A stretch of 64,000 nucleotides of DNA, from positions 62,001-126,000 of the forward strand of contig CABIKM010000015.1 of the NCBI GenBank assembly GCA_902196205.1. The letters run 5' to 3'. Shown here in pieces: positions 1-64,000 of the stretch. The first letter of the stretch is position 1. Each line of letters starts with the position of its first letter. Below the pieces are notes generated by a model. The model was not told where the DNA came from. It made no database searches and saw only the letters and a program-made list of their open reading frames with translations. Source of the stretch: Candidatus Methylomirabilis lanthanidiphila (GTDB lineage: Bacteria > Methylomirabilota > Methylomirabilia > Methylomirabilales > Methylomirabilaceae). A program made the translations under genes and the position numbers.

Positions 1-384
1 CACCATCTCAGTCATCTCAACCAACCGATTCGATGCGCAGTGGCGACGGCCTCTGCGCATCTGGCCGGCATCGCCGTCACGTCCGCAGCCGTCGAGCAAC
101 CTGCGCTACTTTATGAAATCATCTCAGAAGCCCGATCAATCAATCCCTCTACCCCCTGCTTCGGTCCCGCCACAGGACGCGCTCCTCCTCCTTTCACTGC
201 CTAAGCCCCACGCGAATGTTCACAAAATGGCATCAGGCAGTCAGCACGTAGCCGTAGGTCGGGTTAGCGCAGCGTAACCCGACAACTCGGCCACGGCGAA
301 GGAAGTATCAGCGGCTGACCGCTGCATGCTGATCACTTGTACAGAATTACATTGACGAGTCATTTATTAGGAGGAGTGACCGCT
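1..384. other. Intergenic stretch with a REP-like hairpin
   Basis: No convincing gene is seen at the left edge. The only clear structure is an inverted repeat at 259-282 with arms TCGGGTTA and TAACCCGA around an 8-nt loop, inside the GTAGGTCGGGTTAGCGCAGC type of repeat found between genes in many bacteria. A strong ribosome binding site (GGAGGAG, about 370-376) ends the stretch and serves the next gene. Confidence 0.6.
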
Positions 385-648
385 ATGAATAAGTATTTAT
401 TGCGCGTCGATGAAGCGGCGATGCTGCTGAGCGTCAGCCGATGGACCATTTATCGCTGGGTGCAGGAAGGCCGATTGGATGCGACCAAAATCGGAAAAGG
501 CAGTCTCCGCATCTTTCAGACCTCTGTCGCCGGGCTGATCGAACAGAACCGGACCTGGGATGCCACACCCGGCGAAGACCGGTTGAACGTATCAGCCGCC
601 AGACCGTCAGCGGGTGGAACGAGAGAGCTTCCCATGGCATCCGCGTAA
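385..648 (+). CDS. Small helix-turn-helix (excisionase/MerR-like HTH_17) protein
   Basis: An 87-residue protein. Residues about 6-50 match the excisionase-type DNA-binding domain used by Xis proteins and small regulators: a start like YLLRVDEAAMLLSVSRWTIY, a wing with GRLDATKIGKG, then a short tail. The frame is open from 337, but the ATG at 385 has a good GGAGGAG site 8-9 nt upstream, so I chose it. No integrase lies beside it, so an excisionase role is not supported; a small transcription regulator is equally possible. The C-terminal 30 residues are low in recognisable structure. Confidence 0.75.
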   Translation: MNKYLLRVDEAAMLLSVSRWTIYRWVQEGRLDATKIGKGSLRIFQTSVAGLIEQNRTWDATPGEDRLNVSAARPSAGGTRELPMASA

Positions 649-807
649 GAGTCGATAGACATCTCTGTCCGATAGAGGTTACATTGGTAATATACCCTGT
701 AGCCGAGTCCTCTTACATCGCCCCGGCGGAGCTGATTCATAACTGTAATGAGTGCCACAAGACATTTAGACATTAACGACACCGGCGCATCTCCGGGTGA
801 GTCGGCG

Positions 808-1752
808 ATGAAGCACGTGTTCGGCCCGGTCCCGTCGAGACGCCTGGGGCAGTCCCTCGGCATCGACCCGATCCCGTTCAAGACCTGCAATTGGAACTGT
901 GTCTACTGCCAGCTCGGGCGCAGCACACCGATGACCAACGAACGGCGCGACTACGTTCCGCGAGAGGAAATTATCGCCGAGGTCAAAGACGCCCTCGCCG
1001 CTCATCGACCGGGCGAGATCGACTGGATCACGTTTGTGGGATCCGGAGAGCCGACGCTTCACGCCGGCCTGGGCATGATGATCAGGCACGTCAAAACCCT
1101 GACGGAGATCCCGGTTGCGGTGATCACAAACGGCTCGCTGCTGTATCGTCACGACGTCAGAGAAGAGCTTACGGCAGCCGATGCGGTGCTTCCCACCCTT
1201 GATGCGGGAACCGAATCCCTGTATCGTAGAATTAATCGCCCCTGGCCGGATCTGACCTTTGAACGTCTGGTCGACGGATTGATCGCCTTCCGGCAAAGGT
1301 TTTCCGGTAAACTGTGGATTGAGGTGATGTTGATCAAGGGCGTCAATGATACCGAGATGGCCTTGACAGACCTTGCGGCTGTCCTCCGTCGCATCGGGCC
1401 GGATGAGGTCCATATCAATCTGCCGATCCGCCCCCCGGCCGAATCGTGGGTGGCGCCGCCTGATCGGGAAGGGTTGGCTCGGGCCTCCGCCCTGCTGGGA
1501 GAGATCGCCCACGTGTTGATTCCCGCTGAGGGGGCGTTTGACCTGTCCGGCCATGACAATGTGGTCGATGCCGTTGTCGGCGTCATCATTCGGCATCCGA
1601 TACCGGAAGACGATCTTATCAAGACGTTGGATCGCTGGACGCGCGGACAGGTCGAACGGGCGCTCGCCGACCTGGCTGCCGGCGGTCGAGCTCAGGTCGT
1701 AACCCGCTATGGCAAGCGGTTCTGGAGCTATGTCGGAGCTCGCTATGCGTAA
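808..1752 (+). CDS. Radical SAM protein (COG0731 type)
   Basis: A 314-residue radical SAM enzyme. The start [20 protein letters not shown] is typical of the family, and the cluster motif CNWNCVYC (CxxxCxxC) at residues 31-38 would hold the [4Fe-4S] cluster that cleaves S-adenosylmethionine. GSGEPTLH follows as the usual SAM-binding GGE-like motif. The C-terminal part has a small winged-helix-like segment ([14 protein letters not shown]). The frame is open from 748, but homologues begin at the MKHVFGPV start at 808. Substrate is unknown for this subfamily; it resembles the wybutosine-synthesis TYW1-like proteins in the core only. Confidence 0.88.
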
Positions 1753-1797
1753 GTACACGGACGTCCGGGCAGAACTAGTGATGCCCTCGATGTTCCC

Positions 1798-2544
1798 ATG
1801 ACGCTCCTATGGATTCTGACCTTTGCCGTATTGGGAAGCGTGGCAGGGGTTGCCGGTGCGGCGACGGTGCTGCTCTTTTCCGAAAAGACACTCGCCGCGC
1901 TGATTCCATACCTCGTCAGTTATGCCACCGGCACACTGCTCAGCGCGGCATTGCTCGGCTTGCTGCCCCACACCCTCGAACATCAGCCTGCGGAGATGAT
2001 ACTCGCGACCGTCCTCGCCGGTCTGTGCCTGTTCTTTGTGCTGGAGCGGATCGTCATCTGGCGGCATTGCCACGTCGTCGGACATTGTGACGTGCACAAG
2101 ACATCCGGTTATATGATTCTGGTCGGAGACGCGCTGCACAATTTCGTGGACGGCGTCATGTTGGCTGCGGCATTTCTATCCTCGGTTCCGCTCGGAATCG
2201 CCGCCGGCCTCGCCGTGATTGCGCATGAACTGCCGCAGGAGGTGGGCGACTTCGCCATCCTGCTGGACAGCGGACTGAAACGGAAGCAAGCCTTACTGCT
2301 GAATCTCCTCTCCTCCGTGCCGACGTTGCCTGGCGCGCTGCTGGGCTACTTTGCGCTGTCGCAGACTGCGGAAAGCGTTCCGTATGTCCTGGCGATCGCC
2401 GCCGCCAGCTTTTTGTATATCGGCCTCGCCGATCTGGTGCCCGGACTCCAGGGACACATCGGGCCGGAGACCGGGTGGAAACAATTCCTGCTCATGTTGA
2501 CCGGTGTCGGGACCATCCTCCTGATTCGTCGCCTTCACGGCTGA
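1798..2544 (+). CDS. ZIP-family divalent metal transporter
   Basis: A 248-residue inner-membrane protein with about 7-8 hydrophobic segments. Two ZIP signature helices are visible: GDALHNFVDGV (HNxxDG, near residue 115) and HELPQEVGD (HExPQExGD, near residue 142), which form the binuclear metal site of ZIP transporters. Between segments there is a short His/Cys-rich loop (WRHCHVVGHCDVHK), which may bind metal. Expected role is uptake of Zn or another divalent cation into the cytoplasm. It lies 89 nt before the Met-rich CpxP-like gene and may lead the copper-related operon. The metal is not decided by sequence. Confidence 0.92.
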   Translation: MTLLWILTFAVLGSVAGVAGAATVLLFSEKTLAALIPYLVSYATGTLLSAALLGLLPHTLEHQPAEMILATVLAGLCLFFVLERIVIWRHCHVVGHCDVHKTSGYMILVGDALHNFVDGVMLAAAFLSSVPLGIAAGLAVIAHELPQEVGDFAILLDSGLKRKQALLLNLLSSVPTLPGALLGYFALSQTAESVPYVLAIAAASFLYIGLADLVPGLQGHIGPETGWKQFLLMLTGVGTILLIRRLHG

Positions 2545-2633
2545 ACGACATTGGAGGACGTAGTACGTATCGACAACGACCTCATCACATCCGGAACGAG
2601 AACCGGGGAACCCAACACAAGGAGGGAAGAAAA

Positions 2634-3371
2634 ATGAAACGATGGACGGGATTACTGGCGGCAGCGTCGTTGATTGTCGCATCCGAGGCGACGTTGGTGA
2701 TGGCCCAGGAAAGGGAACGGCATATGGGCGAGATGAAGGAGTCGTGTAGTAGTAGCCGCGAGGCAGAACACGCTCAATATCGCCATTACGGCCATTACCC
2801 TCACCATTTGATCAAGTATGCGAAAGAGATCGGTCTGATACCGGACCAGATCGCCCGCCTCAAGATCATCCGACTCGAGTTCGAGCGTGTCTGTCTTCGG
2901 GCCAGGGCCGAGATCGGCGTCAGCGACCTGGAAATCGCGGTACTGACGGACGATCAGAAAGCCGCGATTGCGACGATCGAGGCGAAGGTGAAACAGCGCG
3001 CAGCGACGGTGGCCGGGCTTCAGATTGCGGCCGTCAAGGCCAAACGGGATGCCACGGCGCTCCTGACTGCTGAACAGCGGGAGAAAGACCAAGCCGTACA
3101 CGAGAAAATGATGCAGCAGATGCAGGAGCGGAGAGGCGGTATGGGGAGCGGACAGATGGGCGGTAGTATGGGTGGTATGGGTGGTGGAATGGGCGGCGGG
3201 ATGGGCGATAGCATGGGCGGTGGTCGGCGAGGTGGTGGAGGTATGGGCGGCGGTATGATGCAGGGCGGTGGACAGATGGGTGGCGGGACAATGGACGATG
3301 ACATGATGCAGGACGACCAGAACGACTCTTCGCAGCAAGAGGAATCGCAGGGCGAGCATCAGAATCATTGA
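2634..3371 (+). CDS. Secreted CpxP/Spy-like metal-sensor protein with Met/Gly-rich tail
   Basis: A 245-residue exported protein. It has a signal peptide (residues 1-24, ending VMAQ), a His-rich stretch (HYGHYPHH), and helical CpxP/Spy/ZraP-type repeats with LTxxQ-like motifs (LIPDQIARL, LTDDQKAAI, LTAEQREK). From about residue 165 to 220 it becomes a low-complexity run of Met and Gly (units such as GGMGGGMGGGMG), then an acidic Gln/His tail. Met-rich runs of this kind bind Cu(I) in other periplasmic proteins. The frame is open from 2475, but the ATG at 2634 follows GGAGGGAAG and gives the signal peptide. Role proposed: periplasmic copper buffer or sensor for the following ABC system. Confidence 0.8.
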   Translation: MKRWTGLLAAASLIVASEATLVMAQERERHMGEMKESCSSSREAEHAQYRHYGHYPHHLIKYAKEIGLIPDQIARLKIIRLEFERVCLRARAEIGVSDLEIAVLTDDQKAAIATIEAKVKQRAATVAGLQIAAVKAKRDATALLTAEQREKDQAVHEKMMQQMQERRGGMGSGQMGGSMGGMGGGMGGGMGDSMGGGRRGGGGMGGGMMQGGGQMGGGTMDDDMMQDDQNDSSQQEESQGEHQNH

Positions 3372-3402
3372 GTTCGCTGCGAACCATCCGCCTCGCGAGA
3401 CA

Positions 3403-3717
3403 ATGAGAATGAGAAAGTCCACACTCTTTTTATGTGCCGCATCCGCGGAAATCGTCGCGCTGGGCCTGCTCCTGATCCATGCGTCCCTGAGCGAGCAGGC
3501 CCGGCGCGCGAGCCTCCAACAGAATGCCGCAATAGTCAAACGCCTCGGCCTGACCGATCTGGCCCTCTTTCCTGAGGCCCGATACACGAGACATCTGTCC
3601 CAGGCGGACTGGCATTCCGCGTTCCAGGACCATCCCCTCTCCCTCGAACACTTTCCTTCCGGTTCGTTTACGCTGCCGCCGAAAGACGTGTGGTCGAACG
3701 ATGCGCGCCTGGATTGA
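3403..3717 (+). CDS. Small single-span membrane protein of unknown function
   Basis: A 104-residue protein with one N-terminal hydrophobic segment (about residues 6-27, IVALGLLLIHASL) and a predicted periplasmic remainder. I recognise no domain. It overlaps the following permease gene by 17 nt, which suggests translational coupling and a function tied to the ABC transporter. The ribosome binding site is weak; a second ATG at 3409 is equally possible. Confidence 0.65.
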   Translation: MRMRKSTLFLCAASAEIVALGLLLIHASLSEQARRASLQQNAAIVKRLGLTDLALFPEARYTRHLSQADWHSAFQDHPLSLEHFPSGSFTLPPKDVWSNDARLD

Positions 3718-4948
3718 GAAACAACGGTATCTGATCGACTTTACCCTCTCCTCGTTCCTGAGAAGAAAGGTGAAGAACGTCGGTCTGTTGATCCTCTACA
3801 CGCTGATCGTCTTCATCCTCGCCTCGGTCATGTTCTTTACCTACACGATCAAAAAGGAGGCCTCGGTCATCCTTCGCGCCTCGCCGGAAATCGTCGTTCA
3901 GAAGATGCTGGCTGGAAGACATGACGTATTCCCCGCCGGGCAGATCGACCGCCTGAAAACCGTTCGCGGGGTCGCCTCGGTCGAGGGCCGCCTCTGGGGC
4001 TATTATTTCGACCGACATGTCGCAGCCAACTATACCTTTCTCGTCCCTCCAACGTCTGTCCTGGACGATACTGACGACCCTGTTGATGCCGAAGAGCCGG
4101 AGTCGCGTGAATTTGATGACACCTCGTCCGCCACACCACTTTATCAACTCGATCCGACGGCGTTGACGCCGGGCACCATCATCATCGGGCAAGGCATTGC
4201 ACGCCTTCGGCGCGCCGGCGTCGGCGATTCTCTCTTTTTTCTCGCATTCGACGGGACCGTATTGGAGTTTCGGATCGGAGGTCTGCTATCCTCAGAATCG
4301 GAACTGGTGTCGTCCGATCTCATCCTGACGACCGACGCGGACTTTCGACGGCTGTTCGGCATTCCTCACGACGCCGTGACGGACGTCACCGTGTCGGTTC
4401 GCAACCCGAAAGAGATTCCGACCATTGCCGGAAAGATCGCGCGGCTTCTGCCTGATGCCCGTCCGATTACCCGGGACGAAATCCTGAGAACCTACGATTC
4501 GATCTTCAATTGGCGCGGAGGTATGATGCTTGTCATCCTCGCCGCCGCCGTCCTGGCATTTGTCATCTTCGCGTGGGATAAGGCCTCCGGCCTGAGCGCC
4601 GGCGAGAAACAGGAAATCGGTATTCTCAAGGCCATCGGCTGGGAAACCTCGGACATTATCGAGATGAAGTTCTGGGAAGGAGCGGTGGTGTCGCTGACCG
4701 CCTTCTTCACCGGTGTCATCCTGGCCTATCTCCATGTCTTTTTCTTGTCGTCGGTGGTGTTTGAGCCGGCCCTCAAAGGATGGTCGACCCTGTATCCGCA
4801 ATTTCGCCTGACCCCCTTCATCGATGTCGGACAACTGACGACACTCTTTTTCCTGACGGTGGTCCCCTATACCGCCGCCACGATCGTGCCGGTCTGGCGC
4901 GCCGCCACGATCGATCCCGATACGGCGATGCGCCGCGTCGGGGAGTGA
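3701..4948 (+). CDS. MacB/FtsX-type ABC transporter permease in NosL operon
   Basis: A 415-residue permease with the MacB/LolC plan: a first transmembrane helix at about residues 23-45 (VGLLILYTLIVFILASVMFF), a large periplasmic domain, then three helices in the C-terminal third (LVILAAAVLAFVIFAW, an FtsX core with EKQEIGILKAIGWE, and TLFFLTVVPYTAATI). Such permeases work with a cytoplasmic ATPase to drive shape changes in the periplasm rather than classical import. The matching ATPase starts 3 nt after the stop. The context (NosL, Met-rich protein, CxxC membrane protein) points to handling of copper or a copper chaperone. Confidence 0.88.
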   Translation: MRAWIEKQRYLIDFTLSSFLRRKVKNVGLLILYTLIVFILASVMFFTYTIKKEASVILRASPEIVVQKMLAGRHDVFPAGQIDRLKTVRGVASVEGRLWGYYFDRHVAANYTFLVPPTSVLDDTDDPVDAEEPESREFDDTSSATPLYQLDPTALTPGTIIIGQGIARLRRAGVGDSLFFLAFDGTVLEFRIGGLLSSESELVSSDLILTTDADFRRLFGIPHDAVTDVTVSVRNPKEIPTIAGKIARLLPDARPITRDEILRTYDSIFNWRGGMMLVILAAAVLAFVIFAWDKASGLSAGEKQEIGILKAIGWETSDIIEMKFWEGAVVSLTAFFTGVILAYLHVFFLSSVVFEPALKGWSTLYPQFRLTPFIDVGQLTTLFFLTVVPYTAATIVPVWRAATIDPDTAMRRVGE

Positions 4949-4951
4949 CCG

Positions 4952-5632
4952 ATGATCGAACTGACCAACGTCAAAAAAGCCTTCAATGTCGGAACGCCGA
5001 GTGAATGTTCCGCGTTGAACGGCATTACCCTGACCATCAGCGACAAGATGGCGACGGTGCTGGTCGGTCCGAGCGGGTCGGGCAAAACGACCCTGCTCAC
5101 CATCATCGGCTGCATGGCGCGACCGTCGTCCGGCCGCGTCACGCTCAACGGACGGGAGATTACCTCGCTCCCGGAACGGTTCCTGACCGAGATTCGGCGC
5201 AAGACCTTCGGGTTCATCTTCCAGCAGCCGAACCTGATCAAGGGCATCACCGCGCTGGAGAATGTGATGTTGCCGGCGTACCCGACCGGGACGGAACATG
5301 CCGCGCTCCGGGAAGAGGCCATGCGACTGCTCCATGGACTTCACCTTGCCGAGAAGGCGGTATCGAAGGTCGAGTGGCTCTCCGGCGGGGAGGCGCAGCG
5401 GGTCTCCATCGCCAGGGCGTTGATCAACAATCCGTCCGCCATCATTGCCGACGAGCCGACCGCGCATCTTGACACAAGCTTGTCCCGCCGGTTCCTGGAG
5501 ATTGTGGAGCGGTTCAAAGCGGAAGGCAAAACGATCCTGATGACCAGCCATGATCCGCTGGTCTACCAGTCTCGCGTCGTCGATCGCGTGGTGCGGCTCA
5601 GGGACGGAAAGCTCGAAGAGGCGGCAGGATGA
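4952..5632 (+). CDS. ABC transporter ATP-binding protein (LolD/MacB type)
   Basis: A 226-residue ATPase. Walker A is GPSGSGKTT (near residue 43), the Q-loop is FIFQQPNLI, the signature is LSGGEAQRVSIARAL, Walker B is AIIADEPTAHLD and the switch His is in MTSHDP. It belongs to the small ATPases that pair with FtsX-type permeases. A GGGGAG site precedes the ATG. It is encoded directly after the permease at 3701 and shares an ATGA overlap with the next gene, so all three are probably made as one complex. Confidence 0.93.
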   Translation: MIELTNVKKAFNVGTPSECSALNGITLTISDKMATVLVGPSGSGKTTLLTIIGCMARPSSGRVTLNGREITSLPERFLTEIRRKTFGFIFQQPNLIKGITALENVMLPAYPTGTEHAALREEAMRLLHGLHLAEKAVSKVEWLSGGEAQRVSIARALINNPSAIIADEPTAHLDTSLSRRFLEIVERFKAEGKTILMTSHDPLVYQSRVVDRVVRLRDGKLEEAAG

Positions 5633-6624
5633 TTCTCCACCCGGCAGTCATCGCCAATGTCGTATCCTCTCTGATTATCAGCGTCACCATCGTGTATGCG
5701 GCGGTGTACGGCGTCCAGATCCTGCTGAAGTGGGATCTTCAGAGCGGCGAGGAACTCCAGTTACGCCTCGAACGACGGACGTATCTGATTTCGACCCTGT
5801 TGAGCTTTATTTTCGCTCTGGAGCTGATGTCGCTGTTTCTTTTCGCCTTCACCGCGGATACCCTCTGCCCGTTGTTCGTCGGCGCCATGTGCGCCGCGGG
5901 GACGCTGAATGTCAATGCGTTCGGCTATCCCACCCTGCTGATGAAGATGGTCACGTTTCTTCTCGCCGGGCTCTGGCTCGTCCTCAATTATGCGGATAAC
6001 CAGGCGTACGATTATCCGCTGATCAAGAAGAAATATGCGCTGCTGGCCGTCATCGCCCCGCTGAGCGTCCTGGAAACCTTCCTGGAAGGAACCTACTTTC
6101 TGAACCTGCGCGCCGACGTGATCACCTCGTGCTGCGGCAGTCTCTTCAGCGATGAGCAGGTCACTGGGATCGGCTCGGAACTGGCGGCGCTGCCGATCCG
6201 GCCGATGATGTGGACGTTTTTCCTTGGAATGGGAGGGATGCTGCTGTTCGGGCTGTGGTTTTACATCACCGGCAAAGGGGGATATCTATATTCGCTCTTC
6301 ACGTTCACCATGTTCGGCGTCTCGCTCGTTTCCATTATCTCGTTTATCTCGCTCTATATCTACGAGCTGCCGACCCATCATTGTCCCTTCTGTATCGTCA
6401 TGAAGGAGTACGGGTATATCGGCTATGCCCTGTATCTCCCGCTCTTTCTGGGGGCGGTCACCGGTGGCGGCATCGCAACATTGATCCCGTTTCGACGCAT
6501 AGAGAGTCTTCACGCGGTTCTGCCGGCGCTGATTCGCAAATTGACGATTATCTCGCTGGCCGCATACGCGACCTTTACGGCGATTGTGATCTATGAAATC
6601 GTGGCATCGAATCTGATTCTCTAG
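5629..6624 (+). CDS. Polytopic membrane protein with CC and CxxC pairs, NosL-operon partner
   Basis: A 331-residue inner-membrane protein with about eight hydrophobic segments. It has two cysteine pairs: C168-C169 (TSCCGSLF) and C252/C255 in HHCPFC, both placed near membrane edges. HHCPFC could bind copper or act as a thiol redox pair, as in VKOR or DsbB proteins, but overall similarity to those is not evident. The start overlaps the ATPase stop by 4 nt and nosL follows 28 nt later. I do not recognise a named family; the role is inferred only from the operon. Confidence 0.75.
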   Translation: MILHPAVIANVVSSLIISVTIVYAAVYGVQILLKWDLQSGEELQLRLERRTYLISTLLSFIFALELMSLFLFAFTADTLCPLFVGAMCAAGTLNVNAFGYPTLLMKMVTFLLAGLWLVLNYADNQAYDYPLIKKKYALLAVIAPLSVLETFLEGTYFLNLRADVITSCCGSLFSDEQVTGIGSELAALPIRPMMWTFFLGMGGMLLFGLWFYITGKGGYLYSLFTFTMFGVSLVSIISFISLYIYELPTHHCPFCIVMKEYGYIGYALYLPLFLGAVTGGGIATLIPFRRIESLHAVLPALIRKLTIISLAAYATFTAIVIYEIVASNLIL

Positions 6625-6652
6625 AGAAAGGATGATACGGGGGAATGAGGAC

Positions 6653-7186
6653 ATGAGACACAGACCGTCCATCGCCTATACGGCGCTTGTCCTGATGTCG
6701 ATCGTGCTGATGACGCTGGCGGCCGTCGACAACGCCGCATCGGCAGACCGACGACAACGAGGCCTGACCAGGAGAGACAAGTGCCCGGTATGCGGCATGT
6801 TCGTCTATAAGTACCCGAAATGGATCGCCAAAATCGAGTTCCAGGACGGCCACGCGCATTTTTACGACGGCGCCAAGGATATGTTTAAACATTATATGAA
6901 TCTGTCGAAATATACGCCCGGGAGATCGGGGCACGAGATCGCGGCCGTCTTTGTCACCGACTATTATGCGGTCGAACTGGTCGAGGCCAAAGCCGCTTTT
7001 TACGTCATCGGGAGCGATGTCCTGGGCCCGATGGGGCACGAACTGATCCCGTTCAAGGATGAAGCCTCGGCGAAGGAGTTCCTGGAGGACCACAAAGGAA
7101 CGCGCATCCTGCGATTTGAAGAGGTGACGGACGAGGTCATCAAAGCGCTCGACGCGGCCCAACAAGAGAGAGGGAGGAAGCGATGA
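6653..7186 (+). CDS. nosL: NosL-family copper-binding periplasmic protein
   Basis: A 177-residue NosL protein. It has an N-terminal signal segment (residues 7-32) and the NosL metal motif CPVCGM (C44, C47, M49), followed by the usual body with FYDGAKDMFKHYMN and the FKDEASAKEFLEDHKG end motif. NosL is known as a Cu(I) lipoprotein that helps assemble nitrous oxide reductase; here there is no clear lipobox. No nosZ is in the window, so the copper target may be another enzyme. An in-frame ATG at 6632 lies too close to its AGAAAGG; the ATG at 6653 gives a cleaner signal peptide. Confidence 0.92.
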   Translation: MRHRPSIAYTALVLMSIVLMTLAAVDNAASADRRQRGLTRRDKCPVCGMFVYKYPKWIAKIEFQDGHAHFYDGAKDMFKHYMNLSKYTPGRSGHEIAAVFVTDYYAVELVEAKAAFYVIGSDVLGPMGHELIPFKDEASAKEFLEDHKGTRILRFEEVTDEVIKALDAAQQERGRKR

Positions 7187-8556
7187 AGCAGATCTGGGTG
7201 TGTATCTTAGTCTGGGCGTGCCTCGGGTCGGCTGTCGCGTTTGCGGACGACGCAGGAACAACGACTGCCGGCGAAAGGGAAGAGTGCCGGATCTGCGGCA
7301 TGTGGATCGATCAATACCAGCGAACCGCCGCCGAGCTGGTCTATAAAGACGGTCGAAAAGAACATACCTGCGGCGTGGTCTGTATGTTCCGAATCCTGGA
7401 GGATGAGGGTTTTGAGGCGTTCAGCGCCATTACGGTGCGCGACTTTGACTCGGGCGCCATCGTCGACGCCCGAGAAGCCGCTTATTCGATCGGCAGCCGG
7501 GTGATCCCCGATATGATTCCGAACATCATCGCCTTCAAGGACCGGGCCTCGGCAGAAGCGTTTCAGGCCAAAGAAGGGGGCGAAGTCATCGACTTTGAGA
7601 GAGGCCTGCAGATCATCACGCCGCGCGGCCAGACGGTGCCGTTCCGGCTGCAGACCGCCGTGACGACAGGCAAAGGATCGTTCGGGCTGGGTGCGGGGTT
7701 CGGATACCGGCGGAGGGATGACATCAAGCTCGGCTCGGACAGCCGCGATCCGCACACGTTTATCAAGAACCGACCCCAACAACCGCGCGCTCCCAGAAAG
7801 ATGGAATCGTACGGCCAATCGCTCTTTGTCAATTACGGCATCACCGACCGGCTGGCACTCCTGGCGAATCTGCCGTATTTCGAAAAAGAGACCAGTCGAT
7901 TCGAGAAGAATTTGCAGACGGGCCGAATCACGATCATAGACGCCGATGCTGCCGGATTGGGCGATCTCGATCTCCGCTTTCGCTACAACCTGTGGCGAAA
8001 TGCCGTTCAAAATACTTGGGTCACTGCGACGCTGACGACAACCATCCCAACCGGAAGATTTAATAAGGCGTTCGTCGACAGTCCCGCGCTGCAATCCGGG
8101 GCCGGCGCCCCATCGGTCGGGGGGGGCCTCCTTTTGTCATACAGTTGGCGAGACCTGTGGTTTCACTCCTCCGCGACGTATACCGGAAAACTGCGCAACG
8201 GCGATGAATACAGGTTCGGCAACGAAGCGGCAGCCGGCATCGCGCTCCACTACACGCCGCGGTATGATTATATGTTCGGGATCGAGGCGGACGCAATCCA
8301 TGCCGAAAAAAATGAGTTCAAAGGGGTAACCGTCGGCAACACCGGGGGGACCCGAGTCAATCTTACGTTTGTCGCCGACTGGAGATTTCTTCTCGCGCTG
8401 GGCGGGAATTTTACGCTGCGGGCCGCCATCGGGTTGCCGATTCATGAAGATCTGAACCGCCGCACGATCGGGCCGCGAGAGCAAGTCCAACTCGGCGGCG
8501 GATTCTTCGCGAACGCGGCGGTGACCTACGCCACCCGCTTCCCATTTTTTGAGTGA
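7183..8556 (+). CDS. NosL domain fused to an outer-membrane beta-barrel
   Basis: A 457-residue exported protein in two parts. After a signal peptide (1-21) comes a second NosL domain, residues about 30-150, with CRICGM (C35, C38, M40), HTCGVVCMF and FKDRASAEAFQAKEGG. Residues about 155-457 change to alternating amphipathic strands typical of the MetA/phenol-degradation-type transporter barrel (COG4313): TTGKGSFGLGAGFGYRRR, LGDLDLRFRYNLW, TTTIPTG, with a C-terminal aromatic end (RFPFFE). I am not aware of this fusion as a described architecture. The start overlaps nosL by 4 nt with GGGAGG upstream. It could deliver or accept copper at the outer membrane. Confidence 0.85.
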   Translation: MKQIWVCILVWACLGSAVAFADDAGTTTAGEREECRICGMWIDQYQRTAAELVYKDGRKEHTCGVVCMFRILEDEGFEAFSAITVRDFDSGAIVDAREAAYSIGSRVIPDMIPNIIAFKDRASAEAFQAKEGGEVIDFERGLQIITPRGQTVPFRLQTAVTTGKGSFGLGAGFGYRRRDDIKLGSDSRDPHTFIKNRPQQPRAPRKMESYGQSLFVNYGITDRLALLANLPYFEKETSRFEKNLQTGRITIIDADAAGLGDLDLRFRYNLWRNAVQNTWVTATLTTTIPTGRFNKAFVDSPALQSGAGAPSVGGGLLLSYSWRDLWFHSSATYTGKLRNGDEYRFGNEAAAGIALHYTPRYDYMFGIEADAIHAEKNEFKGVTVGNTGGTRVNLTFVADWRFLLALGGNFTLRAAIGLPIHEDLNRRTIGPREQVQLGGGFFANAAVTYATRFPFFE

Positions 8557-8780
8557 TACGACGATCGGGACAACAAGAGATCGAATAGCCCGACCCATGT
8601 CCTATTGTGCCTTCCGGATCTTCGCGCAGCACAGGTTCCGGGTGCGCAACCTGACGGGAATCCTACCGGACCCGGGCTCTTGCCCGTTCGGGCTTAGACA
8701 CCGGCAGTAAGCTGGATGCGCATCACGACCGCATTGCCTGAGGACAATGCACACTTCTTCGTCGCCCGGCAGGAGCTGCT

Positions 8781-9449
8781 ATGGCTCCCAATCCTAAAAC
8801 CGAACCCTTCATTCTTCACCACCGCCGCTACGACGACTGGTTCGAACGCCATCGGGCCGCCTATCTGTCCGAACTGTTGGCCGTGCGGGCGTTGCTGCCG
8901 TGGGAGGGGCGGGGACTCGAAGTCGGTGTGGGAACGGGACGCTTCGCAGGCCCCTTGGGGGTTCAGCTTGGAATTGATCTCGCCGGTGAAACACTGAGCT
9001 ACGCCCGCGGACGCGGCGTGACCGTAGCGTGCGCGGTCGCTGAAGCGCTGCCCTTCGCAGATGCGGTCTTCGACTATGCGCTCGTGGTGACCACGATCTG
9101 CTTCGTTGACGATGCGCGCGCCATGCTGCGCGAGATCGCGCGTGTGCTGAGACCCGGAGGGACGATCGTTATCGGAATGATTGATCGCGAAGGCCCTCTC
9201 GGACACGATCATCTCACCCGCCGGGCAGAGAATGTCTTTTACCGCACAGCAACCTTCTACTCGGCGGCGGAGGTCGAGGCTCTCCTCACGGAGACCGGCT
9301 TTCGCCACTTCGTCTGGGTGCAGACTGTGTCCGCACCGCTTTCCGAGATCCATGAGATTGAGCCAATCCGCCCAGGCACGGGTCGGGGCGCCTTTCTCGT
9401 GGTCGGCGCACAGGCTTCGAGGGAACAAGGCGAGCGACGCGGGTCATGA
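8781..9449 (+). CDS. SAM-dependent methyltransferase (Methyltransf_11)
   Basis: A 222-residue class I methyltransferase. The SAM-binding motif I is GLEVGVGTGRFAGPLG (near residue 44), motif II gives GIDLA, and ALPFADAVFDYALVVTTICF and LREIARVLRPGGTIVIG match motifs post-II and III. Substrate is unknown. An AGGAG sits 6 nt before the ATG. It is separated by about 220 nt from the copper operon and by 260 nt from the exporter genes, so it probably has its own promoter. Confidence 0.88.
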   Translation: MAPNPKTEPFILHHRRYDDWFERHRAAYLSELLAVRALLPWEGRGLEVGVGTGRFAGPLGVQLGIDLAGETLSYARGRGVTVACAVAEALPFADAVFDYALVVTTICFVDDARAMLREIARVLRPGGTIVIGMIDREGPLGHDHLTRRAENVFYRTATFYSAAEVEALLTETGFRHFVWVQTVSAPLSEIHEIEPIRPGTGRGAFLVVGAQASREQGERRGS

Positions 9450-9551
9450 ATTCGACTTATGTAAATGCCGGCGCGCTTTACCTGATTTTATCGGTCACAA
9501 TTGGTCCGGCTGTTGTGCCCGGCGAAGTCGTTTCGTGAAAGTGGATCATCT

Positions 9552-9584
9552 CCTGCCGATTTCCTGGAACTTCTCATCCCCTTC
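9552..9584 (+). promoter_or_regulatory. Candidate ECF-sigma promoter block, copy 1
   Basis: A 33-nt block here and at 14401-14433 match at 30 of 33 positions and share TTTCCTGGAACTT. GGAAC (9566-9570) is a classic -35 for extracytoplasmic-function sigma factors. The two copies stand upstream of the transcription units that flank the ECF sigma gene at 12984. The -10 part is less clear. This copy lies 142 nt before the HlyD gene. Confidence 0.55.
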
Positions 9585-9711
9585 CTCGCTCTTCTAAAGG
9601 CTTTTCAGGGTGTAGTGTGGGCAGAGGTTCAGGTTTCCACACATCTGGGGTCAGTTACCCACACGATTTCCGGAAGCAACCTTCCCTTTTTCGTAGGGTG
9701 AGACTTCTGGA

Positions 9712-10935
9712 GTGAAAGCTGATACACTCTTTTTGACCATGGCTCGCAATCTAATACTCGCGAAGAGTTGGAACAGGTACGGCAAACGCCTGAGCCTCTG
9801 GATAGCCGCCCTCATGATGGTTCTGCTCGGACTGAGGCTGACCATGTTCGCTCCCTATCAGGTCAAGGCGACCGGCGTGACTCGCCACGATGTCCAGCAG
9901 GAAGCATTTGGCGTGGGGACGGTTGAGGCGAAGGTCATAGTCAGCGTCGGCAGCAAGATCATCGGGCGCGTGACGGCACTCAACGTCGATCAGGGGGACC
10001 GGGTTCGTGCAGGGCAACTCCTTGCCACCCTCGAAAACCAGGATTTCCAGGAACAGGTGTCCCAAGCGGCGCACGACCTCGAGCGCACGGCGGCCGACCT
10101 GGTGGCCAACGAAGCTGCAATCAGACAGGCCGAAGCCAACCGGGCGCTTGCCCAGAAGAACTACGAGCGGTACCGAAGCCTATTCCAGGAAGGGGCTGTG
10201 TCTCGCCTCGACTTCGAGCAAAAGGAGAACGAGCATGTCGCCGCGCGTGAAGCCGTTAACACACTCCTGGCCCAGCGAACGTCGATCGAGAAACAACAGA
10301 AGAAGGCAGCGGCAAACCTGAGTTTTGCGAAGGCCAAGCTAGCCGACACCATGGTGCATGCCTCCTGCGACGGGGTGGTGGTGACCCGCGAGGTCGAGGC
10401 GGGCGATGCCGTGGTTGCGGGAGCCCCCCTTTTCCGCATCGCCGACTGCCACACCATCTGGGTCCGGGCTCACGTCGATGAGACGGTCGCCGGCGCGATT
10501 CGCGTGGGCCAGCCGGCCCGGGTCATCCTGCGGTCCCATCCTGAGCAGAGCCTCCCAGGCCAGGTCGCCAGGGTGGAGGTCGAGAGCGATCGGGTGACCG
10601 AGGAGAGGGCGGTCAATGTGACTTTCCCCGTACCCTCCCCTATCCCGCCCATTGGAGAGCAAGCAGAGGTCTACATCGTCACAGGGCAGAAAGCTCAAGT
10701 CCCCGCGCTGCCGCAGAAGGCATTGGTCCCCATTGGGAAATCGTTCGGAGTCTGGCTTATCAAAGGTGACCGGGTTCACCTGCGCCAGGTGCAGGTCGGG
10801 ATCTCGGACCCCTCCGGCTGGATCGAAATTGTCGGCGGGTTGAACAGCACTGACCGGGTCGCTCTTGCCCCGCCGGAGATCATGTTGCGACTCAAGGACA
10901 ACGCTCGAGTCTCCGTAAGCGAGGCAAGGTCATGA
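9712..10935 (+). CDS. HlyD/MacA-type membrane fusion protein
   Basis: A 407-residue periplasmic adaptor. It has a membrane anchor (about residues 27-50), a lipoyl-like half (VGSKIIGRVTALNVDQGDRV), a long coiled-coil hairpin (residues about 105-200, with QAEANRALAQKNYERYRSLF), the second lipoyl half (ASCDGVVVTREVEAGD) and beta-barrel domains. Such adaptors link an inner-membrane ABC exporter to an outer-membrane channel. The downstream permease and ATPase make a DevBCA/MacAB-like set. The GTG start at 9712 is tentative; the ATG at 9739 is possible but lacks a binding site. Confidence 0.9.
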   Translation: MKADTLFLTMARNLILAKSWNRYGKRLSLWIAALMMVLLGLRLTMFAPYQVKATGVTRHDVQQEAFGVGTVEAKVIVSVGSKIIGRVTALNVDQGDRVRAGQLLATLENQDFQEQVSQAAHDLERTAADLVANEAAIRQAEANRALAQKNYERYRSLFQEGAVSRLDFEQKENEHVAAREAVNTLLAQRTSIEKQQKKAAANLSFAKAKLADTMVHASCDGVVVTREVEAGDAVVAGAPLFRIADCHTIWVRAHVDETVAGAIRVGQPARVILRSHPEQSLPGQVARVEVESDRVTEERAVNVTFPVPSPIPPIGEQAEVYIVTGQKAQVPALPQKALVPIGKSFGVWLIKGDRVHLRQVQVGISDPSGWIEIVGGLNSTDRVALAPPEIMLRLKDNARVSVSEARS

Positions 10936-12134
10936 ACCTGGCCATTCGCGACATCAGGCATAACAAAGACCGGTTCATCCTCACCTGTCTGGGCTTGGGA
11001 CTGCTGATTTCCGTCGTCATGGCGATGAGCGGCATCTATGCGGGCCTCATTACCGACGCAACTGCGCTCCTCCGCCAAGTCGATGCGGACATCTGGGTAG
11101 TGGAGAAAGACACCTTCGGGCCATTCGCCGACGACTCCCGCATCCCGGAAGATCTGCAGTACAACATCCGGTCAGTCCCCGGGGTGGTGCAAGCCGCACC
11201 CCTCTCTTTCCGCAATATGCAGCTCGATTACCGCGGGCGGACCCTAAGGTTCTATCTCGTCGGCTACCGCTGGGACGGCATCGGCGGCCCGCGCCATCTG
11301 ATCGCCGGCCGACAGATCGGGCGCAAGCACTACGAGTTGGTGGCTGACCAGAAGCTCGGGCTCAATCTCGGTGACGTGCTCCATCTGGGGCTGCACGATT
11401 ACACCGTGGTGGGGCTGACCAGGAATATCGTCTCGCCGGCCGGCGATCCGGTTATCTACGCCTCTCTGGCCGACGCCCAAGAACTCTCGTTCCAAAAGAC
11501 GAATGAGGCGATTCGGAATGAGCGGGCCCGCCTGGCCGCACGTCTGAAAAACTTCGAAAAGAAAGTGCCTGGCCTCGCCCATGAGCTTGAGGCTACGGTT
11601 GAAGAGATCGTAGGCAACACGCACATCGTCAACGCCGTCATTGCCAGGATCGATCGCCAAGAAACCTCCGAGGCCGTGGCCGCCAGAATCCTCCGGTGGA
11701 CCCACTACACCGCCCTGACCAGTGCGCAGGAGGAGGAGATCCTCACGAAACACGTGATTGAGAAGCCCCGGCGACAGCTCGGGCTCTTCCGAATCATCCT
11801 GCTTGTCATCTCGGCTGTCATCATCGCGCTCATCGTCTACACGCTCACTATCGAGAAACTTCGGGATCTCGCCACGCTAAAGCTGATCGGAGCGGCCAAT
11901 CGTCGGATCGTCGGGCTGATCATGCAGCAATCTCTGGCGATGGGCATCCTGGGCTATCTGATTGGGGCTGCCATCATCTATTCGACCTACGACAAGTTTC
12001 CTCGGCGCGTCGTCCTGCTTCCGATCGACATGGGGGTCTTGTTTGTCATCGTCATCGCCCTCTGCGCAGTCGGAAGCCTCCAGGGGGTGCGAACCGCGCT
12101 CAAGGTTGATCCATCGGTCATATTGGGAACCTGA
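10932..12134 (+). CDS. FtsX/DevC-type ABC exporter permease
   Basis: A 400-residue permease with a first helix at residues 16-38, a large periplasmic domain (with DADIWVVEKDTFGPFADDSR typical of DevC-like proteins), and three helices near 290-385. The FtsX motif IEKLRDLATLKLIGA is visible. The gene overlaps the adaptor by 4 nt, and the ATPase starts one base after the stop. The three proteins likely export an unknown substrate across the envelope or drive an envelope rearrangement, under stress control by the neighbouring ECF sigma factor. Confidence 0.9.
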   Translation: MNLAIRDIRHNKDRFILTCLGLGLLISVVMAMSGIYAGLITDATALLRQVDADIWVVEKDTFGPFADDSRIPEDLQYNIRSVPGVVQAAPLSFRNMQLDYRGRTLRFYLVGYRWDGIGGPRHLIAGRQIGRKHYELVADQKLGLNLGDVLHLGLHDYTVVGLTRNIVSPAGDPVIYASLADAQELSFQKTNEAIRNERARLAARLKNFEKKVPGLAHELEATVEEIVGNTHIVNAVIARIDRQETSEAVAARILRWTHYTALTSAQEEEILTKHVIEKPRRQLGLFRIILLVISAVIIALIVYTLTIEKLRDLATLKLIGAANRRIVGLIMQQSLAMGILGYLIGAAIIYSTYDKFPRRVVLLPIDMGVLFVIVIALCAVGSLQGVRTALKVDPSVILGT

Positions 12135-12135
12135 G

Positions 12136-12825
12136 ATGGAGCCGGTAGTCCGAGTACGCAAGCTCACCAAGGTCTATGGAAGCGGCGACACGGCAGTCAC
12201 GGCCCTATCAGACGCCGACCTGGAGGTGTTTCCCGCCGAACTCGTCGCCGTCATCGGACCGAGCGGCTCGGGAAAAACAACCCTCCTCACCGCCATCGGG
12301 TGCGTCAAGGAGCCCACGAGCGGGTACATCGAGATCGACGGCCGGGTGGTCTTTGACAACGGTTGGCATAAGGTGGACCTCCTCCAGCTCCGGCGTGAGA
12401 AGATCGGCTTTATCCTCCAATCGTTTAACCTCCTCCCCTTCCTGACCACCCTGGAAAATGTGCTCATCGCTATGGACCTGGTGGGCAGGCGTGGGGAAGA
12501 GGCCAGGGAGAAGGCGACCGGCTTGCTTGACTATCTGCAAGTGGCGCATCGCCTCGGTGCGTACCCGGAGGGCCTTTCCGGCGGGGAGAAGCAGCGGGTC
12601 GCGATCGCCCGGGCGTTGGCGAACGACCCCAAGATCCTCCTCGCGGATGAACCTACGGCCCAACTCGATACGGATCGGGGGAAGACCGTAATGAGCCTCA
12701 TGATGAAGCTGGCCAAGGAGAAGAACTCCGCCGTGATCGTCGTCACGCACGATCGCAGGATGATAGAGGGTTTCGATCGCATTTATATGCTGGAAGACGG
12801 GAGGATGCTGAATCATCAGCGATAG
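12136..12825 (+). CDS. ABC exporter ATP-binding protein (DevA/LolD type)
   Basis: A 229-residue ATPase with Walker A GPSGSGKTT (residues about 40-48), Q-loop FILQSFNLL, signature LSGGEKQRVAIARAL, Walker B ILLADEPTAQLD and switch His in VVTHD. The true start is the ATG at 12136 right after the permease stop; a longer in-frame reading from 11962 only overlaps the permease. Partner of the adaptor and permease upstream. Confidence 0.93.
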   Translation: MEPVVRVRKLTKVYGSGDTAVTALSDADLEVFPAELVAVIGPSGSGKTTLLTAIGCVKEPTSGYIEIDGRVVFDNGWHKVDLLQLRREKIGFILQSFNLLPFLTTLENVLIAMDLVGRRGEEAREKATGLLDYLQVAHRLGAYPEGLSGGEKQRVAIARALANDPKILLADEPTAQLDTDRGKTVMSLMMKLAKEKNSAVIVVTHDRRMIEGFDRIYMLEDGRMLNHQR

Positions 12826-12983
12826 ACACTATCCAATGTATGCTGAAACGGGGTCGCGACGATGTCGGATAGCGACGCAATGTCCGGGAGAGTGAGAGTT
12901 CATGCCTCGATGTAAAGCAGGGAACGTGCGCGGCACACTTGCGGGCGAATTCCGACGAGCCCCCTCACGATAAGGCACAATCA

Positions 12984-13535
12984 ATGGATCGGCCATCGCT
13001 ACCCGCAGAAGAGAGGGATCGCTTTGCCCGATCGCTGCTTCAGCACCTCGATGCCCTCTACAGCTTTGCGTGGTGGCTGACGCATCGCCGGGAAGAGATT
13101 GATGACCTGGTCCAGGAGACCCTCCTCCACGCCCTGCGATCCGCACACCAGTTTCAGTCTGGAACCAATCTGAAGGCATGGCTCTTTAGTATATTGAAAC
13201 ATGAGTGGTTCCGGCGGACGGGACTGGCCAGGCGGGAGATTGCAACCGATTCATTCCCGGACAACCAAGAGGTGTCGAACGAGGAGTGGGCGATCGAGAC
13301 CGACGTCATTCGGGCGGTATTGCGGAAGGATCTGGACGAAGCGCTCTATACACTTCCTGAAGAATACCGGAGCGCGGTCCTCCTCTTTGATTTGTATGAG
13401 TTTTCGCTGAAGGAAACGGCTCAGATCCTGGCCGTACCCGACGGAACCGTAAAGTCTCGTCTGGCCAGAGGCCGTCAGATATTGCGTGGTCGGCTGCTGG
13501 CGTATAGCAGAGGGTCTGGCAATGATGAGTTGTGA
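12984..13535 (+). CDS. ECF-type RNA polymerase sigma factor
   Basis: A 183-residue sigma-70 family factor with only regions 2 and 4. Region 2 runs from about residue 20 to 80 (LDALYSFAWWLTHRREEIDD, LVQETLLHALRS, LKAWLFSILKHEWFRR). Region 4 is residues about 115-170 (LPEEYRSAVLLFDLYEFSLK, ETAQILAVPDGTVKSRLARG). The start is ATG 12984 with an AAGG upstream; a TTG at 12939 is less likely. The stop overlaps the anti-sigma gene, as usual for sigma/anti-sigma pairs. It probably directs the promoters marked at 9552 and 14401. Confidence 0.93.
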   Translation: MDRPSLPAEERDRFARSLLQHLDALYSFAWWLTHRREEIDDLVQETLLHALRSAHQFQSGTNLKAWLFSILKHEWFRRTGLARREIATDSFPDNQEVSNEEWAIETDVIRAVLRKDLDEALYTLPEEYRSAVLLFDLYEFSLKETAQILAVPDGTVKSRLARGRQILRGRLLAYSRGSGNDEL

Positions 13536-14325
13536 GACAGTCAAAGATTCGTTGGATGCGCTGCGGGATGGCACCCTCGGCTTGCCGGAGGCGAGTGAGG
13601 TACGTGCGCACCTGGCGATCTGCCGATCCTGTGCGAGAGAGTGGAAGCTGACGGAGGCGCTGCGTGCCGTCATTCGCGACCGGGCCGCCGCGCCCGTCGC
13701 CCCGCCAGCGTTCCATGCCGCGATGGCGCGTTTGTTGGAAGATCACGCGACGCCGATGGGCTGGTTCGCTCGTCTTCAGGAGGTCTGCCGTCTCCGGCCC
13801 GTTGCCGCGATGGCCCTCACAGCGGCGATGGTGCTGCTCGTCCTGGTGCCGCTGAATCTGCATATGCTGTCCACGCGGGATGCTGTTTTGCTCCTGATTG
13901 AGGAGTCGGTAAATGAGCACATCCGACTCACGCTTCACGAGGCGCCGCCTGAGATCCCGACCAGGGAGTTGCAACCATTGCCTGTCAGACACCAACAACG
14001 GCTCGAACTGTCCCAATCGCTCTCGTTTCCGGACGATCAGGAGTACCGCCTGATCGGGGGGCAAGTAAGCTATCTGCTCCATCGGAAGGTGCTGACTGTG
14101 ACCTACTACCGTCGACCTGATCGGCCGATCACCCTGTTGGTCTTACCAGGCGCAGGAATTCGGCTGCCGGACCGGTCGGTGAGCCGGAAGGGGGACGTCT
14201 ACTGGACCATCCATCACGGTTTTCGGACCGCACACTGGCAGCAAGGGCCGCTGATCTATTCGCTCATCTCAGATGCCGATGAAGCCGATCTGTCTCCTCT
14301 CATTGGAAAGCTCCGGCACAAATAG
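13522..14325 (+). CDS. Zinc-finger anti-sigma factor
   Basis: A 267-residue membrane protein. Residues 4-37 form a ZAS/zf-HC2 anti-sigma domain: C4, then H30xxxC34xxC37 (HLAICRSC), known to bind zinc and hold an ECF sigma factor. A single transmembrane helix lies at about residues 93-117 (VAAMALTAAMVLLVLVPL). The C-terminal 150 residues are predicted periplasmic and would sense the signal; I recognise no domain there. The start ATG at 13522 sits inside the sigma gene end, giving translational coupling. Confidence 0.88.
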   Translation: MMSCETVKDSLDALRDGTLGLPEASEVRAHLAICRSCAREWKLTEALRAVIRDRAAAPVAPPAFHAAMARLLEDHATPMGWFARLQEVCRLRPVAAMALTAAMVLLVLVPLNLHMLSTRDAVLLLIEESVNEHIRLTLHEAPPEIPTRELQPLPVRHQQRLELSQSLSFPDDQEYRLIGGQVSYLLHRKVLTVTYYRRPDRPITLLVLPGAGIRLPDRSVSRKGDVYWTIHHGFRTAHWQQGPLIYSLISDADEADLSPLIGKLRHK

Positions 14326-14400
14326 GATCGGGCTGCACGATTGTGACGAGCCGGATTACGCCTTACTTAGCAACGCATTGCCGCCCCCGCGCGGTCACCC

Positions 14401-14433
14401 CCTGTCGATTTCCTGGAACTTTTCATGCCCTTC
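14401..14433 (+). promoter_or_regulatory. Candidate ECF-sigma promoter block, copy 2
   Basis: Second copy of the block at 9552-9584, 30 of 33 bases identical, with GGAAC at 14415-14419. It lies 49 nt before a small gene with a strong ribosome binding site, so it is well placed as a promoter. GTTAAT at about 14443-14448 could serve as part of the -10 region, though spacing is long; GGTTTT at 14437-14442 fits a 17-nt spacer. Confidence 0.55.
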
Positions 14434-14467
14434 ACAGGTTTTGTTAATAGAAGGGAGGTGAGTAATT

Positions 14468-14665
14468 ATGATGTGGGAGGCGTTGTTCTCCGGTTGGCTC
14501 TCTGAGCCTCACGTCATGATCATCCTGTTTGCCTGGTTTGTGCAGGGCGTGTTTTGCTACAGCATGTTCGCACTGCCCTACGGGCGAGAGCGGGAGGCGC
14601 AAGCAAGAGAGGCTGCGGAGGCTAAGAAGCCCACGGCGATTGCGGGGCGTCCGATCGCGGCTTGA
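14468..14665 (+). CDS. Small membrane protein, likely sigma-regulated
   Basis: A 65-residue protein with one hydrophobic helix (residues about 15-36, VMIILFAWFVQGVFCYSMFA) and a charged cytoplasmic tail rich in Glu, Ala and Arg. The ribosome binding site GGGAGGTGAG is strong. No family is recognised. It directly follows a candidate ECF promoter, so it may be a direct target of the sigma factor. Confidence 0.7.
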   Translation: MMWEALFSGWLSEPHVMIILFAWFVQGVFCYSMFALPYGREREAQAREAAEAKKPTAIAGRPIAA

Positions 14666-14973
14666 GCGACCGTGGCTTCGACATTCGACGTGTACGCTGA
14701 AGCGCTCTCTCGGCAAGCTGTGAGGAGGAGAGGCACTGTGAAGGAGGGGCTGATCCCGCGGTTTACGGGGATCGGCCTCATTTCATCTCCTTGACTTCCT
14801 GCCGAGAGACGTGAGAAAAGAATAGAAGAATGATTTGCGAAGCGGCTTCAGGGGTGATGTGAGACGGTATTGATTGCCCGGCGGTCCGCGCCCGCAGCGG
14901 CAGCTTGGGGAATAGAAGTCGAGGGGGAACTCCTGGGATCTGTGCGGGGGGATCCCGGCAAGGAGGAACGAAC
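14666..14973. other. Intergenic stretch with weak hairpin
   Basis: Contains a GATCCC/GGGATC inverted repeat near 14753-14774 that may end the upstream transcript, and a very short GTG-started reading frame with GGAGGAG upstream near 14732, too short to call. Nothing else recognised. Confidence 0.4.
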
Positions 14974-15093
14974 ATGGCGGTAGAAAAGTGGCGGCGCGGC
15001 GATCTTCCCTCGACAGGGGAGAAGGGACCGACCAGGCAACTGACTACTGATTCGACGACCTCCGAGGAGCGGTCAGCATCAAGAATTCCTTAG
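14974..15093 (+). CDS. Possible 39-residue peptide
   Basis: A short frame (MAVEKWRRGDLPSTGEKGPT start) preceded by AAGGAGGAACGAAC, one of the best ribosome binding sites in the region. It is basic, hydrophilic, with no signal peptide. It stands just before the CopD-like gene, 22 nt from its start. The strong initiation site is the main evidence; it could also be a leader peptide for the following operon. Confidence 0.5.
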   Translation: MAVEKWRRGDLPSTGEKGPTRQLTTDSTTSEERSASRIP

Positions 15094-15115
15094 AAACACA
15101 GCCGTAAGACAAGGT

Positions 15116-16165
15116 ATGAGCAATCTTCTCACGCCTCTGTACGTCTTCGTCCTCTGGATCGACTTCGCCGGGTTTACAACGCTCATCGGCACTCTTGCTT
15201 TCCAATACCTGATCGTCCGACCGGTCTCACGATCCTCTCGGGATGTCGAGCCGGTTGAGCGACGGCTGCTGCAGGTAGAAGCCTGGGCGCTGGCGCTGGT
15301 TGCCATGGCAAGCCTACTGGAGTTGCTCCTGCGAGCGCTGGAGATGGGCGGCGGGGTCCTGAGCAACGTTGGTAATGCACTTCCATCTATACTGCTCGAG
15401 ACTCGCTACGGTACGATCTGGCTTGTTCGGATCGGACTTATTGGAGTGGTTGCCGTTGGTTGGCGGTTCTGGCCTGGGATCACCCTGTCCGCCGGCATCC
15501 GTCTGCTTGGAGCTGCCTCTATCGCCCTCACCCGAAGCCTGTCAGGTCATGCGGCAGACTGGGGAGATGTAACGCTCGCAGTCCTGATGGACTGGCTCCA
15601 TCTGCTCGCAATCTCCGTCTGGATTGGGGGGCTGCTCGTGATAGGATTTGTTTTACGCGCCGCGTTGACACCAACCAGCGACCAGGACGCCGCCCTAGGC
15701 TTTGCCTTGATCGCCAGACGATTCTCAATCCTGGCGACCGTCTGCGTTGCAGGTCTTCTCATAACGGGACTCCTCCACCCCCGGTTGCAGTTGATGTCCT
15801 TCTCGACCCTCTTCCGAATTCCTTACGGATGGACCCTGCTTACGAAACTTTCACTGCTCTTATTGATGCTGCTGCTTGCGGCCCTGAACCGCTACTATCT
15901 CCTTCCCAAACTGGGCCGAGGTGGGGATGGGCAAACCCGATTACTGGTTATAACCATTGGCCGGTTGGAGTGGCTGCTCGCCGTGCTTGTGCTGATTTCC
16001 AGTGCATTGCTCACTCAACTGACGCCCGCCCGCTCTATCCGCCGTCAGGAGCACCCACAGCCCCATGCCGTTCACCGGCCGGCAGCAGAAGAGGACCCCT
16101 CCAAGCACTTTGTGTTGCATCCGTTAGCAGGGGTGAACACGACAGTTCGACAGGAAGACGACTGA
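15116..16165 (+). CDS. copD: CopD-family copper resistance/uptake membrane protein
   Basis: A 349-residue inner-membrane protein with about eight hydrophobic helices. It matches the CopD domain: RSLSGHAADWGDVTLAVLMD followed by WLHLLAISVWIGGLLVIG, where the His residues are the family's conserved positions, then RFSILATVCVAGLLITG and a final helix. CopD works with the periplasmic protein CopC/YcnI to move copper through the inner membrane. A YcnI-like protein is encoded at 21763. The C-terminus has a His/Pro-rich tail (EHPQPHAVHRP). Confidence 0.88.
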   Translation: MSNLLTPLYVFVLWIDFAGFTTLIGTLAFQYLIVRPVSRSSRDVEPVERRLLQVEAWALALVAMASLLELLLRALEMGGGVLSNVGNALPSILLETRYGTIWLVRIGLIGVVAVGWRFWPGITLSAGIRLLGAASIALTRSLSGHAADWGDVTLAVLMDWLHLLAISVWIGGLLVIGFVLRAALTPTSDQDAALGFALIARRFSILATVCVAGLLITGLLHPRLQLMSFSTLFRIPYGWTLLTKLSLLLLMLLLAALNRYYLLPKLGRGGDGQTRLLVITIGRLEWLLAVLVLISSALLTQLTPARSIRRQEHPQPHAVHRPAAEEDPSKHFVLHPLAGVNTTVRQEDD

Positions 16166-16240
16166 AGCCTATATTATTTTTATAGGTGAAATGTGGGCAG
16201 AGTACGATTTTTTTACCAAAGTGAGTAAAGGAGGGGAAAT

Positions 16241-16615
16241 ATGTTGCTCAGAAAGGGATTGGCACTCTGCATTGCAATCGCGGCTGTATTATTCCTTGGT
16301 AGCGTCGTCCCACCCGTCGAAGCCGGACAGGTCACCCTGCACGTAGTGGATGTCGACGCGCACGAGGGCATCCAAGTCTGGGTCCCCTCGTCGATTACTG
16401 CGAAGAAGGGTGATACCATAACGTTGATCCTCACGAACCACCTGATGGAGGAGCATGGGTATGAAATCGAGGCGTTTGGTGTGAAGGAGGTCATCGGCAA
16501 TCACCAGACCAAGACCGTTTCCTTCAAGGCCGCTAAAGCAGGGATCTTCCCGATCAAGTGTCAACTTCACAAGGCGGAAAACCATTACGCCGGGCAACTG
16601 GTAGTCATCGAGTAG
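16241..16615 (+). CDS. Nitrosocyanin-like cupredoxin
   Basis: A 124-residue exported cupredoxin. Signal peptide is residues 1-28. The mature part has the cupredoxin fold motifs, and its second half (IEAFGVKEVI, then KTVSF, then CQLH) closely resembles nitrosocyanin of ammonia oxidisers as I remember it. C107, H110 and H115 give the C-x2-H-x4-H spacing of nitrosocyanin rather than the C-x-H-x-M of type 1 blue copper. The residue aligned with its Glu ligand appears to be H72 (EEHGYE). Probably a periplasmic redox or catalytic copper protein. AAAGGAGGGG precedes the ATG. Confidence 0.85.
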   Translation: MLLRKGLALCIAIAAVLFLGSVVPPVEAGQVTLHVVDVDAHEGIQVWVPSSITAKKGDTITLILTNHLMEEHGYEIEAFGVKEVIGNHQTKTVSFKAAKAGIFPIKCQLHKAENHYAGQLVVIE

Positions 16616-16645
16616 CAGAAGCGGCTCATTCGAGTGAGCGGAACT

Positions 16646-16676
16646 CCGGCCTTGAGGGACGATCCCTCAAGGCCGG
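16646..16676 (+). terminator. Strong hairpin terminator after cupredoxin
   Basis: A perfect 14-bp inverted repeat (arms 16646-16659 and 16663-16676, CCGGCCTTGAGGGA) with a 3-nt loop, 30 nt after the cupredoxin stop. The following CTCTATT is only weakly T-rich. Confidence 0.8.
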
Positions 16677-16864
16677 CTCTATTGTGATCGGGATCCTGTT
16701 TGGCCCACCCGTGTCCTTCCGCATTGCGTCCCATGGCTGTATAGTCGTAGGCCAATTTGTTGCAGCGGTGAGCAGGCGTCTGTAGACAGGCGTATTCCGA
16801 TCGAGTAGAAAGGTTTCCAGGTGGCGTTTTTGCTCAAGCGTGTGATGCCCAGGGAGACACACTG

Positions 16865-17203
16865 TTGCATATGCCGCTCTTGAAGAGAACATCTTACAAG
16901 GCTTGGCCCCTTAGGTATCTTACCGCATCGGCAGTCGGTCTTTACCTGCTGGTCAATGCGTTCCTCATCCTGTGTCTGGCCCATCCTCACAATCCCCGTC
17001 TCCAAGGTCACACAGACAGTCACCCCGTCTCTGTCTGTGAGTGGGTGTACAAGACCGTGTCCTCCCATATGCCGTCGTCGGGAGTCACCCTCCCTCTGGT
17101 TGCGGTTGTACTGCCGGCGTTTCTATTGTTGCCACGGTGGCGTCCCGAGACGTACCTCATCAGGCTAAGCGGCCGTTCCCCTCCTCTGCCCATCCTCCTC
17201 TAA
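16865..17203 (+). CDS. His/Cys-loop two-helix membrane protein, copy A
   Basis: A 112-residue protein with a helix near residues 18-38 (TASAVGLYLLVNAFLILCLA), a His-rich loop (HPHN, then GHTDSHP, VCEWV, SSHMPSSG) and a second helix near 76-92. The copy at 18316 shares the helix, HPHN, TDSHP, C, SH and PSSGV positions, so these are under selection. Two His clusters and one Cys suggest metal binding on the outer face. I know no family for it. The TTG at 16865 has AGGGAG 8 nt upstream; ATG 16871 is the alternative. Confidence 0.72.
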   Translation: MHMPLLKRTSYKAWPLRYLTASAVGLYLLVNAFLILCLAHPHNPRLQGHTDSHPVSVCEWVYKTVSSHMPSSGVTLPLVAVVLPAFLLLPRWRPETYLIRLSGRSPPLPILL

Positions 17204-17415
17204 GTCTTATCACTCAAGCACCCGACTACCAGACATCACAGCATTAGAATTATCTCATTTGAGCAATGGCGTCTGAGCCTTTCACAAGGCTCGGGCATAG
17301 TCTACAGCGAATCAATCGTCGCGCCGTCGGCGCCACGCGAGGCTTGCCTCAGCGCCACGATAGCCCTGCTCACTCTCCTCCCATGTGGATAGGACGAGGG
17401 AACTGGAGGTGTCAT
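17204..17415 (+). promoter_or_regulatory. Conserved spacer of duplicated module A with hairpin
   Basis: This spacer resembles 18667-18889 in layout: an ATTATCTC start, a short hairpin (here GAGCCTT/AAGGCTC at 17275-17292) and a final GGAACTGGAGG just before a GTG start. It may hold an attenuator or leader for the second gene of the module. Confidence 0.45.
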
Positions 17416-17709
17416 GTGAACACACACGTCGAAAGATCGCGCCGGACCAGGGGTCAACGCATGATCAACGGGAAGATGGCTCGCCCGTCGCGGGACTACT
17501 TCGGCGAAGCCCTCCGTATTCTGGACAACGATATGACGATTGAACCGCAGCGCGAGCACCTGGCAACGCTGTGGGGGGTGGTGGTCGGCCTGACTCGCAA
17601 GCTGACGCAGGTTGTTGTCGAGTGCGAGGATGGTCGGTGCGCAACCACAGACACGCGCCACTCCGGCAAGACCGCGCAGGCATTCGGCGGTCCGAACAAA
17701 GCGCACTGA
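17416..17709 (+). CDS. Unrecognised small protein of duplicated module, copy A
   Basis: A 97-residue soluble, charged protein. The core YFGEALRILDNDMTIEPQ followed by REHLATLWGVVVGLTRKLTQ is nearly identical to the copy at 18890, while both ends differ. No signal peptide or membrane helix is seen; the core is likely two amphipathic helices. The GTG start is preceded by TGGAGGTG and matches the start of the second copy. Function unknown; always next to the His/Cys membrane protein here. Confidence 0.7.
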   Translation: MNTHVERSRRTRGQRMINGKMARPSRDYFGEALRILDNDMTIEPQREHLATLWGVVVGLTRKLTQVVVECEDGRCATTDTRHSGKTAQAFGGPNKAH

Positions 17710-17754
17710 TGCACGCCGGCAGCCCCATCGCGCCATATGGGAGCTGCTGCAGGG

Positions 17755-17878
17755 CCTACCTTCCCTGCCGGGGTAGGACGACATTTCACAGGCAGGTCTT
17801 TCCCTCCCTCGAAGCGGATGAGCCGCTCGGGACCGCCGTTGCTCATTCGGCGGTCCCGAGGCTCACCGTCCAGTGGGA
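17755..17878 (+). ncRNA. Conserved 124-nt structured leader element, copy A
   Basis: Same length as the element at 19225-19348. It has a first stem CCTGCC/GGCAGG with variable loop, an invariant linker CCCTCCCTCGAAGCGGATGA, and a long hairpin: outer TGAGCC/GGCTCA, inner 11-bp CGGGACCGCCG/CGGCGGTCCCG. It ends 17 nt before the start of the HMA-like gene. No T-run follows, so it is not a simple terminator. Possibly a cis-regulatory RNA. Confidence 0.55.
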
Positions 17879-17895
17879 AGATAAGGAGAATGACC

Positions 17896-18201
17896 ATGTT
17901 GTACCGACGAATGCTGAGCGTGGCAGTGATCTTCGGCGCTGGCCTGCTTGCATCAATGGCGGAGGCGGCGGACCAGCAGGTAACGCTGATGCTGGGCGGC
18001 TCATCGTGCGAGACGCACGTACGAGAGATTAGGACCGCGCTCAAGCGGGTTGAGGGGGTCAAGGGGGTCGATCTCCGCAGCATGCCGGGCCACGCCATCG
18101 TCAGAGCGGAAGCAGGACACGTCACACCGGAGCAGTTGACAGCGGCTGTGGCCGGAGTCAAGGGAACCAACTGGCGCTGCACAGCCGAGGTCATGGAATA
18201 A
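17896..18201 (+). CDS. Secreted HMA-like (heavy-metal-associated) protein
   Basis: A 101-residue exported protein. The signal peptide is residues 1-24 (MLSVAVIFGAGLLASMAEAA). The mature 75 residues follow the HMA/MerP beta-alpha-beta pattern: a strand, GGSSCETHVREIRTALKRVE, GVKGVDLRSMPGHAIV, then a second helix and WRC near the end. The usual CxxC is reduced to a single Cys plus His (C-E-T-H), so metal binding may be altered. AAGGAG lies 7 nt before the ATG. It follows the structured element directly. Confidence 0.72.
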   Translation: MLYRRMLSVAVIFGAGLLASMAEAADQQVTLMLGGSSCETHVREIRTALKRVEGVKGVDLRSMPGHAIVRAEAGHVTPEQLTAAVAGVKGTNWRCTAEVME

Positions 18202-18315
18202 ACAGTGAACGGGGAGAATATTTGTAGCATCCGTGAGTAAGTGTGAGTAGACACCTCTATCCAAAGGAAGTAAAAAGAGAGGTAACTCGCTTTACCTCTA
18301 CGTCGTAATGTCATA

Positions 18316-18666
18316 ATGGACGGAGTCGTATCCGTGGCGCTTTCGACTGGATCATCTAACATACCCCGGCCTTTAAGGTCGCTCGCCGCATCGGCAGTCG
18401 GTCTTTACCTGCTGGTCAATGCGTTCCTCATCCTGTGTCTGGTTCATCCCCACAACACCCACCTCCAAGGCCAGACCGACAGTCATCCCGCTTCGGTCTG
18501 CGCCTGGGTCCACAAAACCGTTGCCTCTCATGTTCCATCGTCAGGGGTGAACCTCCCCCTGATTTCCGCAACACTGCTTGTCCTCCTGCCGTTGCCGCAG
18601 TACGCGGCCCGGCTCTCCTCCATCAGGCTCACCGGCCGCTCCCCACCCCTACTCGCCTTCGTATAA
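18316..18666 (+). CDS. His/Cys-loop two-helix membrane protein, copy B
   Basis: A 116-residue paralogue of the protein at 16865. The first helix (AASAVGLYLLVNAFLILCLV) is almost identical, followed by HPHN, QTDSHP, VCAWVHK, ASHVPSSGVNLPL and a second helix. The His and Cys positions are kept while linkers vary, which argues for a functional metal site. The N-terminus is unrelated to copy A and the ribosome binding site is weak, so the start at 18316 is uncertain. Confidence 0.72.
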   Translation: MDGVVSVALSTGSSNIPRPLRSLAASAVGLYLLVNAFLILCLVHPHNTHLQGQTDSHPASVCAWVHKTVASHVPSSGVNLPLISATLLVLLPLPQYAARLSSIRLTGRSPPLLAFV

Positions 18667-18889
18667 CTCTTTTCACTCGAACACGCACAGCACACACCCT
18701 CATTATCTCGTTGAACCGTAACGCCTGAGCTGTTTACAGGGCTCAGGTCCACAGAACAAGTTACTCCGTTGTGGACGCCACAGGCTTGAGCCTGGGCTCG
18801 CCTCAGCGTCGCTGTATCTTGTTGCTCCATGTCCTCCCGCGTGGAGAAGCCGACGACGCGGCAAGGACAAAGGAACTGGAGGCACCATC
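18667..18889 (+). promoter_or_regulatory. Conserved spacer of duplicated module B with hairpin
   Basis: Counterpart of 17204-17415. A hairpin with arms CCTGAGC (18724-18730) and GCTCAGG (18741-18747) takes the place of the one in copy A, with different bases but the same position. The spacer ends in GGAACTGGAGG before a GTG start. Confidence 0.45.
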
Positions 18890-19177
18890 GTGAACAATAG
18901 CAATGCGCATGTCGCAAGATCGTATCGGACTATGAACCCACGTAGATTTTACAACAAAAAGGCCCACCCATCGCCAGACTACTTCGGTGAAGCGCTCCGC
19001 ATTCTCGATAATGACATGACGCTTGAGCCGCAGCGTGAGCACCTGGCGGCGCTGTGGGGGTTGGTGGTCGGCCTGACGCGCAAGCTTACGCAGGCTGTTG
19101 TCGAATGCCAGGATGATCGGTCTGCCACCGTCAGCACACACTGTCGCGTATCACAGATAAAAATAATCATTGAGTGA
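18890..19177 (+). CDS. Unrecognised small protein of duplicated module, copy B
   Basis: A 95-residue paralogue of the protein at 17416, identical at most positions from YFGEALRILDNDMTLEPQ to the VVEC motif, with unrelated N- and C-terminal tails. The GTG start has TGGAGG upstream, as in copy A. No domain recognised. The strongly kept central 45 residues compared with the drifting ends suggest a short functional core. Confidence 0.7.
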   Translation: MNNSNAHVARSYRTMNPRRFYNKKAHPSPDYFGEALRILDNDMTLEPQREHLAALWGLVVGLTRKLTQAVVECQDDRSATVSTHCRVSQIKIIIE

Positions 19178-19224
19178 GAACTCACGCCTCCGAGACGACT
19201 ATCACATGGACAAGCAGTCTCCCA

Positions 19225-19348
19225 CCCACCCTTCCTGCCAGGGTCGGGCTGGTGCTCTACGGCAGGAATGCCCTCCCTCGAAGCGGATGAGTCCCTCGGG
19301 GCCGCCGTTCCTCATCCGGCGGTCCCGAGGCTCACCGTTCTGGCGGGA
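19225..19348 (+). ncRNA. Conserved 124-nt structured leader element, copy B
   Basis: Second copy of the element at 17755-17878. The linker CCCTCCCTCGAAGCGGATGA is identical. The first stem CCTGCC/GGCAGG is kept though its loop differs. In the long hairpin one A-T pair has become G-T (CGGGGCCGCCG against CGGCGGTCCCG), which keeps RNA pairing. It stands 67 nt before the copper receptor gene. Confidence 0.55.
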
Positions 19349-19415
19349 GGCGCGCGTGTGGTGAGATGAGGGCATTGTGAGGCATGGCATATCTCAAAAG
19401 AGGGGGAGAACAACG

Positions 19416-21704
19416 ATGACGCAACGCGGACGCAACCGCAGGCACAAACGTACAGCAGCCCTCGTCGGGATGACGATGCTCCTGACATGGGCCACGCATG
19501 CTACGGCAGAGGAGGAAAAGAAGGAAGAGGTGACAACCCTCAAGGAGGTGATTGTCAGGTCTACCGCTATGAACGACGTCTTTGTGCCGTTGAATGCAAC
19601 CGTGATCGACGAGACACAGCGGCAGTCGCTGGCACCGGCCACCAACGACACGGCCAGCCTGTTGAGAGACATCCCAGGCGTCAGCCTCTACGGCGGCGGC
19701 GGTATTTCCAGCCTGCCGGCGATTCATGGCTTGGCCGATGACCGCCTGCGCATCAAGATCGATGGCATGGATCTGATCTCCGCCTGTCCTAACCACATGA
19801 CCCCGGCGCTTTCTTATGTCGATCCTTCCAACGTGGGAACCCTGAGGACGTTCGCCGGTATCGCACCCGTCAGCGTCGGCGGCGACAGCATCGGCGGTAC
19901 GATTCTTTTGGAATCTCCGGCGCCGGTGTTCGCCGCTCCAGGCCAAGCGCCGCTGTCCACCGGTCATCTCAGCTCGTTTTATCGCAGCAATAACCAAGCG
20001 CGCGGCGGCGACTATTCGGCCACCTTCGCGACCGACATTTTCAGCGCCACCTACAGCGGATCGGTCGTTCACGCCGACAACTATACCGCGGGCGGGAACT
20101 TCAAACCCGCCGGGCCGGCCGCTGTCGACAAGCCTGGGAACATTCTCGACGGCGATGAAGTGGGCTCCAGCTCTTATAAGGCCGAAAACCACAACCTGGC
20201 CTTTGCGCTGAAGCAAGGCAACCATTTGTTCGAAGCGAAATTAGGTTACCAATACATCCCGGAACAGGGCTTCCCCAATCAGCGCATGGATATCATCAGC
20301 AACACCCAGTGGCGGCAGAACCTGCGCTATCTCGGTCAGTTCGGGTGGGGCTCGCTGGAAGCCCGCGCCTATCATGAAACGGTCCGGCACGATATGGATT
20401 TCGGCGACGATAAACAGTTTCAATATGGCATAGCGCCGGGGATGCCGATGAACTCCGACAGCAGGAACCTCGGCGGGGTACTCAAGGCCAACATCGATCT
20501 GACCAAAGACCATACCGTCCGGGTCGGCGGCGAGTATCAGTATTACCGCCTGCACGACTGGTGGCCGCCGTCCCCCAGGGTCCTGCCGCCCGGCGTCATG
20601 ATGGGAGGCATGGCGCCGAACACGTTCGTGAATATCAACGACGGCACGCGCGAGCGAAAGGCGGTATTTGCCGAATGGGAGACGCGACTGCACCCGCAGT
20701 GGCTGACACTGCTGGGGGCACGCTACGAGCGGGTCGGGATGGATGCCGGCGATGTGCACGGCTACAATAACATGGACGAGTTTGCGGCAGATGTGTTTAA
20801 TGCCCGCAATCATGAACGCGACGACAACAACTGGGATCTTACTGCGCTTGCCCGCTATACGCCGACGCCGATGCTCAGCCTCGAATTCGGCTACGCGCAT
20901 AAGATGCGATCGCCGAATCTGTACGAACGGTACGCCTGGTCGACGAACTCCATGGCTATGGTAATGAATAACTTCGTCGGCGACGGCAACGGTTACGTCG
21001 GCAATCTGAATCTGGATCAGGAAAAAGCGCACACCTTGAGCGGGACCGTCGACTGGCATGCGGCCGACCGCAGTTGGGGATTCAAGGTTACGCCATACTA
21101 TACCCATGTCACCGACTATATCGATGCACGACGCTGCCTGCAGAGCGGAATGAACGTGACCTGCGGGGTGCCGGTGAGTAATACCCCTTCAGACAAGTTT
21201 GTCCTTCTCCAGTACGTGAACCAGACGGCCCGGCTCTGGGGTGTCGACGTCTCCGGCCATCTGCCGTTGGCACAAATCGACGGCGTCGGCGAATTCAACC
21301 TCGCAGGGCTGTTCAACTACACGAACGGTAAGAACCGCACCACGGGCGACGACCTGTACAACATCATGCCGATGAACGGCAAGCTGGCGCTGAGACACAC
21401 ACTTGGCGGTTTCGACAGCAGCGTCGAGGTGATCATGGCGAAGGGAAAGAACAATATCTCTGACGTGCGGAACGAAATTAAGACGTCGGGCTATATCCTG
21501 GCCAATCTGCGCGCCGGCTACAACTGGAAGACGATGCGGCTCGATTTCGGTATCGACAACGTATTCGATAAATATTACTCCCTGCCGCTGGGCGGCGCCT
21601 ATACCGGTCAGGGCATGACGATGGGCCTCAACTCAATACCGTGGGGGACGGCCGTCCCCGGTATGGGACGTTCGTACAACACCAGACTGACCTACAGATT
21701 CTGA
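19416..21704 (+). CDS. oprC: TonB-dependent copper receptor (OprC/NosA type)
   Basis: A 762-residue outer-membrane receptor. After a signal peptide (to about residue 31) comes the plug domain (VIDETQRQSL, DIPGVSLYGGGGIS, GHSIGG-like GGDSIGGTI), then a 22-strand barrel ending in TRLTYRF. It carries both copper-binding motifs known from Pseudomonas OprC: CxxxM (C124-PNH-M128) in the plug and HxM (H325-D-M327) in the barrel. The SPNLYERYAWSTNSMAMVMN region is also diagnostic of the copper receptor family. Expected role: TonB-powered copper uptake across the outer membrane. AGAGGGGGAG precedes the ATG. Confidence 0.95.
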   Translation: MTQRGRNRRHKRTAALVGMTMLLTWATHATAEEEKKEEVTTLKEVIVRSTAMNDVFVPLNATVIDETQRQSLAPATNDTASLLRDIPGVSLYGGGGISSLPAIHGLADDRLRIKIDGMDLISACPNHMTPALSYVDPSNVGTLRTFAGIAPVSVGGDSIGGTILLESPAPVFAAPGQAPLSTGHLSSFYRSNNQARGGDYSATFATDIFSATYSGSVVHADNYTAGGNFKPAGPAAVDKPGNILDGDEVGSSSYKAENHNLAFALKQGNHLFEAKLGYQYIPEQGFPNQRMDIISNTQWRQNLRYLGQFGWGSLEARAYHETVRHDMDFGDDKQFQYGIAPGMPMNSDSRNLGGVLKANIDLTKDHTVRVGGEYQYYRLHDWWPPSPRVLPPGVMMGGMAPNTFVNINDGTRERKAVFAEWETRLHPQWLTLLGARYERVGMDAGDVHGYNNMDEFAADVFNARNHERDDNNWDLTALARYTPTPMLSLEFGYAHKMRSPNLYERYAWSTNSMAMVMNNFVGDGNGYVGNLNLDQEKAHTLSGTVDWHAADRSWGFKVTPYYTHVTDYIDARRCLQSGMNVTCGVPVSNTPSDKFVLLQYVNQTARLWGVDVSGHLPLAQIDGVGEFNLAGLFNYTNGKNRTTGDDLYNIMPMNGKLALRHTLGGFDSSVEVIMAKGKNNISDVRNEIKTSGYILANLRAGYNWKTMRLDFGIDNVFDKYYSLPLGGAYTGQGMTMGLNSIPWGTAVPGMGRSYNTRLTYRF

Positions 21705-21762
21705 TTCGGCGCATCCACCAATAACAGAGGTTCGGACACCTACACCACACAAGGAGAGAGAC

Positions 21763-22632
21763 ATGCAACGAGTACGAACCATCGCCATTGCGGCCCTTCT
21801 GACCGCGGCCCTCATCTCTACCGATGCCTGGGCATTTCCACACGCCAATATCCGATCCAAGGACACCCTTGATGCGTACACCGGCAGGAATTATCAGGAG
21901 GGGACCAGCGCGGTCCTGAGTATTTCCATAGGCCACGGGTGCACCCATTCAGGAGAGTCGTATTCCACCCGGATGGTGACTGCTCTCTTCCCTAACGGTC
22001 TGGACCCGGATCTGGGCGGCATCACCTTCACAACAGACGGTACGACGAACTACGAGGGCAACGCGATGTTCGGGATCAAGCCTCTGGTAGATTACGACTG
22101 GAAGGAGATCGTGCCGATCACAGGTAATGTCCCGACCTATTACAACCACGGTGTCAAGACAACGGATGTGCGTGCCGTACATTGGCGCTGGGGATATATC
22201 CCGGACAACTTCGTGGGGTATGCGGACGTCAGCGTCAGTTTCCCAAAATTTCGACCTGACACGTGTTACAACAAGATCACCGTCGATATACCGGTTGTGC
22301 AGTACTGCTCAGCGGATTCAAAACACCAGCAGGATCACGAATGGAGACGGGACAGGCTCAAGAAGAAGGATCTCCACAGGATCTATGCATGGATGAAAGA
22401 GCCCACCTCTGCATTTCCAACTGACACGATTGTCGCCCCCGGCTACGTGGCGTCTTTGACCATTGTCAGGAACCAGACTACCAATCCGCTGCCGGCGTCA
22501 TGTGGAGGAGCGGGACAGACGCTCGAATTGTATCCGACGGCGGCCGATATCGACATGTATTTGCCGCCTCTTGACGGTGATGTACCCTCCAGCGGCGGAA
22601 GCGGCGGCAGTGACGGCGGACATGTGCACTAA
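21763..22632 (+). CDS. YcnI-like (DUF1775) secreted copper-associated protein
   Basis: A 289-residue exported protein with a signal peptide (1-24). Residues 30-200 resemble the DUF1775/YcnI domain: an early HGCTHSGESYSTRMVTALFP motif in place of the family's GHGC..SPT and a later WRWGYIPDNFVGYADVSVSF strand. YcnI binds copper and is usually paired with CopD. The C-terminus is a Gly/Ser linker ending HVH, which could add a metal site. It follows the copper receptor by 58 nt with AAGGAGAG upstream, so it is probably in one operon with it. Confidence 0.75.
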   Translation: MQRVRTIAIAALLTAALISTDAWAFPHANIRSKDTLDAYTGRNYQEGTSAVLSISIGHGCTHSGESYSTRMVTALFPNGLDPDLGGITFTTDGTTNYEGNAMFGIKPLVDYDWKEIVPITGNVPTYYNHGVKTTDVRAVHWRWGYIPDNFVGYADVSVSFPKFRPDTCYNKITVDIPVVQYCSADSKHQQDHEWRRDRLKKKDLHRIYAWMKEPTSAFPTDTIVAPGYVASLTIVRNQTTNPLPASCGGAGQTLELYPTAADIDMYLPPLDGDVPSSGGSGGSDGGHVH

Positions 22633-22707
22633 AATAAACACTCCGCCTCTCGTTGTTCCAACTCCCCAAGGTAGGAGATGGAAACCGGGGTTCGCCTGGT
22701 CCACACC

Positions 22708-22737
22708 TTGACATGTGAAAAATCTCCGTGGTAGAGT
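22708..22737 (+). promoter_or_regulatory. Promoter of first smbP gene
   Basis: TTGACA (22708-22713) and TAGAGT (22732-22737) with an 18-nt spacer. The whole stretch from TTGACA to TAGAGTTG is nearly identical at 23628-23657 before the second smbP gene, including GTGG/ATGG before the -10. Confidence 0.75.
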
Positions 22738-22835
22738 TGCCTCACTTCTGCGCAATGATGGCGTCAGGAGCTTCGAGGGAACGAACGCGCGCGTCGGTAA
22801 GGGAGTGGGCAACTTATCACGAGGAGGAAGGCAAG

Positions 22836-23171
22836 ATGAGGCGGAGGCTTGCAGCAGCAGTACTGGTCCTTGGGGTAATAACCTTCGCGGGTATGAGCGT
22901 GTCATGGGCTGAAAAGTCCCATCAGGTCCAGGCCATCGAGCGCACTCGGGCAGCCATCGCGGTAGGCAAGGAGGGGCACAAAGATGCGTTAGTAGAACTC
23001 GCGACGCAAGCTCTGCAGCATGCCGAGGCCGCCGAGAAGGCGAAGGCCAATCATATGGCTGCGGCTGTCAAGGGACTGATGGAAACCATTGAGCACGGCA
23101 AAGCGGGCCATGCCGATCTCGCCATCAAGGCCGCTGAAGGGGCGCTCGAGCACCTCAATGCCGCAAAGTAA
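22836..23171 (+). CDS. smbP: SmbP-like small metal-binding protein, copy 1
   Basis: A 111-residue exported protein: signal peptide 1-25, then a helical His-repeat body with units such as HxxxxxGHKDALVELATQAL and HGKAGHADLAIKAA. This periodic His pattern is that of SmbP, the small copper-binding periplasmic protein first described in Nitrosomonas. Role: buffering copper and other divalent metals in the periplasm. GAGGAGG precedes ATG 22836; the frame is open from 22728 but the signal peptide fixes this start. Paralogue at 23754. Confidence 0.88.
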   Translation: MRRRLAAAVLVLGVITFAGMSVSWAEKSHQVQAIERTRAAIAVGKEGHKDALVELATQALQHAEAAEKAKANHMAAAVKGLMETIEHGKAGHADLAIKAAEGALEHLNAAK

Positions 23172-23198
23172 GGGGACCTCTGGTTGATCGATAGAGAC

Positions 23199-23233
23199 GC
23201 ATCGGGCGGGAAGGCCTCCTTCCCGCCCGATGC
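23199..23233 (+). terminator. Terminator of first smbP gene
   Basis: A perfect 16-bp stem (23199-23214 and 23218-23233, GCATCGGGCGGGAAGG) with loop CCT, followed by CATTTCATT. It lies 28 nt after the smbP stop. Confidence 0.88.
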
Positions 23234-23239
23234 CATTTC

Positions 23240-23490
23240 ATTGACCCGCGGAATCCGGATCATAATTCAGAATCGGCGACAGCCAGCGCTCCACCGTCCG
23301 CAGATCTATTCGCTTGCGCTCGGCATAGTCTAACGCCTGGTTTCGTCCGACTTTTCCAACCGCAAAGCAGATCGCCTCTGGGTGGGAAAAGTCGAGCCAT
23401 GCTCACCGAGCTGGCCGGAACCATCGCGCCATTGTCTGTCAGGTGGATGCCGGCGTTGCGCTCCACTTGTAGAAGCTGGGGACTCCACGC
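23240..23490 (-). pseudogene. Decayed copy of the metH 3' end
   Basis: Read on the minus strand this stretch matches the last 80 or so codons of metH (24346-24590): for example VERNAGIHLTDNGAMVPASS against the [20 protein letters not shown] end of the intact gene, and further on the CCACCGTCCGCA and CGTCCGAC blocks in DNA. The reading frame is broken. It sits after the first smbP gene exactly as intact metH sits after the second, so it marks a tandem duplication of smbP plus the metH tail, later decayed. Confidence 0.85.
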
Positions 23491-23627
23491 CAGGCCCGCC
23501 GCACCGCAAGCGCCCGCACCGTTAGATCGAGGCGACATGAACCCCGTGAGCACCACGCCGCCCGCCATCCGACGCACGACATGGCACTGGCAAACCGATC
23601 AGTTGAACGCCGAAATTGTCCTTCGCC

Positions 23628-23657
23628 TTGACACCTGAAAAACCTCCATGGTAGAGT
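23628..23657 (+). promoter_or_regulatory. Promoter of second smbP gene
   Basis: TTGACA (23628-23633), 18-nt spacer, TAGAGT (23652-23657), matching the promoter at 22708. Conservation beyond the two hexamers (TGAAAAA, CTCC, TGGTAGAGTTG) suggests shared regulation or simply recent duplication. Confidence 0.75.
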
Positions 23658-23753
23658 TGCTGTGCTTCTGCAACCTGATAGTTACAGAAGTGTCGAGAGA
23701 AGGAACAGGCGTGCCGTGGGAAGTAGGCAACCTATCACGAGGAGGAAGGAAGG

Positions 23754-24092
23754 ATGAGGCGAAGGATTGCAGCAGCAGCGTTATTCCTGGGGGTGGTGAC
23801 TTTCGTAGGAACCGGTATCTCCTGGGCAGCAAAGTCGCATATGGTTGAGGCGACCGAGCATACCCAGGCAGCCGTTGAGCACGGTAAAGCGGGCCACGCG
23901 GATGTGGTCGCCACACACGCGACAGCGGCCCTGCAGCATGCCGAGGCCGCTCAGAAGGAGAAGGCCGACCCTCATAAGGAAGCGGCCATCAAGGGATTGA
24001 AGGAGGCCGTTGAGCACGGTAAAGCGGGCCACGCGGATGTGGCCGGTAAGGCCGCTGCAGGCGCGCTCGAGCACCTGAAGGCTGTAAAGTAA
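23754..24092 (+). CDS. smbP: SmbP-like small metal-binding protein, copy 2
   Basis: A 112-residue paralogue of the protein at 22836. Signal peptide 1-25; the mature helix repeats include EHGKAGHADVVATHATAALQ and, later, an almost identical EHGKAGHADVAGKAAAGALE unit. There are more His-containing repeats than in copy 1, and two of them are nearly identical in DNA as well, a sign of internal repeat duplication. GAGGAAGG precedes the ATG. Probably a periplasmic copper buffer. Confidence 0.88.
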   Translation: MRRRIAAAALFLGVVTFVGTGISWAAKSHMVEATEHTQAAVEHGKAGHADVVATHATAALQHAEAAQKEKADPHKEAAIKGLKEAVEHGKAGHADVAGKAAAGALEHLKAVK

Positions 24093-24119
24093 GAACACCT
24101 TTCTCTACAAAGACATTAC

Positions 24120-24156
24120 ATGGGCAGGAAGGAACCCTTCCTGCCCATTTTCTTTT
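24120..24156 (+). terminator. Terminator of second smbP gene
   Basis: A 13-bp stem (24120-24132 and 24136-24148, ATGGGCAGGAAGG) with loop AAC, then TTTTCTTTT. Classic intrinsic terminator. Confidence 0.9.
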
Positions 24157-24164
24157 ACAGCATC

Positions 24165-24317
24165 CGTCATTGCGAAGAAGCAAAGCGACTGAAGCAATCT
24201 GACCTGAAGGGTCATCCCGAGTGCAACAAGGGATCTCAGGGGAGATTGCTTCGGCTTCGCCTCGCAACGACACTACGTGCCGGATTGCCGCGCTCCCTTC
24301 GGTCGCTCGCAATGACG
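24165..24317. repeat. Interspersed repeat with CGTCATTGCGA ends, copy 1
   Basis: Begins CGTCATTGCGAAG and ends CTCGCAATGACG, which are inverted copies. Inside is GATTGCTTCGGCTTCGCCTC. A second copy is at 31856-31946 with the same ends and the same internal block. No coding capacity. Confidence 0.85.
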
Positions 24318-24345
24318 CGCTCGAAAGAATGGAGTGTAACACTAA

Positions 24346-27300
24346 TTACTGCAGGTCAGTGCCGGGAGTATCCGCATCATAATTCAGATTCGGCGCAAGC
24401 CATCGCTCCACCGTCCGCACATCCATCTGCTTGCGTCTGGCGTAGTCCGACACTTGGTCCCGTCCGACCTTTCCGACTGCAAAATAGGTCGCCTCCGGGT
24501 GGGCAAAGTAGAGCCCGCTCACCGAGCTGACCGGAACCATCGCGCAACTGTCCGTCAAGTGAATGTCGGCGTTGCGCTCCGCGTGCAGCAGGTCAAAAAG
24601 CGTGCGTTTCTCGGAATGATCGGGACAGGCCGGATAACCATGAGCGGGGCGGATCCCGCGATACCGCTCCCGGATAAGATCCTCGTTGGCAAGCTGTTCT
24701 CCGACGCCATACCCCCACTCGGCTCGAACGCGGCGATGCAGGTATTCCGCAAAGGCCTCCGCAAGGCGGTCGGCCAACGCTTTGGCCAGAATAGAGGTAT
24801 AGTCGTCGTGCGAGGCTTCATATCGCTTGCACAGCGCATCGAGGCCATGACCGGTCGTCACAGCAAACGCGCCGAGATAGTCCGGACGTCCGCTTGATCT
24901 GGACGCGATAAAATCGGCCAGCGCCAGATTGCATTGCCCTTCGCCCTTATCCAGTTGCTGGCGGAGCGTGTGAAAGGTCGCCAGCAGTTGCGACCGCGAG
25001 TCATCCGTATAGAGTTCGATATCGTCGCCCACGCTGTTGGCCGGAAAGAACCCATAGACCGCCCGGGCAATGAGCTGTCGTTCCTTGATAATCTGCTCCA
25101 GCAGATGCTGGCCGTCCTCGAACAGCTCTTTGGCTTTGGGATTCTGCAGGACCTCAGGGTATCGGCCCCGCATCTCCCACGCATGGAAGAATGGGGTCCA
25201 ATCGATATATGGCACGATCTGATCGAGTGGACACTTGTCCAGTACACGGATGCCGGTGAAGGATGGCGCAGGGATATCCGCCGTCTCCCAATTGAGCAGG
25301 AGTTTCCGACGACGCGCCTCAGCCAGCGTCAGCAGCGGTCTCGGTTCACGGTTCTCATACGCTTGCCTGACCCGGTCCTGGTCCAGTCGATTACTTTCGA
25401 CAAACGTGGGCCGCTGCTCCTGACTCACGAGATTCCCGGCAACCACGACAGCCCGCGAGGCATCCGCGACATGGACCACCGGCTGGTCATAGAGGGGGGC
25501 GATCTTGACGGCCGTGTGGGTTCGGCTGGTGGTGGCGCCGCCGATGAGCAGGGGAATCTGCAGCCCTTCCCGCCTCATCTCCCGCGCCACATGCATCATT
25601 TCGTTGAGCGACGGCGTGATGAGACCGCTCAGGCCGATCATATCCACCTGCGCGTCCCGGGCGGTCTTCAGGATCGCATCGCACGGCACCATCACCCCCA
25701 AGTCGATGATCTCATAGTCGTTACATCCGAGCACGACCCCGACAATGTTCTTGCCGATATCGTGCACATCTCCCTTGACCGTTGCCAGCAGGATCTTCCG
25801 CTGCGTGTGCGTGCGGTTAGACGCCAGGCGCTCGGTCTCGATAAAGGGCAGAAGATAGGCCACCGCCCTCTTCATGACACGTGCGGTTTTGACCACCTGG
25901 GGCAGAAACATCTTCCCGGAGCCGAACAGCTCGCCGACGAGGTTCATGCCCGCCATCAACGGTCCCTCAATGACCTGAAGGGGCCTGTCGTAATGCTGCC
26001 GCGCTTCCTCCGTATCCGATTCGATATAGTCGACGATCCCCTTCACCAGCGCGTGCGTAAGCCGTTCCTCCACCGATCCCTGTCGCCAGGCTTCATCCTT
26101 CACGGCTGTACGCCCCTGCGCTTTCACACTCTTTGCAAATTCCACCAGCCGGTCGGTCGCGTCGGGACGGCGGTTCAGCAGCACATCCTCAACCAGCTCG
26201 AGCAACTCTTTGGGAATCTCCTCGTAGACCGCCAGTTGCCCGGCATTGACGATCCCCATATCCAGGCCGGCCCGGATGGCGTGGTACAAGAATGCCGAGT
26301 GCATCGCCTCACGGACCGGATTGTTCCCGCGAAACGAGAACGACACGTTGCTGACGCCCCCGCTGACCTTGCAGTGCGGCAGATTGGCCTTGATCCATCG
26401 GGTCGCCTCAATGAAGTCCACCGCATAGCAGTTATGCTCCTCGAGCCCGGTTCCTACCGTCAGAATGTTCGGATCAAAGATGATGTCCTGCGCCGGCACC
26501 CCGACCGTCCCGGTCAGGATCCGGTATGCGCGCGCGCAGATCTCGATCTTGCGCGCCAGCGTGTCGGCCTGACCATGCTCATCAAATGCCATCACCACGA
26601 TCGCAGCCCCGTACCGTTTGACGAGCCTGGCGCGCCGGATGAACGCCTCTTCGCCCTCTTTCAGACTGACGGAGTTCACCACCGGCTTCCCCTGTACGCA
26701 CTTCAGCCCCGCCTCAATCACCGACCAGTCGGAGCTGTCGATCATGATGGGTACCCGAGCGATGTCAGGCTCAGTAGCGATCAGGTTTAGAAATGTAACC
26801 ATCGCCGCTTTCGCGTCCAGCATCCCTTCGTCCATATTGATATCGATAAGCTGGGCGCCGCCTTCGACCTGCTGCCGTGCGATGGAGACGGCGGCCTCAT
26901 AGTCGCCGCTCCGGATCAGCTTGGCAAACGCCGTGGAGCCGGCGATATTGGTCCGCTCCCCGATATTGACGAAACCGACATCGGGACAGATCGTCAACGG
27001 CTCCAGGCCGCTTAACCGGGTGTGCGGCTGAGGGCGAGGGGGAACGCGCGGTTCACACTCCTGCACCGCCGTCGCAATCGCCTCAATGTGGGCCGGGGTG
27101 CTGCCGCAGCAGCCCCCGACGATATTCAGCCAACCGCTCTTGGCAAAGTCGCTGAGATCGGCAGCCATCATCGCCGGTGTCTCGTCGAAGCCCCCGAACG
27201 CGTTGGGCAAGCCGGCATTAGGATAGCAACTGAGCCGTATCGGAACGATCTGCGCGAACTCCTCGATGTACGGGCGCATCTGCTTGGCCCCAAACGCACA

Positions 27301-28047
27301 GTTGATCCCGACGCTCAACAAGGGCATATGGGCGACAGAATTCCAGAAGGCCTCCACCGTTTGTCCGGACAGTGTGCGCCCGCTCTTATCCGCAATGGTC
27401 ACCGAAACCATAATCGGCACGCGCCGTCCGACCGCCTCGAAATACTGATCGATGGCAAACAGCGCGGCCTTACAGTTCAGCGTGTCGAAGACCGTCTCGA
27501 CCAGCAGCAGATCTACGCCGCCGTCCAGCAGCCCGCGGACCTGCTCGGTATAAGCCGCAACCAACTGATCAAAGGTAATGGCGCGGAAGGCCGGATTATG
27601 GATATCGGACGGCATAGACGCCGTCCGATTCGTCGGGCCGATCGACCCGGCTATGAATCGCGGACGGCTCGGATCCTTCGCCATTGCACCGTTCACGGCG
27701 TTGCGAGCGGCTCTCGCGCCGGCGAGATTCAGATCGTAGGCCACCGACTGCAGCCGATAATCGGCCATCGAGATCGACGTCGAATTGAAGGTATTGGTCT
27801 CGATAATATCGGCCCCGGCGTCCAGATACTGGCGATGAATCGCCTCGATGATGGTCGGCTGGGTGATGGCCAGCAGGTCGTTACACCCCTTGAGATCGCA
27901 GGGGTGATTAGCGAACACCTGCCCACGGAAGTCGGCTTCCGTCAGATTGTGCCTTTGAATCATCGTGCCCATCGCGCCGTCAAGAACGACGATGCGACGC
28001 CGCAACAACTGCTCAAGCTCTATCGTTCGATCTGACACTGTCGTCAT
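24346..28047 (-). CDS. metH: Cobalamin-dependent methionine synthase
   Basis: A 1233-residue full-length MetH. It makes methionine from homocysteine using methyl-tetrahydrofolate and B12. Domains in order: homocysteine-binding barrel (1 to about 330) with zinc ligands C250 (GINCAFG) and C313-C314 (VGGCCGS); pterin-binding barrel (about 350-610, [22 protein letters not shown]); B12 cap and cobalamin-binding domains with the axial-His motif DVHDIGKN near residue 762; and the SAM-activation domain at the end ([27 protein letters not shown]). AGGATAGAG precedes the ATG. No riboswitch is seen upstream. Its 3' end was duplicated at 23240. Confidence 0.98.
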
Positions 28048-28346
28048 CTCTATCCTGTACCCCGCGCCTACTCCGCATTCCGCCGCCTATCCCGCCCGCC
28101 ACACCTCCCACGCCCCTCCAGCGTCACTGTGCTCACTATACTGAATTCTCGAACTCGTCGCAAGGCACGCCCGAATGTGCGGGTGACGCCAGGCCGATGA
28201 GCGCCATCGCCTCAATCGGTATTTCCTATTTGCCTTAACGGGCGTAGTCCATTAGTTTTTAGAGGCGTCGAGGTGCATGACTCGATCCTCGCAACATTGG
28301 CTGACCTACGACCTACCGGTTTTACGAATACCCTGGAGGAACTGCC
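28048..28346. other. Divergent intergenic region between metH and porin
   Basis: Holds the promoters of metH (minus) and of the porin (plus). A TATAGT read on the minus strand near 28134-28139 may be the metH -10. I see no B12 or SAM riboswitch motif. CTGGAGGA before 28347 is the porin's ribosome binding site. Confidence 0.5.
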
Positions 28347-29867
28347 ATGAACATTACCCGATTCGCCATCGCGTGCGTTGCGGCGACGCTCTTGAGCCTC
28401 CACACCTCGGCGTGGGCCGGCACGCTCACAGATCTCGAACAGGCCTTTGAGGCGCAGCAGAAATCGCTGCAGCAGTTGCAGCAGGACATGCAGCGGCTGC
28501 GGCAGGAGCGGACCGCGCAACAACAAGAGGTCACCAGGCGCGTGATGGAGGTGGAAAGGAAGGCCGCGGAGGCGGCGGCGGCGTCACTTCACACCGTGTA
28601 TGAGCCTGTGCCCGGAAAGGGATTCTTCCTCCGGTCGGCCGATGGCCAGTTCGAGCTGAGGCTGCGCGGGTTCATGCAGAATTGGTTTATCGTTGAAGGG
28701 GCGCGGAAGGAAGAGGGTTTCCCCGGTATCGTGGACGGCCAGGATCTGACGAAAGCAGGACTGGCGCGACACGATCCGAGTACATTTCGGATCCGCCGTA
28801 CCAGGATCATCATAAGCGGCCAGATCTTCAAGGACTTCGGCTTTCTCATCGAGCCGGAGATTACGGGCGGATCCATCGGTACGCGGATTGAAGAAACCTG
28901 GCTCAATTACACGTACGCCCCCTGGGCAAAGCTGACCGTGGGACAATACAAGGCACGATTCGGTCTCGAGATGCTCACCTCCTCTCGGGATCTCGACTTC
29001 GCCGAGCGGGCCGTTATTGCGAAGGCTCTGTCTCCGGAATATCAGATTGGCGCCACCGTCGAGGGCAGCCTGAAGCTCGCCACCCTACCCGTCTACTACG
29101 GGGTGGGGATTTATAACGGCTGCGGCCGGGTCGATCAGTGCCCAGGCAGCATCGACAACGACGGCGATAAGGAGTTCACCGGTCGAGTGACCTTTTCGCC
29201 CCCGATGCCCTTCGGAACGCTCACCGTCGGCCTGAATGCCGACCACCGAACCTTTCGGGTCGTAAGGGGAAATGGCGCGACCGATCCGGCGGGCGTCACA
29301 CGGCCGGTCGGCGGCGGCTCGCCGTTTCACCGCTTTAACCCGGTCGGCCCGACCAACGTAAGACTAGCCGGCAACGGAGAAGGCGGAACCCAGAACGGCT
29401 TCCTGATCAACGGCAATCGAGTGACCGGCGGCGGCGACATCGTATTCGATCTCTATCCGTTCATTATTAAGGGCGAGTATGCCTACGCCTCCCAGGAACG
29501 GGACGGGCTGGGCGCCGGCGGTACGAACCTCGATAACCTCATCATGCAGGGCGGGTACGGGTCGATCGGCTACTGGATCTTCGGCAACAAACTGAAGGGC
29601 CTGCTGGCAAACGGCCGCTACGAGCACGTGCGGGTCGATGATAATAGGGGTACGTTTACTACGCCCATCTCCGCAACCAATGAGAGACCGATGGAGTTGC
29701 GCTCCGGCACCCTCGGCCTCGCCTGGTTTGTGAACCCCAACGTACGACTGCGGGGCAACTACATCCTCACCGACCTCAGGCCCGGCCGGAATGCCGTAGG
29801 GCTGAGCAACAGCGAGCACGGCGAGGTCGCCCATCAGGGGATCGCCGAACTGCAAGTCCAGTTCTAA
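28347..29867 (+). CDS. Phosphate-selective (OprO/OprP-type) porin
   Basis: A 506-residue outer-membrane porin. A signal peptide (1-24) is followed by a short coiled coil (residues about 28-75, LEQAFEAQQKSLQQLQQDMQ), the trimer-forming or periplasm-spanning segment common in this family, then a 16-strand barrel with FRIRRTRIIISGQIFKDFGF, TVGQYKARFG and YEHVRVDDNRG. It ends ELQVQF with the C-terminal Phe needed for assembly. Substrate is probably an anion such as phosphate, by family only. Divergent from metH. Confidence 0.9.
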   Translation: MNITRFAIACVAATLLSLHTSAWAGTLTDLEQAFEAQQKSLQQLQQDMQRLRQERTAQQQEVTRRVMEVERKAAEAAAASLHTVYEPVPGKGFFLRSADGQFELRLRGFMQNWFIVEGARKEEGFPGIVDGQDLTKAGLARHDPSTFRIRRTRIIISGQIFKDFGFLIEPEITGGSIGTRIEETWLNYTYAPWAKLTVGQYKARFGLEMLTSSRDLDFAERAVIAKALSPEYQIGATVEGSLKLATLPVYYGVGIYNGCGRVDQCPGSIDNDGDKEFTGRVTFSPPMPFGTLTVGLNADHRTFRVVRGNGATDPAGVTRPVGGGSPFHRFNPVGPTNVRLAGNGEGGTQNGFLINGNRVTGGGDIVFDLYPFIIKGEYAYASQERDGLGAGGTNLDNLIMQGGYGSIGYWIFGNKLKGLLANGRYEHVRVDDNRGTFTTPISATNERPMELRSGTLGLAWFVNPNVRLRGNYILTDLRPGRNAVGLSNSEHGEVAHQGIAELQVQF

Positions 29868-29996
29868 ACTGATAGTCCGTCATCACCCACGCCGACTGCT
29901 CGTTTGGCTTACGCAGTGCTTGCTGCGACCTCCCTCCTTATGCTGATATTATGCTTGCAATTTGCTTGCACCGAATGATCGCAGAGGAGGCTAGAT

Positions 29997-30227
29997 ATGC
30001 CACAGCTCTCAGTAAGAAACCTGAATGAGGAGACCATCAAGCGCCTGAAGGCCCTTGCGAAACAGCATGGGCGCTCCCTTCAGGGGCAAGCCAAGATTGT
30101 CTTGGAGGAAGCAGCAATGCTGCCCGCCAACGAGATTTCAGCCATTGTTGAGAAGTGGCAGAGGCAGTTCGCCGGCAAACGTTTCAGCGACAGCACCAGG
30201 ATCCTCCGGGAGGATCGTCAGCGGTGA
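29997..30227 (+). CDS. FitA/VapB-type ribbon-helix-helix antitoxin
   Basis: A 76-residue antitoxin. Residues 1-40 are a ribbon-helix-helix DNA-binding domain: PQLSVRNLNEETIKRLKALA followed by KQHGRSLQGQAKIVLEEA, typical of FitA. The C-terminal part (WQRQFAGKRFSDSTRILRED) would wrap the PIN toxin. GAGGAGG precedes the ATG and the next gene overlaps it by 4 nt, but that toxin gene is broken. Confidence 0.85.
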   Translation: MPQLSVRNLNEETIKRLKALAKQHGRSLQGQAKIVLEEAAMLPANEISAIVEKWQRQFAGKRFSDSTRILREDRQR

Positions 30228-30340
30228 CGCCGTTGGTGGTGGATGCCAGCATCGTGGTGAAATGGCTGCTCCCCGAACTACACAGTGTGCCGGCTCGCCG
30301 TTCCGCCGGGAAGTCGCCACCGTCGCGCGGGGCCTGAACT
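30224..30340 (+). pseudogene. Truncated VapC/FitB PIN toxin
   Basis: Starts with GTG overlapping the antitoxin stop. TPLVVDASIVVKWLLPE is the N-terminal strand and first acidic residue of a PIN ribonuclease. After about 22 residues the similarity ends and another gene's remnant takes over, so the catalytic site cannot form. Confidence 0.8.
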
Positions 30341-30579
30341 TCACACTTACCACCAATGTCGGCGATCTCGACCTCTTCGGGGAAATCGCCGATGGGGGGT
30401 CCTATGAGGACCTTCAATCCCACAGCATGACGATCAGGGTCTTCGGTATTGAGTGCCGGTGCCTGAGCCTTGAACACCTGATCGCCGTCAAGCGAGCCGC
30501 CGGCCGCCCCAAGGACCTGGAGGTTATCGCCGAGCTTGAGGCCATCCTGGAAGAACGCTCTCACAATAAGAACGCCTGA
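30301..30579 (+). pseudogene. C-terminal fragment of a nucleotidyltransferase-type (DUF6036/MNT-like) protein
   Basis: About 92 codons beginning FRREVATVARGLNFTLTTNV. The segment LTTNVGDLDLFGEI, then CRCLSLEHLIAVKRAAGRPK and DLEVIAELEAILEER is the usual end of a toxin-like nucleotidyltransferase family found in toxin-antitoxin loci. The N-terminal half with the active site is missing; its start is joined directly to the truncated PIN gene, which points to a deletion that fused two toxin loci. Confidence 0.75.
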
Positions 30580-30790
30580 AACGTTTCCGACTTGCCGTTC
30601 ATCCGGCGTTCCACCTGAGCACGAAGAAATCGCTCCCGGTTTTCCTTGCCTCACGATGAATCCCTCGGAATGACACGGACCCAAAGCTTTCCGCATCACT
30701 GCTGTTCACGAAAAACCTACGAGAACTGTAGTGCGTATTTGGTGGGTCGCCTTCTGGGCTACCATGGCGATCTCATTTCTCAAATTCTAA
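30580..30790. other. Intergenic stretch before the metal regulator
   Basis: No gene or repeat recognised; leads into the operator region of the Fur-family gene. Confidence 0.5.
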
Positions 30791-30862
30791 TTGCAACTTA
30801 CTTGCAAGATTTTGCTTGACACGCCTAAACGTTTCGATATTATTGCAAATTATTTGCAATAA
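30791..30862 (+). promoter_or_regulatory. Promoter with Fur/Zur-type palindromic operators
   Basis: TTGACA (30816-30821) and TATTAT (30838-30843) with a 16-nt spacer. The -10 is covered by an 11-1-11 perfect palindrome at 30840-30862 (arms TTATTGCAAAT and ATTTGCAATAA). A second related box, TTGCAACTTACTTGCAAG, is at 30791-30808, upstream of the -35. Placement implies repression of the regulator and its operon by the encoded Fur-family protein. Confidence 0.8.
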
Positions 30863-30912
30863 ATGCACGACCGTCAGCCCCGTGCGCAGAGAGCCTCGGC
30901 TAAGGGAGCAGC

Positions 30913-31461
30913 ATGATCATCAATATGTCACAACGCCGCCAGACGATTACAGACCTCCTGGCAAATCGCCGGTTTCGGTTGACGGAGCCAAGGCAAGCCG
31001 TGTTCGAGGTACTCATGGACGCAGGTAAGCCTCTTTCCGCCGCTCAAATCCATACCAGATTGAATCATAGCCGGGTCAACCTCGTCTCGGTCTACCGAAC
31101 TGTACAGTTGTTCGTCAATCTGGGGATCCTGCGGGCAGTTGATGCCTCTGCCGGGTCCCAACGGTTTGAGTTGGTTGAGCCGTACAACGAGCACCATCAC
31201 CATCTCATCTGTACGAGGTGCGGGGAGATCGTGGAACTTGAGGGTTGCCTGCTCACAGAGAAGGCGCTTGATATGATCAGCCATCGCGTGCGGCAAGACA
31301 AGCAGTTTGAGGTGACCGGTCATGAGGTGCAAATACTTGGACGGTGCGGTGACTGCTCTATCGAGCGGCAGTCCGTCGCTCGAGCGGCAGATATTGGGAA
31401 CGGAGGAAGAAGATGGGCGGGCCGCGCCGCGGCGAGAAAGACCGTCGAAGCAAACGGCTGA
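30913..31461 (+). CDS. Fur-family metal regulator (probably Zur-like)
   Basis: A 182-residue regulator. The winged helix covers residues about 10-85 (RFRLTEPRQAVFEVLMDAGK, RVNLVSVYRTVQLFVNLGIL). The metal and dimer domain has EHHHHLICTRCGEIVELE and GHEVQILGRCGDC, giving the structural zinc site with two CxxC motifs. The last 35 residues are unusual and overlap the next gene. The downstream genes encode a high-affinity zinc or manganese uptake system, so Zur is more likely than Fur. An operator lies on its own promoter. GGGAG precedes the ATG. Confidence 0.9.
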   Translation: MIINMSQRRQTITDLLANRRFRLTEPRQAVFEVLMDAGKPLSAAQIHTRLNHSRVNLVSVYRTVQLFVNLGILRAVDASAGSQRFELVEPYNEHHHHLICTRCGEIVELEGCLLTEKALDMISHRVRQDKQFEVTGHEVQILGRCGDCSIERQSVARAADIGNGGRRWAGRAAARKTVEANG

Positions 31462-31799
31462 CAGCGGCCCTGGTCGTCCTGGCCATCGGCTTCCTGCTGT
31501 TGGCCCCTGATCCCCATGACCATGGGGATGCGGGCTCGCTTGGTGGGCTGCTTCGGCTGTTCCTGCCCGACTCCAGCCAAGCCACTGATCCCCATCACCC
31601 CGGAGACGAACCTCAGCCGGAAGCGAACGGGTCTTGCCCGATCCATTTCTGGCACCAAATTGCCGCGACCGGCCTCCTCGTCGTTTTCCTGCTACGAGTC
31701 GTCCTCGGCTCACTCTTCCATATTCCCTCATTCGTCACCGTTCCCTACGTCACCGATCTCGGATCGTGTCACAGCCGCGCCCCACCCGTGTGCCTGTAA
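31413..31799 (+). CDS. His-rich small membrane protein in zinc operon
   Basis: A 128-residue protein with a first helix (residues 17-31, LTAALVVLAIGFLLL), a His/Asp-rich loop (DPHDHGD, DPHHPGDEP, CPIHFWHQ), and a second helix (about 85-100, LLVVFLLRVVLG). Loops like this bind zinc. It overlaps the regulator gene by 49 nt and has GGAGGAAG before its ATG. No firm family; small His-rich proteins of this kind are common in zinc-regulated operons. Confidence 0.75.
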   Translation: MGGPRRGEKDRRSKRLTAALVVLAIGFLLLAPDPHDHGDAGSLGGLLRLFLPDSSQATDPHHPGDEPQPEANGSCPIHFWHQIAATGLLVVFLLRVVLGSLFHIPSFVTVPYVTDLGSCHSRAPPVCL

Positions 31800-31855
31800 C
31801 ACTCCGCGTCCGTTGGGCCAACACAACCAGCACACATTAGCACCGTAGCACCGTT

Positions 31856-31946
31856 GTCATTGCGAGCGACCAACGGGAGCGCGGCAATCTCGGCGTCGTT
31901 GTCCTGGAGGACTGTGAGATTGCTTCGGCTTCGCCTCGCAATGACG
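31856..31946. repeat. Interspersed repeat with CGTCATTGCGA ends, copy 2
   Basis: Short version of the element at 24165-24317: starts GTCATTGCGAGCG, ends CTCGCAATGACG, and shares GATTGCTTCGGCTTCGCCTC. It lies between the His-rich protein and the porin gene inside the zinc operon. Confidence 0.85.
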
Positions 31947-31984
31947 AGAGGCACAGCGACGAGCTTCGCAGGGAGGGATGATTC

Positions 31985-33469
31985 ATGTACTGGTCCTACG
32001 TGAAACAAGGGAGCGTAATCACGTTCGCAGCACTTGCTGCACTGATGCTCGGAACGGGAGTGACGTGGGCACAGGTCAACAACCGGGAGCTGGAGGTTCT
32101 GAAGAAGGAGGTAGAAGAGCTTCGGCGGCGCGATGCGCAGAAGGACAAGAAACTGGAAGAGCTTCAGCGCCAGATCGAAGCCATGCGATCTCTATTGCCG
32201 GCAGTCGAGAAGCCTGCAACTCCACAAGTCGCGCTTGAAGAAGCTGTGAAGGAGATCGAGCCGCAGAGGCCGGCGCCTGTGCCGACCGACCTGGCGTCGC
32301 GTCAGGTCGGCGGGAGCACCTTCCGGCTGATTGACATCTCACTGGATGCGCTGTTTGCCGCAGGAACCTCCACCAAACGGGAAGCCTCAATCCGGAACCT
32401 TGAGGGCGGCGACCACGATCCCCGCAAACGCGGCTTTACAGTCCAGAATGTGGAACTATCGCTTACGGGCGCCGTCGACCCCTACCTGACGGGCGAGGCG
32501 CATATCATCTACCTCATTGACCCGGAGGTCGGCGACACCAGGATCGAACTGGAGGAGGCCTTTCTGACCACACAGGCGCTGCCGTATGGCCTTCAGCTCA
32601 AGGCAGGGCATTTCTTCACCGAGTTCGGCCAGATTAACCCGCAGCATCCCCATCAGTGGCACTGGCTGGACCAGCCGGTCATCAATACACGGCTGTTCGG
32701 ACCCGACGGCCTGCGACAGACCGGCGTCCGGTTAGGATGGCTCACGCCGCTCCCCTGGTATTCTCAACTGTACGTGGGCGCCCAGAATGCGAACGGCGAG
32801 ACCGCCGCCAGCCTCCTGGCCAACGACGAATTCTTTGAGGAGCGGCCGATCGGCGGACGCCCGTTCGTCGAACGCGATGTGAGGAACCTTGCGGACCTTC
32901 TGTATCTACTCCGTTGGGAGAACTCCTGGAACGTCAGCGACACCGTCACGACCAAAGTCGGCCTGTCAGGGCTGTTCGGCCCGAACGCAACCGGCTCGGA
33001 TGGCCACACGCGTATCTATGGGACCGACCTCAAACTGACATGGCGCCCCGCCACCAGCTTCCGAGGGTGGCCCTTTTTCCTGTGGCAGTCTGAGGCGATG
33101 GGCCGGGATTACGTGGCGGACCGGTTCTCCGACGGTACGATCGATCTGCCGCGCAAGAAACTGCGAGACTGGGGGTTGTACACGCAGGCGCTCTATGGGT
33201 TCTCTTACGGTTGGGCCGCCGGACTGCGCTACGAATATGCAAGCGGAACGGGGGCCAGTGTGCTCACCTATAACGGCCGGGAGAATGACCCGTTCCGGGA
33301 CGACCGGCACCGAATCTCGCCGCTGCTCGCCTGGCATCCCTCGGAATTCTCACGGCTTCGCTTGCAGTACAACTATGACCGAGCCGATCACCTCGAGCGC
33401 CAGGACGCCCATTCCGTCTGGCTGGGGGTGGAATTCCTCTACGGCGCCCACCCCGCTCACAAGTACTAA
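31985..33469 (+). CDS. Outer-membrane porin of the zinc-uptake operon
   Basis: A 494-residue outer-membrane protein: signal peptide (about 1-29), a coiled coil (residues 32-70, ELEVLKKEVEELRRRDAQKD), then a long beta-barrel (FTVQNVELSLTGAVDPYLTG, LKAGHFFTEFGQINPQHPHQ, LRYEYASGTG). It is a different family from the OprP-like porin at 28347. Its place between a Zur-like regulator and ZnuA suggests an outer-membrane channel for zinc or its complex when zinc is scarce. GGGAGG precedes the ATG. Confidence 0.82.
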   Translation: MYWSYVKQGSVITFAALAALMLGTGVTWAQVNNRELEVLKKEVEELRRRDAQKDKKLEELQRQIEAMRSLLPAVEKPATPQVALEEAVKEIEPQRPAPVPTDLASRQVGGSTFRLIDISLDALFAAGTSTKREASIRNLEGGDHDPRKRGFTVQNVELSLTGAVDPYLTGEAHIIYLIDPEVGDTRIELEEAFLTTQALPYGLQLKAGHFFTEFGQINPQHPHQWHWLDQPVINTRLFGPDGLRQTGVRLGWLTPLPWYSQLYVGAQNANGETAASLLANDEFFEERPIGGRPFVERDVRNLADLLYLLRWENSWNVSDTVTTKVGLSGLFGPNATGSDGHTRIYGTDLKLTWRPATSFRGWPFFLWQSEAMGRDYVADRFSDGTIDLPRKKLRDWGLYTQALYGFSYGWAAGLRYEYASGTGASVLTYNGRENDPFRDDRHRISPLLAWHPSEFSRLRLQYNYDRADHLERQDAHSVWLGVEFLYGAHPAHKY

Positions 33470-33487
33470 CGACGGGAGGCATTGCAT

Positions 33488-34552
33488 ATGCTGAAGACAC
33501 TTCCAAAACTATCTGCGCTGTGCGTGTTGGGCTGTGCTTTGGGCACTCTCGTTCTAACCGGTTCGCGCGCCTCTTTTGCGCAAGAGGGCGCGAAGCCGAT
33601 GGCTGTGTGCGCCACGGTGCCTGACCTTGGAAGCTTGGCCCGGGAGGTGGGCGGAGACCAGGTTTCCGTCACAGTGTTCGCTAAGGGAACGGAAGACGCG
33701 CACTTTATCGAGGCCAAACCCAGCTTCATTAAGACGCTCAGCCGGTGCGATCTCTATATCCAGACGGGGATGGACCTGGAGATCGGTTGGGCCCCGAGCC
33801 TCCTGCAGAACGCCAGGAACGCGGCGGTCCTGCCGGGTGGGCGCGGCTATCTCGACGCCTCCAGGGTCATCGAGCGTCTGGAAGTCCCAACCGGCCCGGT
33901 GGATCGCTCGATGGGCGATGTTCACCCCCTGGGGAACCCGCACTATCTCCTCGATCCGTTGAATGGCCTCAAGGTGGCCAGGCTGATCCGCGATAAGCTG
34001 ATTGAGCTGCGACCGGCCAGAAAGCCCTACTTCGACAATCGCTACGCCGCATTCCACCTGAGACTGGGCGCGGCGCTGGTGGGCGAGACGCTCGCCAGGA
34101 AGTACGATGCCGACAAACTTGCGCTATTGTACGAGCACGGTAAGCTTGTCCTTTTCCTGAAGGGGCAGGGCGAGGTATCGCTCCTCGGCGGATGGCTGGG
34201 AAGGATGCTTCCTTACGTCGGAATCAAGGTCGTGGCCGATCATAATATGTGGCCCTACTTCGCTCGCCGGTTTGGGATCACGGTCATCGGGTTCATGGAG
34301 CCGAAGCCGGGGATCCCCCCGACAACCAAGCAACTGGGGATGCTGGTAGACCTCGTGCGGGCAGAACGGGTCGGCGCGATTCTGACGGTCAGCTACTATG
34401 ACCCTCGTCATGCTCGATTTATCTCGCAACAGACCGGCGCCAGGATCGTGAATCTGGCCCACCAGCCAGGGGCTCGCGATGGTACCGATGACTACCTCGC
34501 CATGATTGACTATAATGTGAGAGCGATAGCCGCCGCGTTAGGAGGCTCATAG
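33488..34552 (+). CDS. znuA: Zinc/manganese ABC transporter substrate-binding protein
   Basis: A 354-residue TroA/ZnuA-like binding protein. Signal peptide is residues 1-32. The metal site residues expected in the family are visible: H in TEDAHFIEAKPSF, H in GNPHYLLDPLNG, and an Asp/Glu in the C-lobe. It lacks the long His-rich loop seen in some ZnuA proteins. It delivers metal from the periplasm to the permease encoded two genes later. The ATG at 33488 follows GGGAGG by 8 nt. Confidence 0.85.
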   Translation: MLKTLPKLSALCVLGCALGTLVLTGSRASFAQEGAKPMAVCATVPDLGSLAREVGGDQVSVTVFAKGTEDAHFIEAKPSFIKTLSRCDLYIQTGMDLEIGWAPSLLQNARNAAVLPGGRGYLDASRVIERLEVPTGPVDRSMGDVHPLGNPHYLLDPLNGLKVARLIRDKLIELRPARKPYFDNRYAAFHLRLGAALVGETLARKYDADKLALLYEHGKLVLFLKGQGEVSLLGGWLGRMLPYVGIKVVADHNMWPYFARRFGITVIGFMEPKPGIPPTTKQLGMLVDLVRAERVGAILTVSYYDPRHARFISQQTGARIVNLAHQPGARDGTDDYLAMIDYNVRAIAAALGGS

Positions 34553-34592
34553 GTATGGCCGTGACTTAATACTCAGAGCATTAAATAGCTTA

Positions 34593-34612
34593 CCCCCCTT
34601 TTTCAAAGGGGG
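34593..34612. repeat. C-run/G-run palindromic repeat, copy in zinc operon
   Basis: CCCCCTTT (34594-34601), loop TTC, AAAGGGGG (34605-34612). Related to the palindromes at 38241 and 63724. Its right arm runs into GGAGG, so the repeat appears to supply the ribosome binding site of the next gene. Confidence 0.75.
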
Positions 34613-34627
34613 AGGTTGCTTGAGATT

Positions 34628-35428
34628 ATGTACGGGCCTTACCGGCACGGGAGAAACGTGGAACACGCTGATGTCATCCTGAAAGCGACAGCGCTGACGG
34701 TCGGCTACGCGGGCCGGACGGTGCTCGAACAGGTCACCGTTGAGTGTCGGAAGGGAGAGTTCTGGTTCTTCATCGGGCCGAACGGCTCCGGAAAGACGAC
34801 GCTGATTCGCACCATGCTGGGCATCCTGCGTCCTTTGGGCGGCCAATTGTGGTTCGACCCGGACCTGGCAGGCCGAGAGGGTATCGGTTTTGTCCCACAG
34901 CGATGCGATCTGAACCCCGCCCTCCCTACCACGGTCCGGGAGTTTGTCATTCTTGGGCTCGTGGGCATTCGACTCGGCAGGACAGAGGAAATGGAGCGCA
35001 TGGAGTGGGCGCTCCACAAGGTGGGTCTGGATGGGATGGCGCAACGCAACTACTGGTCCCTTTCCGGCGGGCAACGACAGCGGGCGCTTGTGGCTCGAGC
35101 CCTCGTGCGACGGCCCAATCTGCTGATCCTCGATGAACCGACCAATGGCCTTGATCTCTCGACGGAAGACTCGTTTCTGCGACTGCTCGCCGACCTGAAC
35201 CGGACGGAACATTTGACCCTCGTCTTCGTGACTCACGATATCGCCATTGCCGCCCGATACGCCACGCACCTGGCGTTCTTCTGTTCAGGCCGCGTCGAGT
35301 CGGGACCGCGTGAGCAACTGCTGAACCGGGCCGTCCTCGAACGGGTGTACGGGGTGGGCATAGCGGTGACGCGTGATCCATCGGGCGCTGTCGCAGTCCA
35401 GGTCTGCCCGCCGGGGGCACCGTCGTGA
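34628..35428 (+). CDS. znuC: Zinc/manganese ABC transporter ATP-binding protein
   Basis: About 266 residues. Walker A is GPNGSGKTT, the Q-loop is GFVPQRCDL, signature LSGGQRQRALVARAL, Walker B LLILDEPTNGLD, switch His FVTHD. It powers the ABC-3-type permease that follows with a 4-nt overlap. The start is uncertain: TTG 34616, ATG 34628 and GTG 34658 are all possible; GGAGG at 34611-34615 favours one of the first two. Confidence 0.9.
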   Translation: MYGPYRHGRNVEHADVILKATALTVGYAGRTVLEQVTVECRKGEFWFFIGPNGSGKTTLIRTMLGILRPLGGQLWFDPDLAGREGIGFVPQRCDLNPALPTTVREFVILGLVGIRLGRTEEMERMEWALHKVGLDGMAQRNYWSLSGGQRQRALVARALVRRPNLLILDEPTNGLDLSTEDSFLRLLADLNRTEHLTLVFVTHDIAIAARYATHLAFFCSGRVESGPREQLLNRAVLERVYGVGIAVTRDPSGAVAVQVCPPGAPS

Positions 35429-36291
35429 TCCAGGAGTTCATCTCATCATGGCCACTATTTCAAAACACCTACCTCGTCGGGTGGTCGATCGCCCTGCTGC
35501 TCTCATTGGTGGGCGTCCTGGCGGTCGCTCGCGACCAGATCTTCATCGGCGCAGCCATGTCGCAGGCCTCAACGCTGGGTATCGCCTTAGCAATGTGGAT
35601 TGGCGCGTGGATTGCTCCGGCAACGCTCCCCTGGTTTCACTCGGATGAATTCCTCTCCGCCATGGCCGTGGCGTTCTCTCTAGGCGCCGCGCTTATCACA
35701 GGGGGCTGGGCGGCGACGGACCGGGAGAGCCATGAGGCGATTACGGGCTGGGTATTCCTCGGGTCGGCCAGCCTCTCGATCCTCATCGTCTCCCACAGCC
35801 CGCATGGACTGGAGGAGATCCACCGGCTGCTCGCCTCAAGCATCATCGGCGCCACCCGCACCGACGTCTGGGGGTTCAGCGCGCTCGCCGGCCTGACCGC
35901 TCTGTTTCTCGCCGTCACCCATCGGCGCACCCTGCTCTTTCTCATGGACCCCGCCATGGCTGCCGCGGTGGGGATGCATACCGGCGGGTGGGCCGCCATC
36001 ATCTCTGCCCTGCTCGGTCTCGCCATCGGGTTGTCCATCCGATCGTCAGGGATGTTGTATACGTTCGGGTGTCTGGTGCTGCCCGCCCTCATCGCAAAGA
36101 ACGTCTGTCGCGAGGTCGGCCCGATGTTCCTGGTGGCCCCTCTGGTTGCCGTCCTGACGGGCGCCATCGCGTTTGTGCTCGCCAATCACTACGATTATCC
36201 CCCCGCGCAGATGACGGTGGCGCTGCTGAGCCTGGCGCTTACGATCGCATGGCTCTTCCGACGGCTGCGCCAGGCGAACGGGATGTTCTGA
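35425..36291 (+). CDS. znuB: Zinc/manganese ABC transporter permease (ABC-3 family)
   Basis: A 288-residue permease with about eight helices, with family features such as VGVLAVARDQIFIGAAMSQA, STLGIALAMW and GMLYTFGCLVLPALIAKNVC. It forms the membrane channel for the ATPase and ZnuA-like protein upstream. The GTG start overlaps the ATPase stop. The whole set from 30913 to here reads as one operon. Confidence 0.9.
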   Translation: MIQEFISSWPLFQNTYLVGWSIALLLSLVGVLAVARDQIFIGAAMSQASTLGIALAMWIGAWIAPATLPWFHSDEFLSAMAVAFSLGAALITGGWAATDRESHEAITGWVFLGSASLSILIVSHSPHGLEEIHRLLASSIIGATRTDVWGFSALAGLTALFLAVTHRRTLLFLMDPAMAAAVGMHTGGWAAIISALLGLAIGLSIRSSGMLYTFGCLVLPALIAKNVCREVGPMFLVAPLVAVLTGAIAFVLANHYDYPPAQMTVALLSLALTIAWLFRRLRQANGMF

Positions 36292-36464
36292 CCGGATTAA
36301 AAATTCGTTGTTCGCCATGGGCAGACTATGGATTACAATAGGAGTAGATTAGTGCTTGGTCTCTGGCATTTGTTGTATATTTTCGACAGAAGGCCTGACT
36401 GAAACGAGGAGTGCAGAGCTCGATTCCGACAACTCCATTCAAGACGATTTATAAGGAGGTCGCC

Positions 36465-37073
36465 ATGGTCAAGATCGGATCAAAGGCGCCGGATTTTACC
36501 GCCAATACCACCAAAGGCCCCATTACCCTGTCGCAGTTCCGCGGCAAGTGGGTCCTGCTCTTCGCCCATCCTGCCGACTTTACACCGGTTTGCACGACCG
36601 AGTTCATCGAGTTCGCGAGACGACACAAGGAATTTAAAGATTTGAACTGCGAGGTCATCGGCCTGAGCGTAGACAGCATCTACTCGCACATCGAGTGGCT
36701 CCGCCACATGGAGGAAAGCGCCAAGGTCAAGATGGACTTCCCGGTAGTCGCCGACCCGGAAAAGACCGTGGCGAACCTCTATGATCTGATCAATCCCGAT
36801 GTCCAACTCACGGTTCGCGGCGTCTTCTTTATCGACCCCGATGGGATCGTCCGTTTTGCCATGTACTATCCCATCCCGTTCGGGCGAAACATCGACGAGA
36901 TCCTGCGCAGCCTGAAGGCGCTGCAGACCGTGGACAAGTACGGGGTCGCCTGCCCGGTGAACTGGCAGCCTGGCCAGGATGTGATCGTACCCCCGCCGCA
37001 GACGATCGACGAGGCCGACAAGCGCGCCAAGGCCGGCGCCGACCGGTGGTATATGATGCGGAAAAAGATCTAG
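36465..37073 (+). CDS. Peroxiredoxin (Prx6/1-Cys group)
   Basis: A 202-residue thiol peroxidase. The peroxidatic Cys is C43 in FAHPADFTPVCTTE, with conserved Thr and Pro before it. The length and the C-terminal domain (RGVFFIDPDGIVRFAMYYPI, FGRNIDEILRSLKALQ, GVACPVNWQPGQDVIVPPP) fit the Prx6 group, common in archaea and some bacteria. A second Cys in VACPVNW may resolve. It reduces hydrogen peroxide and organic peroxides in the cytoplasm. AAGGAGG sets the start at 36465. Confidence 0.93.
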   Translation: MVKIGSKAPDFTANTTKGPITLSQFRGKWVLLFAHPADFTPVCTTEFIEFARRHKEFKDLNCEVIGLSVDSIYSHIEWLRHMEESAKVKMDFPVVADPEKTVANLYDLINPDVQLTVRGVFFIDPDGIVRFAMYYPIPFGRNIDEILRSLKALQTVDKYGVACPVNWQPGQDVIVPPPQTIDEADKRAKAGADRWYMMRKKI

Positions 37074-37114
37074 CGTGAACCCCCAGATCCTCTATCGGAG
37101 TTGAGAATACGCCG

Positions 37115-37372
37115 ATGCGACGTGTGGTAATCCGGGCGCCCAGTTGCGGCGCCGATATCATTACCCACTTGAAGGGTGGGCTTCGATTCCATGCCGAGGA
37201 GCTTCAACCCGGCGAGCAAGTAGAATTCGCGTTCGACGCCGAGCGATTCCCGTATGCCACTGCGATCTTCGAATCGTTGCTGGCCGGCGTCGGCCTGATC
37301 CTCCTCTCAACTCGCGAGGAGGATCACACCCGGGTCTTCGAGGTCGAAAAGCTGCAGCGTGAGAGTTCGTAG
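37115..37372 (+). CDS. Small protein of unknown function
   Basis: An 85-residue soluble protein starting MRRVVIRAPSCGADIITHLK. It has alternating hydrophobic residues consistent with a small alpha/beta fold and no cysteine pair or membrane helix. It stands between the peroxiredoxin and DoxX genes, 41 nt and 9 nt away, so it is likely co-transcribed with them. No family recognised. Confidence 0.65.
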   Translation: MRRVVIRAPSCGADIITHLKGGLRFHAEELQPGEQVEFAFDAERFPYATAIFESLLAGVGLILLSTREEDHTRVFEVEKLQRESS

Positions 37373-37381
37373 GGAGCATCG

Positions 37382-37864
37382 GTGACCAGACCGAAAAGCA
37401 ACCGGCAAACAGAAACGAAGCTCTGGTACGTCGCAATCCTGCGCATCTTTTTTGGCTACTACTTTTTCCAGGACGGCCTCGGGAAGTTGACCGGGGGCTT
37501 TACCGGTTCAGATGCGTTGGAGAAGTGGTTGACAACCAAGGCGACCGGAGCATTTGGCTGGTATAAGCCATTTCTAACCGATGTAGCGATTCCCTATCAT
37601 CAGCTCTTTGCCGGACTGGTTACCTGGGGGATGATTGTGGCCGGCTTGGCGCTGTTGTCCGGGCTGTTGACGCGTCCGGCCGCGCTGGCAGGCATCTTTA
37701 TGACGCTCAATTTCTATCTGGCCAAAGGGGGCGGGTCGCCGGCCACCACCTCGGACCAGGCATTCATGGCTGGTCTGCTGGTCGTCTTCCTGGCGCGGGC
37801 CGGTCGCTCGTTTGGGCTTGACGGCTGGTTGGCTCGACGCTATCCGGGATCCCCGCTCTGGTAG
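37382..37864 (+). CDS. DoxX-family membrane protein
   Basis: A 160-residue protein with four hydrophobic helices. Family features: LRIFFGYYFFQDGLGKLTGG near residue 18-37 and later GLALLSGLLTRPAALAG. DoxX proteins are inner-membrane proteins linked to thiol or quinone redox processes; the exact role is not known. It follows the peroxiredoxin, consistent with an oxidative-stress unit. The start is GTG at 37382 after GGGAGCATCG. Confidence 0.85.
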   Translation: MTRPKSNRQTETKLWYVAILRIFFGYYFFQDGLGKLTGGFTGSDALEKWLTTKATGAFGWYKPFLTDVAIPYHQLFAGLVTWGMIVAGLALLSGLLTRPAALAGIFMTLNFYLAKGGGSPATTSDQAFMAGLLVVFLARAGRSFGLDGWLARRYPGSPLW

Positions 37865-37898
37865 CTTACTGAAGCGCAGCCTTCCACATGGGCAGCCC

Positions 37899-39266
37899 AT
37901 GACGTATTCGGCGGCGATTGGCTATCTCTACGGGCTCCAGCGTTACGGCGTCAAGCTGGGTCTCGAGAATATTCAACGATTGCTTGCGGCGGTTGGTGAC
38001 CCGCACCGTCGCTTTCCATCCATTCTGATCGGCGGAACGAACGGCAAAGGGTCTACCGCCGCGTTTCTGTCGTCGATCCTCCGGGCTGCCGGCTATCGGG
38101 TCGGGCTCTATACCTCTCCGCATCTCCTGGAGTTCACGGAGCGCATCCAGGTCGACGGACAGCCCATTGCGGACGCCGACGTCGCCGCCCTCGTCGATGA
38201 ACTCCGCCCCGTCATCGCCAACCTCTTCCTTGCACCTATGAAATCCCCCCTATCCCCCCCTTTTGTAAAGGGGGGCGAGGGGGGATTTAGCCTGCCCCCA
38301 CACACTTCCCACCCCACCTTCTTCGAGGTTACGACTGCCCTCGCTTTCCTTCACTTCGTTCGCAGCAATGTAGACTATGCCGTTGTCGAAGTCGGGCTGG
38401 GGGGTCGGTTCGATGCTACCAACATACTCAACGCCCAGGTAGCGGTGGTCACTAATATCGCCCTGGAGCATGAAGAGTATCTGGGAAAGACGCTGGAGGC
38501 CATTGCCGTAGAGAAGGCCGGGATCATTAAAGAGGCAACACGCGTCGTGTCTGCTGTTCGCGCCCCCGAGGCTCTGGCCATCATTGCCGACGTCTGCCGC
38601 ACACGCGGCGCGACCCTTCTCGATATCCGGAGCGCGTATGACTGGCAGATTCATCGGTCGGACCTCTCCGGTCAGCAATTCAGCGTAGGCGAAAAAGGGC
38701 TGCCTCCGGATACGTTTGATATCCCGCTGCTTGGCCGGCATCAGGTCGCCAATGCCATCGCGGCCCTTGCCGCGTCCCGGCTTCTCCGAACCGGCGGCGC
38801 CGCCATTTCGGAACGCGCTATTCATGAAGGCTTGCGCCACACACGATGGCCAGGCCGTCTCCAACTGTTTCCGGGCCGACCCCTCGTGATCCTGGACGGC
38901 GCGCACAATCCGGCAGGCGCGGCGGCGCTGCGGGCCTTTCTGGTGGAGCAACGGTTTGCCGGCCGCGTGACACTGGTGTTCGGCGTCCTGCAGGATAAGA
39001 ACTGGATCGCAATGTTGCAAGAGTTGGCGCCATTGGCACAACGGGTCATCCTCACCCGCCCGGAGAGCGAGCGCGCTGCCGATCCACGCCACTTGCAGGA
39101 GGCCGAACGCGTCTGTTCAAAGCTTGAGATCGTAGAGGATGTCGCGGAGGCGATCGCGTTGGCCAGGGCCGTCACCGATCCGGAGGATGCCGTTGTCGTG
39201 ACCGGCTCGCTCTTCGTCATCTCGGCGGCCCTGCGCGCGCTGAGGGCGCATGAGACGCGAACGTAA
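37899..39266 (+). CDS. folC: Folylpolyglutamate/dihydrofolate synthase
   Basis: A 455-residue Mur-ligase-family enzyme that adds glutamate to folates. The ATP-binding loop is IGGTNGKGSTAAF near residue 45, followed by GLYTSPHLLEFTERIQVDG, YAVVEVGLGGRFDATN and, in the C-domain, ILDGAHNPAGA. Residues about 115-130 (KSPLSPPFVKGGEGGF) are extra: they are the translation of a palindromic DNA repeat (38241-38288) inserted in frame in a loop. The start at ATG 37899 matches the family start (MTYSAAIGYLYGL); the ribosome binding site is weak. Confidence 0.95.
   Translation: MTYSAAIGYLYGLQRYGVKLGLENIQRLLAAVGDPHRRFPSILIGGTNGKGSTAAFLSSILRAAGYRVGLYTSPHLLEFTERIQVDGQPIADADVAALVDELRPVIANLFLAPMKSPLSPPFVKGGEGGFSLPPHTSHPTFFEVTTALAFLHFVRSNVDYAVVEVGLGGRFDATNILNAQVAVVTNIALEHEEYLGKTLEAIAVEKAGIIKEATRVVSAVRAPEALAIIADVCRTRGATLLDIRSAYDWQIHRSDLSGQQFSVGEKGLPPDTFDIPLLGRHQVANAIAALAASRLLRTGGAAISERAIHEGLRHTRWPGRLQLFPGRPLVILDGAHNPAGAAALRAFLVEQRFAGRVTLVFGVLQDKNWIAMLQELAPLAQRVILTRPESERAADPRHLQEAERVCSKLEIVEDVAEAIALARAVTDPEDAVVVTGSLFVISAALRALRAHETRT
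38241..38288. repeat. C-run/G-run palindromic repeat inside folC
   Basis: AAATCCCCCC and GGGGGGATTT ends, with CCCCCCC and GGGGGGC inner arms around TTTTGTAAAG. It is the same kind of palindrome as those at 34593 and 63724, here kept open as 16 codons in the folC frame. Confidence 0.85.
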
Positions 39267-39434
39267 GAGGCTGTCTCCTCTGCACTCGCTGCCCGGTCTC
39301 ACCATGCCTGCCGATACGCCGGACTCGTCGACGCAATCGATTGTGTGACTATTAGCAGGTGTGGTAGCATTGCCACGCCAGGAGCTATGGTCCACCCAGG
39401 ATACGGATCGTCGTCTGAGGATAGGTGCCCACAC

Positions 39435-40823
39435 ATGAACGATCTCTGCACGGTAATATTGGCGGCGGGTCAGGGGACCAGGATGCGCTCGAAGCTCCCG
39501 AAGGTGCTGCATCCGGTCGCCGGTCTGCCGATGATCGCCCATGTGATCGAGGCGTGCCGCCCCTTTCAGGCGAAGCGAACCCTCGCAATCGTCGGACACC
39601 AAGCCGATAGGGTGAAACAGGCGCTGGCTGGCGAGGCGATTGAATTCGTGGCCCAGCCTGAACAGCGCGGGACGGCTCATGCCCTCCTGCAGACGAGAGA
39701 GGCCCTTGCCGGTTTTGATGGCGATCTGCTGGTCGTGTCCGGGGACACACCCCTCCTGACCTCACAGACGCTCGACGGGGTCCTGCGGGCCCACCGTGAC
39801 ACTCGCGCGCTGGCGACCGTCCTCACGGCCGAACTGCCTGATCCGACCGGCTATGGGCGGGTGATACGATCTGCAACGGGCGGGCTCTTGCGAATCGTTG
39901 AGGAGCTGGAGGCCGCGCCACAGGAGCGGCGGATCCGCGAAATCAACGCCGGGGTGTACTGCTTTGCCGCACACGCGCTCTTCGAGGCCCTCCAGGCGAT
40001 CCGCCCTTCTGCCGTCAAGGGCGAACTGTATCTCCCGGACGCCATCGCGCTGCTGCGGGATCGCGACGGGGGCGTACAGGCGCACCGGATACTCGATCCC
40101 GACGAGGTGCGAGGGATCAACACCCGCGCCGAACTGGCTGAGATCCACCGTCTGCTCTGGCGAAAGGCCGCCCGGCGGCTGCTGGCCGAAGGGGTGACCC
40201 TTCTCGATCCTGAGCGCGCCTATATCGGTCCGCTCGTCAGGATCGGTCCCGATTCGATCCTCTATCCGAACGTCATCCTCGAAGGACAGACGGTGATCGG
40301 GGAAGGGACAACAATCTACTCAGGCTGTCGGATCCGCAACTCAACAATCGGCGACGACTCTGTGATCCTGGATGGGTGCATTATCCAGGAGAGTCAGATC
40401 GGTGACGGGTGCCAGGTCGGGCCCTACGCGCACCTGAGACCGGAGGCCCGGCTTCGGCAACACGCCAAGGTTGGAAATTTCGTGGAGGTCAAAAAGTCGG
40501 TCGTCGGCGAAGGGTCCAAGGTCCCGCATTTGAGCTACATCGGCGATACCACCATCGGGAAGCGGGTCAACGTCGGTGCCGGGACGATTACCTGTAACTA
40601 CGACGGCTTTACCAAGCATCGGACGGTGATCGAAGACGACGTATTTGTGGGTAGCGACGTAATCCTCGTGGCGCCGGTCTCTATAGGACGGGGCGCCATC
40701 ATCGCCGCCGGATCGACCATCACCGAGGACGTGCCGCCAGATGCGCTGGCATTCGGTCGGGCACGGCAGACCAATAAGAGCGGCGCCGCCGAGGTATTTC
40801 GGTCCAAACACCGGAAGGGGTAA
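39435..40823 (+). CDS. glmU: Bifunctional UDP-GlcNAc pyrophosphorylase / GlcN-1-P acetyltransferase
   Basis: A 462-residue GlmU making UDP-GlcNAc for peptidoglycan and LPS. N-terminal uridyltransferase: VILAAGQGTRMRSKLPKVLH (residues about 7-26), then QPEQRGTAHALLQ and VSGDTPLL. C-terminal left-handed beta-helix acetyltransferase from about residue 250: IGPDSILYPNVILEGQTVIG, KVGNFVEVKKS, GAGTITCNYDGFTKHRT, and ASGSTITEDVPPDALAFGRA. Its product pathway uses glucosamine-6-P from GlmS, encoded 4 nt later. Confidence 0.97.
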   Translation: MNDLCTVILAAGQGTRMRSKLPKVLHPVAGLPMIAHVIEACRPFQAKRTLAIVGHQADRVKQALAGEAIEFVAQPEQRGTAHALLQTREALAGFDGDLLVVSGDTPLLTSQTLDGVLRAHRDTRALATVLTAELPDPTGYGRVIRSATGGLLRIVEELEAAPQERRIREINAGVYCFAAHALFEALQAIRPSAVKGELYLPDAIALLRDRDGGVQAHRILDPDEVRGINTRAELAEIHRLLWRKAARRLLAEGVTLLDPERAYIGPLVRIGPDSILYPNVILEGQTVIGEGTTIYSGCRIRNSTIGDDSVILDGCIIQESQIGDGCQVGPYAHLRPEARLRQHAKVGNFVEVKKSVVGEGSKVPHLSYIGDTTIGKRVNVGAGTITCNYDGFTKHRTVIEDDVFVGSDVILVAPVSIGRGAIIAAGSTITEDVPPDALAFGRARQTNKSGAAEVFRSKHRKG

Positions 40824-40827
40824 CGCG

Positions 40828-42663
40828 ATGTGCGGAATTGTGGGATATGTCGGACGCAAGAAGGTCGTCCCAGTGCTCCTGGAGGGATTGAAGCGGCTGG
40901 AGTACCGGGGCTACGACTCGGCCGGCCTGGCGATCCTTCAACAGGACCGGATCGTCATCCATCGCAGCGTCGGGAAGATTAAAGAGCTGGAGAATGCGCT
41001 GTGGGGCCGCGATGTCTCAGGCGAGGTCGGGCTTGGCCATACCCGCTGGGCTACACACGGCCGACCCACCGAAGAGAACGCCCATCCGCACAGCGATTGC
41101 ACCGGCGACCTCGTCGTCGTCCACAACGGCATCATCGAAAACTACCTGGCCCTGAAAGACAAGCTTCAGCGGGAGGGACACCATTTCAAATCCGATACCG
41201 ATACCGAGGTGGTCGCCCATCTGATTGAGGGGCAACTCCAGGAGACGGCAGATCTGGAGCTGGCCGTGCGACGGGCCTTGGCCGACGTCGTCGGCACCTA
41301 CGCGCTTGGAATCTTGTGGCGAGGCGATCCGCATCGGTTGGTGGCAGCCAGAAACGGCAGCCCGCTGGTAGTGGGGTTGGGCGATGGAGAGTTCCTTATC
41401 GCCTCCGACCTCCCCGCCATCCTGTCCCACACACGGGACGTCCTGTTTTTGGACGACGAGGAGATAGTCGTCCTCTCCCACGACGGTGTCAACGTCACCA
41501 CCCTGGCCGGGGAACCGGTGGAAAAGAAGATCCAGAAGATTCTCTGGACACCGCTTATGGCCGAAAAGAGTGGGTACAAGCACTTCATGCTGAAGGAGAT
41601 CTACGAGCAACCGCGGGCGATCCGGGACACTATTCGGGGTCGTTTTTCGCTGGACGGCGGTCAGCTTTACCTGGAAGGGCTTGACGCCCTCCAGGACCGG
41701 CTACCGACGATCGATCGGATCGTCTTAGTCGCCTGCGGGACCTCCTGGCATGCCGGGCTGGTCGGTAAGTTCCTCATTGAGGATCTGACGCGTATTCCGG
41801 TCGAGGTCGACTATGGCTCTGAATTTCGGTACCGCGACCCAATCCTGGATGAGCGGACGCTGGTTGTCACCATCAGCCAGTCCGGTGAAACGCTGGACAC
41901 CCTGGTCTCTCTACGCGAGGCCCGTCGGCGCGGCTGCAAGGCTCTGGCGATCTGCAATGTGGTGGGTTCTACGCTCAGCCGCGAGAGCGACGGGGTCTTA
42001 TACACCCACGCGGGTCCGGAAATCGGCGTCGCCTCCACAAAGGCCTTCACCACCCAACTGGCCGCTCTCTACCTGCTCGCATTGGCGCTGGGTCGCGCCA
42101 ACGGACGCCTCGATGGAACAAAAATTCAGGAGTTGCTCAGTGAGCTGATCCGCCTGCCCCAACGGATGGAGCAGGTACTCTCCCTTGGGCCCGCGTTGGA
42201 AGAATTAGCCGGACAGTTCTGCGCCGTCTCGAATTTTCTTTACCTGGGTCGCGGGATCAACTATCCCATTGCGCTGGAGGGGGCGCTGAAGCTCAAGGAG
42301 ATCTCCTACATCCACGCGGAAGGGTATCCGGCCGGCGAGATGAAGCACGGACCCATTGCCCTGATCACTGACGAGATACCGGTGGTTTTTCTTGCGCCAA
42401 AGGATCGGACATTCGAGAAGGTGTTGAGCAATATTGAGGAAGTAAAAACGCGTAATGGGATCGTGATCGCTCTCTCCGACGAAACCGATTCCCACCTCCT
42501 GGCCAAGGCCGACCATCTGATAACCATCCCTCATACCTCCCCGTACCTGATGCCTCTGCTCCTTGTCGTCCCCTTGCAACTCCTCGCCTACCACATCGCC
42601 GTAAGGAAGGGGTGCGACGTAGACCAGCCGCGTAACCTGGCCAAGAGCGTGACGGTCGAATAG
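40828..42663 (+). CDS. glmS: Glutamine-fructose-6-phosphate aminotransferase
   Basis: A 611-residue GlmS that makes glucosamine-6-phosphate. The mature N-terminal Cys follows the start Met (MCGIVGYVG). The glutaminase domain has RLEYRGYDSAG and GHTRWATHGRPTEENAHPH. Two SIS domains follow (VACGTSWHAGLVGKF, ISQSGETLDTL; YLGRGINYPIALEGALKLKE, YPAGEMKHGP), ending DQPRNLAKSVTVE. It is directly after glmU, forming an amino-sugar operon. No glmS ribozyme could fit in the 4-nt gap. Confidence 0.98.
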   Translation: MCGIVGYVGRKKVVPVLLEGLKRLEYRGYDSAGLAILQQDRIVIHRSVGKIKELENALWGRDVSGEVGLGHTRWATHGRPTEENAHPHSDCTGDLVVVHNGIIENYLALKDKLQREGHHFKSDTDTEVVAHLIEGQLQETADLELAVRRALADVVGTYALGILWRGDPHRLVAARNGSPLVVGLGDGEFLIASDLPAILSHTRDVLFLDDEEIVVLSHDGVNVTTLAGEPVEKKIQKILWTPLMAEKSGYKHFMLKEIYEQPRAIRDTIRGRFSLDGGQLYLEGLDALQDRLPTIDRIVLVACGTSWHAGLVGKFLIEDLTRIPVEVDYGSEFRYRDPILDERTLVVTISQSGETLDTLVSLREARRRGCKALAICNVVGSTLSRESDGVLYTHAGPEIGVASTKAFTTQLAALYLLALALGRANGRLDGTKIQELLSELIRLPQRMEQVLSLGPALEELAGQFCAVSNFLYLGRGINYPIALEGALKLKEISYIHAEGYPAGEMKHGPIALITDEIPVVFLAPKDRTFEKVLSNIEEVKTRNGIVIALSDETDSHLLAKADHLITIPHTSPYLMPLLLVVPLQLLAYHIAVRKGCDVDQPRNLAKSVTVE

Positions 42664-42678
42664 TCACCGGTTGAACGA

Positions 42679-42921
42679 CTATCCGATCCACAGTATCTTC
42701 AGCTCCCCCTCGACTTGTCTGAACTCCTTATCTCCTGTCACCAACTCTGCCTTCCTGAGTTTGGCCAAGGCTGCGGCGAAACAGTCGGCGTAGGACATTT
42801 TCTTGCCGGACTTGAACGCGGCCGCCTGTCTGGCCAGCTCCAGATCGGCAGGAACAATCTGGATGGGCAGCGTCGTAATGAGGTGAGCCACCTCCTCGGC
42901 CAGCGGTCGCCACGCCCATCA
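42679..42921 (-). pseudogene. C-terminal part of a VapC PIN toxin
   Basis: About 70-80 codons matching the end of PIN-domain toxins: LPIQIVPADLELARQAAAFK, MSYADCFAAALAK and AELVTGDKEF, where the last acidic residues belong to the active site. The N-terminal half with the first catalytic Asp is missing; an in-frame stop lies near 42921. It sits right after higA, convergent to glmS. Probably an inactive remnant. Confidence 0.75.
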
Positions 42922-43218
42922 CCCTGCACGCCTCTTTGCTTCGTGCGGCTCGAAGCTGATGAGCAGGCGCGACCCGGTCGCCGTCGCCAGCCGCTCCAGC
43001 GTGCGCATCGAGGGGCGTGTTCGCCCGCTTTCCAGCCGAGCCACAACCGGCTGAGTGGTCCCCATCTTCCGGGCCAGCTCCTGCTGCGTCAGACCGGCTC
43101 GACTCCGCGCCTCGATCACGGCCGATGCCAGGGCAAATTCTTCCTCAAGCGCCATGTATGCCTTCCGATACTTCGGGTCCTTCATCCACCTCTTATGCGA
43201 ATCGGATATACGCGCCAT
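42919..43218 (-). CDS. higA: HigA-like XRE-family antitoxin
   Basis: A 99-residue antitoxin with a Cro/C1 helix-turn-helix: RAGLTQQELARKMGTTQPVV, ARLESGRTRPSMRTLERLA. The N-terminal part (RWMKDPKYRKAYMALEEEFA) is typical of antitoxins paired with Gp49/HigB toxins. The ATG at 43218 is preceded by GGAGGTG and starts MARISDSHKRW as in homologues. It follows the toxin gene by 13 nt on the minus strand. Confidence 0.88.
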   Translation of the reverse strand: MARISDSHKRWMKDPKYRKAYMALEEEFALASAVIEARSRAGLTQQELARKMGTTQPVVARLESGRTRPSMRTLERLATATGSRLLISFEPHEAKRRAG

Positions 43219-43231
43219 TACCACACCTCCG

Positions 43232-43555
43232 CTATTCAACTGATTTCGCGCGCGCCAAGGCCAGCGCGATCTCGCGCCGTGGCGTCTTCTCGGTTCTTTT
43301 AGTAAACGCCAGGACGATCACCACGCGACGCCCCACAGCAGTCACATACAGCGCACGCGAAATCCCACTCCGGCCTCTCAGCCGCATCTCCCACAGACGG
43401 CCCTCGATATGTTTGACGTGCGGCTCACCCACACGCTCCAGCCCTTTTTCCTCAATGAGTTTCGCGATGCGCGCCAACCTCGCCCGCATGTCCGCAGGCA
43501 AGACCTCGACCTCGGCATCAACGGTTTCATTCAGGGTTTCGACCGTCCAGCCCAT
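43232..43555 (-). CDS. higB: HigB/Gp49-type toxin
   Basis: A 107-residue RelE-superfamily toxin: DMRARLARIAKLIEEKGLER, then HVKHIEGRLWEMRLRGRSGI and RVVIVLAFTKRTEKTPRREI. These segments match the phage-derived Gp49/HigB mRNA interferases, which cut mRNA on the ribosome. The AT-rich upstream stretch (43558-43590) holds GATATAATATAG-like sequence that likely contains the promoter and operator. Toxin-first order is usual for higBA. Confidence 0.9.
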   Translation of the reverse strand: MGWTVETLNETVDAEVEVLPADMRARLARIAKLIEEKGLERVGEPHVKHIEGRLWEMRLRGRSGISRALYVTAVGRRVVIVLAFTKRTEKTPRREIALALARAKSVE

Positions 43556-43661
43556 AGCCTAATATACCAAAAGAGATATAATATAGAAAGCCCTGACGTG
43601 GCTGCGCTTGGGTTCATGCGGTTATATTGGTCTTCCAGTCATCAGAGGGAGAAGCAGATAA

Positions 43662-44411
43662 TCAGCCTTTTCGGGCGAGCTTGCGGAGAATCCAGCGGAG
43701 GGGATCGTAGTAGTCGTCCGCCACACGCTCCTTCAGGGGGATGATGGCGTTGTCGGTAATCCGGATCTGCTCGGGGCAGACCTCGGTGCAGCACTTGGTG
43801 ATGTTGCAGTAACCGATCCCGGCTTTCGCCCTGAGCATCTCGGTGCGCGAGTGGGTATCCAACGGGTGCATCTCAAGCGCCGCAATCCGAACAAAGAAGC
43901 GGGGTCCGGCGAAATATGCCTTGTTCTCCTCGTGGTCGCGGATGACGTGGCAGACATTCTGGCAGAGGAAGCATTCGATGCACTTATGGAACTCCTGAAT
44001 CCGCTCGACGTCCGCCTGCATCATCCGGTAGACGCCATCGGGATCGGGGGGTCGCGGCCTGAAGGCCGGGATCGTCTTGGCGACCTCGTAGTTGAAGGAG
44101 ACATCACCCACAAGGTCCCGGATCATCGGAAAGGTTTTTACGGGAGCAACCGTAATCGGTTCATCGGGGGGAAACAGGCTCATCTGGGTCATGCACATGA
44201 GTCGTGGCCGGCCGTTGACCTCGGCGCTGCACGAGCCGCATTTGCCGGCCTTGCAGTTCCACCGAACCGCCAGGTCAGGCACCTGCGTCGCCTGCACCCG
44301 GTGGATTACGTCGAGGAGCACCATCCCCTCCTCAGCCTCTACCAGGTACTCCGTAAAGCCGCCACTCCTCGCGTCGCCCCGGAAGAGCCGCAGCGTGATG
44401 ACCGGCATCAC
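43662..44411 (-). CDS. sdhB: Succinate dehydrogenase/fumarate reductase iron-sulfur subunit
   Basis: A 249-residue SdhB. It carries electrons from flavin to quinone. The [2Fe-2S] ligands are in CKAGKCGSCSAEVNG plus a later Cys (RLMCM). The [4Fe-4S] and [3Fe-4S] ligands are in CIECFLCQNVCHV and CNITKCCTEVCPEQ. The start overlaps sdhA by 4 nt. The arrangement membrane subunit, sdhA, sdhB on the minus strand forms one operon. Confidence 0.96.
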   Translation of the reverse strand: MMPVITLRLFRGDARSGGFTEYLVEAEEGMVLLDVIHRVQATQVPDLAVRWNCKAGKCGSCSAEVNGRPRLMCMTQMSLFPPDEPITVAPVKTFPMIRDLVGDVSFNYEVAKTIPAFRPRPPDPDGVYRMMQADVERIQEFHKCIECFLCQNVCHVIRDHEENKAYFAGPRFFVRIAALEMHPLDTHSRTEMLRAKAGIGYCNITKCCTEVCPEQIRITDNAIIPLKERVADDYYDPLRWILRKLARKG

Positions 44412-46210
44412 CCCTTCTCCTCGAAGAGCCGCTTGAGCTCCTCGGGCATCTCGCGGATCGGCTCCATGGCCGTCACAATCGCTCCATTACGTTTGCGGAC
44501 GACGATGTTCACCGACGCAAACCGTCGATCTGCTGACGGATAGTCCTCCCGCGCGTGGCCGCCGCGACTCTCCTTGCGTTCCAGCGCCGCTCGCGTGACA
44601 CATTCCGCGACCGTGAGCAGCGCGTGCAGGTCCAGGGCCGTATGCCAGCCGGGATTATATATTCGGCCGCCCTCAACGCGCACCTGCGGCAGCCGCTGCC
44701 GGTACCCTTCCTGCCGCACCAGCGCCTCTTGCAGTTCCGTTTCCGTCCGGATGATCCCCACCAGCGACTGCATCGTCTCTTGCAGCTCAGACTGAAAGGC
44801 ATAGGGATTCTCAGCGCCCGTACTCTCAAACGGCAGCAGCGCCTCACGCGCGCAGGCCTCAAGCCGGCTCGTATCCGGCATCGGCGCATCGGAGAGGCTC
44901 TGTGCGTACAGCGCCGCATACTGGCCTGCGCGCCGACCAAAGACCAGCAGATCTGACAGGGCGTTGCCGCCGAGGCGGTTACTGCCATGCAGTCCGCCCG
45001 CGACCTCGCCGGCCGCGTACAGGCCCGGTACCGCCGTCGCTGTCGTATCCGCGTCGACCCGGATCCCCCCATTCATATAATGGGCGGTCGGGCCGACCTC
45101 CATCGGCTCTTTTGTGATGTCGACGCCGGCCAGCTCCTTGAACTGATGGTACATCGACGGCAGACGCCGCATAATATAATCCGCGGGCCGTCGCGAGGCG
45201 ATGTCGAGGAAGACCCCGCCGTGCGGACTCCCGCGTCCGGCCTTCACCTCGGCGTTGATCGCCCGCGCCACCTCATCGCGCGGCAGCAGATCGGGCGTAC
45301 GCCGGTTATTCTGCTTATCCGCATACCATCCGTCGGCCTCGGCCTCATTGTCGGCGGTCTCGGCCTTGAAGAACTCCGGGATATAACGGAACATAAAGCG
45401 CTCGCCTTTGTTGTTCCGCAGTGTCCCGCCGTCGCCGCGTACCCCTTCGGTCACCAGGGTCCCACGCACCGAGGGCGGCCAGACCATCCCGGTGGGATGG
45501 AACTGGTACGACTCCATGTCGATCAGCTCCGCGCCGGCATCGAGGGCCAGCATGACGCCGTTGCCGGTACACTCCCACGAGTTGGAGGTGAACTTCCACA
45601 GCTTGCCGACCCCGCCGGTCGCCAGGATGACCGCCTTCGTCCTGAAGACGATGAACCGGCCGGTGTCGCGCCGGTAGCCGAACGCCCCGATCACCCGGTC
45701 GCCGTCTTTCAGCAGGCGCGTGATGGTGCATTCCATGTGGGCCTCGATCCCGTTGGCCACCGCGTGCTGCTGCAGCGTGCGGAGCATCTCAAGACCTGTC
45801 CGGTCGCCGACGTGGGCCAGGCGCGCGTAGCGGTGACCGCCGAAGTCGCGCTGCAGAATAAGCCCATCCCAGGTCCGGTCGAATACCGCCCCCCACCGCT
45901 CCAGTTCCAGGACGCGAGCCGGCGCCTCCTGGGCGTGCAGTTGGGCCATCCGCCAGTTGTTCAGCATCTTACCGCCCCGCATCGTGTCGCGGAAGTGTAC
46001 CTGCCAGTTATCCTCCGGATAGACGTTGCCGAGGGACGCAGCGATTCCGCCCTCGGCCATAACGGTATGAGCCTTGCCCAGGAGCGACTTTGTGATAAGG
46101 CCTACGGAAACGCCGAGAGCCCGCGCCTCGATGGCGGCTCGCAGACCGGCACCGCCGGCGCCGATGATGAGCACATCGTGCTCGTGGGTCTCGTATTGCT
46201 CCCGCACCAT
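44408..46210 (-). CDS. sdhA: Succinate dehydrogenase/fumarate reductase flavoprotein subunit
   Basis: A 600-residue FAD subunit that oxidises succinate to fumarate. The N-terminal dinucleotide fold is LIIGAGGAGLRAAIEA (about residues 14-29), the covalent-FAD region is around HTVMAEGGIAASLGN, and active-site motifs include YQFHPTGMVWPP and HYMNGGIRVD. LHGSNRLGGNAL binds FAD near residue 400. The ATG overlaps the stop of the membrane subunit gene by one base (TGATG). Confidence 0.96.
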   Translation of the reverse strand: MVREQYETHEHDVLIIGAGGAGLRAAIEARALGVSVGLITKSLLGKAHTVMAEGGIAASLGNVYPEDNWQVHFRDTMRGGKMLNNWRMAQLHAQEAPARVLELERWGAVFDRTWDGLILQRDFGGHRYARLAHVGDRTGLEMLRTLQQHAVANGIEAHMECTITRLLKDGDRVIGAFGYRRDTGRFIVFRTKAVILATGGVGKLWKFTSNSWECTGNGVMLALDAGAELIDMESYQFHPTGMVWPPSVRGTLVTEGVRGDGGTLRNNKGERFMFRYIPEFFKAETADNEAEADGWYADKQNNRRTPDLLPRDEVARAINAEVKAGRGSPHGGVFLDIASRRPADYIMRRLPSMYHQFKELAGVDITKEPMEVGPTAHYMNGGIRVDADTTATAVPGLYAAGEVAGGLHGSNRLGGNALSDLLVFGRRAGQYAALYAQSLSDAPMPDTSRLEACAREALLPFESTGAENPYAFQSELQETMQSLVGIIRTETELQEALVRQEGYRQRLPQVRVEGGRIYNPGWHTALDLHALLTVAECVTRAALERKESRGGHAREDYPSADRRFASVNIVVRKRNGAIVTAMEPIREMPEELKRLFEEKG

Positions 46211-46953
46211 CAGAACAGTCTCATATCGCTGATGATGCCCATCGAGAGGAGACGAATGTAGAGATCGGTCAACCCTACGGACAAGAGGCTGAGCCAGAAC
46301 CAGAGATCGTGGCGCTCGTTCAGGCGGCTGACCTGACCCCAGACGGCGTGCTGAGTCGGGCAGTGCGAAAAACAGTCAAGCCGACCGCCAATGAGGTGCC
46401 GGAAGGAGTGGCAGGAGGTCAGGTAGAGACTGAGGAGGACGACATTAGCTACCATGATGAGCGAGCCCATCCCTGCGCCGAGTCGCCCCTCGAAGACCAC
46501 ACTGAGGGCGGCGTGATACCACAAAACGATCAGCTCAACCATGGCCAGGTAGAGAAAGTAGCGATGGAGGTTCATGAGGATCATGGGGAATCGGGATTCC
46601 CCCGTATAGCCGGCCCGCGCGTCGGCGACCGCGCAGGCCGGCGGAGCCAGCAAAAACGAACGATGAAAGGCCCTTCTGAAGTAGTAGCAGGTGGATCGAA
46701 AGCCCGCTGGAGCCCAGAGGATCAGAAAGGCCGGAGAAAGCGGCCACCATGCAGGTGTGGCGAACGCCGGATAGAAGGGTGAGAAGTAGTTCTTATACTC
46801 ATAGTGGGCTCCCTGGAGGACCGCCCAGGTCGTATAGACCATGAACCCACCCAGCGCCGACACGATCAGCATCGGCTGCAGCCACCAGATCTCTCTTTCC
46901 GAGGTCGGCGCCGCGACCTGTCCCCGCTGGTTACCCAGTTGCTCTTCGATCAT
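46210..46953 (-). CDS. Succinate dehydrogenase membrane subunit
   Basis: A 247-residue protein with about five hydrophobic helices and several membrane-side His residues (NLHRYFLYLA, WYHAALSVVF, SCHSFRHLIGGRLDCFSHCP) that could bind haem. It is a single larger subunit rather than separate SdhC and SdhD, as in some Gram-positive and candidate-phylum enzymes. The ATG at 46953 follows GGGAG by 5 nt. It anchors SdhAB and passes electrons to quinone. Confidence 0.85.
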   Translation of the reverse strand: MIEEQLGNQRGQVAAPTSEREIWWLQPMLIVSALGGFMVYTTWAVLQGAHYEYKNYFSPFYPAFATPAWWPLSPAFLILWAPAGFRSTCYYFRRAFHRSFLLAPPACAVADARAGYTGESRFPMILMNLHRYFLYLAMVELIVLWYHAALSVVFEGRLGAGMGSLIMVANVVLLSLYLTSCHSFRHLIGGRLDCFSHCPTQHAVWGQVSRLNERHDLWFWLSLLSVGLTDLYIRLLSMGIISDMRLF

Positions 46954-46994
46954 AAATCTCCCGGGAGTCAATAGCGCAGGATTGATCGAACAGG

Positions 46995-47267
46995 CTACTT
47001 TTTCTTGACGGGCCGGCCTTTGGCCTTCATCTGCTGCTCCATCTGTTCCATCTTCGCCTTCATCTCATCGAGTTCCTTCTTCATCGCCTCGTTCTCGCCC
47101 TTCAGTGCGACCGTCTCAGCCTTCAGATCGGTGTTCTCCTTCTGAAGGGTTGCCGCTTGCGCTTTTAATTGTTCATTTTCCTTCTTCATCTCCTGACCGC
47201 AGCCGGCAACCAACAGCCCTACGGCCAGCACCAGGGAACCCAGGTATTTGCTTCTCAGTGACATCAT
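46995..47267 (-). CDS. Small coiled-coil lipoprotein
   Basis: A 90-residue lipoprotein. A signal peptide ends in the lipobox LVAGC, after which nearly all residues form one heptad coiled coil (KENEQLKAQAATLQKENTDL, KKELDEMKAKMEQMEQQMKA), ending in a Lys-rich tail. Similar in plan to Lpp-like or YgdR-like small lipoproteins; no specific function known. It lies upstream of the sdh operon on the same strand. The start may be M1 or M2. Confidence 0.85.
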   Translation of the reverse strand: MMSLRSKYLGSLVLAVGLLVAGCGQEMKKENEQLKAQAATLQKENTDLKAETVALKGENEAMKKELDEMKAKMEQMEQQMKAKGRPVKKK

Positions 47268-47340
47268 GGTCTGTCCTCCTCCTGTTCAAGGTTTGCAGTG
47301 TACCGTCTACAGTTCAGACAACTACTCAGGTGTCTAGCCT

Positions 47341-47469
47341 ATAGGCTGAAGGCTGTTAGTCGTTGCGCACGGACCGAATCAAGGCGCACTTCGTCGGCGA
47401 GTTCACACGCTCTGAGCTAGGTATAGTCTCGCATGGCGCGTTCCTATAGTCTAACAGCCTTCGGTCTAT
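47341..47469. repeat. MITE-like inverted-repeat element
   Basis: About 129 bp with 21-bp imperfect terminal inverted repeats: left ATAGGCTGAAGGCTGTTAGT, right (reverse complement) ATAGACCGAAGGCTGTTAGA, 17 of 21 matching. No coding capacity. Lies between the lipoprotein and mdh. Confidence 0.7.
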
Positions 47470-47488
47470 CCACCTTGTAGTTACCAGC

Positions 47489-48418
47489 TCAGAGTTTCAG
47501 GATATCGACCAGCTCTTTCACCCCAGCCGCCGACCGGTTGAGAGCCGCCGTCTCATCAGGAGTCAGCCGGATTTCGATGATCTGCTCGACACCGGCAGCG
47601 CCCAGCTTGACCGGGACACCGACACACAACCCTTGTATTCCATACTCGCCGTCCAGATAGACGCAGCAGGGCAGGATCTTCTGCTTGTCCTTCAGGATCG
47701 CCTCTACCATCTCTACGACTGAGGCGCCAGGCGCGTAATACGCGCTTCCCGTTCCCAGCAGCGCCAGGATCTCTCCCCCGCCCCCGGCCGTCCGCTTGAC
47801 CAGCGCCTCAACCCGCTCGGGCGGCAGCAGTTCGGTAATCGGAATCCCGGCCACCGTGGACAACCGCGGTAACGGCACCATCGCATCGCCATGGCCGCCG
47901 AGTACGCAGGCGTGAACGTTCTCGATGGAGACCCGAAGTTCTTGCGCAATAAAGGTCCGAAATCGCGCCGCATCCAGGACGCCCGCCATGCCGATGACCC
48001 GCTCCCGAGAGAAGCCGCTTCGCTTGAGCGCCAGTTGGGTCATCGCGTCAAGCGGGTTGCTGACAATGATCAGGATACAGTTCGGCGAGTGGGCCGTAAT
48101 CTGGCCGATCACCTCGCCCACGATCCGCGCGTTCGTATGCAGCAGATCATCCCGGCTCATCCCCGGCTTTCTGGCGATGCCGGCCGTCACGACCACGATG
48201 TCAGAGTCGGCGGTATCCCGATAGTCCTTCGTGCCGATGATCCGGCTGTCGGATCCCAGAACCGGACCTGTCTCGAGCAGGTCCAGCGCCCGTCCGTGCT
48301 GGACGCTCTCCAGGATATCGACCAGCACCACGTCGGCCAGCTCTTTCGCGACGAGATACTGGCCGACGGTGGCGCCGACGTTGCCCGCACCCCCAACCAC
48401 CGTCACCTTTGGTCGCAT
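47489..48418 (-). CDS. mdh: Malate dehydrogenase (LDH-like type)
   Basis: A 309-residue NAD-dependent malate dehydrogenase of the citrate cycle. The Rossmann start is [19 protein letters not shown], the NAD-binding Asp is in VLVDILE, substrate Arg in [14 protein letters not shown], and the catalytic His in [26 protein letters not shown] is also diagnostic. The ATG at 48418 has GGAGG upstream. It follows icd closely, so both are probably one operon. Confidence 0.96.
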
Positions 48419-48450
48419 CGATGTCCTCCGACGTTCACGGCTCCACCCGC

Positions 48451-49866
48451 CTAGCCCATATTCCCGATGACCGCTGTGGCGAATTCGGAGCACTTCAGTT
48501 CCTTGACGTCGGTCGTCCCCTCGGTGCGCAGCAGCCTGGCAAAGTCATAGGTGACCTGCCTCCGGGCAATGGCCTCTTCCAACCCACGCACCACCAGGTC
48601 CGCCGCCTCGTTCCAGCCGAGGTGTCGCAGCATCATCTCGCCGGACAGGATTACCGAGCCGGGATTGACCTTATCCATGTCGGCGTATTTCGGCGCCGTC
48701 CCATGCGTCGCCTCAAAGATCGCGTGACCGGTGCGATAGTTGATATTCCCTCCTGGCGCAATTCCGATCCCGCCAATCTGGGCGGCAAGCGCATCCGACA
48801 GATAGTCGCCATTCAGATTCAGTGTGGCGATCACGTCGAACTCATCGGCCCGCGTCAGGGTCTGCTGCAGCGTGATGTCGGCGATCGAGTCTTTGATCAA
48901 CAGCTTGCGCTTCCACCGTCCATCGCCGTGCGTGGGCCACAGCGCAAGGGCCGCCTCGACCTCCTCACGAACCTTCGCCTGCCGATCCGGGGTCATATCT
49001 TTATAGCCAGGATCGATGAACAGGGCATTCTCCTTAACGGTAAGGTTCGGATTCTTTTCCTTATTGTCAAGGATCCAGCTCTCTCGGAGGCTGACCGTCT
49101 CATTACGGTACCTATCGGCCGCCAGCGCATATCCCCAGTCCCGGAACGCGCCTTCTGTAAACTTCATGATGTTGCCCTTATGGACCATCGTCACCGACCT
49201 GCGCTGATGTCGAAGGGCGTACTGGATCGAGGCGTCGATCAGTCGCTCGCTCCCGTCCCGACTGACCGGTTTAATCCCGATCGCCGAACTCTCTGGGAAG
49301 CGGATCTTCTTGACCCCCATCTCGTCCTGCAGAAAGCGGATGACCTTATCGGCCTCCGGCGATTGCGCCTCCCACTCGATCCCCGCATAGATGTCTTCGG
49401 TATTCTCTCGGAAGATGACCATGTCCACCTGTTCAGGGCGCTTCACAGGACTCGGGACACCGCGAATGTACCGAACCGGCCTGAGACAGACATAGAGGTC
49501 CAGGAGTTGGCGAAGCGCCACGTTCAGGCTGCGGATGCCGCCGCCTACGGGCGTCGTGAGCGGTCCCTTGATCCCGACGACATAGGTGCGAAAGGCCTGA
49601 ACCGTCTCCTCCGGCAACCAGGTCTTGAGCGTATTGAACGCCTTCTCGCCCGCATAGACCTCGCACCAAACGATGCGGCGCTGCCCGCCATAGGCGCGTT
49701 GTACCGCCGCATCGAATACGCGGACCGAGGCGCGCCAGATGTCTCGCCCGGTCCCGTCGCCCTCAATGAAGGGGATGATCGGATCGTCCGGGACGATCAA
49801 CCGACCTTCCTGCACCGTAATCGCGCGACCCTCTTTCTGTAGCCGAAATCCTTCAACCTGCTCCAT
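48451..49866 (-). CDS. icd: Isocitrate dehydrogenase (NADP type)
   Basis: A 471-residue isocitrate dehydrogenase. Substrate-binding Ser/Asn/Arg are in [13 protein letters not shown] and RPVRYIRG, the catalytic Tyr and Lys regions are [11 protein letters not shown] and [14 protein letters not shown], and the metal Asp residues in [15 protein letters not shown]. The coenzyme site has [10 protein letters not shown]. At 471 residues it is about 55 longer than the Escherichia enzyme, with an insertion around residues 265-320, close to the cyanobacterial length. It provides 2-oxoglutarate and NADPH. Confidence 0.96.
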
Positions 49867-50076
49867 TATCTACTTCTCCCTGACCAGTATCCTTTCCGTA
49901 CATCAACCTCGCCGGCAGGTAAGTACAACAGGCTACGCCACCAGCCAATGTTGCGAAAAGATTATGCATAAGGACCGCATGAAGAGAGAACTCACGAGGA
50001 TCTTCCAGCTCGTAACAGGCGCACGCTACCATGAACCCCGGAGGGGTGTCAAGCCATAGCGCTCGACGCCAAAGTC

Positions 50077-50649
50077 TCATCTCTTGTCAGCGAGCAACGC
50101 GGTGTACGTTGCAAGGTCAGCGGCAGAGAAGCAGACAAAGATCACTTCTTGCGCCGCCTGTTCTCTCGCCACACGCTCGCGCACCGTATCTACCGCAACC
50201 TGCGCGGCCAATTCCCTCGGGTATCCATAGGCGCCGGTACTGATACACGGAAAGGCCACACTGGTCAGCCCGGCATCGGCGGCGAGTTGTAACGATGTGG
50301 CATAGCAGGAGGCAAGCACCTGTTGCTCACTGTGGGAGCCCCCTCGCCATATCGGGCCCACGGTATGGATGACATACCTCGCAGGCAGCCGATAGCCCTT
50401 CGTCATCTTGGCATCGCCGGGAAGACAGCCGCCCAGCGCACGACACTCGTCCAGCAATCCAGGTCCTGCCGCTCGATGAATCGCGCCATCTACTCCACCC
50501 CCGCCCAACAACGACGAGTTTGCGGCATTCACGATCGCATCGACAGCCAGTGTTGTAATATCAGCCTGCACGGCTCTGAGAATCGCCACCTTGACCTCCG
50601 TTGCTGAAAGGGACCCTAACGAAGCAACCAAATGGTAATTCCCTGACAT
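50077..50649 (-). CDS. Macro-domain protein (ADP-ribose deacetylase-like)
   Basis: A 190-residue protein whose residues about 20-185 form a macro domain: [60 protein letters not shown], then [12 protein letters not shown] and the C-terminal [14 protein letters not shown]. These are the ADP-ribose-binding loops of YmdB/MacroD proteins, which hydrolyse O-acetyl-ADP-ribose or remove ADP-ribose from proteins. Start chosen at ATG 50649; no clear ribosome binding site, so it could be slightly shorter. Confidence 0.9.
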
Positions 50650-50748
50650 GGGGGCGTCAAGGGGAAAGGAGGAAAGAGGTTGGTTGATACGCCACTCCTC
50701 CGATCGAGCCTGGAAGGCTGTAATCGTCAGCCTACCAGGGCAATGGCA

Positions 50749-50782
50749 TTGACGGTTGGCATGTGGCAGCATATAATGCCAA
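50749..50782 (+). promoter_or_regulatory. Promoter and palindromic operator of AbrB/VapC pair
   Basis: TTGACG (50749-50754), 17-nt spacer, perfect TATAAT (50772-50777). An inverted repeat TTGGCAT (50756-50762) and ATGCCAA (50776-50782) spans the spacer and -10, ideal for autorepression by the antitoxin complex. Confidence 0.8.
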
Positions 50783-50800
50783 TCAAGAGGAGGGTTGGCC

Positions 50801-51064
50801 ATGGAAACAACCTTGGATCGATTCGGTCGGGTGGTGATCCCAAAAGAAATTCGCGACATTCTCGGTCTGAAACCGGGGGAACTGTTAAAGGTGGAGCAAT
50901 CGGATGACGAGGTTATTTTGAAGCCGTTGCGGGAAGAACCCCCGATCAAGGTGAAGGATGGCGTACTGGTCTATGCAGGCACAGCAACAGGCAATCTGAT
51001 GGAGGCTGTGAGGACTCATCGCGAAGAACGCCTCAAGAGGGTATCTTCGCCGAGGAGATCATGA
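50801..51064 (+). CDS. AbrB/MazE-type antitoxin (VapB)
   Basis: An 87-residue antitoxin. Residues 1-45 are a SpoVT/AbrB swapped-hairpin domain: [40 protein letters not shown]. The rest binds the toxin. AAGAGGAGGG precedes the ATG. It overlaps the PIN toxin gene by 4 nt (ATGA). Confidence 0.9.
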
Positions 51065-51495
51065 AAATCCTTTTTGACACCTCTGTCCTCGTGGCTGCGA
51101 TTGTGGAACCGCACCCTTTACATACTCCCGCTTTCCGATGGCTCAAGCGGGCAAGGGCGAAAGAGTTCGACATGCTGATCGCCGGTCATACTCTGGCTGA
51201 ACTGTACGCGGTACTGACCACGTTGCCCATACGCCCGAAAATTACGCCCGGGATAGCCGGGCATCTGATCCGCAGTAATGTGGAAGCCCTGGCAAAGATA
51301 GTTTCCCTCTCACCCTCGGAGTACAGTGCTGTCGTCAAGCAGATGGCTGATCTGGGACTATCCGGAGGGGTGATCTATGATGCTATTATCGTGAAGGCCG
51401 CGAATAAGTCAGGGGTTGACCATGTGTTGACATTGAATATTGACGACTTCACACGAGTATGGCCAGAGGGCGCAGATCGTCTCATCGCGCCATAA
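51061..51495 (+). CDS. VapC-type PIN-domain toxin
   Basis: A 144-residue intact PIN ribonuclease. The acidic residues are visible: D6 in [13 protein letters not shown] in AGHTLAELYAVLT, D in GVIYDAIIVKAANKSGVDHV and D in LTLNIDDFTRVWPE. It would cut RNA when released from the AbrB-type antitoxin. Unlike the two other PIN remnants in this window (30224, 42679) this copy is complete. Confidence 0.9.
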   Translation: MKILFDTSVLVAAIVEPHPLHTPAFRWLKRARAKEFDMLIAGHTLAELYAVLTTLPIRPKITPGIAGHLIRSNVEALAKIVSLSPSEYSAVVKQMADLGLSGGVIYDAIIVKAANKSGVDHVLTLNIDDFTRVWPEGADRLIAP

Positions 51496-51537
51496 AACAC
51501 CGGTGACGACCGCAACCTCCCCTGGCAGGCTGGACAT

Positions 51538-53082
51538 CTAAGACCCTTGAAAGAGTTTGTCAAGGAACTCCCGCGCGACGACTGCAACATCGCGGTGATT
51601 GACATCCACATCGTAGTTCATCTGTCGCATCGCCCCCTCTGAAATCCGTCCGGCCAGTCGCTCGATCGCCGTCTGAAGTTCCGGATGCGCTGCCAGCGTC
51701 TCTGTTCGCACGACGGGGATGGCGTGGTAGGGTGGGAAATAGCGCCGGTCATCTTCGAGCATGAACAGATCGAGTCCCTTGATCAGCCCGCTGGTCGCCT
51801 CTCCGGCAATCAGATCGACCGAGCCGCCCGCAAGCGCCCGGTAGCTCAGCGTCAGATCCATCACATGCGGCGTCTCGGCAAATCGCAGGCCGTAGGTCTG
51901 CACCAAGCCTTTGTAGCCATCCTCCCGTTCCAGGAATTCGTATCCGAAGGCAGCCTTCCAGCTTGGCGTATGCGGCGCCGCATCGCTGATCGTGTTGAGG
52001 TTGAGTCGACGCGCCTCGGCGACCCGAATGAGGATGGCAAAGGTATTGTTGAAGCCGAGGGGCGGCAGCACCGTCCGGCCGGTTGCCGCATACGCTGCGG
52101 TGACGCGCGCGAGCACATCCGCGTGATCCCGCGAGACCGGCTGATGGAAGATTGCGGTCAGGGCCGTTCCCGTATACTCGACGTAGGCATCGATGGCGCC
52201 GGAGCGAAGCGCCTGATCGCTGATGAACGTGCCGCCGAGATTGAGGCGGCGCTCGACCCTGAGATCGGTCGTCCGCTCGATCGTCTGGGCCAGCAACTCG
52301 CCGAGGATGACCTGCTCAGAAAAATTCTTCGACCCGATAATGACCCGAGCGCCCCAACGCCCCGAGACCACGAAGCTGCCCATGACGATCAGGGTCAGCG
52401 CAACGCCGACGGCCGTCAGCGCGCGGGCGGTTACGCGACCCGATCGGGCGGCCCCCGGCATCATGGCGCGCTCCAGCCATCCGAGTGACGCGTCCACCGT
52501 AAGGGCGAGGAGGGCGGCCGGCACCGCGCCCGCCAGGATCAGGGTCGGCTCGGTCATAGAGAGGCCCCGGAAGATATAGTCGCCGAGCCCTCCCGCCCCA
52601 ATGGCGGCGGCAATCGTGGCCGCCCCCACGCCGACGACCGCCGCCACCCGCACTCCCGCCACCATCGTCGGCATCGCCAGCGGCAGTTCGACCTGCAGCA
52701 GCAACTGTCGCGGCGTCATCCCCAGGGCCACCCCCGCATCCCGCGCGGCCCGGTCGATCCCCTGGATGCCGGCGACCGTGTTGCGCATGACCGGCAGCAG
52801 CGCATAGAGGATGAGCACGAGCAGCGCGCTTCGGGCGCCGATCCCTCCAATCAGCGGCAGCGCCACCAGGAACCCGAACATGGCGAGGCTGGGCACCGTC
52901 TGGGCGATATTGGCGAAGGTCAACAGCACCGCACCCAGCCGAGGGCGCCGTGTCGCCACGATCCCGAGCGGCACCGCGATGGCGATCGCCGCGGCGGTCG
53001 CGACCAGCGTGAGCAGGAGATGCTGGGCGATCGCGCCCAGCATGTCGGCACGATGGGCGATCCAGAAGCTAAGCAGATTCAC
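51538..53082 (-). CDS. Osmoprotectant ABC permease fused to substrate-binding domain (OpuC-like)
   Basis: About 514 residues. Residues 1-220 are an OpuCB/ProW-type permease with five or six helices and the EAA-like loop DAGVALGMTPRQLLLQVELP. Residues about 240-514 are an OpuCC/glycine-betaine-binding domain: VIIGSKNFSEQVILGELLAQ, GAIDAYVEYTGTAL, LPPLGFNNTFAI. The binding domain is anchored to the permease, so no separate lipoprotein is needed. Likely substrates are choline or betaine. The GTG at 53082 overlaps the ATPase end by 14 nt; ATG 53043 is possible. Confidence 0.88.
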   Translation of the reverse strand: MNLLSFWIAHRADMLGAIAQHLLLTLVATAAAIAIAVPLGIVATRRPRLGAVLLTFANIAQTVPSLAMFGFLVALPLIGGIGARSALLVLILYALLPVMRNTVAGIQGIDRAARDAGVALGMTPRQLLLQVELPLAMPTMVAGVRVAAVVGVGAATIAAAIGAGGLGDYIFRGLSMTEPTLILAGAVPAALLALTVDASLGWLERAMMPGAARSGRVTARALTAVGVALTLIVMGSFVVSGRWGARVIIGSKNFSEQVILGELLAQTIERTTDLRVERRLNLGGTFISDQALRSGAIDAYVEYTGTALTAIFHQPVSRDHADVLARVTAAYAATGRTVLPPLGFNNTFAILIRVAEARRLNLNTISDAAPHTPSWKAAFGYEFLEREDGYKGLVQTYGLRFAETPHVMDLTLSYRALAGGSVDLIAGEATSGLIKGLDLFMLEDDRRYFPPYHAIPVVRTETLAAHPELQTAIERLAGRISEGAMRQMNYDVDVNHRDVAVVAREFLDKLFQGS

Positions 53083-53836
53083 GGGCGATGACCGGCACCG
53101 ACGGCATAGCGTCAAGGAACATGCGGACCCTTGGGTCGCGCGTGCGGGCGACCGTGTCCGGCGTGTCGAGGGCCACGAGACGTCCCTGATCGAGGACACC
53201 AAGTCGGGTGGCGAGCGCAAAGGCTTCACCCATGTCGTGCGATACCATGACGACGGTTTTACGGAGCTGTTCCTGAATGCAGCGGAACTCGCGGTGCAGT
53301 TCGGCTCGCGTGAGCGGATCGAGTGCGCCGAACGGCTCATCCATCAGGATCACGGGGGGGTCGGCGGCCAGTGCCCTCGCGAACCCCACTCGTTGACGTT
53401 GGCCGCCTGAGAGCTGGTGGGGAAACCGCCCTTCAAAGGTGGCTGGGTCAAGCCCGACAAGCTCCAGCAACTCCCGACATCGCGCATGGATACGAGCCTC
53501 CGGCCACCCTTCCAGGCGGGGGACGACGGCGATGTTGCGGCCGATGGTCATATGCGGGAACAGGCCCACCTCCTGCAAGACATAGCCGGTTCGGCGGCGC
53601 AAGGCGATCGGATCCCACTCGGGCGTCGCCCGGCCCTCGACGCGGACGATACCAGCGCTCGGCACGAGGAGGCGGTTGATCAGCCGCAGGATGGTCGTCT
53701 TGCCGACGCCGCTGCGCCCTACAAGGACGAGCACCGTGCCGCGCTCGACGATGAAGCTGACATCGTCAAGAATCACCGCGCCGCCAGGGACCTGGTAATC
53801 TACGTGCTCGAACTCAATCGTAGCCAGGTCATTCAT
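53069..53836 (-). CDS. Osmoprotectant ABC transporter ATP-binding protein
   Basis: A 255-residue ATPase. Walker A is GRSGVGKTT, Q-loop YVLQEVGLFPH, signature LSGGQRQRVGFARAL, Walker B ILMDEPFGALDP, switch MVSHDMGEAFALATR. It is of the OpuCA/ProV group but lacks the regulatory CBS domains. It pairs with the fused permease-binding protein downstream. Confidence 0.92.
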   Translation of the reverse strand: MNDLATIEFEHVDYQVPGGAVILDDVSFIVERGTVLVLVGRSGVGKTTILRLINRLLVPSAGIVRVEGRATPEWDPIALRRRTGYVLQEVGLFPHMTIGRNIAVVPRLEGWPEARIHARCRELLELVGLDPATFEGRFPHQLSGGQRQRVGFARALAADPPVILMDEPFGALDPLTRAELHREFRCIQEQLRKTVVMVSHDMGEAFALATRLGVLDQGRLVALDTPDTVARTRDPRVRMFLDAMPSVPVIARESA

Positions 53837-53878
53837 GGCTGAAGGAAAAGGCTGTTGAGATCATCGCAGGCGGGATGA

Positions 53879-54850
53879 TCAGGAGGCCAGGAATAGGCAA
53901 AATTGATCCTGAGGATCGCTGAAGCAGCCAAGCACCTGAAACCCATGGTCGGCGAGTAACGATTGCATCTGCTCCCGGGAGTATTTGTGACAATTTTCGG
54001 TGTGGATGGTCTCACCCTGACGAAGTTCGATATCGAGATCAAGATCAGCGATCCGTACGCGCTGGTGGCGCAGACTGACCAGGTGCATCTCGATCCGACC
54101 GCCCTCCTGATTCCACACCGCCCGATGCCGGAATGCCGCCGGATCGAAATTCGCGGATAACTCCCGGTTGAGCCGCACCAGAATGTTAAGATTAAAATTC
54201 GCGGTGATGCCCTGGGCATCATCATAGGCGGCTTCGAGGACAGCAGGGTCTTTAATCAGGTCAACGCCGAGCAAGAGCCGGTCGGTCGGGTGCAGATGGC
54301 GGCGGAGCATCGTGAAAAACCCGGCGATCTCTTTTGCCGTGAAGTTGCCGATGGTGGAACCAAGAAACGCGACCAGCCGAGGTCCACTGGCCCCACTTGC
54401 CAGGTACCGCAGCCCATCCCCGAATTCGGCCACGACCCCCACAACCTGCAGGCACGGGTAGTCATGCAAAAGCTGTCGAGTTCCATTCTCCAATCCTGTC
54501 GGTGAGATATCAACGGCATAGTAGGTCAGCGCCCGCTGGCGAGTCAGGCACGAGTCGATCAGATATCGGATCTTCGTGGAGCTGCCGCTGCCAAGCTCCA
54601 CCAGCGCGAGGTCCGAGGGGCAGCGCTCGATGATGGACGCGGCGTGACTCTTCAGAATCGCGGTCTCGGTCCGTGTCAGGTAATACTCCGGCAACTCGCT
54701 GATCTGCTCGAAGAGCGCGTTGCCTTCACGATTGTAGAAGTATTTGCACGGAAGCCACTTCCCGGACGCGGTCAGTCCCTGCCGGACATCCTCGGCCAGC
54801 GTGTTCTCCGCATTTCTCAACGCAATATAGCTATATCGTTCATTTTCCAT
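53879..54850 (-). CDS. egtD: L-histidine N-alpha-methyltransferase-like protein (EgtD)
   Basis: A 323-residue DUF2260/EgtD methyltransferase. Features: PCKYFYNREGNALFEQISEL, PEYYLTRTETAILK, LVELGSGSSTKIRYLID for SAM binding, DISPTGLENG, FLGSTIGNF and TENCHKYSREQMQSLL at the end. EgtD makes trimethyl-histidine (hercynine), the first step to ergothioneine. No egtB or related gene is nearby, so hercynine or another product is possible. It ends 42 nt before the osmoprotectant ATPase gene, on the same strand. Confidence 0.9.
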   Translation of the reverse strand: MENERYSYIALRNAENTLAEDVRQGLTASGKWLPCKYFYNREGNALFEQISELPEYYLTRTETAILKSHAASIIERCPSDLALVELGSGSSTKIRYLIDSCLTRQRALTYYAVDISPTGLENGTRQLLHDYPCLQVVGVVAEFGDGLRYLASGASGPRLVAFLGSTIGNFTAKEIAGFFTMLRRHLHPTDRLLLGVDLIKDPAVLEAAYDDAQGITANFNLNILVRLNRELSANFDPAAFRHRAVWNQEGGRIEMHLVSLRHQRVRIADLDLDIELRQGETIHTENCHKYSREQMQSLLADHGFQVLGCFSDPQDQFCLFLAS

Positions 54851-55064
54851 GGCGTTATCTCAGTCTGCTGTTCGGGTGATACCGTTCTTTGATCCCCCTG
54901 TCAAGGGGAAAGAAAGAAATGATGGCTATGGCGATTACGCCACTTTTATGCTACAACTACGGCACGTCATGCCGTACGGTTACCGTCGACGATGGCACAC
55001 CTCAACGGCTGAGGGTGGTCATCGTCTGTTTCCTGGTAATTCTGCTCAATGGAGGGCGTGTCTC

Positions 55065-55571
55065 ATGTCAACAGCCCGCACTATCCGTATTCGGCGGCTC
55101 GTCTCTACCCGCCGCCGTCTAACCAACCGACACGCGTTGTGGGTGATCGGCCTGCTCCTGACAACCGCCGTCGGTTGTGCGCCGATGCAGTCGTCCTCCC
55201 CATTCGATGGCGAGCCGCTCGGTCGTCCAGGCGCAATGGAGCAGCTCCCTCTTATTACTCTAATCTTATGGCATGCCCGAGATCTCTCGCTCACTCCTGC
55301 CCAGATTGAGACACTGAACCGCCTTCGCGGCGACCACCAGCGGCAAACTGAGGCACACACCGCGGAGCTCCAGCGGACAGAACAGGAACTCCAGCAGTTG
55401 TTCGGCAAAGAGCCGCTCGATCTGGCGCAAGTAGATGCAAGAATGCGAAAGATAGACGCGCTTCGGACTGACCTCCGGATGAGTCGAATCAGGACCATCG
55501 AGCAGGGAAAGGCAACACTGACACCGGAGCAGTGGCAAGAGCTGCAGCCTGTGCTTCGCGGCGGTCTGTAG
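55065..55571 (+). CDS. Spy/CpxP-like lipoprotein
   Basis: A 168-residue lipoprotein. A basic N-terminus and hydrophobic stretch end in a lipobox (TTAVGC, Cys near residue 38). The mature part is helical with two LTxxQ motifs (LSLTPAQIETLNRL and TLTPEQWQEL), the hallmark of Spy/CpxP periplasmic chaperones and metal-stress sensors. Start at ATG 55065 follows GGAGGG; the open frame from 54849 has no such site. Confidence 0.8.
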   Translation: MSTARTIRIRRLVSTRRRLTNRHALWVIGLLLTTAVGCAPMQSSSPFDGEPLGRPGAMEQLPLITLILWHARDLSLTPAQIETLNRLRGDHQRQTEAHTAELQRTEQELQQLFGKEPLDLAQVDARMRKIDALRTDLRMSRIRTIEQGKATLTPEQWQELQPVLRGGL

Positions 55572-55595
55572 CATCTCTGTCAGGGAAGGGGAGAT

Positions 55596-55865
55596 ATGGC
55601 GAAGCGCACAAAGGTCCAACTTGGCGTTGCGACAGTTGACGGAGTCGATCTCGATTTCCGGACGCTGCACGAGGAGTGGAATGAGTACGAGACCGAGGAC
55701 GGGAGCCGGATCCGTGTGAAGTTAGTAGTCACTGAAATCGTCCGTACTGATCAGTACGACCTCCAGACAGATCAGCCGGTTTATGTTGTCCGGTCCGGAA
55801 ATATTGTGGTCACCAAAGCGCCGGACGAATTGAAAGAGAAGCTGCGCGACCGACAATCCCGGTAA
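55596..55865 (+). CDS. Small conserved-looking protein of unknown function
   Basis: An 89-residue hydrophilic protein starting MAKRTKVQLGVATVDGVDLD. It is mostly beta-strand and acidic, without cysteines or membrane segments. A GGGGAG precedes the ATG, and it follows the Spy-like gene by 24 nt. I do not recognise a family. Confidence 0.7.
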   Translation: MAKRTKVQLGVATVDGVDLDFRTLHEEWNEYETEDGSRIRVKLVVTEIVRTDQYDLQTDQPVYVVRSGNIVVTKAPDELKEKLRDRQSR

Positions 55866-55880
55866 GCGCGCAGCCATCCT

Positions 55881-55967
55881 GCCGGGGTGGCGGAACAGGG
55901 AGACGCTCGGGACTTAAAATCCTGCGGGCTTCGGCTCATGCGGGTTCGACTCCCGCCCCCGGCACCA
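55881..55967 (+). tRNA. tRNA-Leu (anticodon UAA)
   Basis: An 87-nt class II tRNA. The acceptor arms GCCGGGG and CCCCGGC pair, the anticodon loop is ACTTAAAAT with TAA as anticodon, a long variable arm (GCGGGCTTCGGCTCATGC) is typical of leucine, and the T-loop is GGGTTCGACTCCC. The CCA end is encoded (55965-55967). Confidence 0.97.
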
Positions 55968-56109
55968 ATGGTTTCATAAAGTTGGACGTTTCCAGTCGAG
56001 TAGCCCACATCGTCGCTCCCTACAATGGTCACGGTTTCGTCACAATACCGGCCTTACACTACCCCACCCTCTGCTGATGACATAGGATTCTTTTATGAAG
56101 GAGGTTGAT

Positions 56110-56418
56110 ATGAAGAAGAGGCTCTTCATGATGGCGGCCTTATTGGTATTGGGTACGACAGTCCCGGCGGTTGGAGTCCGGGCTGAGGAAGCGGCTCTTG
56201 CACTGAAAGCGGGCGCAACGATGCGGGAAGTCCTTTCCGAGTATACCGGGAAGCGAGTCGCACTGAGACTCCAGTCGGGCGACGAGATCGAGGGAACAGT
56301 AACAATGGTCGGCAACTCCCTGCTGCATCTCACAAAGCTGTCGGGCAAAGAGTTTTACGACGCGGTGGTCAGCATCGACAAGATCAGCGCGGTGCGGATG
56401 AGGGTAAGGGACAAATAA
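56110..56418 (+). CDS. Exported small protein with LSm-like core
   Basis: A 102-residue protein with a signal peptide (1-24). The mature 75 residues resemble the Sm/LSm beta-barrel: GKRVALRLQSGDEIEGTVTM, VGNSLLHLTKLSG, then FYDAVVSIDKISAVRMRVRD, matching the Sm1 and Sm2 strand pattern. An exported LSm fold is unusual, since Hfq-type proteins act on RNA in the cytoplasm. AAGGAGG precedes ATG 56110. The function is not known. Confidence 0.7.
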   Translation: MKKRLFMMAALLVLGTTVPAVGVRAEEAALALKAGATMREVLSEYTGKRVALRLQSGDEIEGTVTMVGNSLLHLTKLSGKEFYDAVVSIDKISAVRMRVRDK

Positions 56419-56953
56419 CGGGACATCATCCGAAGAGGGCTGCGCCATCTGAAGGAGGTGCTGCGGGCCGCCGTAAAAGAGGGTGAGCTCAGTACCGGTG
56501 AGGGAACCCTCCGAATCGTGGGCCCATGGCCAGGTGCGCGCGGAGCAGATTCAATAGCATCCGAAGCGCTCCGGCGTCGATCACGTACCCATACGTACGC
56601 GCCACCCATTGGCCTGCCGGCTATAGCGTACGAACAAAACGGCCAGACGAAAGCGCCTGGCCTTTTGATTATCTTGTCTTCGCTGATTGGGAGAGCGGCG
56701 GGGTAACGGACACATGAGCCGCCAACACGTGTCCTGTCGCCTCTATCACGACAGTGAAGAAGTTTCTTGCGGACTGCTGAAAAACACCATAGAATCCGTC
56801 CGAAATCCCCTCCGAGCACTCCCCTGTTCACACGAGGTCATGTATGGCTGGTGATCTTGCCCAACATCGCGTAAGATTGCCCTATCTCGTTCGCACGATA
56901 CAGGACAGGTCGAGATAAAGATGTCGGATGCTGAAAGAAATGGAGGGACGGCC
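56419..56953. other. Long intergenic stretch with a terminator hairpin
   Basis: No convincing gene. A terminator-like hairpin with A-rich left flank and TTTT right flank is at 56641-56666. The roughly 220 nt before it are GC-rich and could be an untranslated tail or small RNA; I do not recognise a family. The right part leads to the DUF433 gene. Confidence 0.45.
56641..56666 (+). terminator. Intrinsic terminator
   Basis: GGCCAG (56641-56646) and CTGGCC (56657-56662) around a CGAAAG-type loop, preceded by AAAAC and followed by TTTT. It can work in both directions. Confidence 0.75.
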
Positions 56954-57259
56954 ATGAGGTTAGCGGTGGAACAACAAGCATATCCTTACATCACAACGAA
57001 TCGGAGAATCGCGGGAGGTTCCCCCATCATCAAGGGGACCCGCATCACCGTCCGCACCATCGCCGGCTACTACCAGATGGGAATGAGCGTCGACGAGATA
57101 CTGACCACCCTGCAACACTTGTCGCCATCACAGGTCCATTCGGCGTTGGCCTACTATTTCGATCATCAGCAAGAGATTGATCGCGAATTGGAGGTCTCGA
57201 CTGATGTCGAACAGTGGAAAAAACAGGCAGTTCCGCATCCCAGAGCGGCGACCACGTGA
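56954..57259 (+). CDS. DUF433 antitoxin
   Basis: A 101-residue DUF433 protein: YPYITTNRRIAGGSPIIKGT, RITVRTIAGYYQMGMSVDEI, SPSQVHSALAYYFDHQQEID. This family forms antitoxins for DUF5615 PIN-like toxins, one of which follows with a GTGA overlap. ATG 56954 has GGAGG 7 nt upstream. A decayed second copy of the C-terminal part is at 63651-63929. Confidence 0.88.
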   Translation: MRLAVEQQAYPYITTNRRIAGGSPIIKGTRITVRTIAGYYQMGMSVDEILTTLQHLSPSQVHSALAYYFDHQQEIDRELEVSTDVEQWKKQAVPHPRAATT

Positions 57260-57594
57260 AGGTCCGCCTCTTTCTCGACGAAGATGTCCATGCCGGCCTT
57301 GCCCATGCACTCAACCTGCGAGGTATCGATACGGTACATGCCCAGGGATTGAAGCGAACCGGGCTGGCCGATGCCGAACAGCTTGCTTACGCGATCAGGC
57401 ACCGGCGATGCCTTTTCAGCTTCAATGTGAAGGATTTTGTGCTACTCCACAACCTCTATGCCATGGAGCATAGAAGCCATTACGGTATCATTGTCTCAAG
57501 GCAACTTCCGATCGGTCTGACACTCGCCAGACTTCTGCGCTTCATCGATCAGCGCACCCAGGACGCCATGAAGAACCAGATCGCCTTCCTGTAG
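57256..57594 (+). CDS. DUF5615 PIN-like toxin
   Basis: A 112-residue PIN-like protein: VKVRLFLDEDVHAGLAHALN gives the first acidic residues, followed by GIDTVHAQGLKRTGLADAEQ, LAYAIRHRRCLFSFNVKDF with another acidic pair, and HYGIIVSRQLPIG. Family members are thought to be nuclease toxins. The GTG start overlaps the antitoxin stop. Confidence 0.88.
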   Translation: MKVRLFLDEDVHAGLAHALNLRGIDTVHAQGLKRTGLADAEQLAYAIRHRRCLFSFNVKDFVLLHNLYAMEHRSHYGIIVSRQLPIGLTLARLLRFIDQRTQDAMKNQIAFL

Positions 57595-57639
57595 ATGACT
57601 GATGCTGACAAGCAGCGCACTCCGCCAGAGGATGAGGGA

Positions 57640-57869
57640 GATCGAATAAGGCGCTTGAACGATGGGAGATCGAACAGGCGCGGGGGCTGGCCGCCTATTC
57701 GTCAGATCGGTCGGTCAGGCCGCACATGCGCCGAGCCCATGCCCACCTTTATTGGACCGGTCCGGGCAGGACGGAGCCGCGGGTGCGCTTTCTGCTGCCG
57801 ATTGCGGTCAAGGGAAAGCCGGTAGAGGAAGAGGCCGCGACGCCCATCATCCAGTTGACACGTGAATGA
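57640..57869 (+). pseudogene. Remnant with RRAHAHLYWTGP motif
   Basis: A frame without its own good start (open from about 57640) ends at 57869. It reads WEIEQARGLAAYSSDRSVRP, then MRRAHAHLYWTGPGRTEPRV and FLLPIAVKGKP. The RRAHxHxYWTGP motif belongs, as I recall, to a plasmid- and island-associated family of unknown function. Only the C-terminal end remains. The only inner ATG is at 57726. Confidence 0.5.
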
Positions 57870-58321
57870 TCGGGTGCGCGGTGGGTTATGCTCTCTCCGA
57901 TGAGTTTTCCTACTTGGGCGCAACGCGCTCGGGGGCGTCATGAGCTGGGTTATTCACTCTACTGTCCCCCGCATAACGACTTGGGAGCTCAGCCGCCGTG
58001 AGGCGAAGCCGAGCGGCGGTCGGGACCGCCTTGTCGAGCTTCCGACCATCGCCACTACCGCTTCCTCAAGACGACTGACGGCGAATCGGAGCGGGGATGA
58101 GGGGGAGTGGAAGGATGTCTTGGGTAACGACCTTACTTTTGCCCATAAGGAATGGTGGGGCGACAAACCGGGAAAGGTGAACAACCCCAAAACCGTTCGC
58201 CGGCGCGCGCGCTACGCTGGGCGATCCGAAGCATCATCGCTGCCCCGCATCGCGGACAAGAGGTCTTCGGATGAGTCTTGGATGGCTCCGATATCGCAGA
58301 GGCTCCAGTCACCCCGATCCT
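57870..58321. other. Stretch without recognisable genes
   Basis: Open frames here are short or lack recognisable domains. An inverted GCCGCC/GGCGGC-like hairpin occurs near 57992-58022. Looks like decayed accessory DNA. Confidence 0.4.
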
Positions 58322-59047
58322 TCAGGGTCGCCGGATCGTTATCGGCAGTTGAACCTCGTGGACCTTGTTCGTCGTGATGTCGAAGACCTTAATCCTGACG
58401 GACGTATACGGTTGCCACGTGAGGTAGACGAAGCCGTGTTCGATATTGCCTGGCGCGATGACCCGATCTCCGAAGTCCTGCGCGGCTAATTCTCGCTTGA
58501 ATCGCGATGTAATGGTATCGGAGGTCCCTTCCGCGACACCGCCAACCCCACCAACCGCCCCGCCGACCGCCGCTCCGGTAGCGGCCCCCTCTCCTCCGCC
58601 AGCTGCGCCTCCAATTGCGGCTCCGGCAGCAGCCCCGGCCAACGCCCCAACAGCGAGGCCCGTTGCGGCCGTGGTCCCGATCGAAGATTCCCGCACCCGC
58701 TGGGACGCCTGGTGAAGGGTATAGGCCCCGGCGAACTCCCCGCCTGCGGTCATCCCGAAGATCTGCGCTGCGTTGATTTCGAATTCGTGGGACCCGGTAT
58801 TCCTGGCGATGAGGTGGAGCGGCAGGACCTCAGCCGTGCGGAGATCGGTCCCAAAGACCCGCGTCGAGTGCTCCTCGGTATCCACTGGATCGACCGCCAG
58901 CACCAATCCTTCGATCCGGGTCGACGACGGATACGACTCCGGGGGCCGAAACGGGGTAACGGTGGTCCGTAAGGGCGCCGCACACCCGGCGCCGATCAGG
59001 AGCCCGAGCGCCACACACGCAGTGAGTACGGTCGATCGTATCGTCAT
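58322..59047 (-). CDS. Lipoprotein with glycine-zipper segment
   Basis: A 241-residue lipoprotein. Signal peptide ends in lipobox LIGAGC (Cys near residue 22). A beta-rich N-domain follows (SSTRIEGLVLAVDPVDTEEH). Residues about 125-175 are a glycine/alanine zipper (ALAGAAAGAAIGGAAGGGEG), a motif that inserts in membranes, and a C-terminal beta-domain (HGFVYLTWQPYTSVRIKVFD) ends the protein. ATG 59047 follows GGAGGATGAC and overlaps the upstream gene by 4 nt, so both lipoproteins likely act together. No named family. Confidence 0.75.
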   Translation of the reverse strand: MTIRSTVLTACVALGLLIGAGCAAPLRTTVTPFRPPESYPSSTRIEGLVLAVDPVDTEEHSTRVFGTDLRTAEVLPLHLIARNTGSHEFEINAAQIFGMTAGGEFAGAYTLHQASQRVRESSIGTTAATGLAVGALAGAAAGAAIGGAAGGGEGAATGAAVGGAVGGVGGVAEGTSDTITSRFKRELAAQDFGDRVIAPGNIEHGFVYLTWQPYTSVRIKVFDITTNKVHEVQLPITIRRP

Positions 59048-59739
59048 GTCATCCTCCGTTGCTCCCACTCGTGCAGGTACCGCCGCATGTTGGGAGACTG
59101 GGTCATCTGCTTGATCAAATCCGCTACCGTATTGTCGATCGCCGATTCAACCCCCAGTGCGATCTGCCGCGCCGCTTCTTCCTCGGTGAGCATGCGCGAC
59201 TGCCCTTCCCCTTGGCCTTCTGACCGCGCCGCTCCCACCCAGATGATCGTACCTTGCGCATCGCGCAGCTCAGCCCGCACGACAAGGCGCGCAAAGGAAC
59301 TGGTGGTCACGGTGGCGAAGCCTGGTTTGATCTCGAAGGTCATGTCGGCATCCTGCAGGGTGACCGTCATCACTGCGTCGGGAGGCGGGTCGGGTTTGGT
59401 CTGCAGGCTTTTGAGGATCACCACACGATTGAACTGATACGACAGCGCTTTCAAGAGCTTGACGGTAAACGCGTGACCGGCCGGAAATTCGTACTTGGTG
59501 AATTTATATTCCCCGCTTAGTTTCAGGTCTCGCACCTTCGGTTCAATGTAGACCGCGATTGCGGCATTGCGCTGATACAGCTCCCCCATGTTTTCGATCG
59601 CCGGCAGACCGAGACTCGTACTGAGATGGGGGGTTTGAACGCTCGTACAGCCCGTCAGCATGAGAAGGAGAAGGGTAGCAATGAGACCTGACAGCCGAGT
59701 GACACGATAAGGCCAAGCATGATTGGTCGTGGTAGCCAT
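59044..59739 (-). CDS. Envelope lipoprotein of unknown function
   Basis: A 231-residue lipoprotein with lipobox LLMLTGC (Cys near residue 31). The mature part has ALSYQFNRVVILKSLQTKPD, VMTVTLQDADMTFEIKPGFA, and AELRDAQGTIIWVGAARSEG, a pattern seen in outer-membrane lipoproteins of secretion or assembly systems (for example YajG- or CsgG-like), but I cannot assign one. ATG 59739 follows GGAGGG. Partner of the glycine-zipper lipoprotein. Confidence 0.72.
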   Translation of the reverse strand: MATTTNHAWPYRVTRLSGLIATLLLLMLTGCTSVQTPHLSTSLGLPAIENMGELYQRNAAIAVYIEPKVRDLKLSGEYKFTKYEFPAGHAFTVKLLKALSYQFNRVVILKSLQTKPDPPPDAVMTVTLQDADMTFEIKPGFATVTTSSFARLVVRAELRDAQGTIIWVGAARSEGQGEGQSRMLTEEEAARQIALGVESAIDNTVADLIKQMTQSPNMRRYLHEWEQRRMT

Positions 59740-59939
59740 AACCAACCCTCCTATGGTATCTCAGTGTGAAATGGCAGCCAACATCTTCCCAGGGAACACT
59801 CCCTTACAATGGACTCCACTATCATGACATTGTAGTACAACAGCCTGGACTTTCAGAGAACTTTTCGATAAGGTTGCAGCCACCATTCAAGGCCAAGTCG
59901 AATCTAACGAGGCGAGCGGACACTACGGAGGCATGAGAG

Positions 59940-60317
59940 ATGGTATCAGGAGGCGATCAGCAGGAACACTACAGGCAGATGGGGTATCGAATAGCCGGAG
60001 ACGGAGCGGTGGAGTTCTACTATGTGGCGTTTCGCACCCACAAACAGACGAAACAGCGAGAGCTCTGCTTGAACGGGCTATTTTCCTGGTCCAATGATCT
60101 GCACGATCCCGCTCGGACTCTTCACAACCTACCTGAGCAGGATCACGCCTATCGCTACTCGCGCCTCGGTCCCTACCCTAATCGGTCGCAGGCGGAGCAG
60201 AAGGCAATCGAATTGGCCATCCAGACCTCCGGTGACGCGACGGGCTATGGAATCTGGGGGACTGGGGGCCTTGGCGACATCGGCAACGCCGACTATCGAC
60301 AGCCGTGGTTCCGGTAA
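59940..60317 (+). CDS. Hypothetical protein
   Basis: A 125-residue soluble protein starting MVSGGDQQEHYRQMGYRIAG, rich in Tyr, Arg and Gln. No signal peptide, membrane helix or known motif. A CGGAGGC precedes the ATG at 59940. It stands alone between the lipoprotein pair and decayed DNA, so it may not be functional. Confidence 0.5.
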   Translation: MVSGGDQQEHYRQMGYRIAGDGAVEFYYVAFRTHKQTKQRELCLNGLFSWSNDLHDPARTLHNLPEQDHAYRYSRLGPYPNRSQAEQKAIELAIQTSGDATGYGIWGTGGLGDIGNADYRQPWFR

Positions 60318-60636
60318 CACACCGACGGCTACGCAAGCGCATATTACAGATCGAGCATCCGGCACGCCGCAGTTAGGTTCATGATGCGAAATGCGCGCTT
60401 GGTCGCCACAGTCTCCGCCCCCGCTCAGTACTGGCCCACGATTCCCGCGCTCGTGGGTCCCGGGTATCCGACGTCTTTGGTGGCGGTTGCAGAAGAGCGG
60501 GGCGTGATGTGCATTGAGACGCTCGTCGAGCAAACCGTTCCTCGGCTCCAGTACACAGAACGGCTCCTCCCTCGTTAGCCTTCGAGGAGTCGATCGGGTT
60601 CTGGAGATCTTCGTTCATCTTCGCCCGAGCAACGGG
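60318..60636. other. Stretch without recognisable genes
   Basis: Short overlapping frames on both strands, none convincing. It lies just beyond the broken C-terminal end of the brxL remnant and is probably decayed DNA. Confidence 0.4.
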
Positions 60637-61520
60637 TTACCGTCTCACCGATGGGCACACGATCTCCCAGGAATGGAAATCTACACCCCGGAACTCCTCG
60701 GGTTTCATTATCGCCAGTTGGTCGATGACTCGTTTCCGCATTTCCACGGAAAAGTCAATGAGCGGGGCGATCTCGTTACGGGTCATAGACTCGGGAGTGC
60801 GGTGCGGATAGAGCAGTTTGAGCAGGCCGGCGGCGGTCTTCTTGATGGCATCCTGGTTGCGCCCTGTCATGCCCTTCATGTCCACGCAGGCGGACACGTG
60901 GGTCTGGACATTCCGCCGCCGGAGTTCAGCGAAGATCTCGGCCATGTCGTCGGTCAGGAATCCGTAACCCGTGGCGTAGTTCTCCGGACGGATCTTGGGC
61001 ATCTCCCAGCCCGGCAAATAGGCATGGATGCGGTCGAGGAATGCGGCATCCTGCAATTCCGCCGGTAGAACCTCGAAGAGATGCCTGTACGTGGCGTCTG
61101 CCTGTTTCCTCTCCAGATCGGTGTCGATGTCCCCCCCAGCACAATCGAGCACTGAGCAGAAAACTCCTGGTCCCCCCGGCTGAACTTACCGGTCTGCATA
61201 TAGTCCTTCAGGACGCTGATGCTGGACTCGGCATCATCAAAGCGGGTGTTGGCGATTTCATCGAAGAACACGACGTGTTTGAGGCCAATGACGCCCAGCT
61301 TGCGGGTTCCCTTATTGTAAAAGAGTGTTGCCGGCGTCGCCTTGCCCCCTGACACGACGAATGAGCGGTTGGATGTATTGCGGAAGGTGTAGGTCTTGCC
61401 CGTTTCCCGCGGCCCCAGTTCGATCAGGTTGTAGTTGGATTCGACAAACGGCACCAACCGAAGGAGCATCAGCATCTTCGTCCGGCGGTCGAAACGGACC
61501 GGATTGAAACCGATAGGGAG
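60637..61520 (-). pseudogene. brxL: Truncated, frameshifted brxL (BREX Lon-like protein)
   Basis: Two minus-strand frames join into one BrxL-like protein. The first gives IGFNPVRFDRR, LRLVPFVESNYNLIELGPRE, TGKTYTFRNTSNRSFVVSGG and VVFFDEIANTRFDDAESSI (an AAA ATPase with Walker A and B). The second resumes at DIDTDLERKQ and continues HLFEVLPAELQDAAFLDRIH and AYLPGWEMPKIRPENYATGY. The break falls on a run of seven C (plus strand 61131-61137). The N-terminus and the C-terminal Lon-like protease part are missing. No other BREX genes are nearby. Confidence 0.85.
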
Positions 61521-61566
61521 GCGCCAACGAGCAATCAGCGCAGCGCACGCGCTCGTGATCCGAAAC

Positions 61567-62150
61567 ATGGATCTGGTCGAGCAGAGCCGCCAGAATGAGT
61601 CTACGCCCCTGGACAACGACTTCGCCCGGCTCGCTGATCTTATCAGACAGATTCAGGTCCCCTACCGGGAGCTCGTGGAACGGGCCATCAATGATCCATC
61701 GTGTTGGACGAGGTTCTGCCGCGCCCCGGCGTCTACCGACCACCACCATGCCCACGTCGGGGGGCTCTTGCGTCACACGATCGAGGTAATGGAGTTTGGG
61801 ATCAAACCGCTGCCGCTGCTGCCGGTTAAGGTAAACCCCAGTCTGCTGCTGACGGCCGGGCTCTTTCACGATCTGGGTAAGATCGACGCCTACACGGAAC
61901 ATGCCCCCTACGCGCTCACCCCGTTGGGGAAGGCATGGGGACATCAGGTGCTCGGGCTCCGCGGTACCTCTTGCCGCTGCTGGAGCACACTCCGTCCCTG
62001 CCCCCTGAGGCCGGAGGTCGGCTGCTTTCCGCGCTCCGCCTGATTCCTTCTCAGCGCGCCTCGTCGATCCCGCCAGAGCAAGAGATACTCGCCACCTTGG
62101 ACGGGCTGAGTGGCCAGTTATCTCGGATAGGCCGTTTGATGGCGGCCTAA
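61567..62150 (+). pseudogene. Frameshifted HD-domain protein
   Basis: The first frame, from ATG 61567, gives FARLADLIRQIQVPYRELVE and the HD phosphohydrolase motifs HAHVGGLLRHTIEVMEFG and LLTAGLFHDLGKIDAYTEH. Near 61945-61965 the frame shifts, and the rest (YLLPLLEHTPSLPPEAGGRL, EILATLDGLSG) is read in the next frame to 62150. It resembles HD proteins of mobile elements and relaxase-like TraI_2 proteins. Intact it would be about 190 residues. Confidence 0.75.
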
Positions 62151-62372
62151 ACGACGCGCTCACAACAGCATGATCGACTCAACGTCGGTCTTGCGCATTG
62201 ATCGGGACAGTATGCACGATACCTTCACCTGATGCAGATACAGACAGTCGTGGCACAGCAGGAACACCAGAAGGAGTACAGGCACGGTCGCGGGGTACGG
62301 AGGCGGAATACGATTGACCGGCGGCTAATTATTTCCATTATCTACTAGCTGATTAGGTGTATAATCACTGCT

Positions 62373-63533
62373 ATGTTCCTGCCATACGACGCGACAGCCG
62401 TCCTCGATCTGACCGAGGAACTCAACCGCTGGAAAACCCAGCTCGACTACCGGGGTCCGGTGCCCCGGACATGGGCTGGTCGTCTTCGCCGCGATCTCGA
62501 GGCGGAGGCTGTTGCTGCGTCCACCTCGATGGAAGGAGTCCCGGTCACGGTCGAAGAGGTGCGCCACATCCTCGTCGGCGACCGCCCCGCGCAGACGCGC
62601 GAAGAGGACGCGGCCCTCGTCCGCGGGTACCGTGATGCGATGAGCTTCGTCCTGCGCCGCGCCGACGATGCGGCGTTCAGGTGGGATCGCGAGCTTCTCG
62701 TTGGTCTGCATGATCGCATCCTCGCCGGCCACTGGGGTGCGGGCGCCGGTCGGTTCCGAACCGGGGTGGCGCATCTCGTCGACAATCGCACCGGTCAGCT
62801 CGTGTTTCAGCCGCCGGCTGCTGAGGAGGTCCCCGAACTCGTCGATCGCGCGTGTGCCTCCATCGACAGGGGACTGGAGCATCCTGCCATCGGTGCCGCA
62901 TGGATCCACGTGGCGATTGCTGCGATTCATCCGTTCACGGACGGGAACGGCCGCGCTGCACGCGTCGTCGCCTCGCTGGCGATGTACCGTGGGGGTTTCA
63001 AGCTACCCGAATTTACCTCGCTCGAAGAATGGTGGGGACGCCACCTGTCCGACTACTATGCGAGCTTCCACTGTCTGGGAGCGGCCTTCGACCCGACGGC
63101 CGATGTGACGCCCTTCATCCGAGCGCACCTGGAGGCCCAGCTTCATCAGGTGCGGGCGCTTGACCTGCGGGAACGTGTGCAGCATAGGATTTGGACGGCG
63201 ATCGAAGAGGCGGTCACGGCTGCGGGCCTCGATCCGCGCCTGGCCAACGCCGTATGGGATGCCTTCTTTGGCCGGAGCGTGACCCCCCGGTACTACCGGC
63301 CCCTCGCGGATGTGAGCGTGGCGACGGCAACGAAGGATCTCGCCATGGCCGTCGCCGCCGGTCTGCTGCGGCCGGTCGGCCGGGCGAGGTCCCGCACCTA
63401 TCAGGCAGGCGAGGCACTGTACGCGCGAATCGGTGCAGCCCTCGGCGTCCCAGTCGCAGAGTCTGGCGAGCCGGCGCGTGGGACGATCATCGGCGAACTC
63501 ACGAAGCGGGTGGCGTCGGAACGGCCACGGTAG
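62373..63533 (+). CDS. Fic-family AMP-transferase-like protein
   Basis: A 386-residue protein with the complete Fic motif HPFTDGNGRAAR (H186 catalytic). Near residue 50 is an inhibitory-helix motif STSMEG (S/TxxxEG), so this is a self-inhibited class II Fic. A flap-like region and a C-terminal winged-helix-like part (ATKDLAMAVAAGLLRPVGRA) complete the usual Fic plus DNA-binding layout. It may modify a target protein by adding AMP. The ribosome binding site is weak. It sits between decayed mobile-element genes. Confidence 0.92.
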   Translation: MFLPYDATAVLDLTEELNRWKTQLDYRGPVPRTWAGRLRRDLEAEAVAASTSMEGVPVTVEEVRHILVGDRPAQTREEDAALVRGYRDAMSFVLRRADDAAFRWDRELLVGLHDRILAGHWGAGAGRFRTGVAHLVDNRTGQLVFQPPAAEEVPELVDRACASIDRGLEHPAIGAAWIHVAIAAIHPFTDGNGRAARVVASLAMYRGGFKLPEFTSLEEWWGRHLSDYYASFHCLGAAFDPTADVTPFIRAHLEAQLHQVRALDLRERVQHRIWTAIEEAVTAAGLDPRLANAVWDAFFGRSVTPRYYRPLADVSVATATKDLAMAVAAGLLRPVGRARSRTYQAGEALYARIGAALGVPVAESGEPARGTIIGELTKRVASERPR

Positions 63534-63678
63534 GATAATCCACCTATTTCGGCCAGGCAACCGCAAGGAATCCGCCCGGTACGTGCCGGCCCGGCGCTGA
63601 AGCTCCTGTCTCTTGTTGACAAGCACAGCATCACGGCGGCGGCCTAAATATCGCTATCGCAGGTCCATTCAGCGTTAG

Positions 63679-63818
63679 GAGGCGTCAACAATTAACATTT
63701 ACATCTACTAAAGCTAAAGCAACAAACCCCCCTTCATCCCTCTTTCGAAAGGGGGAAAGAGGGGGGTTTGTGCATTGTTCGGGTCATGAATATGTACATG
63801 TTATTCTTTGACGCTGCC
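63679..63818. mobile_element. 140-bp MITE-like element with TTAG target duplication
   Basis: Flanked by TTAG at 63675-63678 and 63819-63822. Terminal inverted repeats of about 24 bp share GCGTCAA, AACAT and TACAT in the same order (about 19 of 24 matching). In the middle is the large palindrome at 63724-63769. It has no coding capacity and interrupts the DUF433 remnant. Confidence 0.8.
63724..63769. repeat. C-run/G-run palindromic repeat inside the MITE
   Basis: AAACCCCCC and GGGGGGTTT ends with CCCTCTTTC and GAAAGGGGG inner arms. Same style as the palindromes at 34593 and 38241. Confidence 0.8.
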
Positions 63819-64000
63819 TTAGCTCACTATTTCGATCATCAGCAAGAGATCGACCGCGAACCGGAGGTCTCGACTGATGCCGAACAGTGGAAACAACAGG
63901 TAGTTCCGCATCCCAGAGCGGCGACCACGCCGCAGCCAGCTCAACAGACTGCTTGATCCCACCACCTACTCCGTCACGTTGGAGACACTGACCCGCGCGG

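Follow-up and report, generated by a model that had tools for sequence, protein, structure and literature searches.

NosL proteins are Cu(I) chaperones, and the likely ligands or conserved residues of the P. denitrificans-type protein are the cysteine of a CXM motif, its methionine and another absolutely conserved methionine, the motif taking the form CXXCXM in clade II (PMC6530538). The known members of the family (PF05573; P. stutzeri, 7osf and 7znq; P. denitrificans) are small, stand-alone and often lipoproteins; they are exported to the periplasm, serve NosZ and are encoded next to ABC transporter genes. The COG4313 channels Pput2725 (4rl8), SphA and TcpY are PF13557 barrels that carry a PTG motif and have been described without a metal domain and with roles proposed for hydrophobic molecules. 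In Pput2725, a short segment (~14 residues) preceding strand 1 plugs the lumen (PMC4493636). In the two-part FapF (5o65, 5o67, 5o68), a periplasmic N-terminal domain is joined to the plug that gates a 12-strand barrel (PMC5557850), the periplasmic part being a coiled coil and the cargo an amyloid protein. Systems such as NosDFYL and CusCFBA combine a periplasmic Cu(I) chaperone with an inner-membrane machine. To our knowledge, the passage and management of copper at the outer membrane are poorly known beyond CusC-type exits and TonB-linked uptake.

In the window analysed here (the whole stretch of 64,000 nucleotides from Candidatus Methylomirabilis lanthanidiphila), positions 7183-8556 of the forward strand form one intact ORF of 457 aa without internal stop, with a Shine-Dalgarno-like GGAGG and an ATG that overlaps the stop of an upstream NosL gene (ATGA). 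An earlier note, made from the sequence alone, had proposed that this frame joins a NosL domain with a complete CRICGM metal motif to about 300 residues of outer-membrane barrel. Pfam searches establish both domain families above their cut-offs, with residues 30-139 matching NosL (PF05573; E 8.7e-19; 68.6 bits, cut-off 24) and residues 222-369 matching Phenol_MetA_deg (PF13557; E 2e-6; 28.5 bits, cut-off 22), and the CRICGM motif lies at residues 35-40. The gene, its parts and the cluster genes upstream of it are as follows.

3403..3717 (+): small conserved protein, 104 aa, no family match, conserved in related loci
3701..4948 (+): FtsX-type permease (LolC/E-like), by Pfam and NCBIfam
4952..5632 (+): ABC ATPase of LolD/MacB type, by Pfam and NCBIfam
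5629..6624 (+): MP331, uncharacterised polytopic membrane protein, 331 aa, ~8 helices, with conserved motifs
6632..7186 (+): stand-alone NosL, 184 aa, its stop overlapping the fusion start
7183..8556 (+): NosL-barrel fusion gene, 457 aa, by ORF, Pfam and AlphaFold2 model
7183..7248 (+): signal peptide, residues 1-22 (MKQIWVCILVWACLGSAVAFADD), by eye
7273..7602 (+): NosL domain, residues ~31-140, by Pfam, conservation and alignment to solved NosLs
7603..7677 (+): linker/plug segment, residues 141-165, by very strong conservation
7678..8538 (+): COG4313/PF13557-type barrel, residues 166-452, by Pfam, AlphaFold2, Foldseek and conservation

By eye, the N-terminus of the fusion is a signal peptide of the Sec/SPase I type that lacks a lipobox cysteine, and this region forms a helix (residues 3-17) in the AlphaFold2 model. 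At the opposite end, the aromatic terminus that the earlier note had also described holds for the residues next to last, whereas the final residue is Glu (...TRFPFFE); among the fusion homologues the last residue is F, Y, H, M or others. NCBIfam returned no name for the fusion, the stand-alone NosL or MP331, promoter and terminator scans yielded sites no more common than in shuffled sequences, and no Rfam element other than a tRNA was found in the window.

The AlphaFold2 model of the fusion, built from our alignment of full-length homologues (A2), reached a mean pLDDT of 87.5 and a pTM of 0.83. It places a mixed alpha/beta domain at residues ~34-144, followed by the antiparallel strands of a barrel at 166-452, so that a barrel, the absence of which would have undone the earlier proposal, is predicted with confidence and resembles solved COG4313 channels. 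DSSP divides the modelled barrel into 13 segments; on our own reading, 249-259 and 262-272 may be taken as a single kinked strand, which would give 12 strands, as in the solved relatives. The best Foldseek match was the COG4313 channel 4rl8 (E 5.7e-13, TM 0.76-0.78 by target length) and the second was FapF, while a PDB profile search with the fusion returned NosL (7osf/7og7, 6e-11) and FapF (0.0018). Like Pput2725, SphA and TcpY, the fusion contains the PTG motif (residues 289-291; P289 and G291 are invariant and T290 nearly so). Segment 141-165, conserved just before strand 1, occupies the place of the Pput2725 lumen plug and connects that plug with the NosL domain. The fusion shares the two-part layout of FapF, in which a periplasmic domain is joined to a gating plug and a barrel, but carries a NosL domain in place of the coiled coil. 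The location of the protein in the outer membrane is inferred.

The NosL half bears C35xxC38-G-M40, a C63-G-x-x-C67 pair and M111, and alignment to solved NosLs pairs C35, C38, M40 and M111, so that the CXXCXM motif and distant methionine of the described site are wholly present. The fusion shares with known NosLs the fold family, C-x-x-C-G-M, the second methionine, periplasmic export and adjacent ABC transporter genes, and differs from them in its attached outer-membrane-type barrel, in the extra C63-GxxC67 pair and in its occurrence in genomes without NosZ. That the domain binds copper in vivo is an inference.

Alignment A2 comprises 30 rows representing 29 distinct genes (L005 and L012 are the same locus). 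Over these rows, C35, C38, G39, M40, C63 and M111 are invariant in the NosL domain, as are P147, G149, T151, P153 and R155 in the linker and P289, G291, H328, H356, E368, D370 and others in the barrel. C67 is missing in L064 and in the frameshifted L061, in both of which the second cysteine pair reads CGVADLxR. Between close pairs, dN/dS (Nei-Gojobori) is 0.08-0.13 for the NosL domain, 0.04-0.10 for the barrel and 0-0.03 for the linker, the last resting on 25 codons only. As judged from these sequence comparisons, both halves are under purifying selection, and the constraint on the linker is demonstrably strong. Judging by the parity of the strands and the register of the hairpins, H328 and H356 are inferred to point into the lumen from opposite sides. 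FapF has a Phe at the H328 position in the alignment, and other COG4313 barrels of the window's genus have neither histidine.

These patterns bear on the main rival to a working channel, according to which the barrel merely attaches a Cu(I)-NosL domain to the outer membrane on its inner leaflet; the domain would buffer copper there or load other envelope proteins, and the pore would go unused. Solved COG4313 and FapF barrels are indeed plugged and almost closed (PMC4493636, PMC5557850), many NosLs are lipoproteins (7osf is annotated as one), making membrane anchoring normal in the family, and the plain signal peptide of the fused form means that the barrel could stand in for a lipid anchor. 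Stronger conservation of the linker than of either domain is, however, unexpected for a pure tether, as are the invariant and probably lumen-facing H328, H356, E368 and D370. We therefore regard pure anchoring as unlikely, though it cannot be set aside lightly, and infer that the linker probably does mechanical work, since a mere tether would not be held so tightly.

A scan of genome contigs retrieved 12 full-length fusions with 34-81% identity, from Methylomirabilis, from Methylococcales including Methylobacter tundripaludum, Methylomonas and Methylovulum, and from MAGs titled Deltaproteobacteria/Desulfobacteraceae/Desulfobulbaceae and Nitrospirae. The full set of 29 distinct full-length fusions spans Ca. 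Methylomirabilis, Methylococcales methanotrophs and MAGs labelled Desulfobacterota/Deltaproteobacteria and Nitrospirae. The nearest relatives of the window belong to the same genus, with proteins 83-86% identical, and the relatives include a named Ca. Methylomirabilis record (NSJM01000093). Since both Pfam families are matched in all 30 rows of A2, the fusion lies far beyond chance, and the mistaken joining of two genes by a frameshift, which the earlier note had raised against its own reading, is ruled out by the 29 distinct genes, some of which lie on contigs of several Mb.

Profile searches detected the fusion, complete or fragmentary, in 22 of the 251 Methylococcales genomes, in three of the eight genomes of a small phylum around one Nitrospirae-titled MAG and in a handful of 395 genomes sampled from another phylum; within the window's own genus it is present in just 4 of 15. 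In a tree with 64 unfused NosLs, the fused NosL domains form one clade (support 99/90), which points to the fusion having arisen once and then been spread or lost, as far as a short domain with unsure deeper branches may indicate. Two copies, in L061 and L053, contain frameshifts. In L014 (12112-13689), a partial second copy of the barrel and duplicated NosL genes adjoin an intact fusion, resembling a decaying tandem duplication. L142, another genome of the window's genus, lacks the fusion and contains (2894-11983) two COG4313-type barrel genes near an apparent heavy-metal ATPase with an HMA start (by eye). The possibility of a selenocysteine at a TGA codon in L066 and L067 was rejected, as this codon terminates an ordinary unfused NosL.

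The genomic context of the fusion extends well past the earlier picture of a single unusual protein: it sits in an established conserved operon, a module of ABC transporter, NosL and membrane protein to which the fusion adds an optional outer-membrane part. In Methylomirabilis and Methylococcales the small protein comes first, followed by the FtsX permease, LolD ATPase, MP331, NosL and fusion, with a TlpA/ResA-like thioredoxin gene between NosL and fusion in Methylococcales; methanotroph loci also contain TlpA/ResA thioredoxin and DsbD genes. In Nitrospirae MAGs and L022, the fusion is located upstream of the same cluster genes, and the cluster is conserved over several phyla. The recurrence of the same architecture in copper-related operons, which the earlier note had named as support for a real family, was borne out across many independent genomes. 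The resemblance to NosDFYL and CusCFBA, in our comparison, ends at the ABC components, which are of FtsX/LolD type, at the added unknown membrane protein and at the chaperone domain carried on an outer-membrane part. Immediately upstream of the operon, window positions 1798-3371 encode a ZIP-family metal transporter and, after it, an exported protein that is rich in Met and Gly and of Spy/CpxP-like appearance. A second ABC exporter (HlyD adaptor, MacB-like permease and ATPase), without an adjacent TolC, is encoded at 9712-12825; in L112, a similar HlyD/MacB-like exporter cluster with an OEP/TolC gene adjoins the NosL-FtsX-LolD-MP331 module.

MP331 has invariant GAMC, S-C-CG and HCPF motifs and widely accompanies NosL and the FtsX/LolD transporter. 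It has no match in Pfam or NCBIfam, and its model (pLDDT 72.6) found no PDB match at E 0.001. Among the 251 Methylococcales genomes, MP331 and the fusion occur in 22 each and together in 19 (Fisher P = 1.4e-22, uncorrected for genome relatedness). In the phylum sampled with 395 genomes, MP331 is present in 59, and the 20 loci inspected harbor mostly one or two free NosLs and no such barrel. The barrel is accordingly inessential to the ABC/NosL module, which occurs in many genomes without any barrel. In the Nitrospirae MAG L028, the barrel has a gene of its own, which immediately precedes NosL genes and the remainder of the module; at positions 3534-6130 of this locus, the unfused COG4313 barrel, a single NosL and a protein of two tandem NosLs are encoded ahead of the same ABC module. 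This unfused counterpart shares the gene context of the fusion, which argues that barrel and NosL work together.

The setting is one of copper or soft-metal handling. Several of the MP331 loci in the 395-genome sample adjoin CusA/CzcA-family RND pumps and CusB-like adaptors; no RND pump or CusB adaptor was seen in the window's own cluster, CusA/CusB-like genes adjoining only related Desulfobacterota clusters. Such pumps are not all copper pumps, and COG4313 channels handle hydrophobic cargo (PMC4493636), leaving room for a NosL domain that carries or senses another soft metal (such as Zn, Hg or Ag) or for a barrel that passes a hydrophobic or peptide metal-chelate. We consider this improbable: the CxxC-G-M motif with a distant methionine matches the clade II NosL Cu(I) site (PMC6530538), and all of its residues are invariant here.

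A narrower role, in which the fusion delivers copper to a single enzyme, either nitrous oxide reductase or particulate methane monooxygenase (pMMO), could be read from the L022 locus, which lies within a nos cluster with NosZ, NosD, NosF and NosL, and from the predominance of methanotrophs among the matches, pmoB being present in 22 of 34 fusion or related genomes. The distributions do not match, however. NosZ, service to which is the classical role of NosL but no criterion of family membership by sequence, is found in one of these 34 genomes. Of the 251 Methylococcales genomes, 218 have pMMO and 22 the fusion; among the 15 genomes of the window's genus the corresponding numbers are 10 and 4. 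The fusion-bearing Desulfobacterota and Nitrospirae MAGs lack pmoB. With NosZ rare and pMMO far more common than the fusion, both were rejected as dedicated partners, and a role tied to one enzyme appears very improbable. The nos cluster of L022 also encodes (4323-5117) a 264-residue protein with a weak cupredoxin-like C-terminal match (E 0.002).

Taken together, our best reading is that the fusion provides an outer-membrane copper port or an anchored Cu(I) relay, with the barrel probably gated or loaded by the NosL domain. It would be an outer-membrane channel of the COG4313 kind in which a periplasmic Cu(I)-binding domain of the NosL type has been added to the usual N-terminal plug region. 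The stand-alone NosL and the barrel-borne domain would pass Cu(I) between them, the FtsX/LolD-type ABC transporter and the Cys/Met/His-bearing MP331 would act on this relay from the inner membrane, and copper on the NosL domain may open or close the barrel via the hyper-conserved linker to the plug. We hold this proposal as a whole with some, if far from full, confidence; gating is inferred. A stricter form of it, in which Cu(I) on the NosL domain moves the plug and opens a barrel with its own lumen His/Glu copper site, fed by free NosL and the ABC transporter in a NosDFY-like relay, is possible but doubtful. Several observations weigh against the proposal. Where the function of COG4313 channels is known, hydrophobic molecules are taken up or protein is exported, and metals are not the cargo, the unfused L028 barrel keeps the histidine pair only in part (H328 but not H356), and the frequent absence of a barrel from the ABC/NosL module counts on the same side. 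The direction of transport is likewise unsettled. We lean slightly and tentatively toward release of excess periplasmic Cu(I), because efflux pumps adjoin the module in lineages not known to us for a heavy copper need; intake or supply, favored by the nos-cluster case and the methanotroph distribution, remains possible but is somewhat less expected.

In the literature searched, which did not extend to preprints and most subscription papers, we found no account of NosL-barrel proteins or of the cluster, in line with the earlier note's impression that no such protein had been described. Both building blocks are known, and the joined protein and its cluster are undescribed within that literature; we do not claim a new type of system until gating or transport has been shown. 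Copper is a dependency of methanotrophs, and the presence of the fusion within a conserved copper-handling cluster suggests that copper is moved or sensed at the cell surface in a manner not yet described. The cluster also indicates a wider unannotated copper module, comprising a free NosL, the small protein, FtsX, LolD and an unknown Cys/Met/His membrane protein. With a Cu(I) chaperone welded to a channel, the single fusion gene offers a direct handle: one protein, one motif and one knock-out.

Follow-up and report, generated by a model that had tools for sequence, protein, structure and literature searches.

One gene of the window (the whole 64,000-nucleotide stretch of DNA analysed here) encodes, judging from its sequence, an exported cupredoxin that is a member of a subfamily homologous to nitrosocyanin, not nitrosocyanin proper (Table 1). 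Its copper site is predicted to be made of one cysteine and three histidines, a set seen so far mainly in blue copper proteins that were mutated in the laboratory. On balance, we favour the view that it is a periplasmic, mononuclear Cys-His3 copper protein, likely an electron carrier that serves c-type cytochromes. The equatorial metal ligands of a cupredoxin are one Cys and two His, and the properties of the site are tuned by a weakly bound axial residue, usually Met. Nitrosocyanin is red, has a type-2-like EPR signal and forms a trimer. Its site is His2CysGlu (PMC9241007), and as of 2014 no other red (T2) cupredoxin had been studied in detail (PMC4059628).

Table 1. Features of the gene, its putative copper ligands and its neighbours (positions in the window).
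Feature	Position	Strand	Basis or remark
Cys-His3 cupredoxin gene, nitrosocyanin-related, 124 aa	16241..16615	+	PF13473, phmmer, TIGR03096, alignment, fold model
Probable Sec signal peptide, residues 1-28	16241..16324	+	Arg-Lys, hydrophobic core, VEA before G29; read from the sequence
His72, predicted first ligand (CAT codon); column of nitrosocyanin's Glu ligand	16454..16456	+	Pairwise, multiple and profile-profile alignments
Cys107, predicted thiolate ligand	16559..16561	+	Invariant in alignment
His110, predicted second His ligand	16568..16570	+	Invariant within His and Glu groups
His115, predicted axial-position ligand (where classical blue copper proteins have Met)	16583..16585	+	Invariant within His and Glu groups
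Terminator-like hairpin just 3' of the cupredoxin gene	16646..16676	+	14 pairs; shuffled sequence contains sites of this kind at least as often
CopD-family membrane protein, 75 bp upstream of the cupredoxin	15116..16165	+	Family search, locus comparison
TonB-dependent receptor	19377-21704		Likeness to copper receptors, below cut-off
SMBP-family small metal-binding protein (PF16785)	22728-23171		Closely follows the TonB-dependent receptor and an exported 289-aa protein

The ATG start of the gene sits after a ribosome-binding-like stretch, AAAGGAGGGG, and the product has a single Pfam domain, Cupredoxin_1 (PF13473; 41.6 bits, E = 1.3e-10, above the gathering score of 27 bits). The C-x2-H-x4-H spacing and the EAFGVKEVI segment, from which the earlier note proposed a nitrosocyanin-like protein, are both present, the former as C107-Q-L-H110-K-A-E-N-H115. 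When the PDB is searched with phmmer, nitrosocyanin comes first (E = 1.2e-15), ahead of a Bacillus anthracis Cupredoxin_1 protein (3.4e-5) and NosZ (1.3e-4). The NCBIfam model of nitrosocyanin, TIGR03096, matches with E = 2.3e-19, and a profile-profile comparison of the NC10 rows with the nitrosocyanin-type rows gives E = 6.8e-29. By these scores, the likeness is far above chance.

The protein shares with nitrosocyanin (PDB 1IBY/1IBZ/1IC0) the cupredoxin fold, export, and the Cys, the His and the axial-position His in the same columns. Its C-terminal 77 residues align with 1iby without gaps, and C107, H110 and H115 supply the Cys and two His ligands of the C-x2-H-x4-H arrangement. The differences lie in the Glu ligand, which is His72 here, and in the region before the core strands, which is longer in nitrosocyanin; this extension is absent from the window's protein and from all NC10 rows. 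Nitrosocyanin is known from ammonia oxidisers, whereas the type described here is found in NC10. Since the TIGR03096 score (69.5 bits) is about half of the equivalog cut-off (142.85 bits), the Glu is absent, and the N-terminus is some 16 residues shorter, we do not class the protein as nitrosocyanin itself. The resemblance proposed in the earlier note thus holds for sequence and fold, and does not extend to identity.

The assignment of the first ligand is consistent across methods. The phmmer alignment places EEHGYEIEAFGV on ISEGFSIDAFGV without a gap, with H72 opposite the Glu of nitrosocyanin, and the multiple (38-row) and profile-profile alignments give the same gap-free result. None of the 19 aligned homologues from NC10 (Methylomirabilota) departs from H72, C107, H110 and H115. 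With one Armatimonadota sequence added, the His group reads H-C-H-H in 20 of 20 rows; the nitrosocyanin-type group reads E-C-H-H in 18 of 18, and the other cupredoxins aligned have His at the first position (15 of 15 rows). Ligands that are invariant in the NC10 homologues, against Glu throughout the nitrosocyanin-type rows, argue for a homologous subfamily rather than an isolated substitution. The His at the Glu position and the resulting Cys/His3 set, both put forward in the earlier note, are therefore borne out at the level of sequence and model. Its alternative, a Glu (E70 or E71) in the ligand position, is disfavoured, and we rejected E71 as the ligand: most NC10 rows have E at position 71, but those of family f4 have V and L086 has D. 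One homologue (L021, in genome G078) was excluded from the ligand counts because its reading frame ends before the Cys ligand; the stop, just ahead of this residue, may reflect a frameshift, an assembly fault or decay.

An AlphaFold2 model built from the 38-row alignment has a pLDDT of 96.2 and a pTM of 0.85, and the four conserved candidate ligands sit in this confident cupredoxin model. With Foldseek and with VIA-align 2, nitrosocyanin is the top match (1ibz_A, Z 18.9 and rmsd 1.1 over 94 residues), followed by 4hcf (Z 15.6) and then by nitrite reductase and CuA domains. A grouping with plastocyanins, which would have spoken against the earlier note, was not seen, and we rejected an ordinary plastocyanin or pseudoazurin because sequence and fold are both closer to nitrosocyanin. 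The B. anthracis protein (PDB 4HCF/4HCI), second in fold, shares the first-ligand His and C-x2-H, but its identity is 25% and its axial position lacks a His in the aligned part. The CuA domains of NosZ and COX2 are related cupredoxin domains with the same first His; they have two Cys (C-x3-C) and two Cu, whereas the loop found here, C-x2-H-x4-H, has a single Cys. Classical blue copper proteins (plastocyanin, azurin, pseudoazurin) have an axial Met in place of His115. The predicted Cys-His3 set is that of the Met121His mutant of azurin (type-1.5 copper), which was engineered in the laboratory, whereas the present family is natural and conserved. A passage of PMC4059628 states that a blue site can become green when its Met is replaced and cites Met121His azurin as type 1.5 (its reference 20); the Met-to-His site is mentioned there only as engineered azurin.

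These comparisons suggest how the protein could work. Copper would be held by Cys107, His72, His110 and His115 in the cupredoxin fold, so that the usual equatorial His would be combined with the axial-position His of nitrosocyanin, as in azurin Met121His. This pairing would make a mononuclear redox site with a lowered potential: by analogy with the azurin mutant, His in place of the axial Met should strengthen axial ligation and lower the reduction potential, and the colour of Cu(II) should shift from blue towards green or red. The case for electron transfer comes from a neighbour, a di-haem cytochrome c that contains two Cytochrom_C domains. Of the 18 NC10 loci outside Methylomirabilis, 17 have it next to the cupredoxin; in the remaining one (L017) the contig ends on that side, about 190 bases past the cupredoxin gene. 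Single electrons would most likely be shuttled to or from such c-type cytochromes. In the window's genome, the protein closest to this di-haem cytochrome (41%) is encoded on a separate contig, next to genes for COX2 and COX1, which places this cytochrome family with respiratory chains. At one NC10 locus (L143 of CSP1-5, 7749-10543), a multicopper-type protein, a ZIP-like transporter and a second cupredoxin (CTTHQPSM) are encoded near the His3 cupredoxin.

We found a close homologue in 21 of 95 genomes of the NC10 phylum: 3 of the 15 Methylomirabilis, 2 of family f3, 4 of family f4, 1 of genus g21, and 11 further Rokubacteria-type genomes (f7). The gene is absent from the other 12 Methylomirabilis, including the complete, single-contig genome G024, and since only three carry it, it appears dispensable in this genus. 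When 84,980 species were scanned with a pair of conserved motifs, narrow enough that other phyla may also have the gene, the hits were NC10, one Nitrosomonas, one Armatimonadota and one further bacterium. Among 388 genomes around that of the window, no His-type close relative was found outside NC10 at ≤1e-12 except NosZ-like or other cupredoxin domains, and the five matches from a plasmid search were weak, three carrying the annotation nosZ. The window's genome, that of a Methylomirabilis from the methane-oxidising NC10 group, has the pMMO/AMO subunit A family; a general link with AMO/pMMO was rejected because PF02461 occurs in only 1 of the 18 NC10 carriers outside Methylomirabilis.

Glu-type nitrosocyanin proteins were observed in Armatimonadota and in a phylum of five genomes (G807); the loci are L046 7830-8240, L048 7788-8240, L080-L085, L087 and L130. 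PF02461 (AmoA/PmoA) was not found in these genomes, which are drafts, so the absence of AMO is provisional. At one G807 locus (L145, 6643-9175) the nitrosocyanin gene directly precedes a SCO1/SenC gene, and a gene for a c-type cytochrome lies upstream. The nitrosocyanin gene has been described as conspicuously absent outside ammonia oxidisers (PMC3772326). We found no link between nitrosocyanin and Armatimonadota in the open-licence literature, nor a mention of nitrosocyanin in the open-licence papers listed for NC10 or Rokubacteria, both weak evidence of absence.

The main rival to the electron-carrier reading is a copper-carrier role in Methylomirabilis, where the di-haem cytochrome c is not adjacent and CopD is found instead. 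There, the protein could be a periplasmic carrier that works with CopD and replaces CopC, its site storing or handing over copper. The CopD gene lies immediately upstream in all three cupredoxin-bearing genomes, which are also the only ones with the closest CopD orthologs (68%), and in the window it belongs to a stretch of copper and metal genes (TonB-dependent receptor, HMA-like protein, SMBP, NosL, ZIP proteins) that suits copper carriage equally. Yet CopD-family genes occur in all 15 Methylomirabilis genomes, with or without the cupredoxin, and the other NC10 members are accompanied by the cytochrome. A rigid cupredoxin fold with a four-ligand Cys-His3 site is also better suited to redox chemistry than to the quick release of copper. 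We regard the carrier role as the less likely of the two. The same stretch encodes two paralogous small membrane-like proteins lacking Pfam matches (16865-17203 and 18316-18666), with relatives beside the cupredoxin in both other cupredoxin-bearing Methylomirabilis genomes, and two short ORFs (17266-17709 and 18890-19177) that share the segment ALRILDNDM..EPQREHLA.LWG.VVGLTRKLTQ.VVEC. The exported 289-aa protein near SMBP has no Pfam match.

Methylomirabilis is known for nitrite-dependent methane oxidation, a setting in which a red-copper enzyme or NO-binding protein could act on nitrogen oxides. The homology with nitrosocyanin, whose own role is unsettled and which has been discussed for both catalysis and electron transfer (PMC3772326), points in the same direction. 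Such a function nevertheless seems very improbable, given the gene's absence from most Methylomirabilis and that of PF02461 from 17 of the 18 other NC10 carriers; moreover, His in place of Glu should give a site filled by four strong ligands. The protein might also be an ordinary type-1 blue copper protein with a His2Cys site, His115 being unbound and the axial ligand distant or absent: H72, C107 and H110 form the standard equatorial set, axial ligands vary among cupredoxins, and loop lengths differ, most relatives having C-x2-H-x2-H rather than x4. We find this improbable because H115 is invariant in both loop lengths and matches a known ligand position of the homologous nitrosocyanin, which is also the nearest fold.

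In a 92-column tree that leaves out the ligand positions, the Glu proteins group as a single clade (97/96). The tree is compatible with a clade of the His3 group and with a His3-plus-Glu clade, and AU tests reject neither. As every outgroup cupredoxin compared has His at the first position, the Glu is probably derived and the His the older state; the earlier note was right to read a His there, but the novelty probably lies with the Glu. A stepwise path from a blue site, through an axial His, to an equatorial Glu is plausible. It is conceivable, and we propose it tentatively, that the NC10 family of natural Cys-His3 cupredoxins keeps the step between blue copper proteins and nitrosocyanin (axial Met to His, then equatorial His to Glu), and that it provides a type-1.5 site in nature, connected to a di-haem cytochrome c. 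A conserved natural family of this kind would allow the blue-green-red copper series to be studied without mutants, and the origin of nitrosocyanin's Glu ligand could then be tested by exchanging a single residue in natural relatives of both types.
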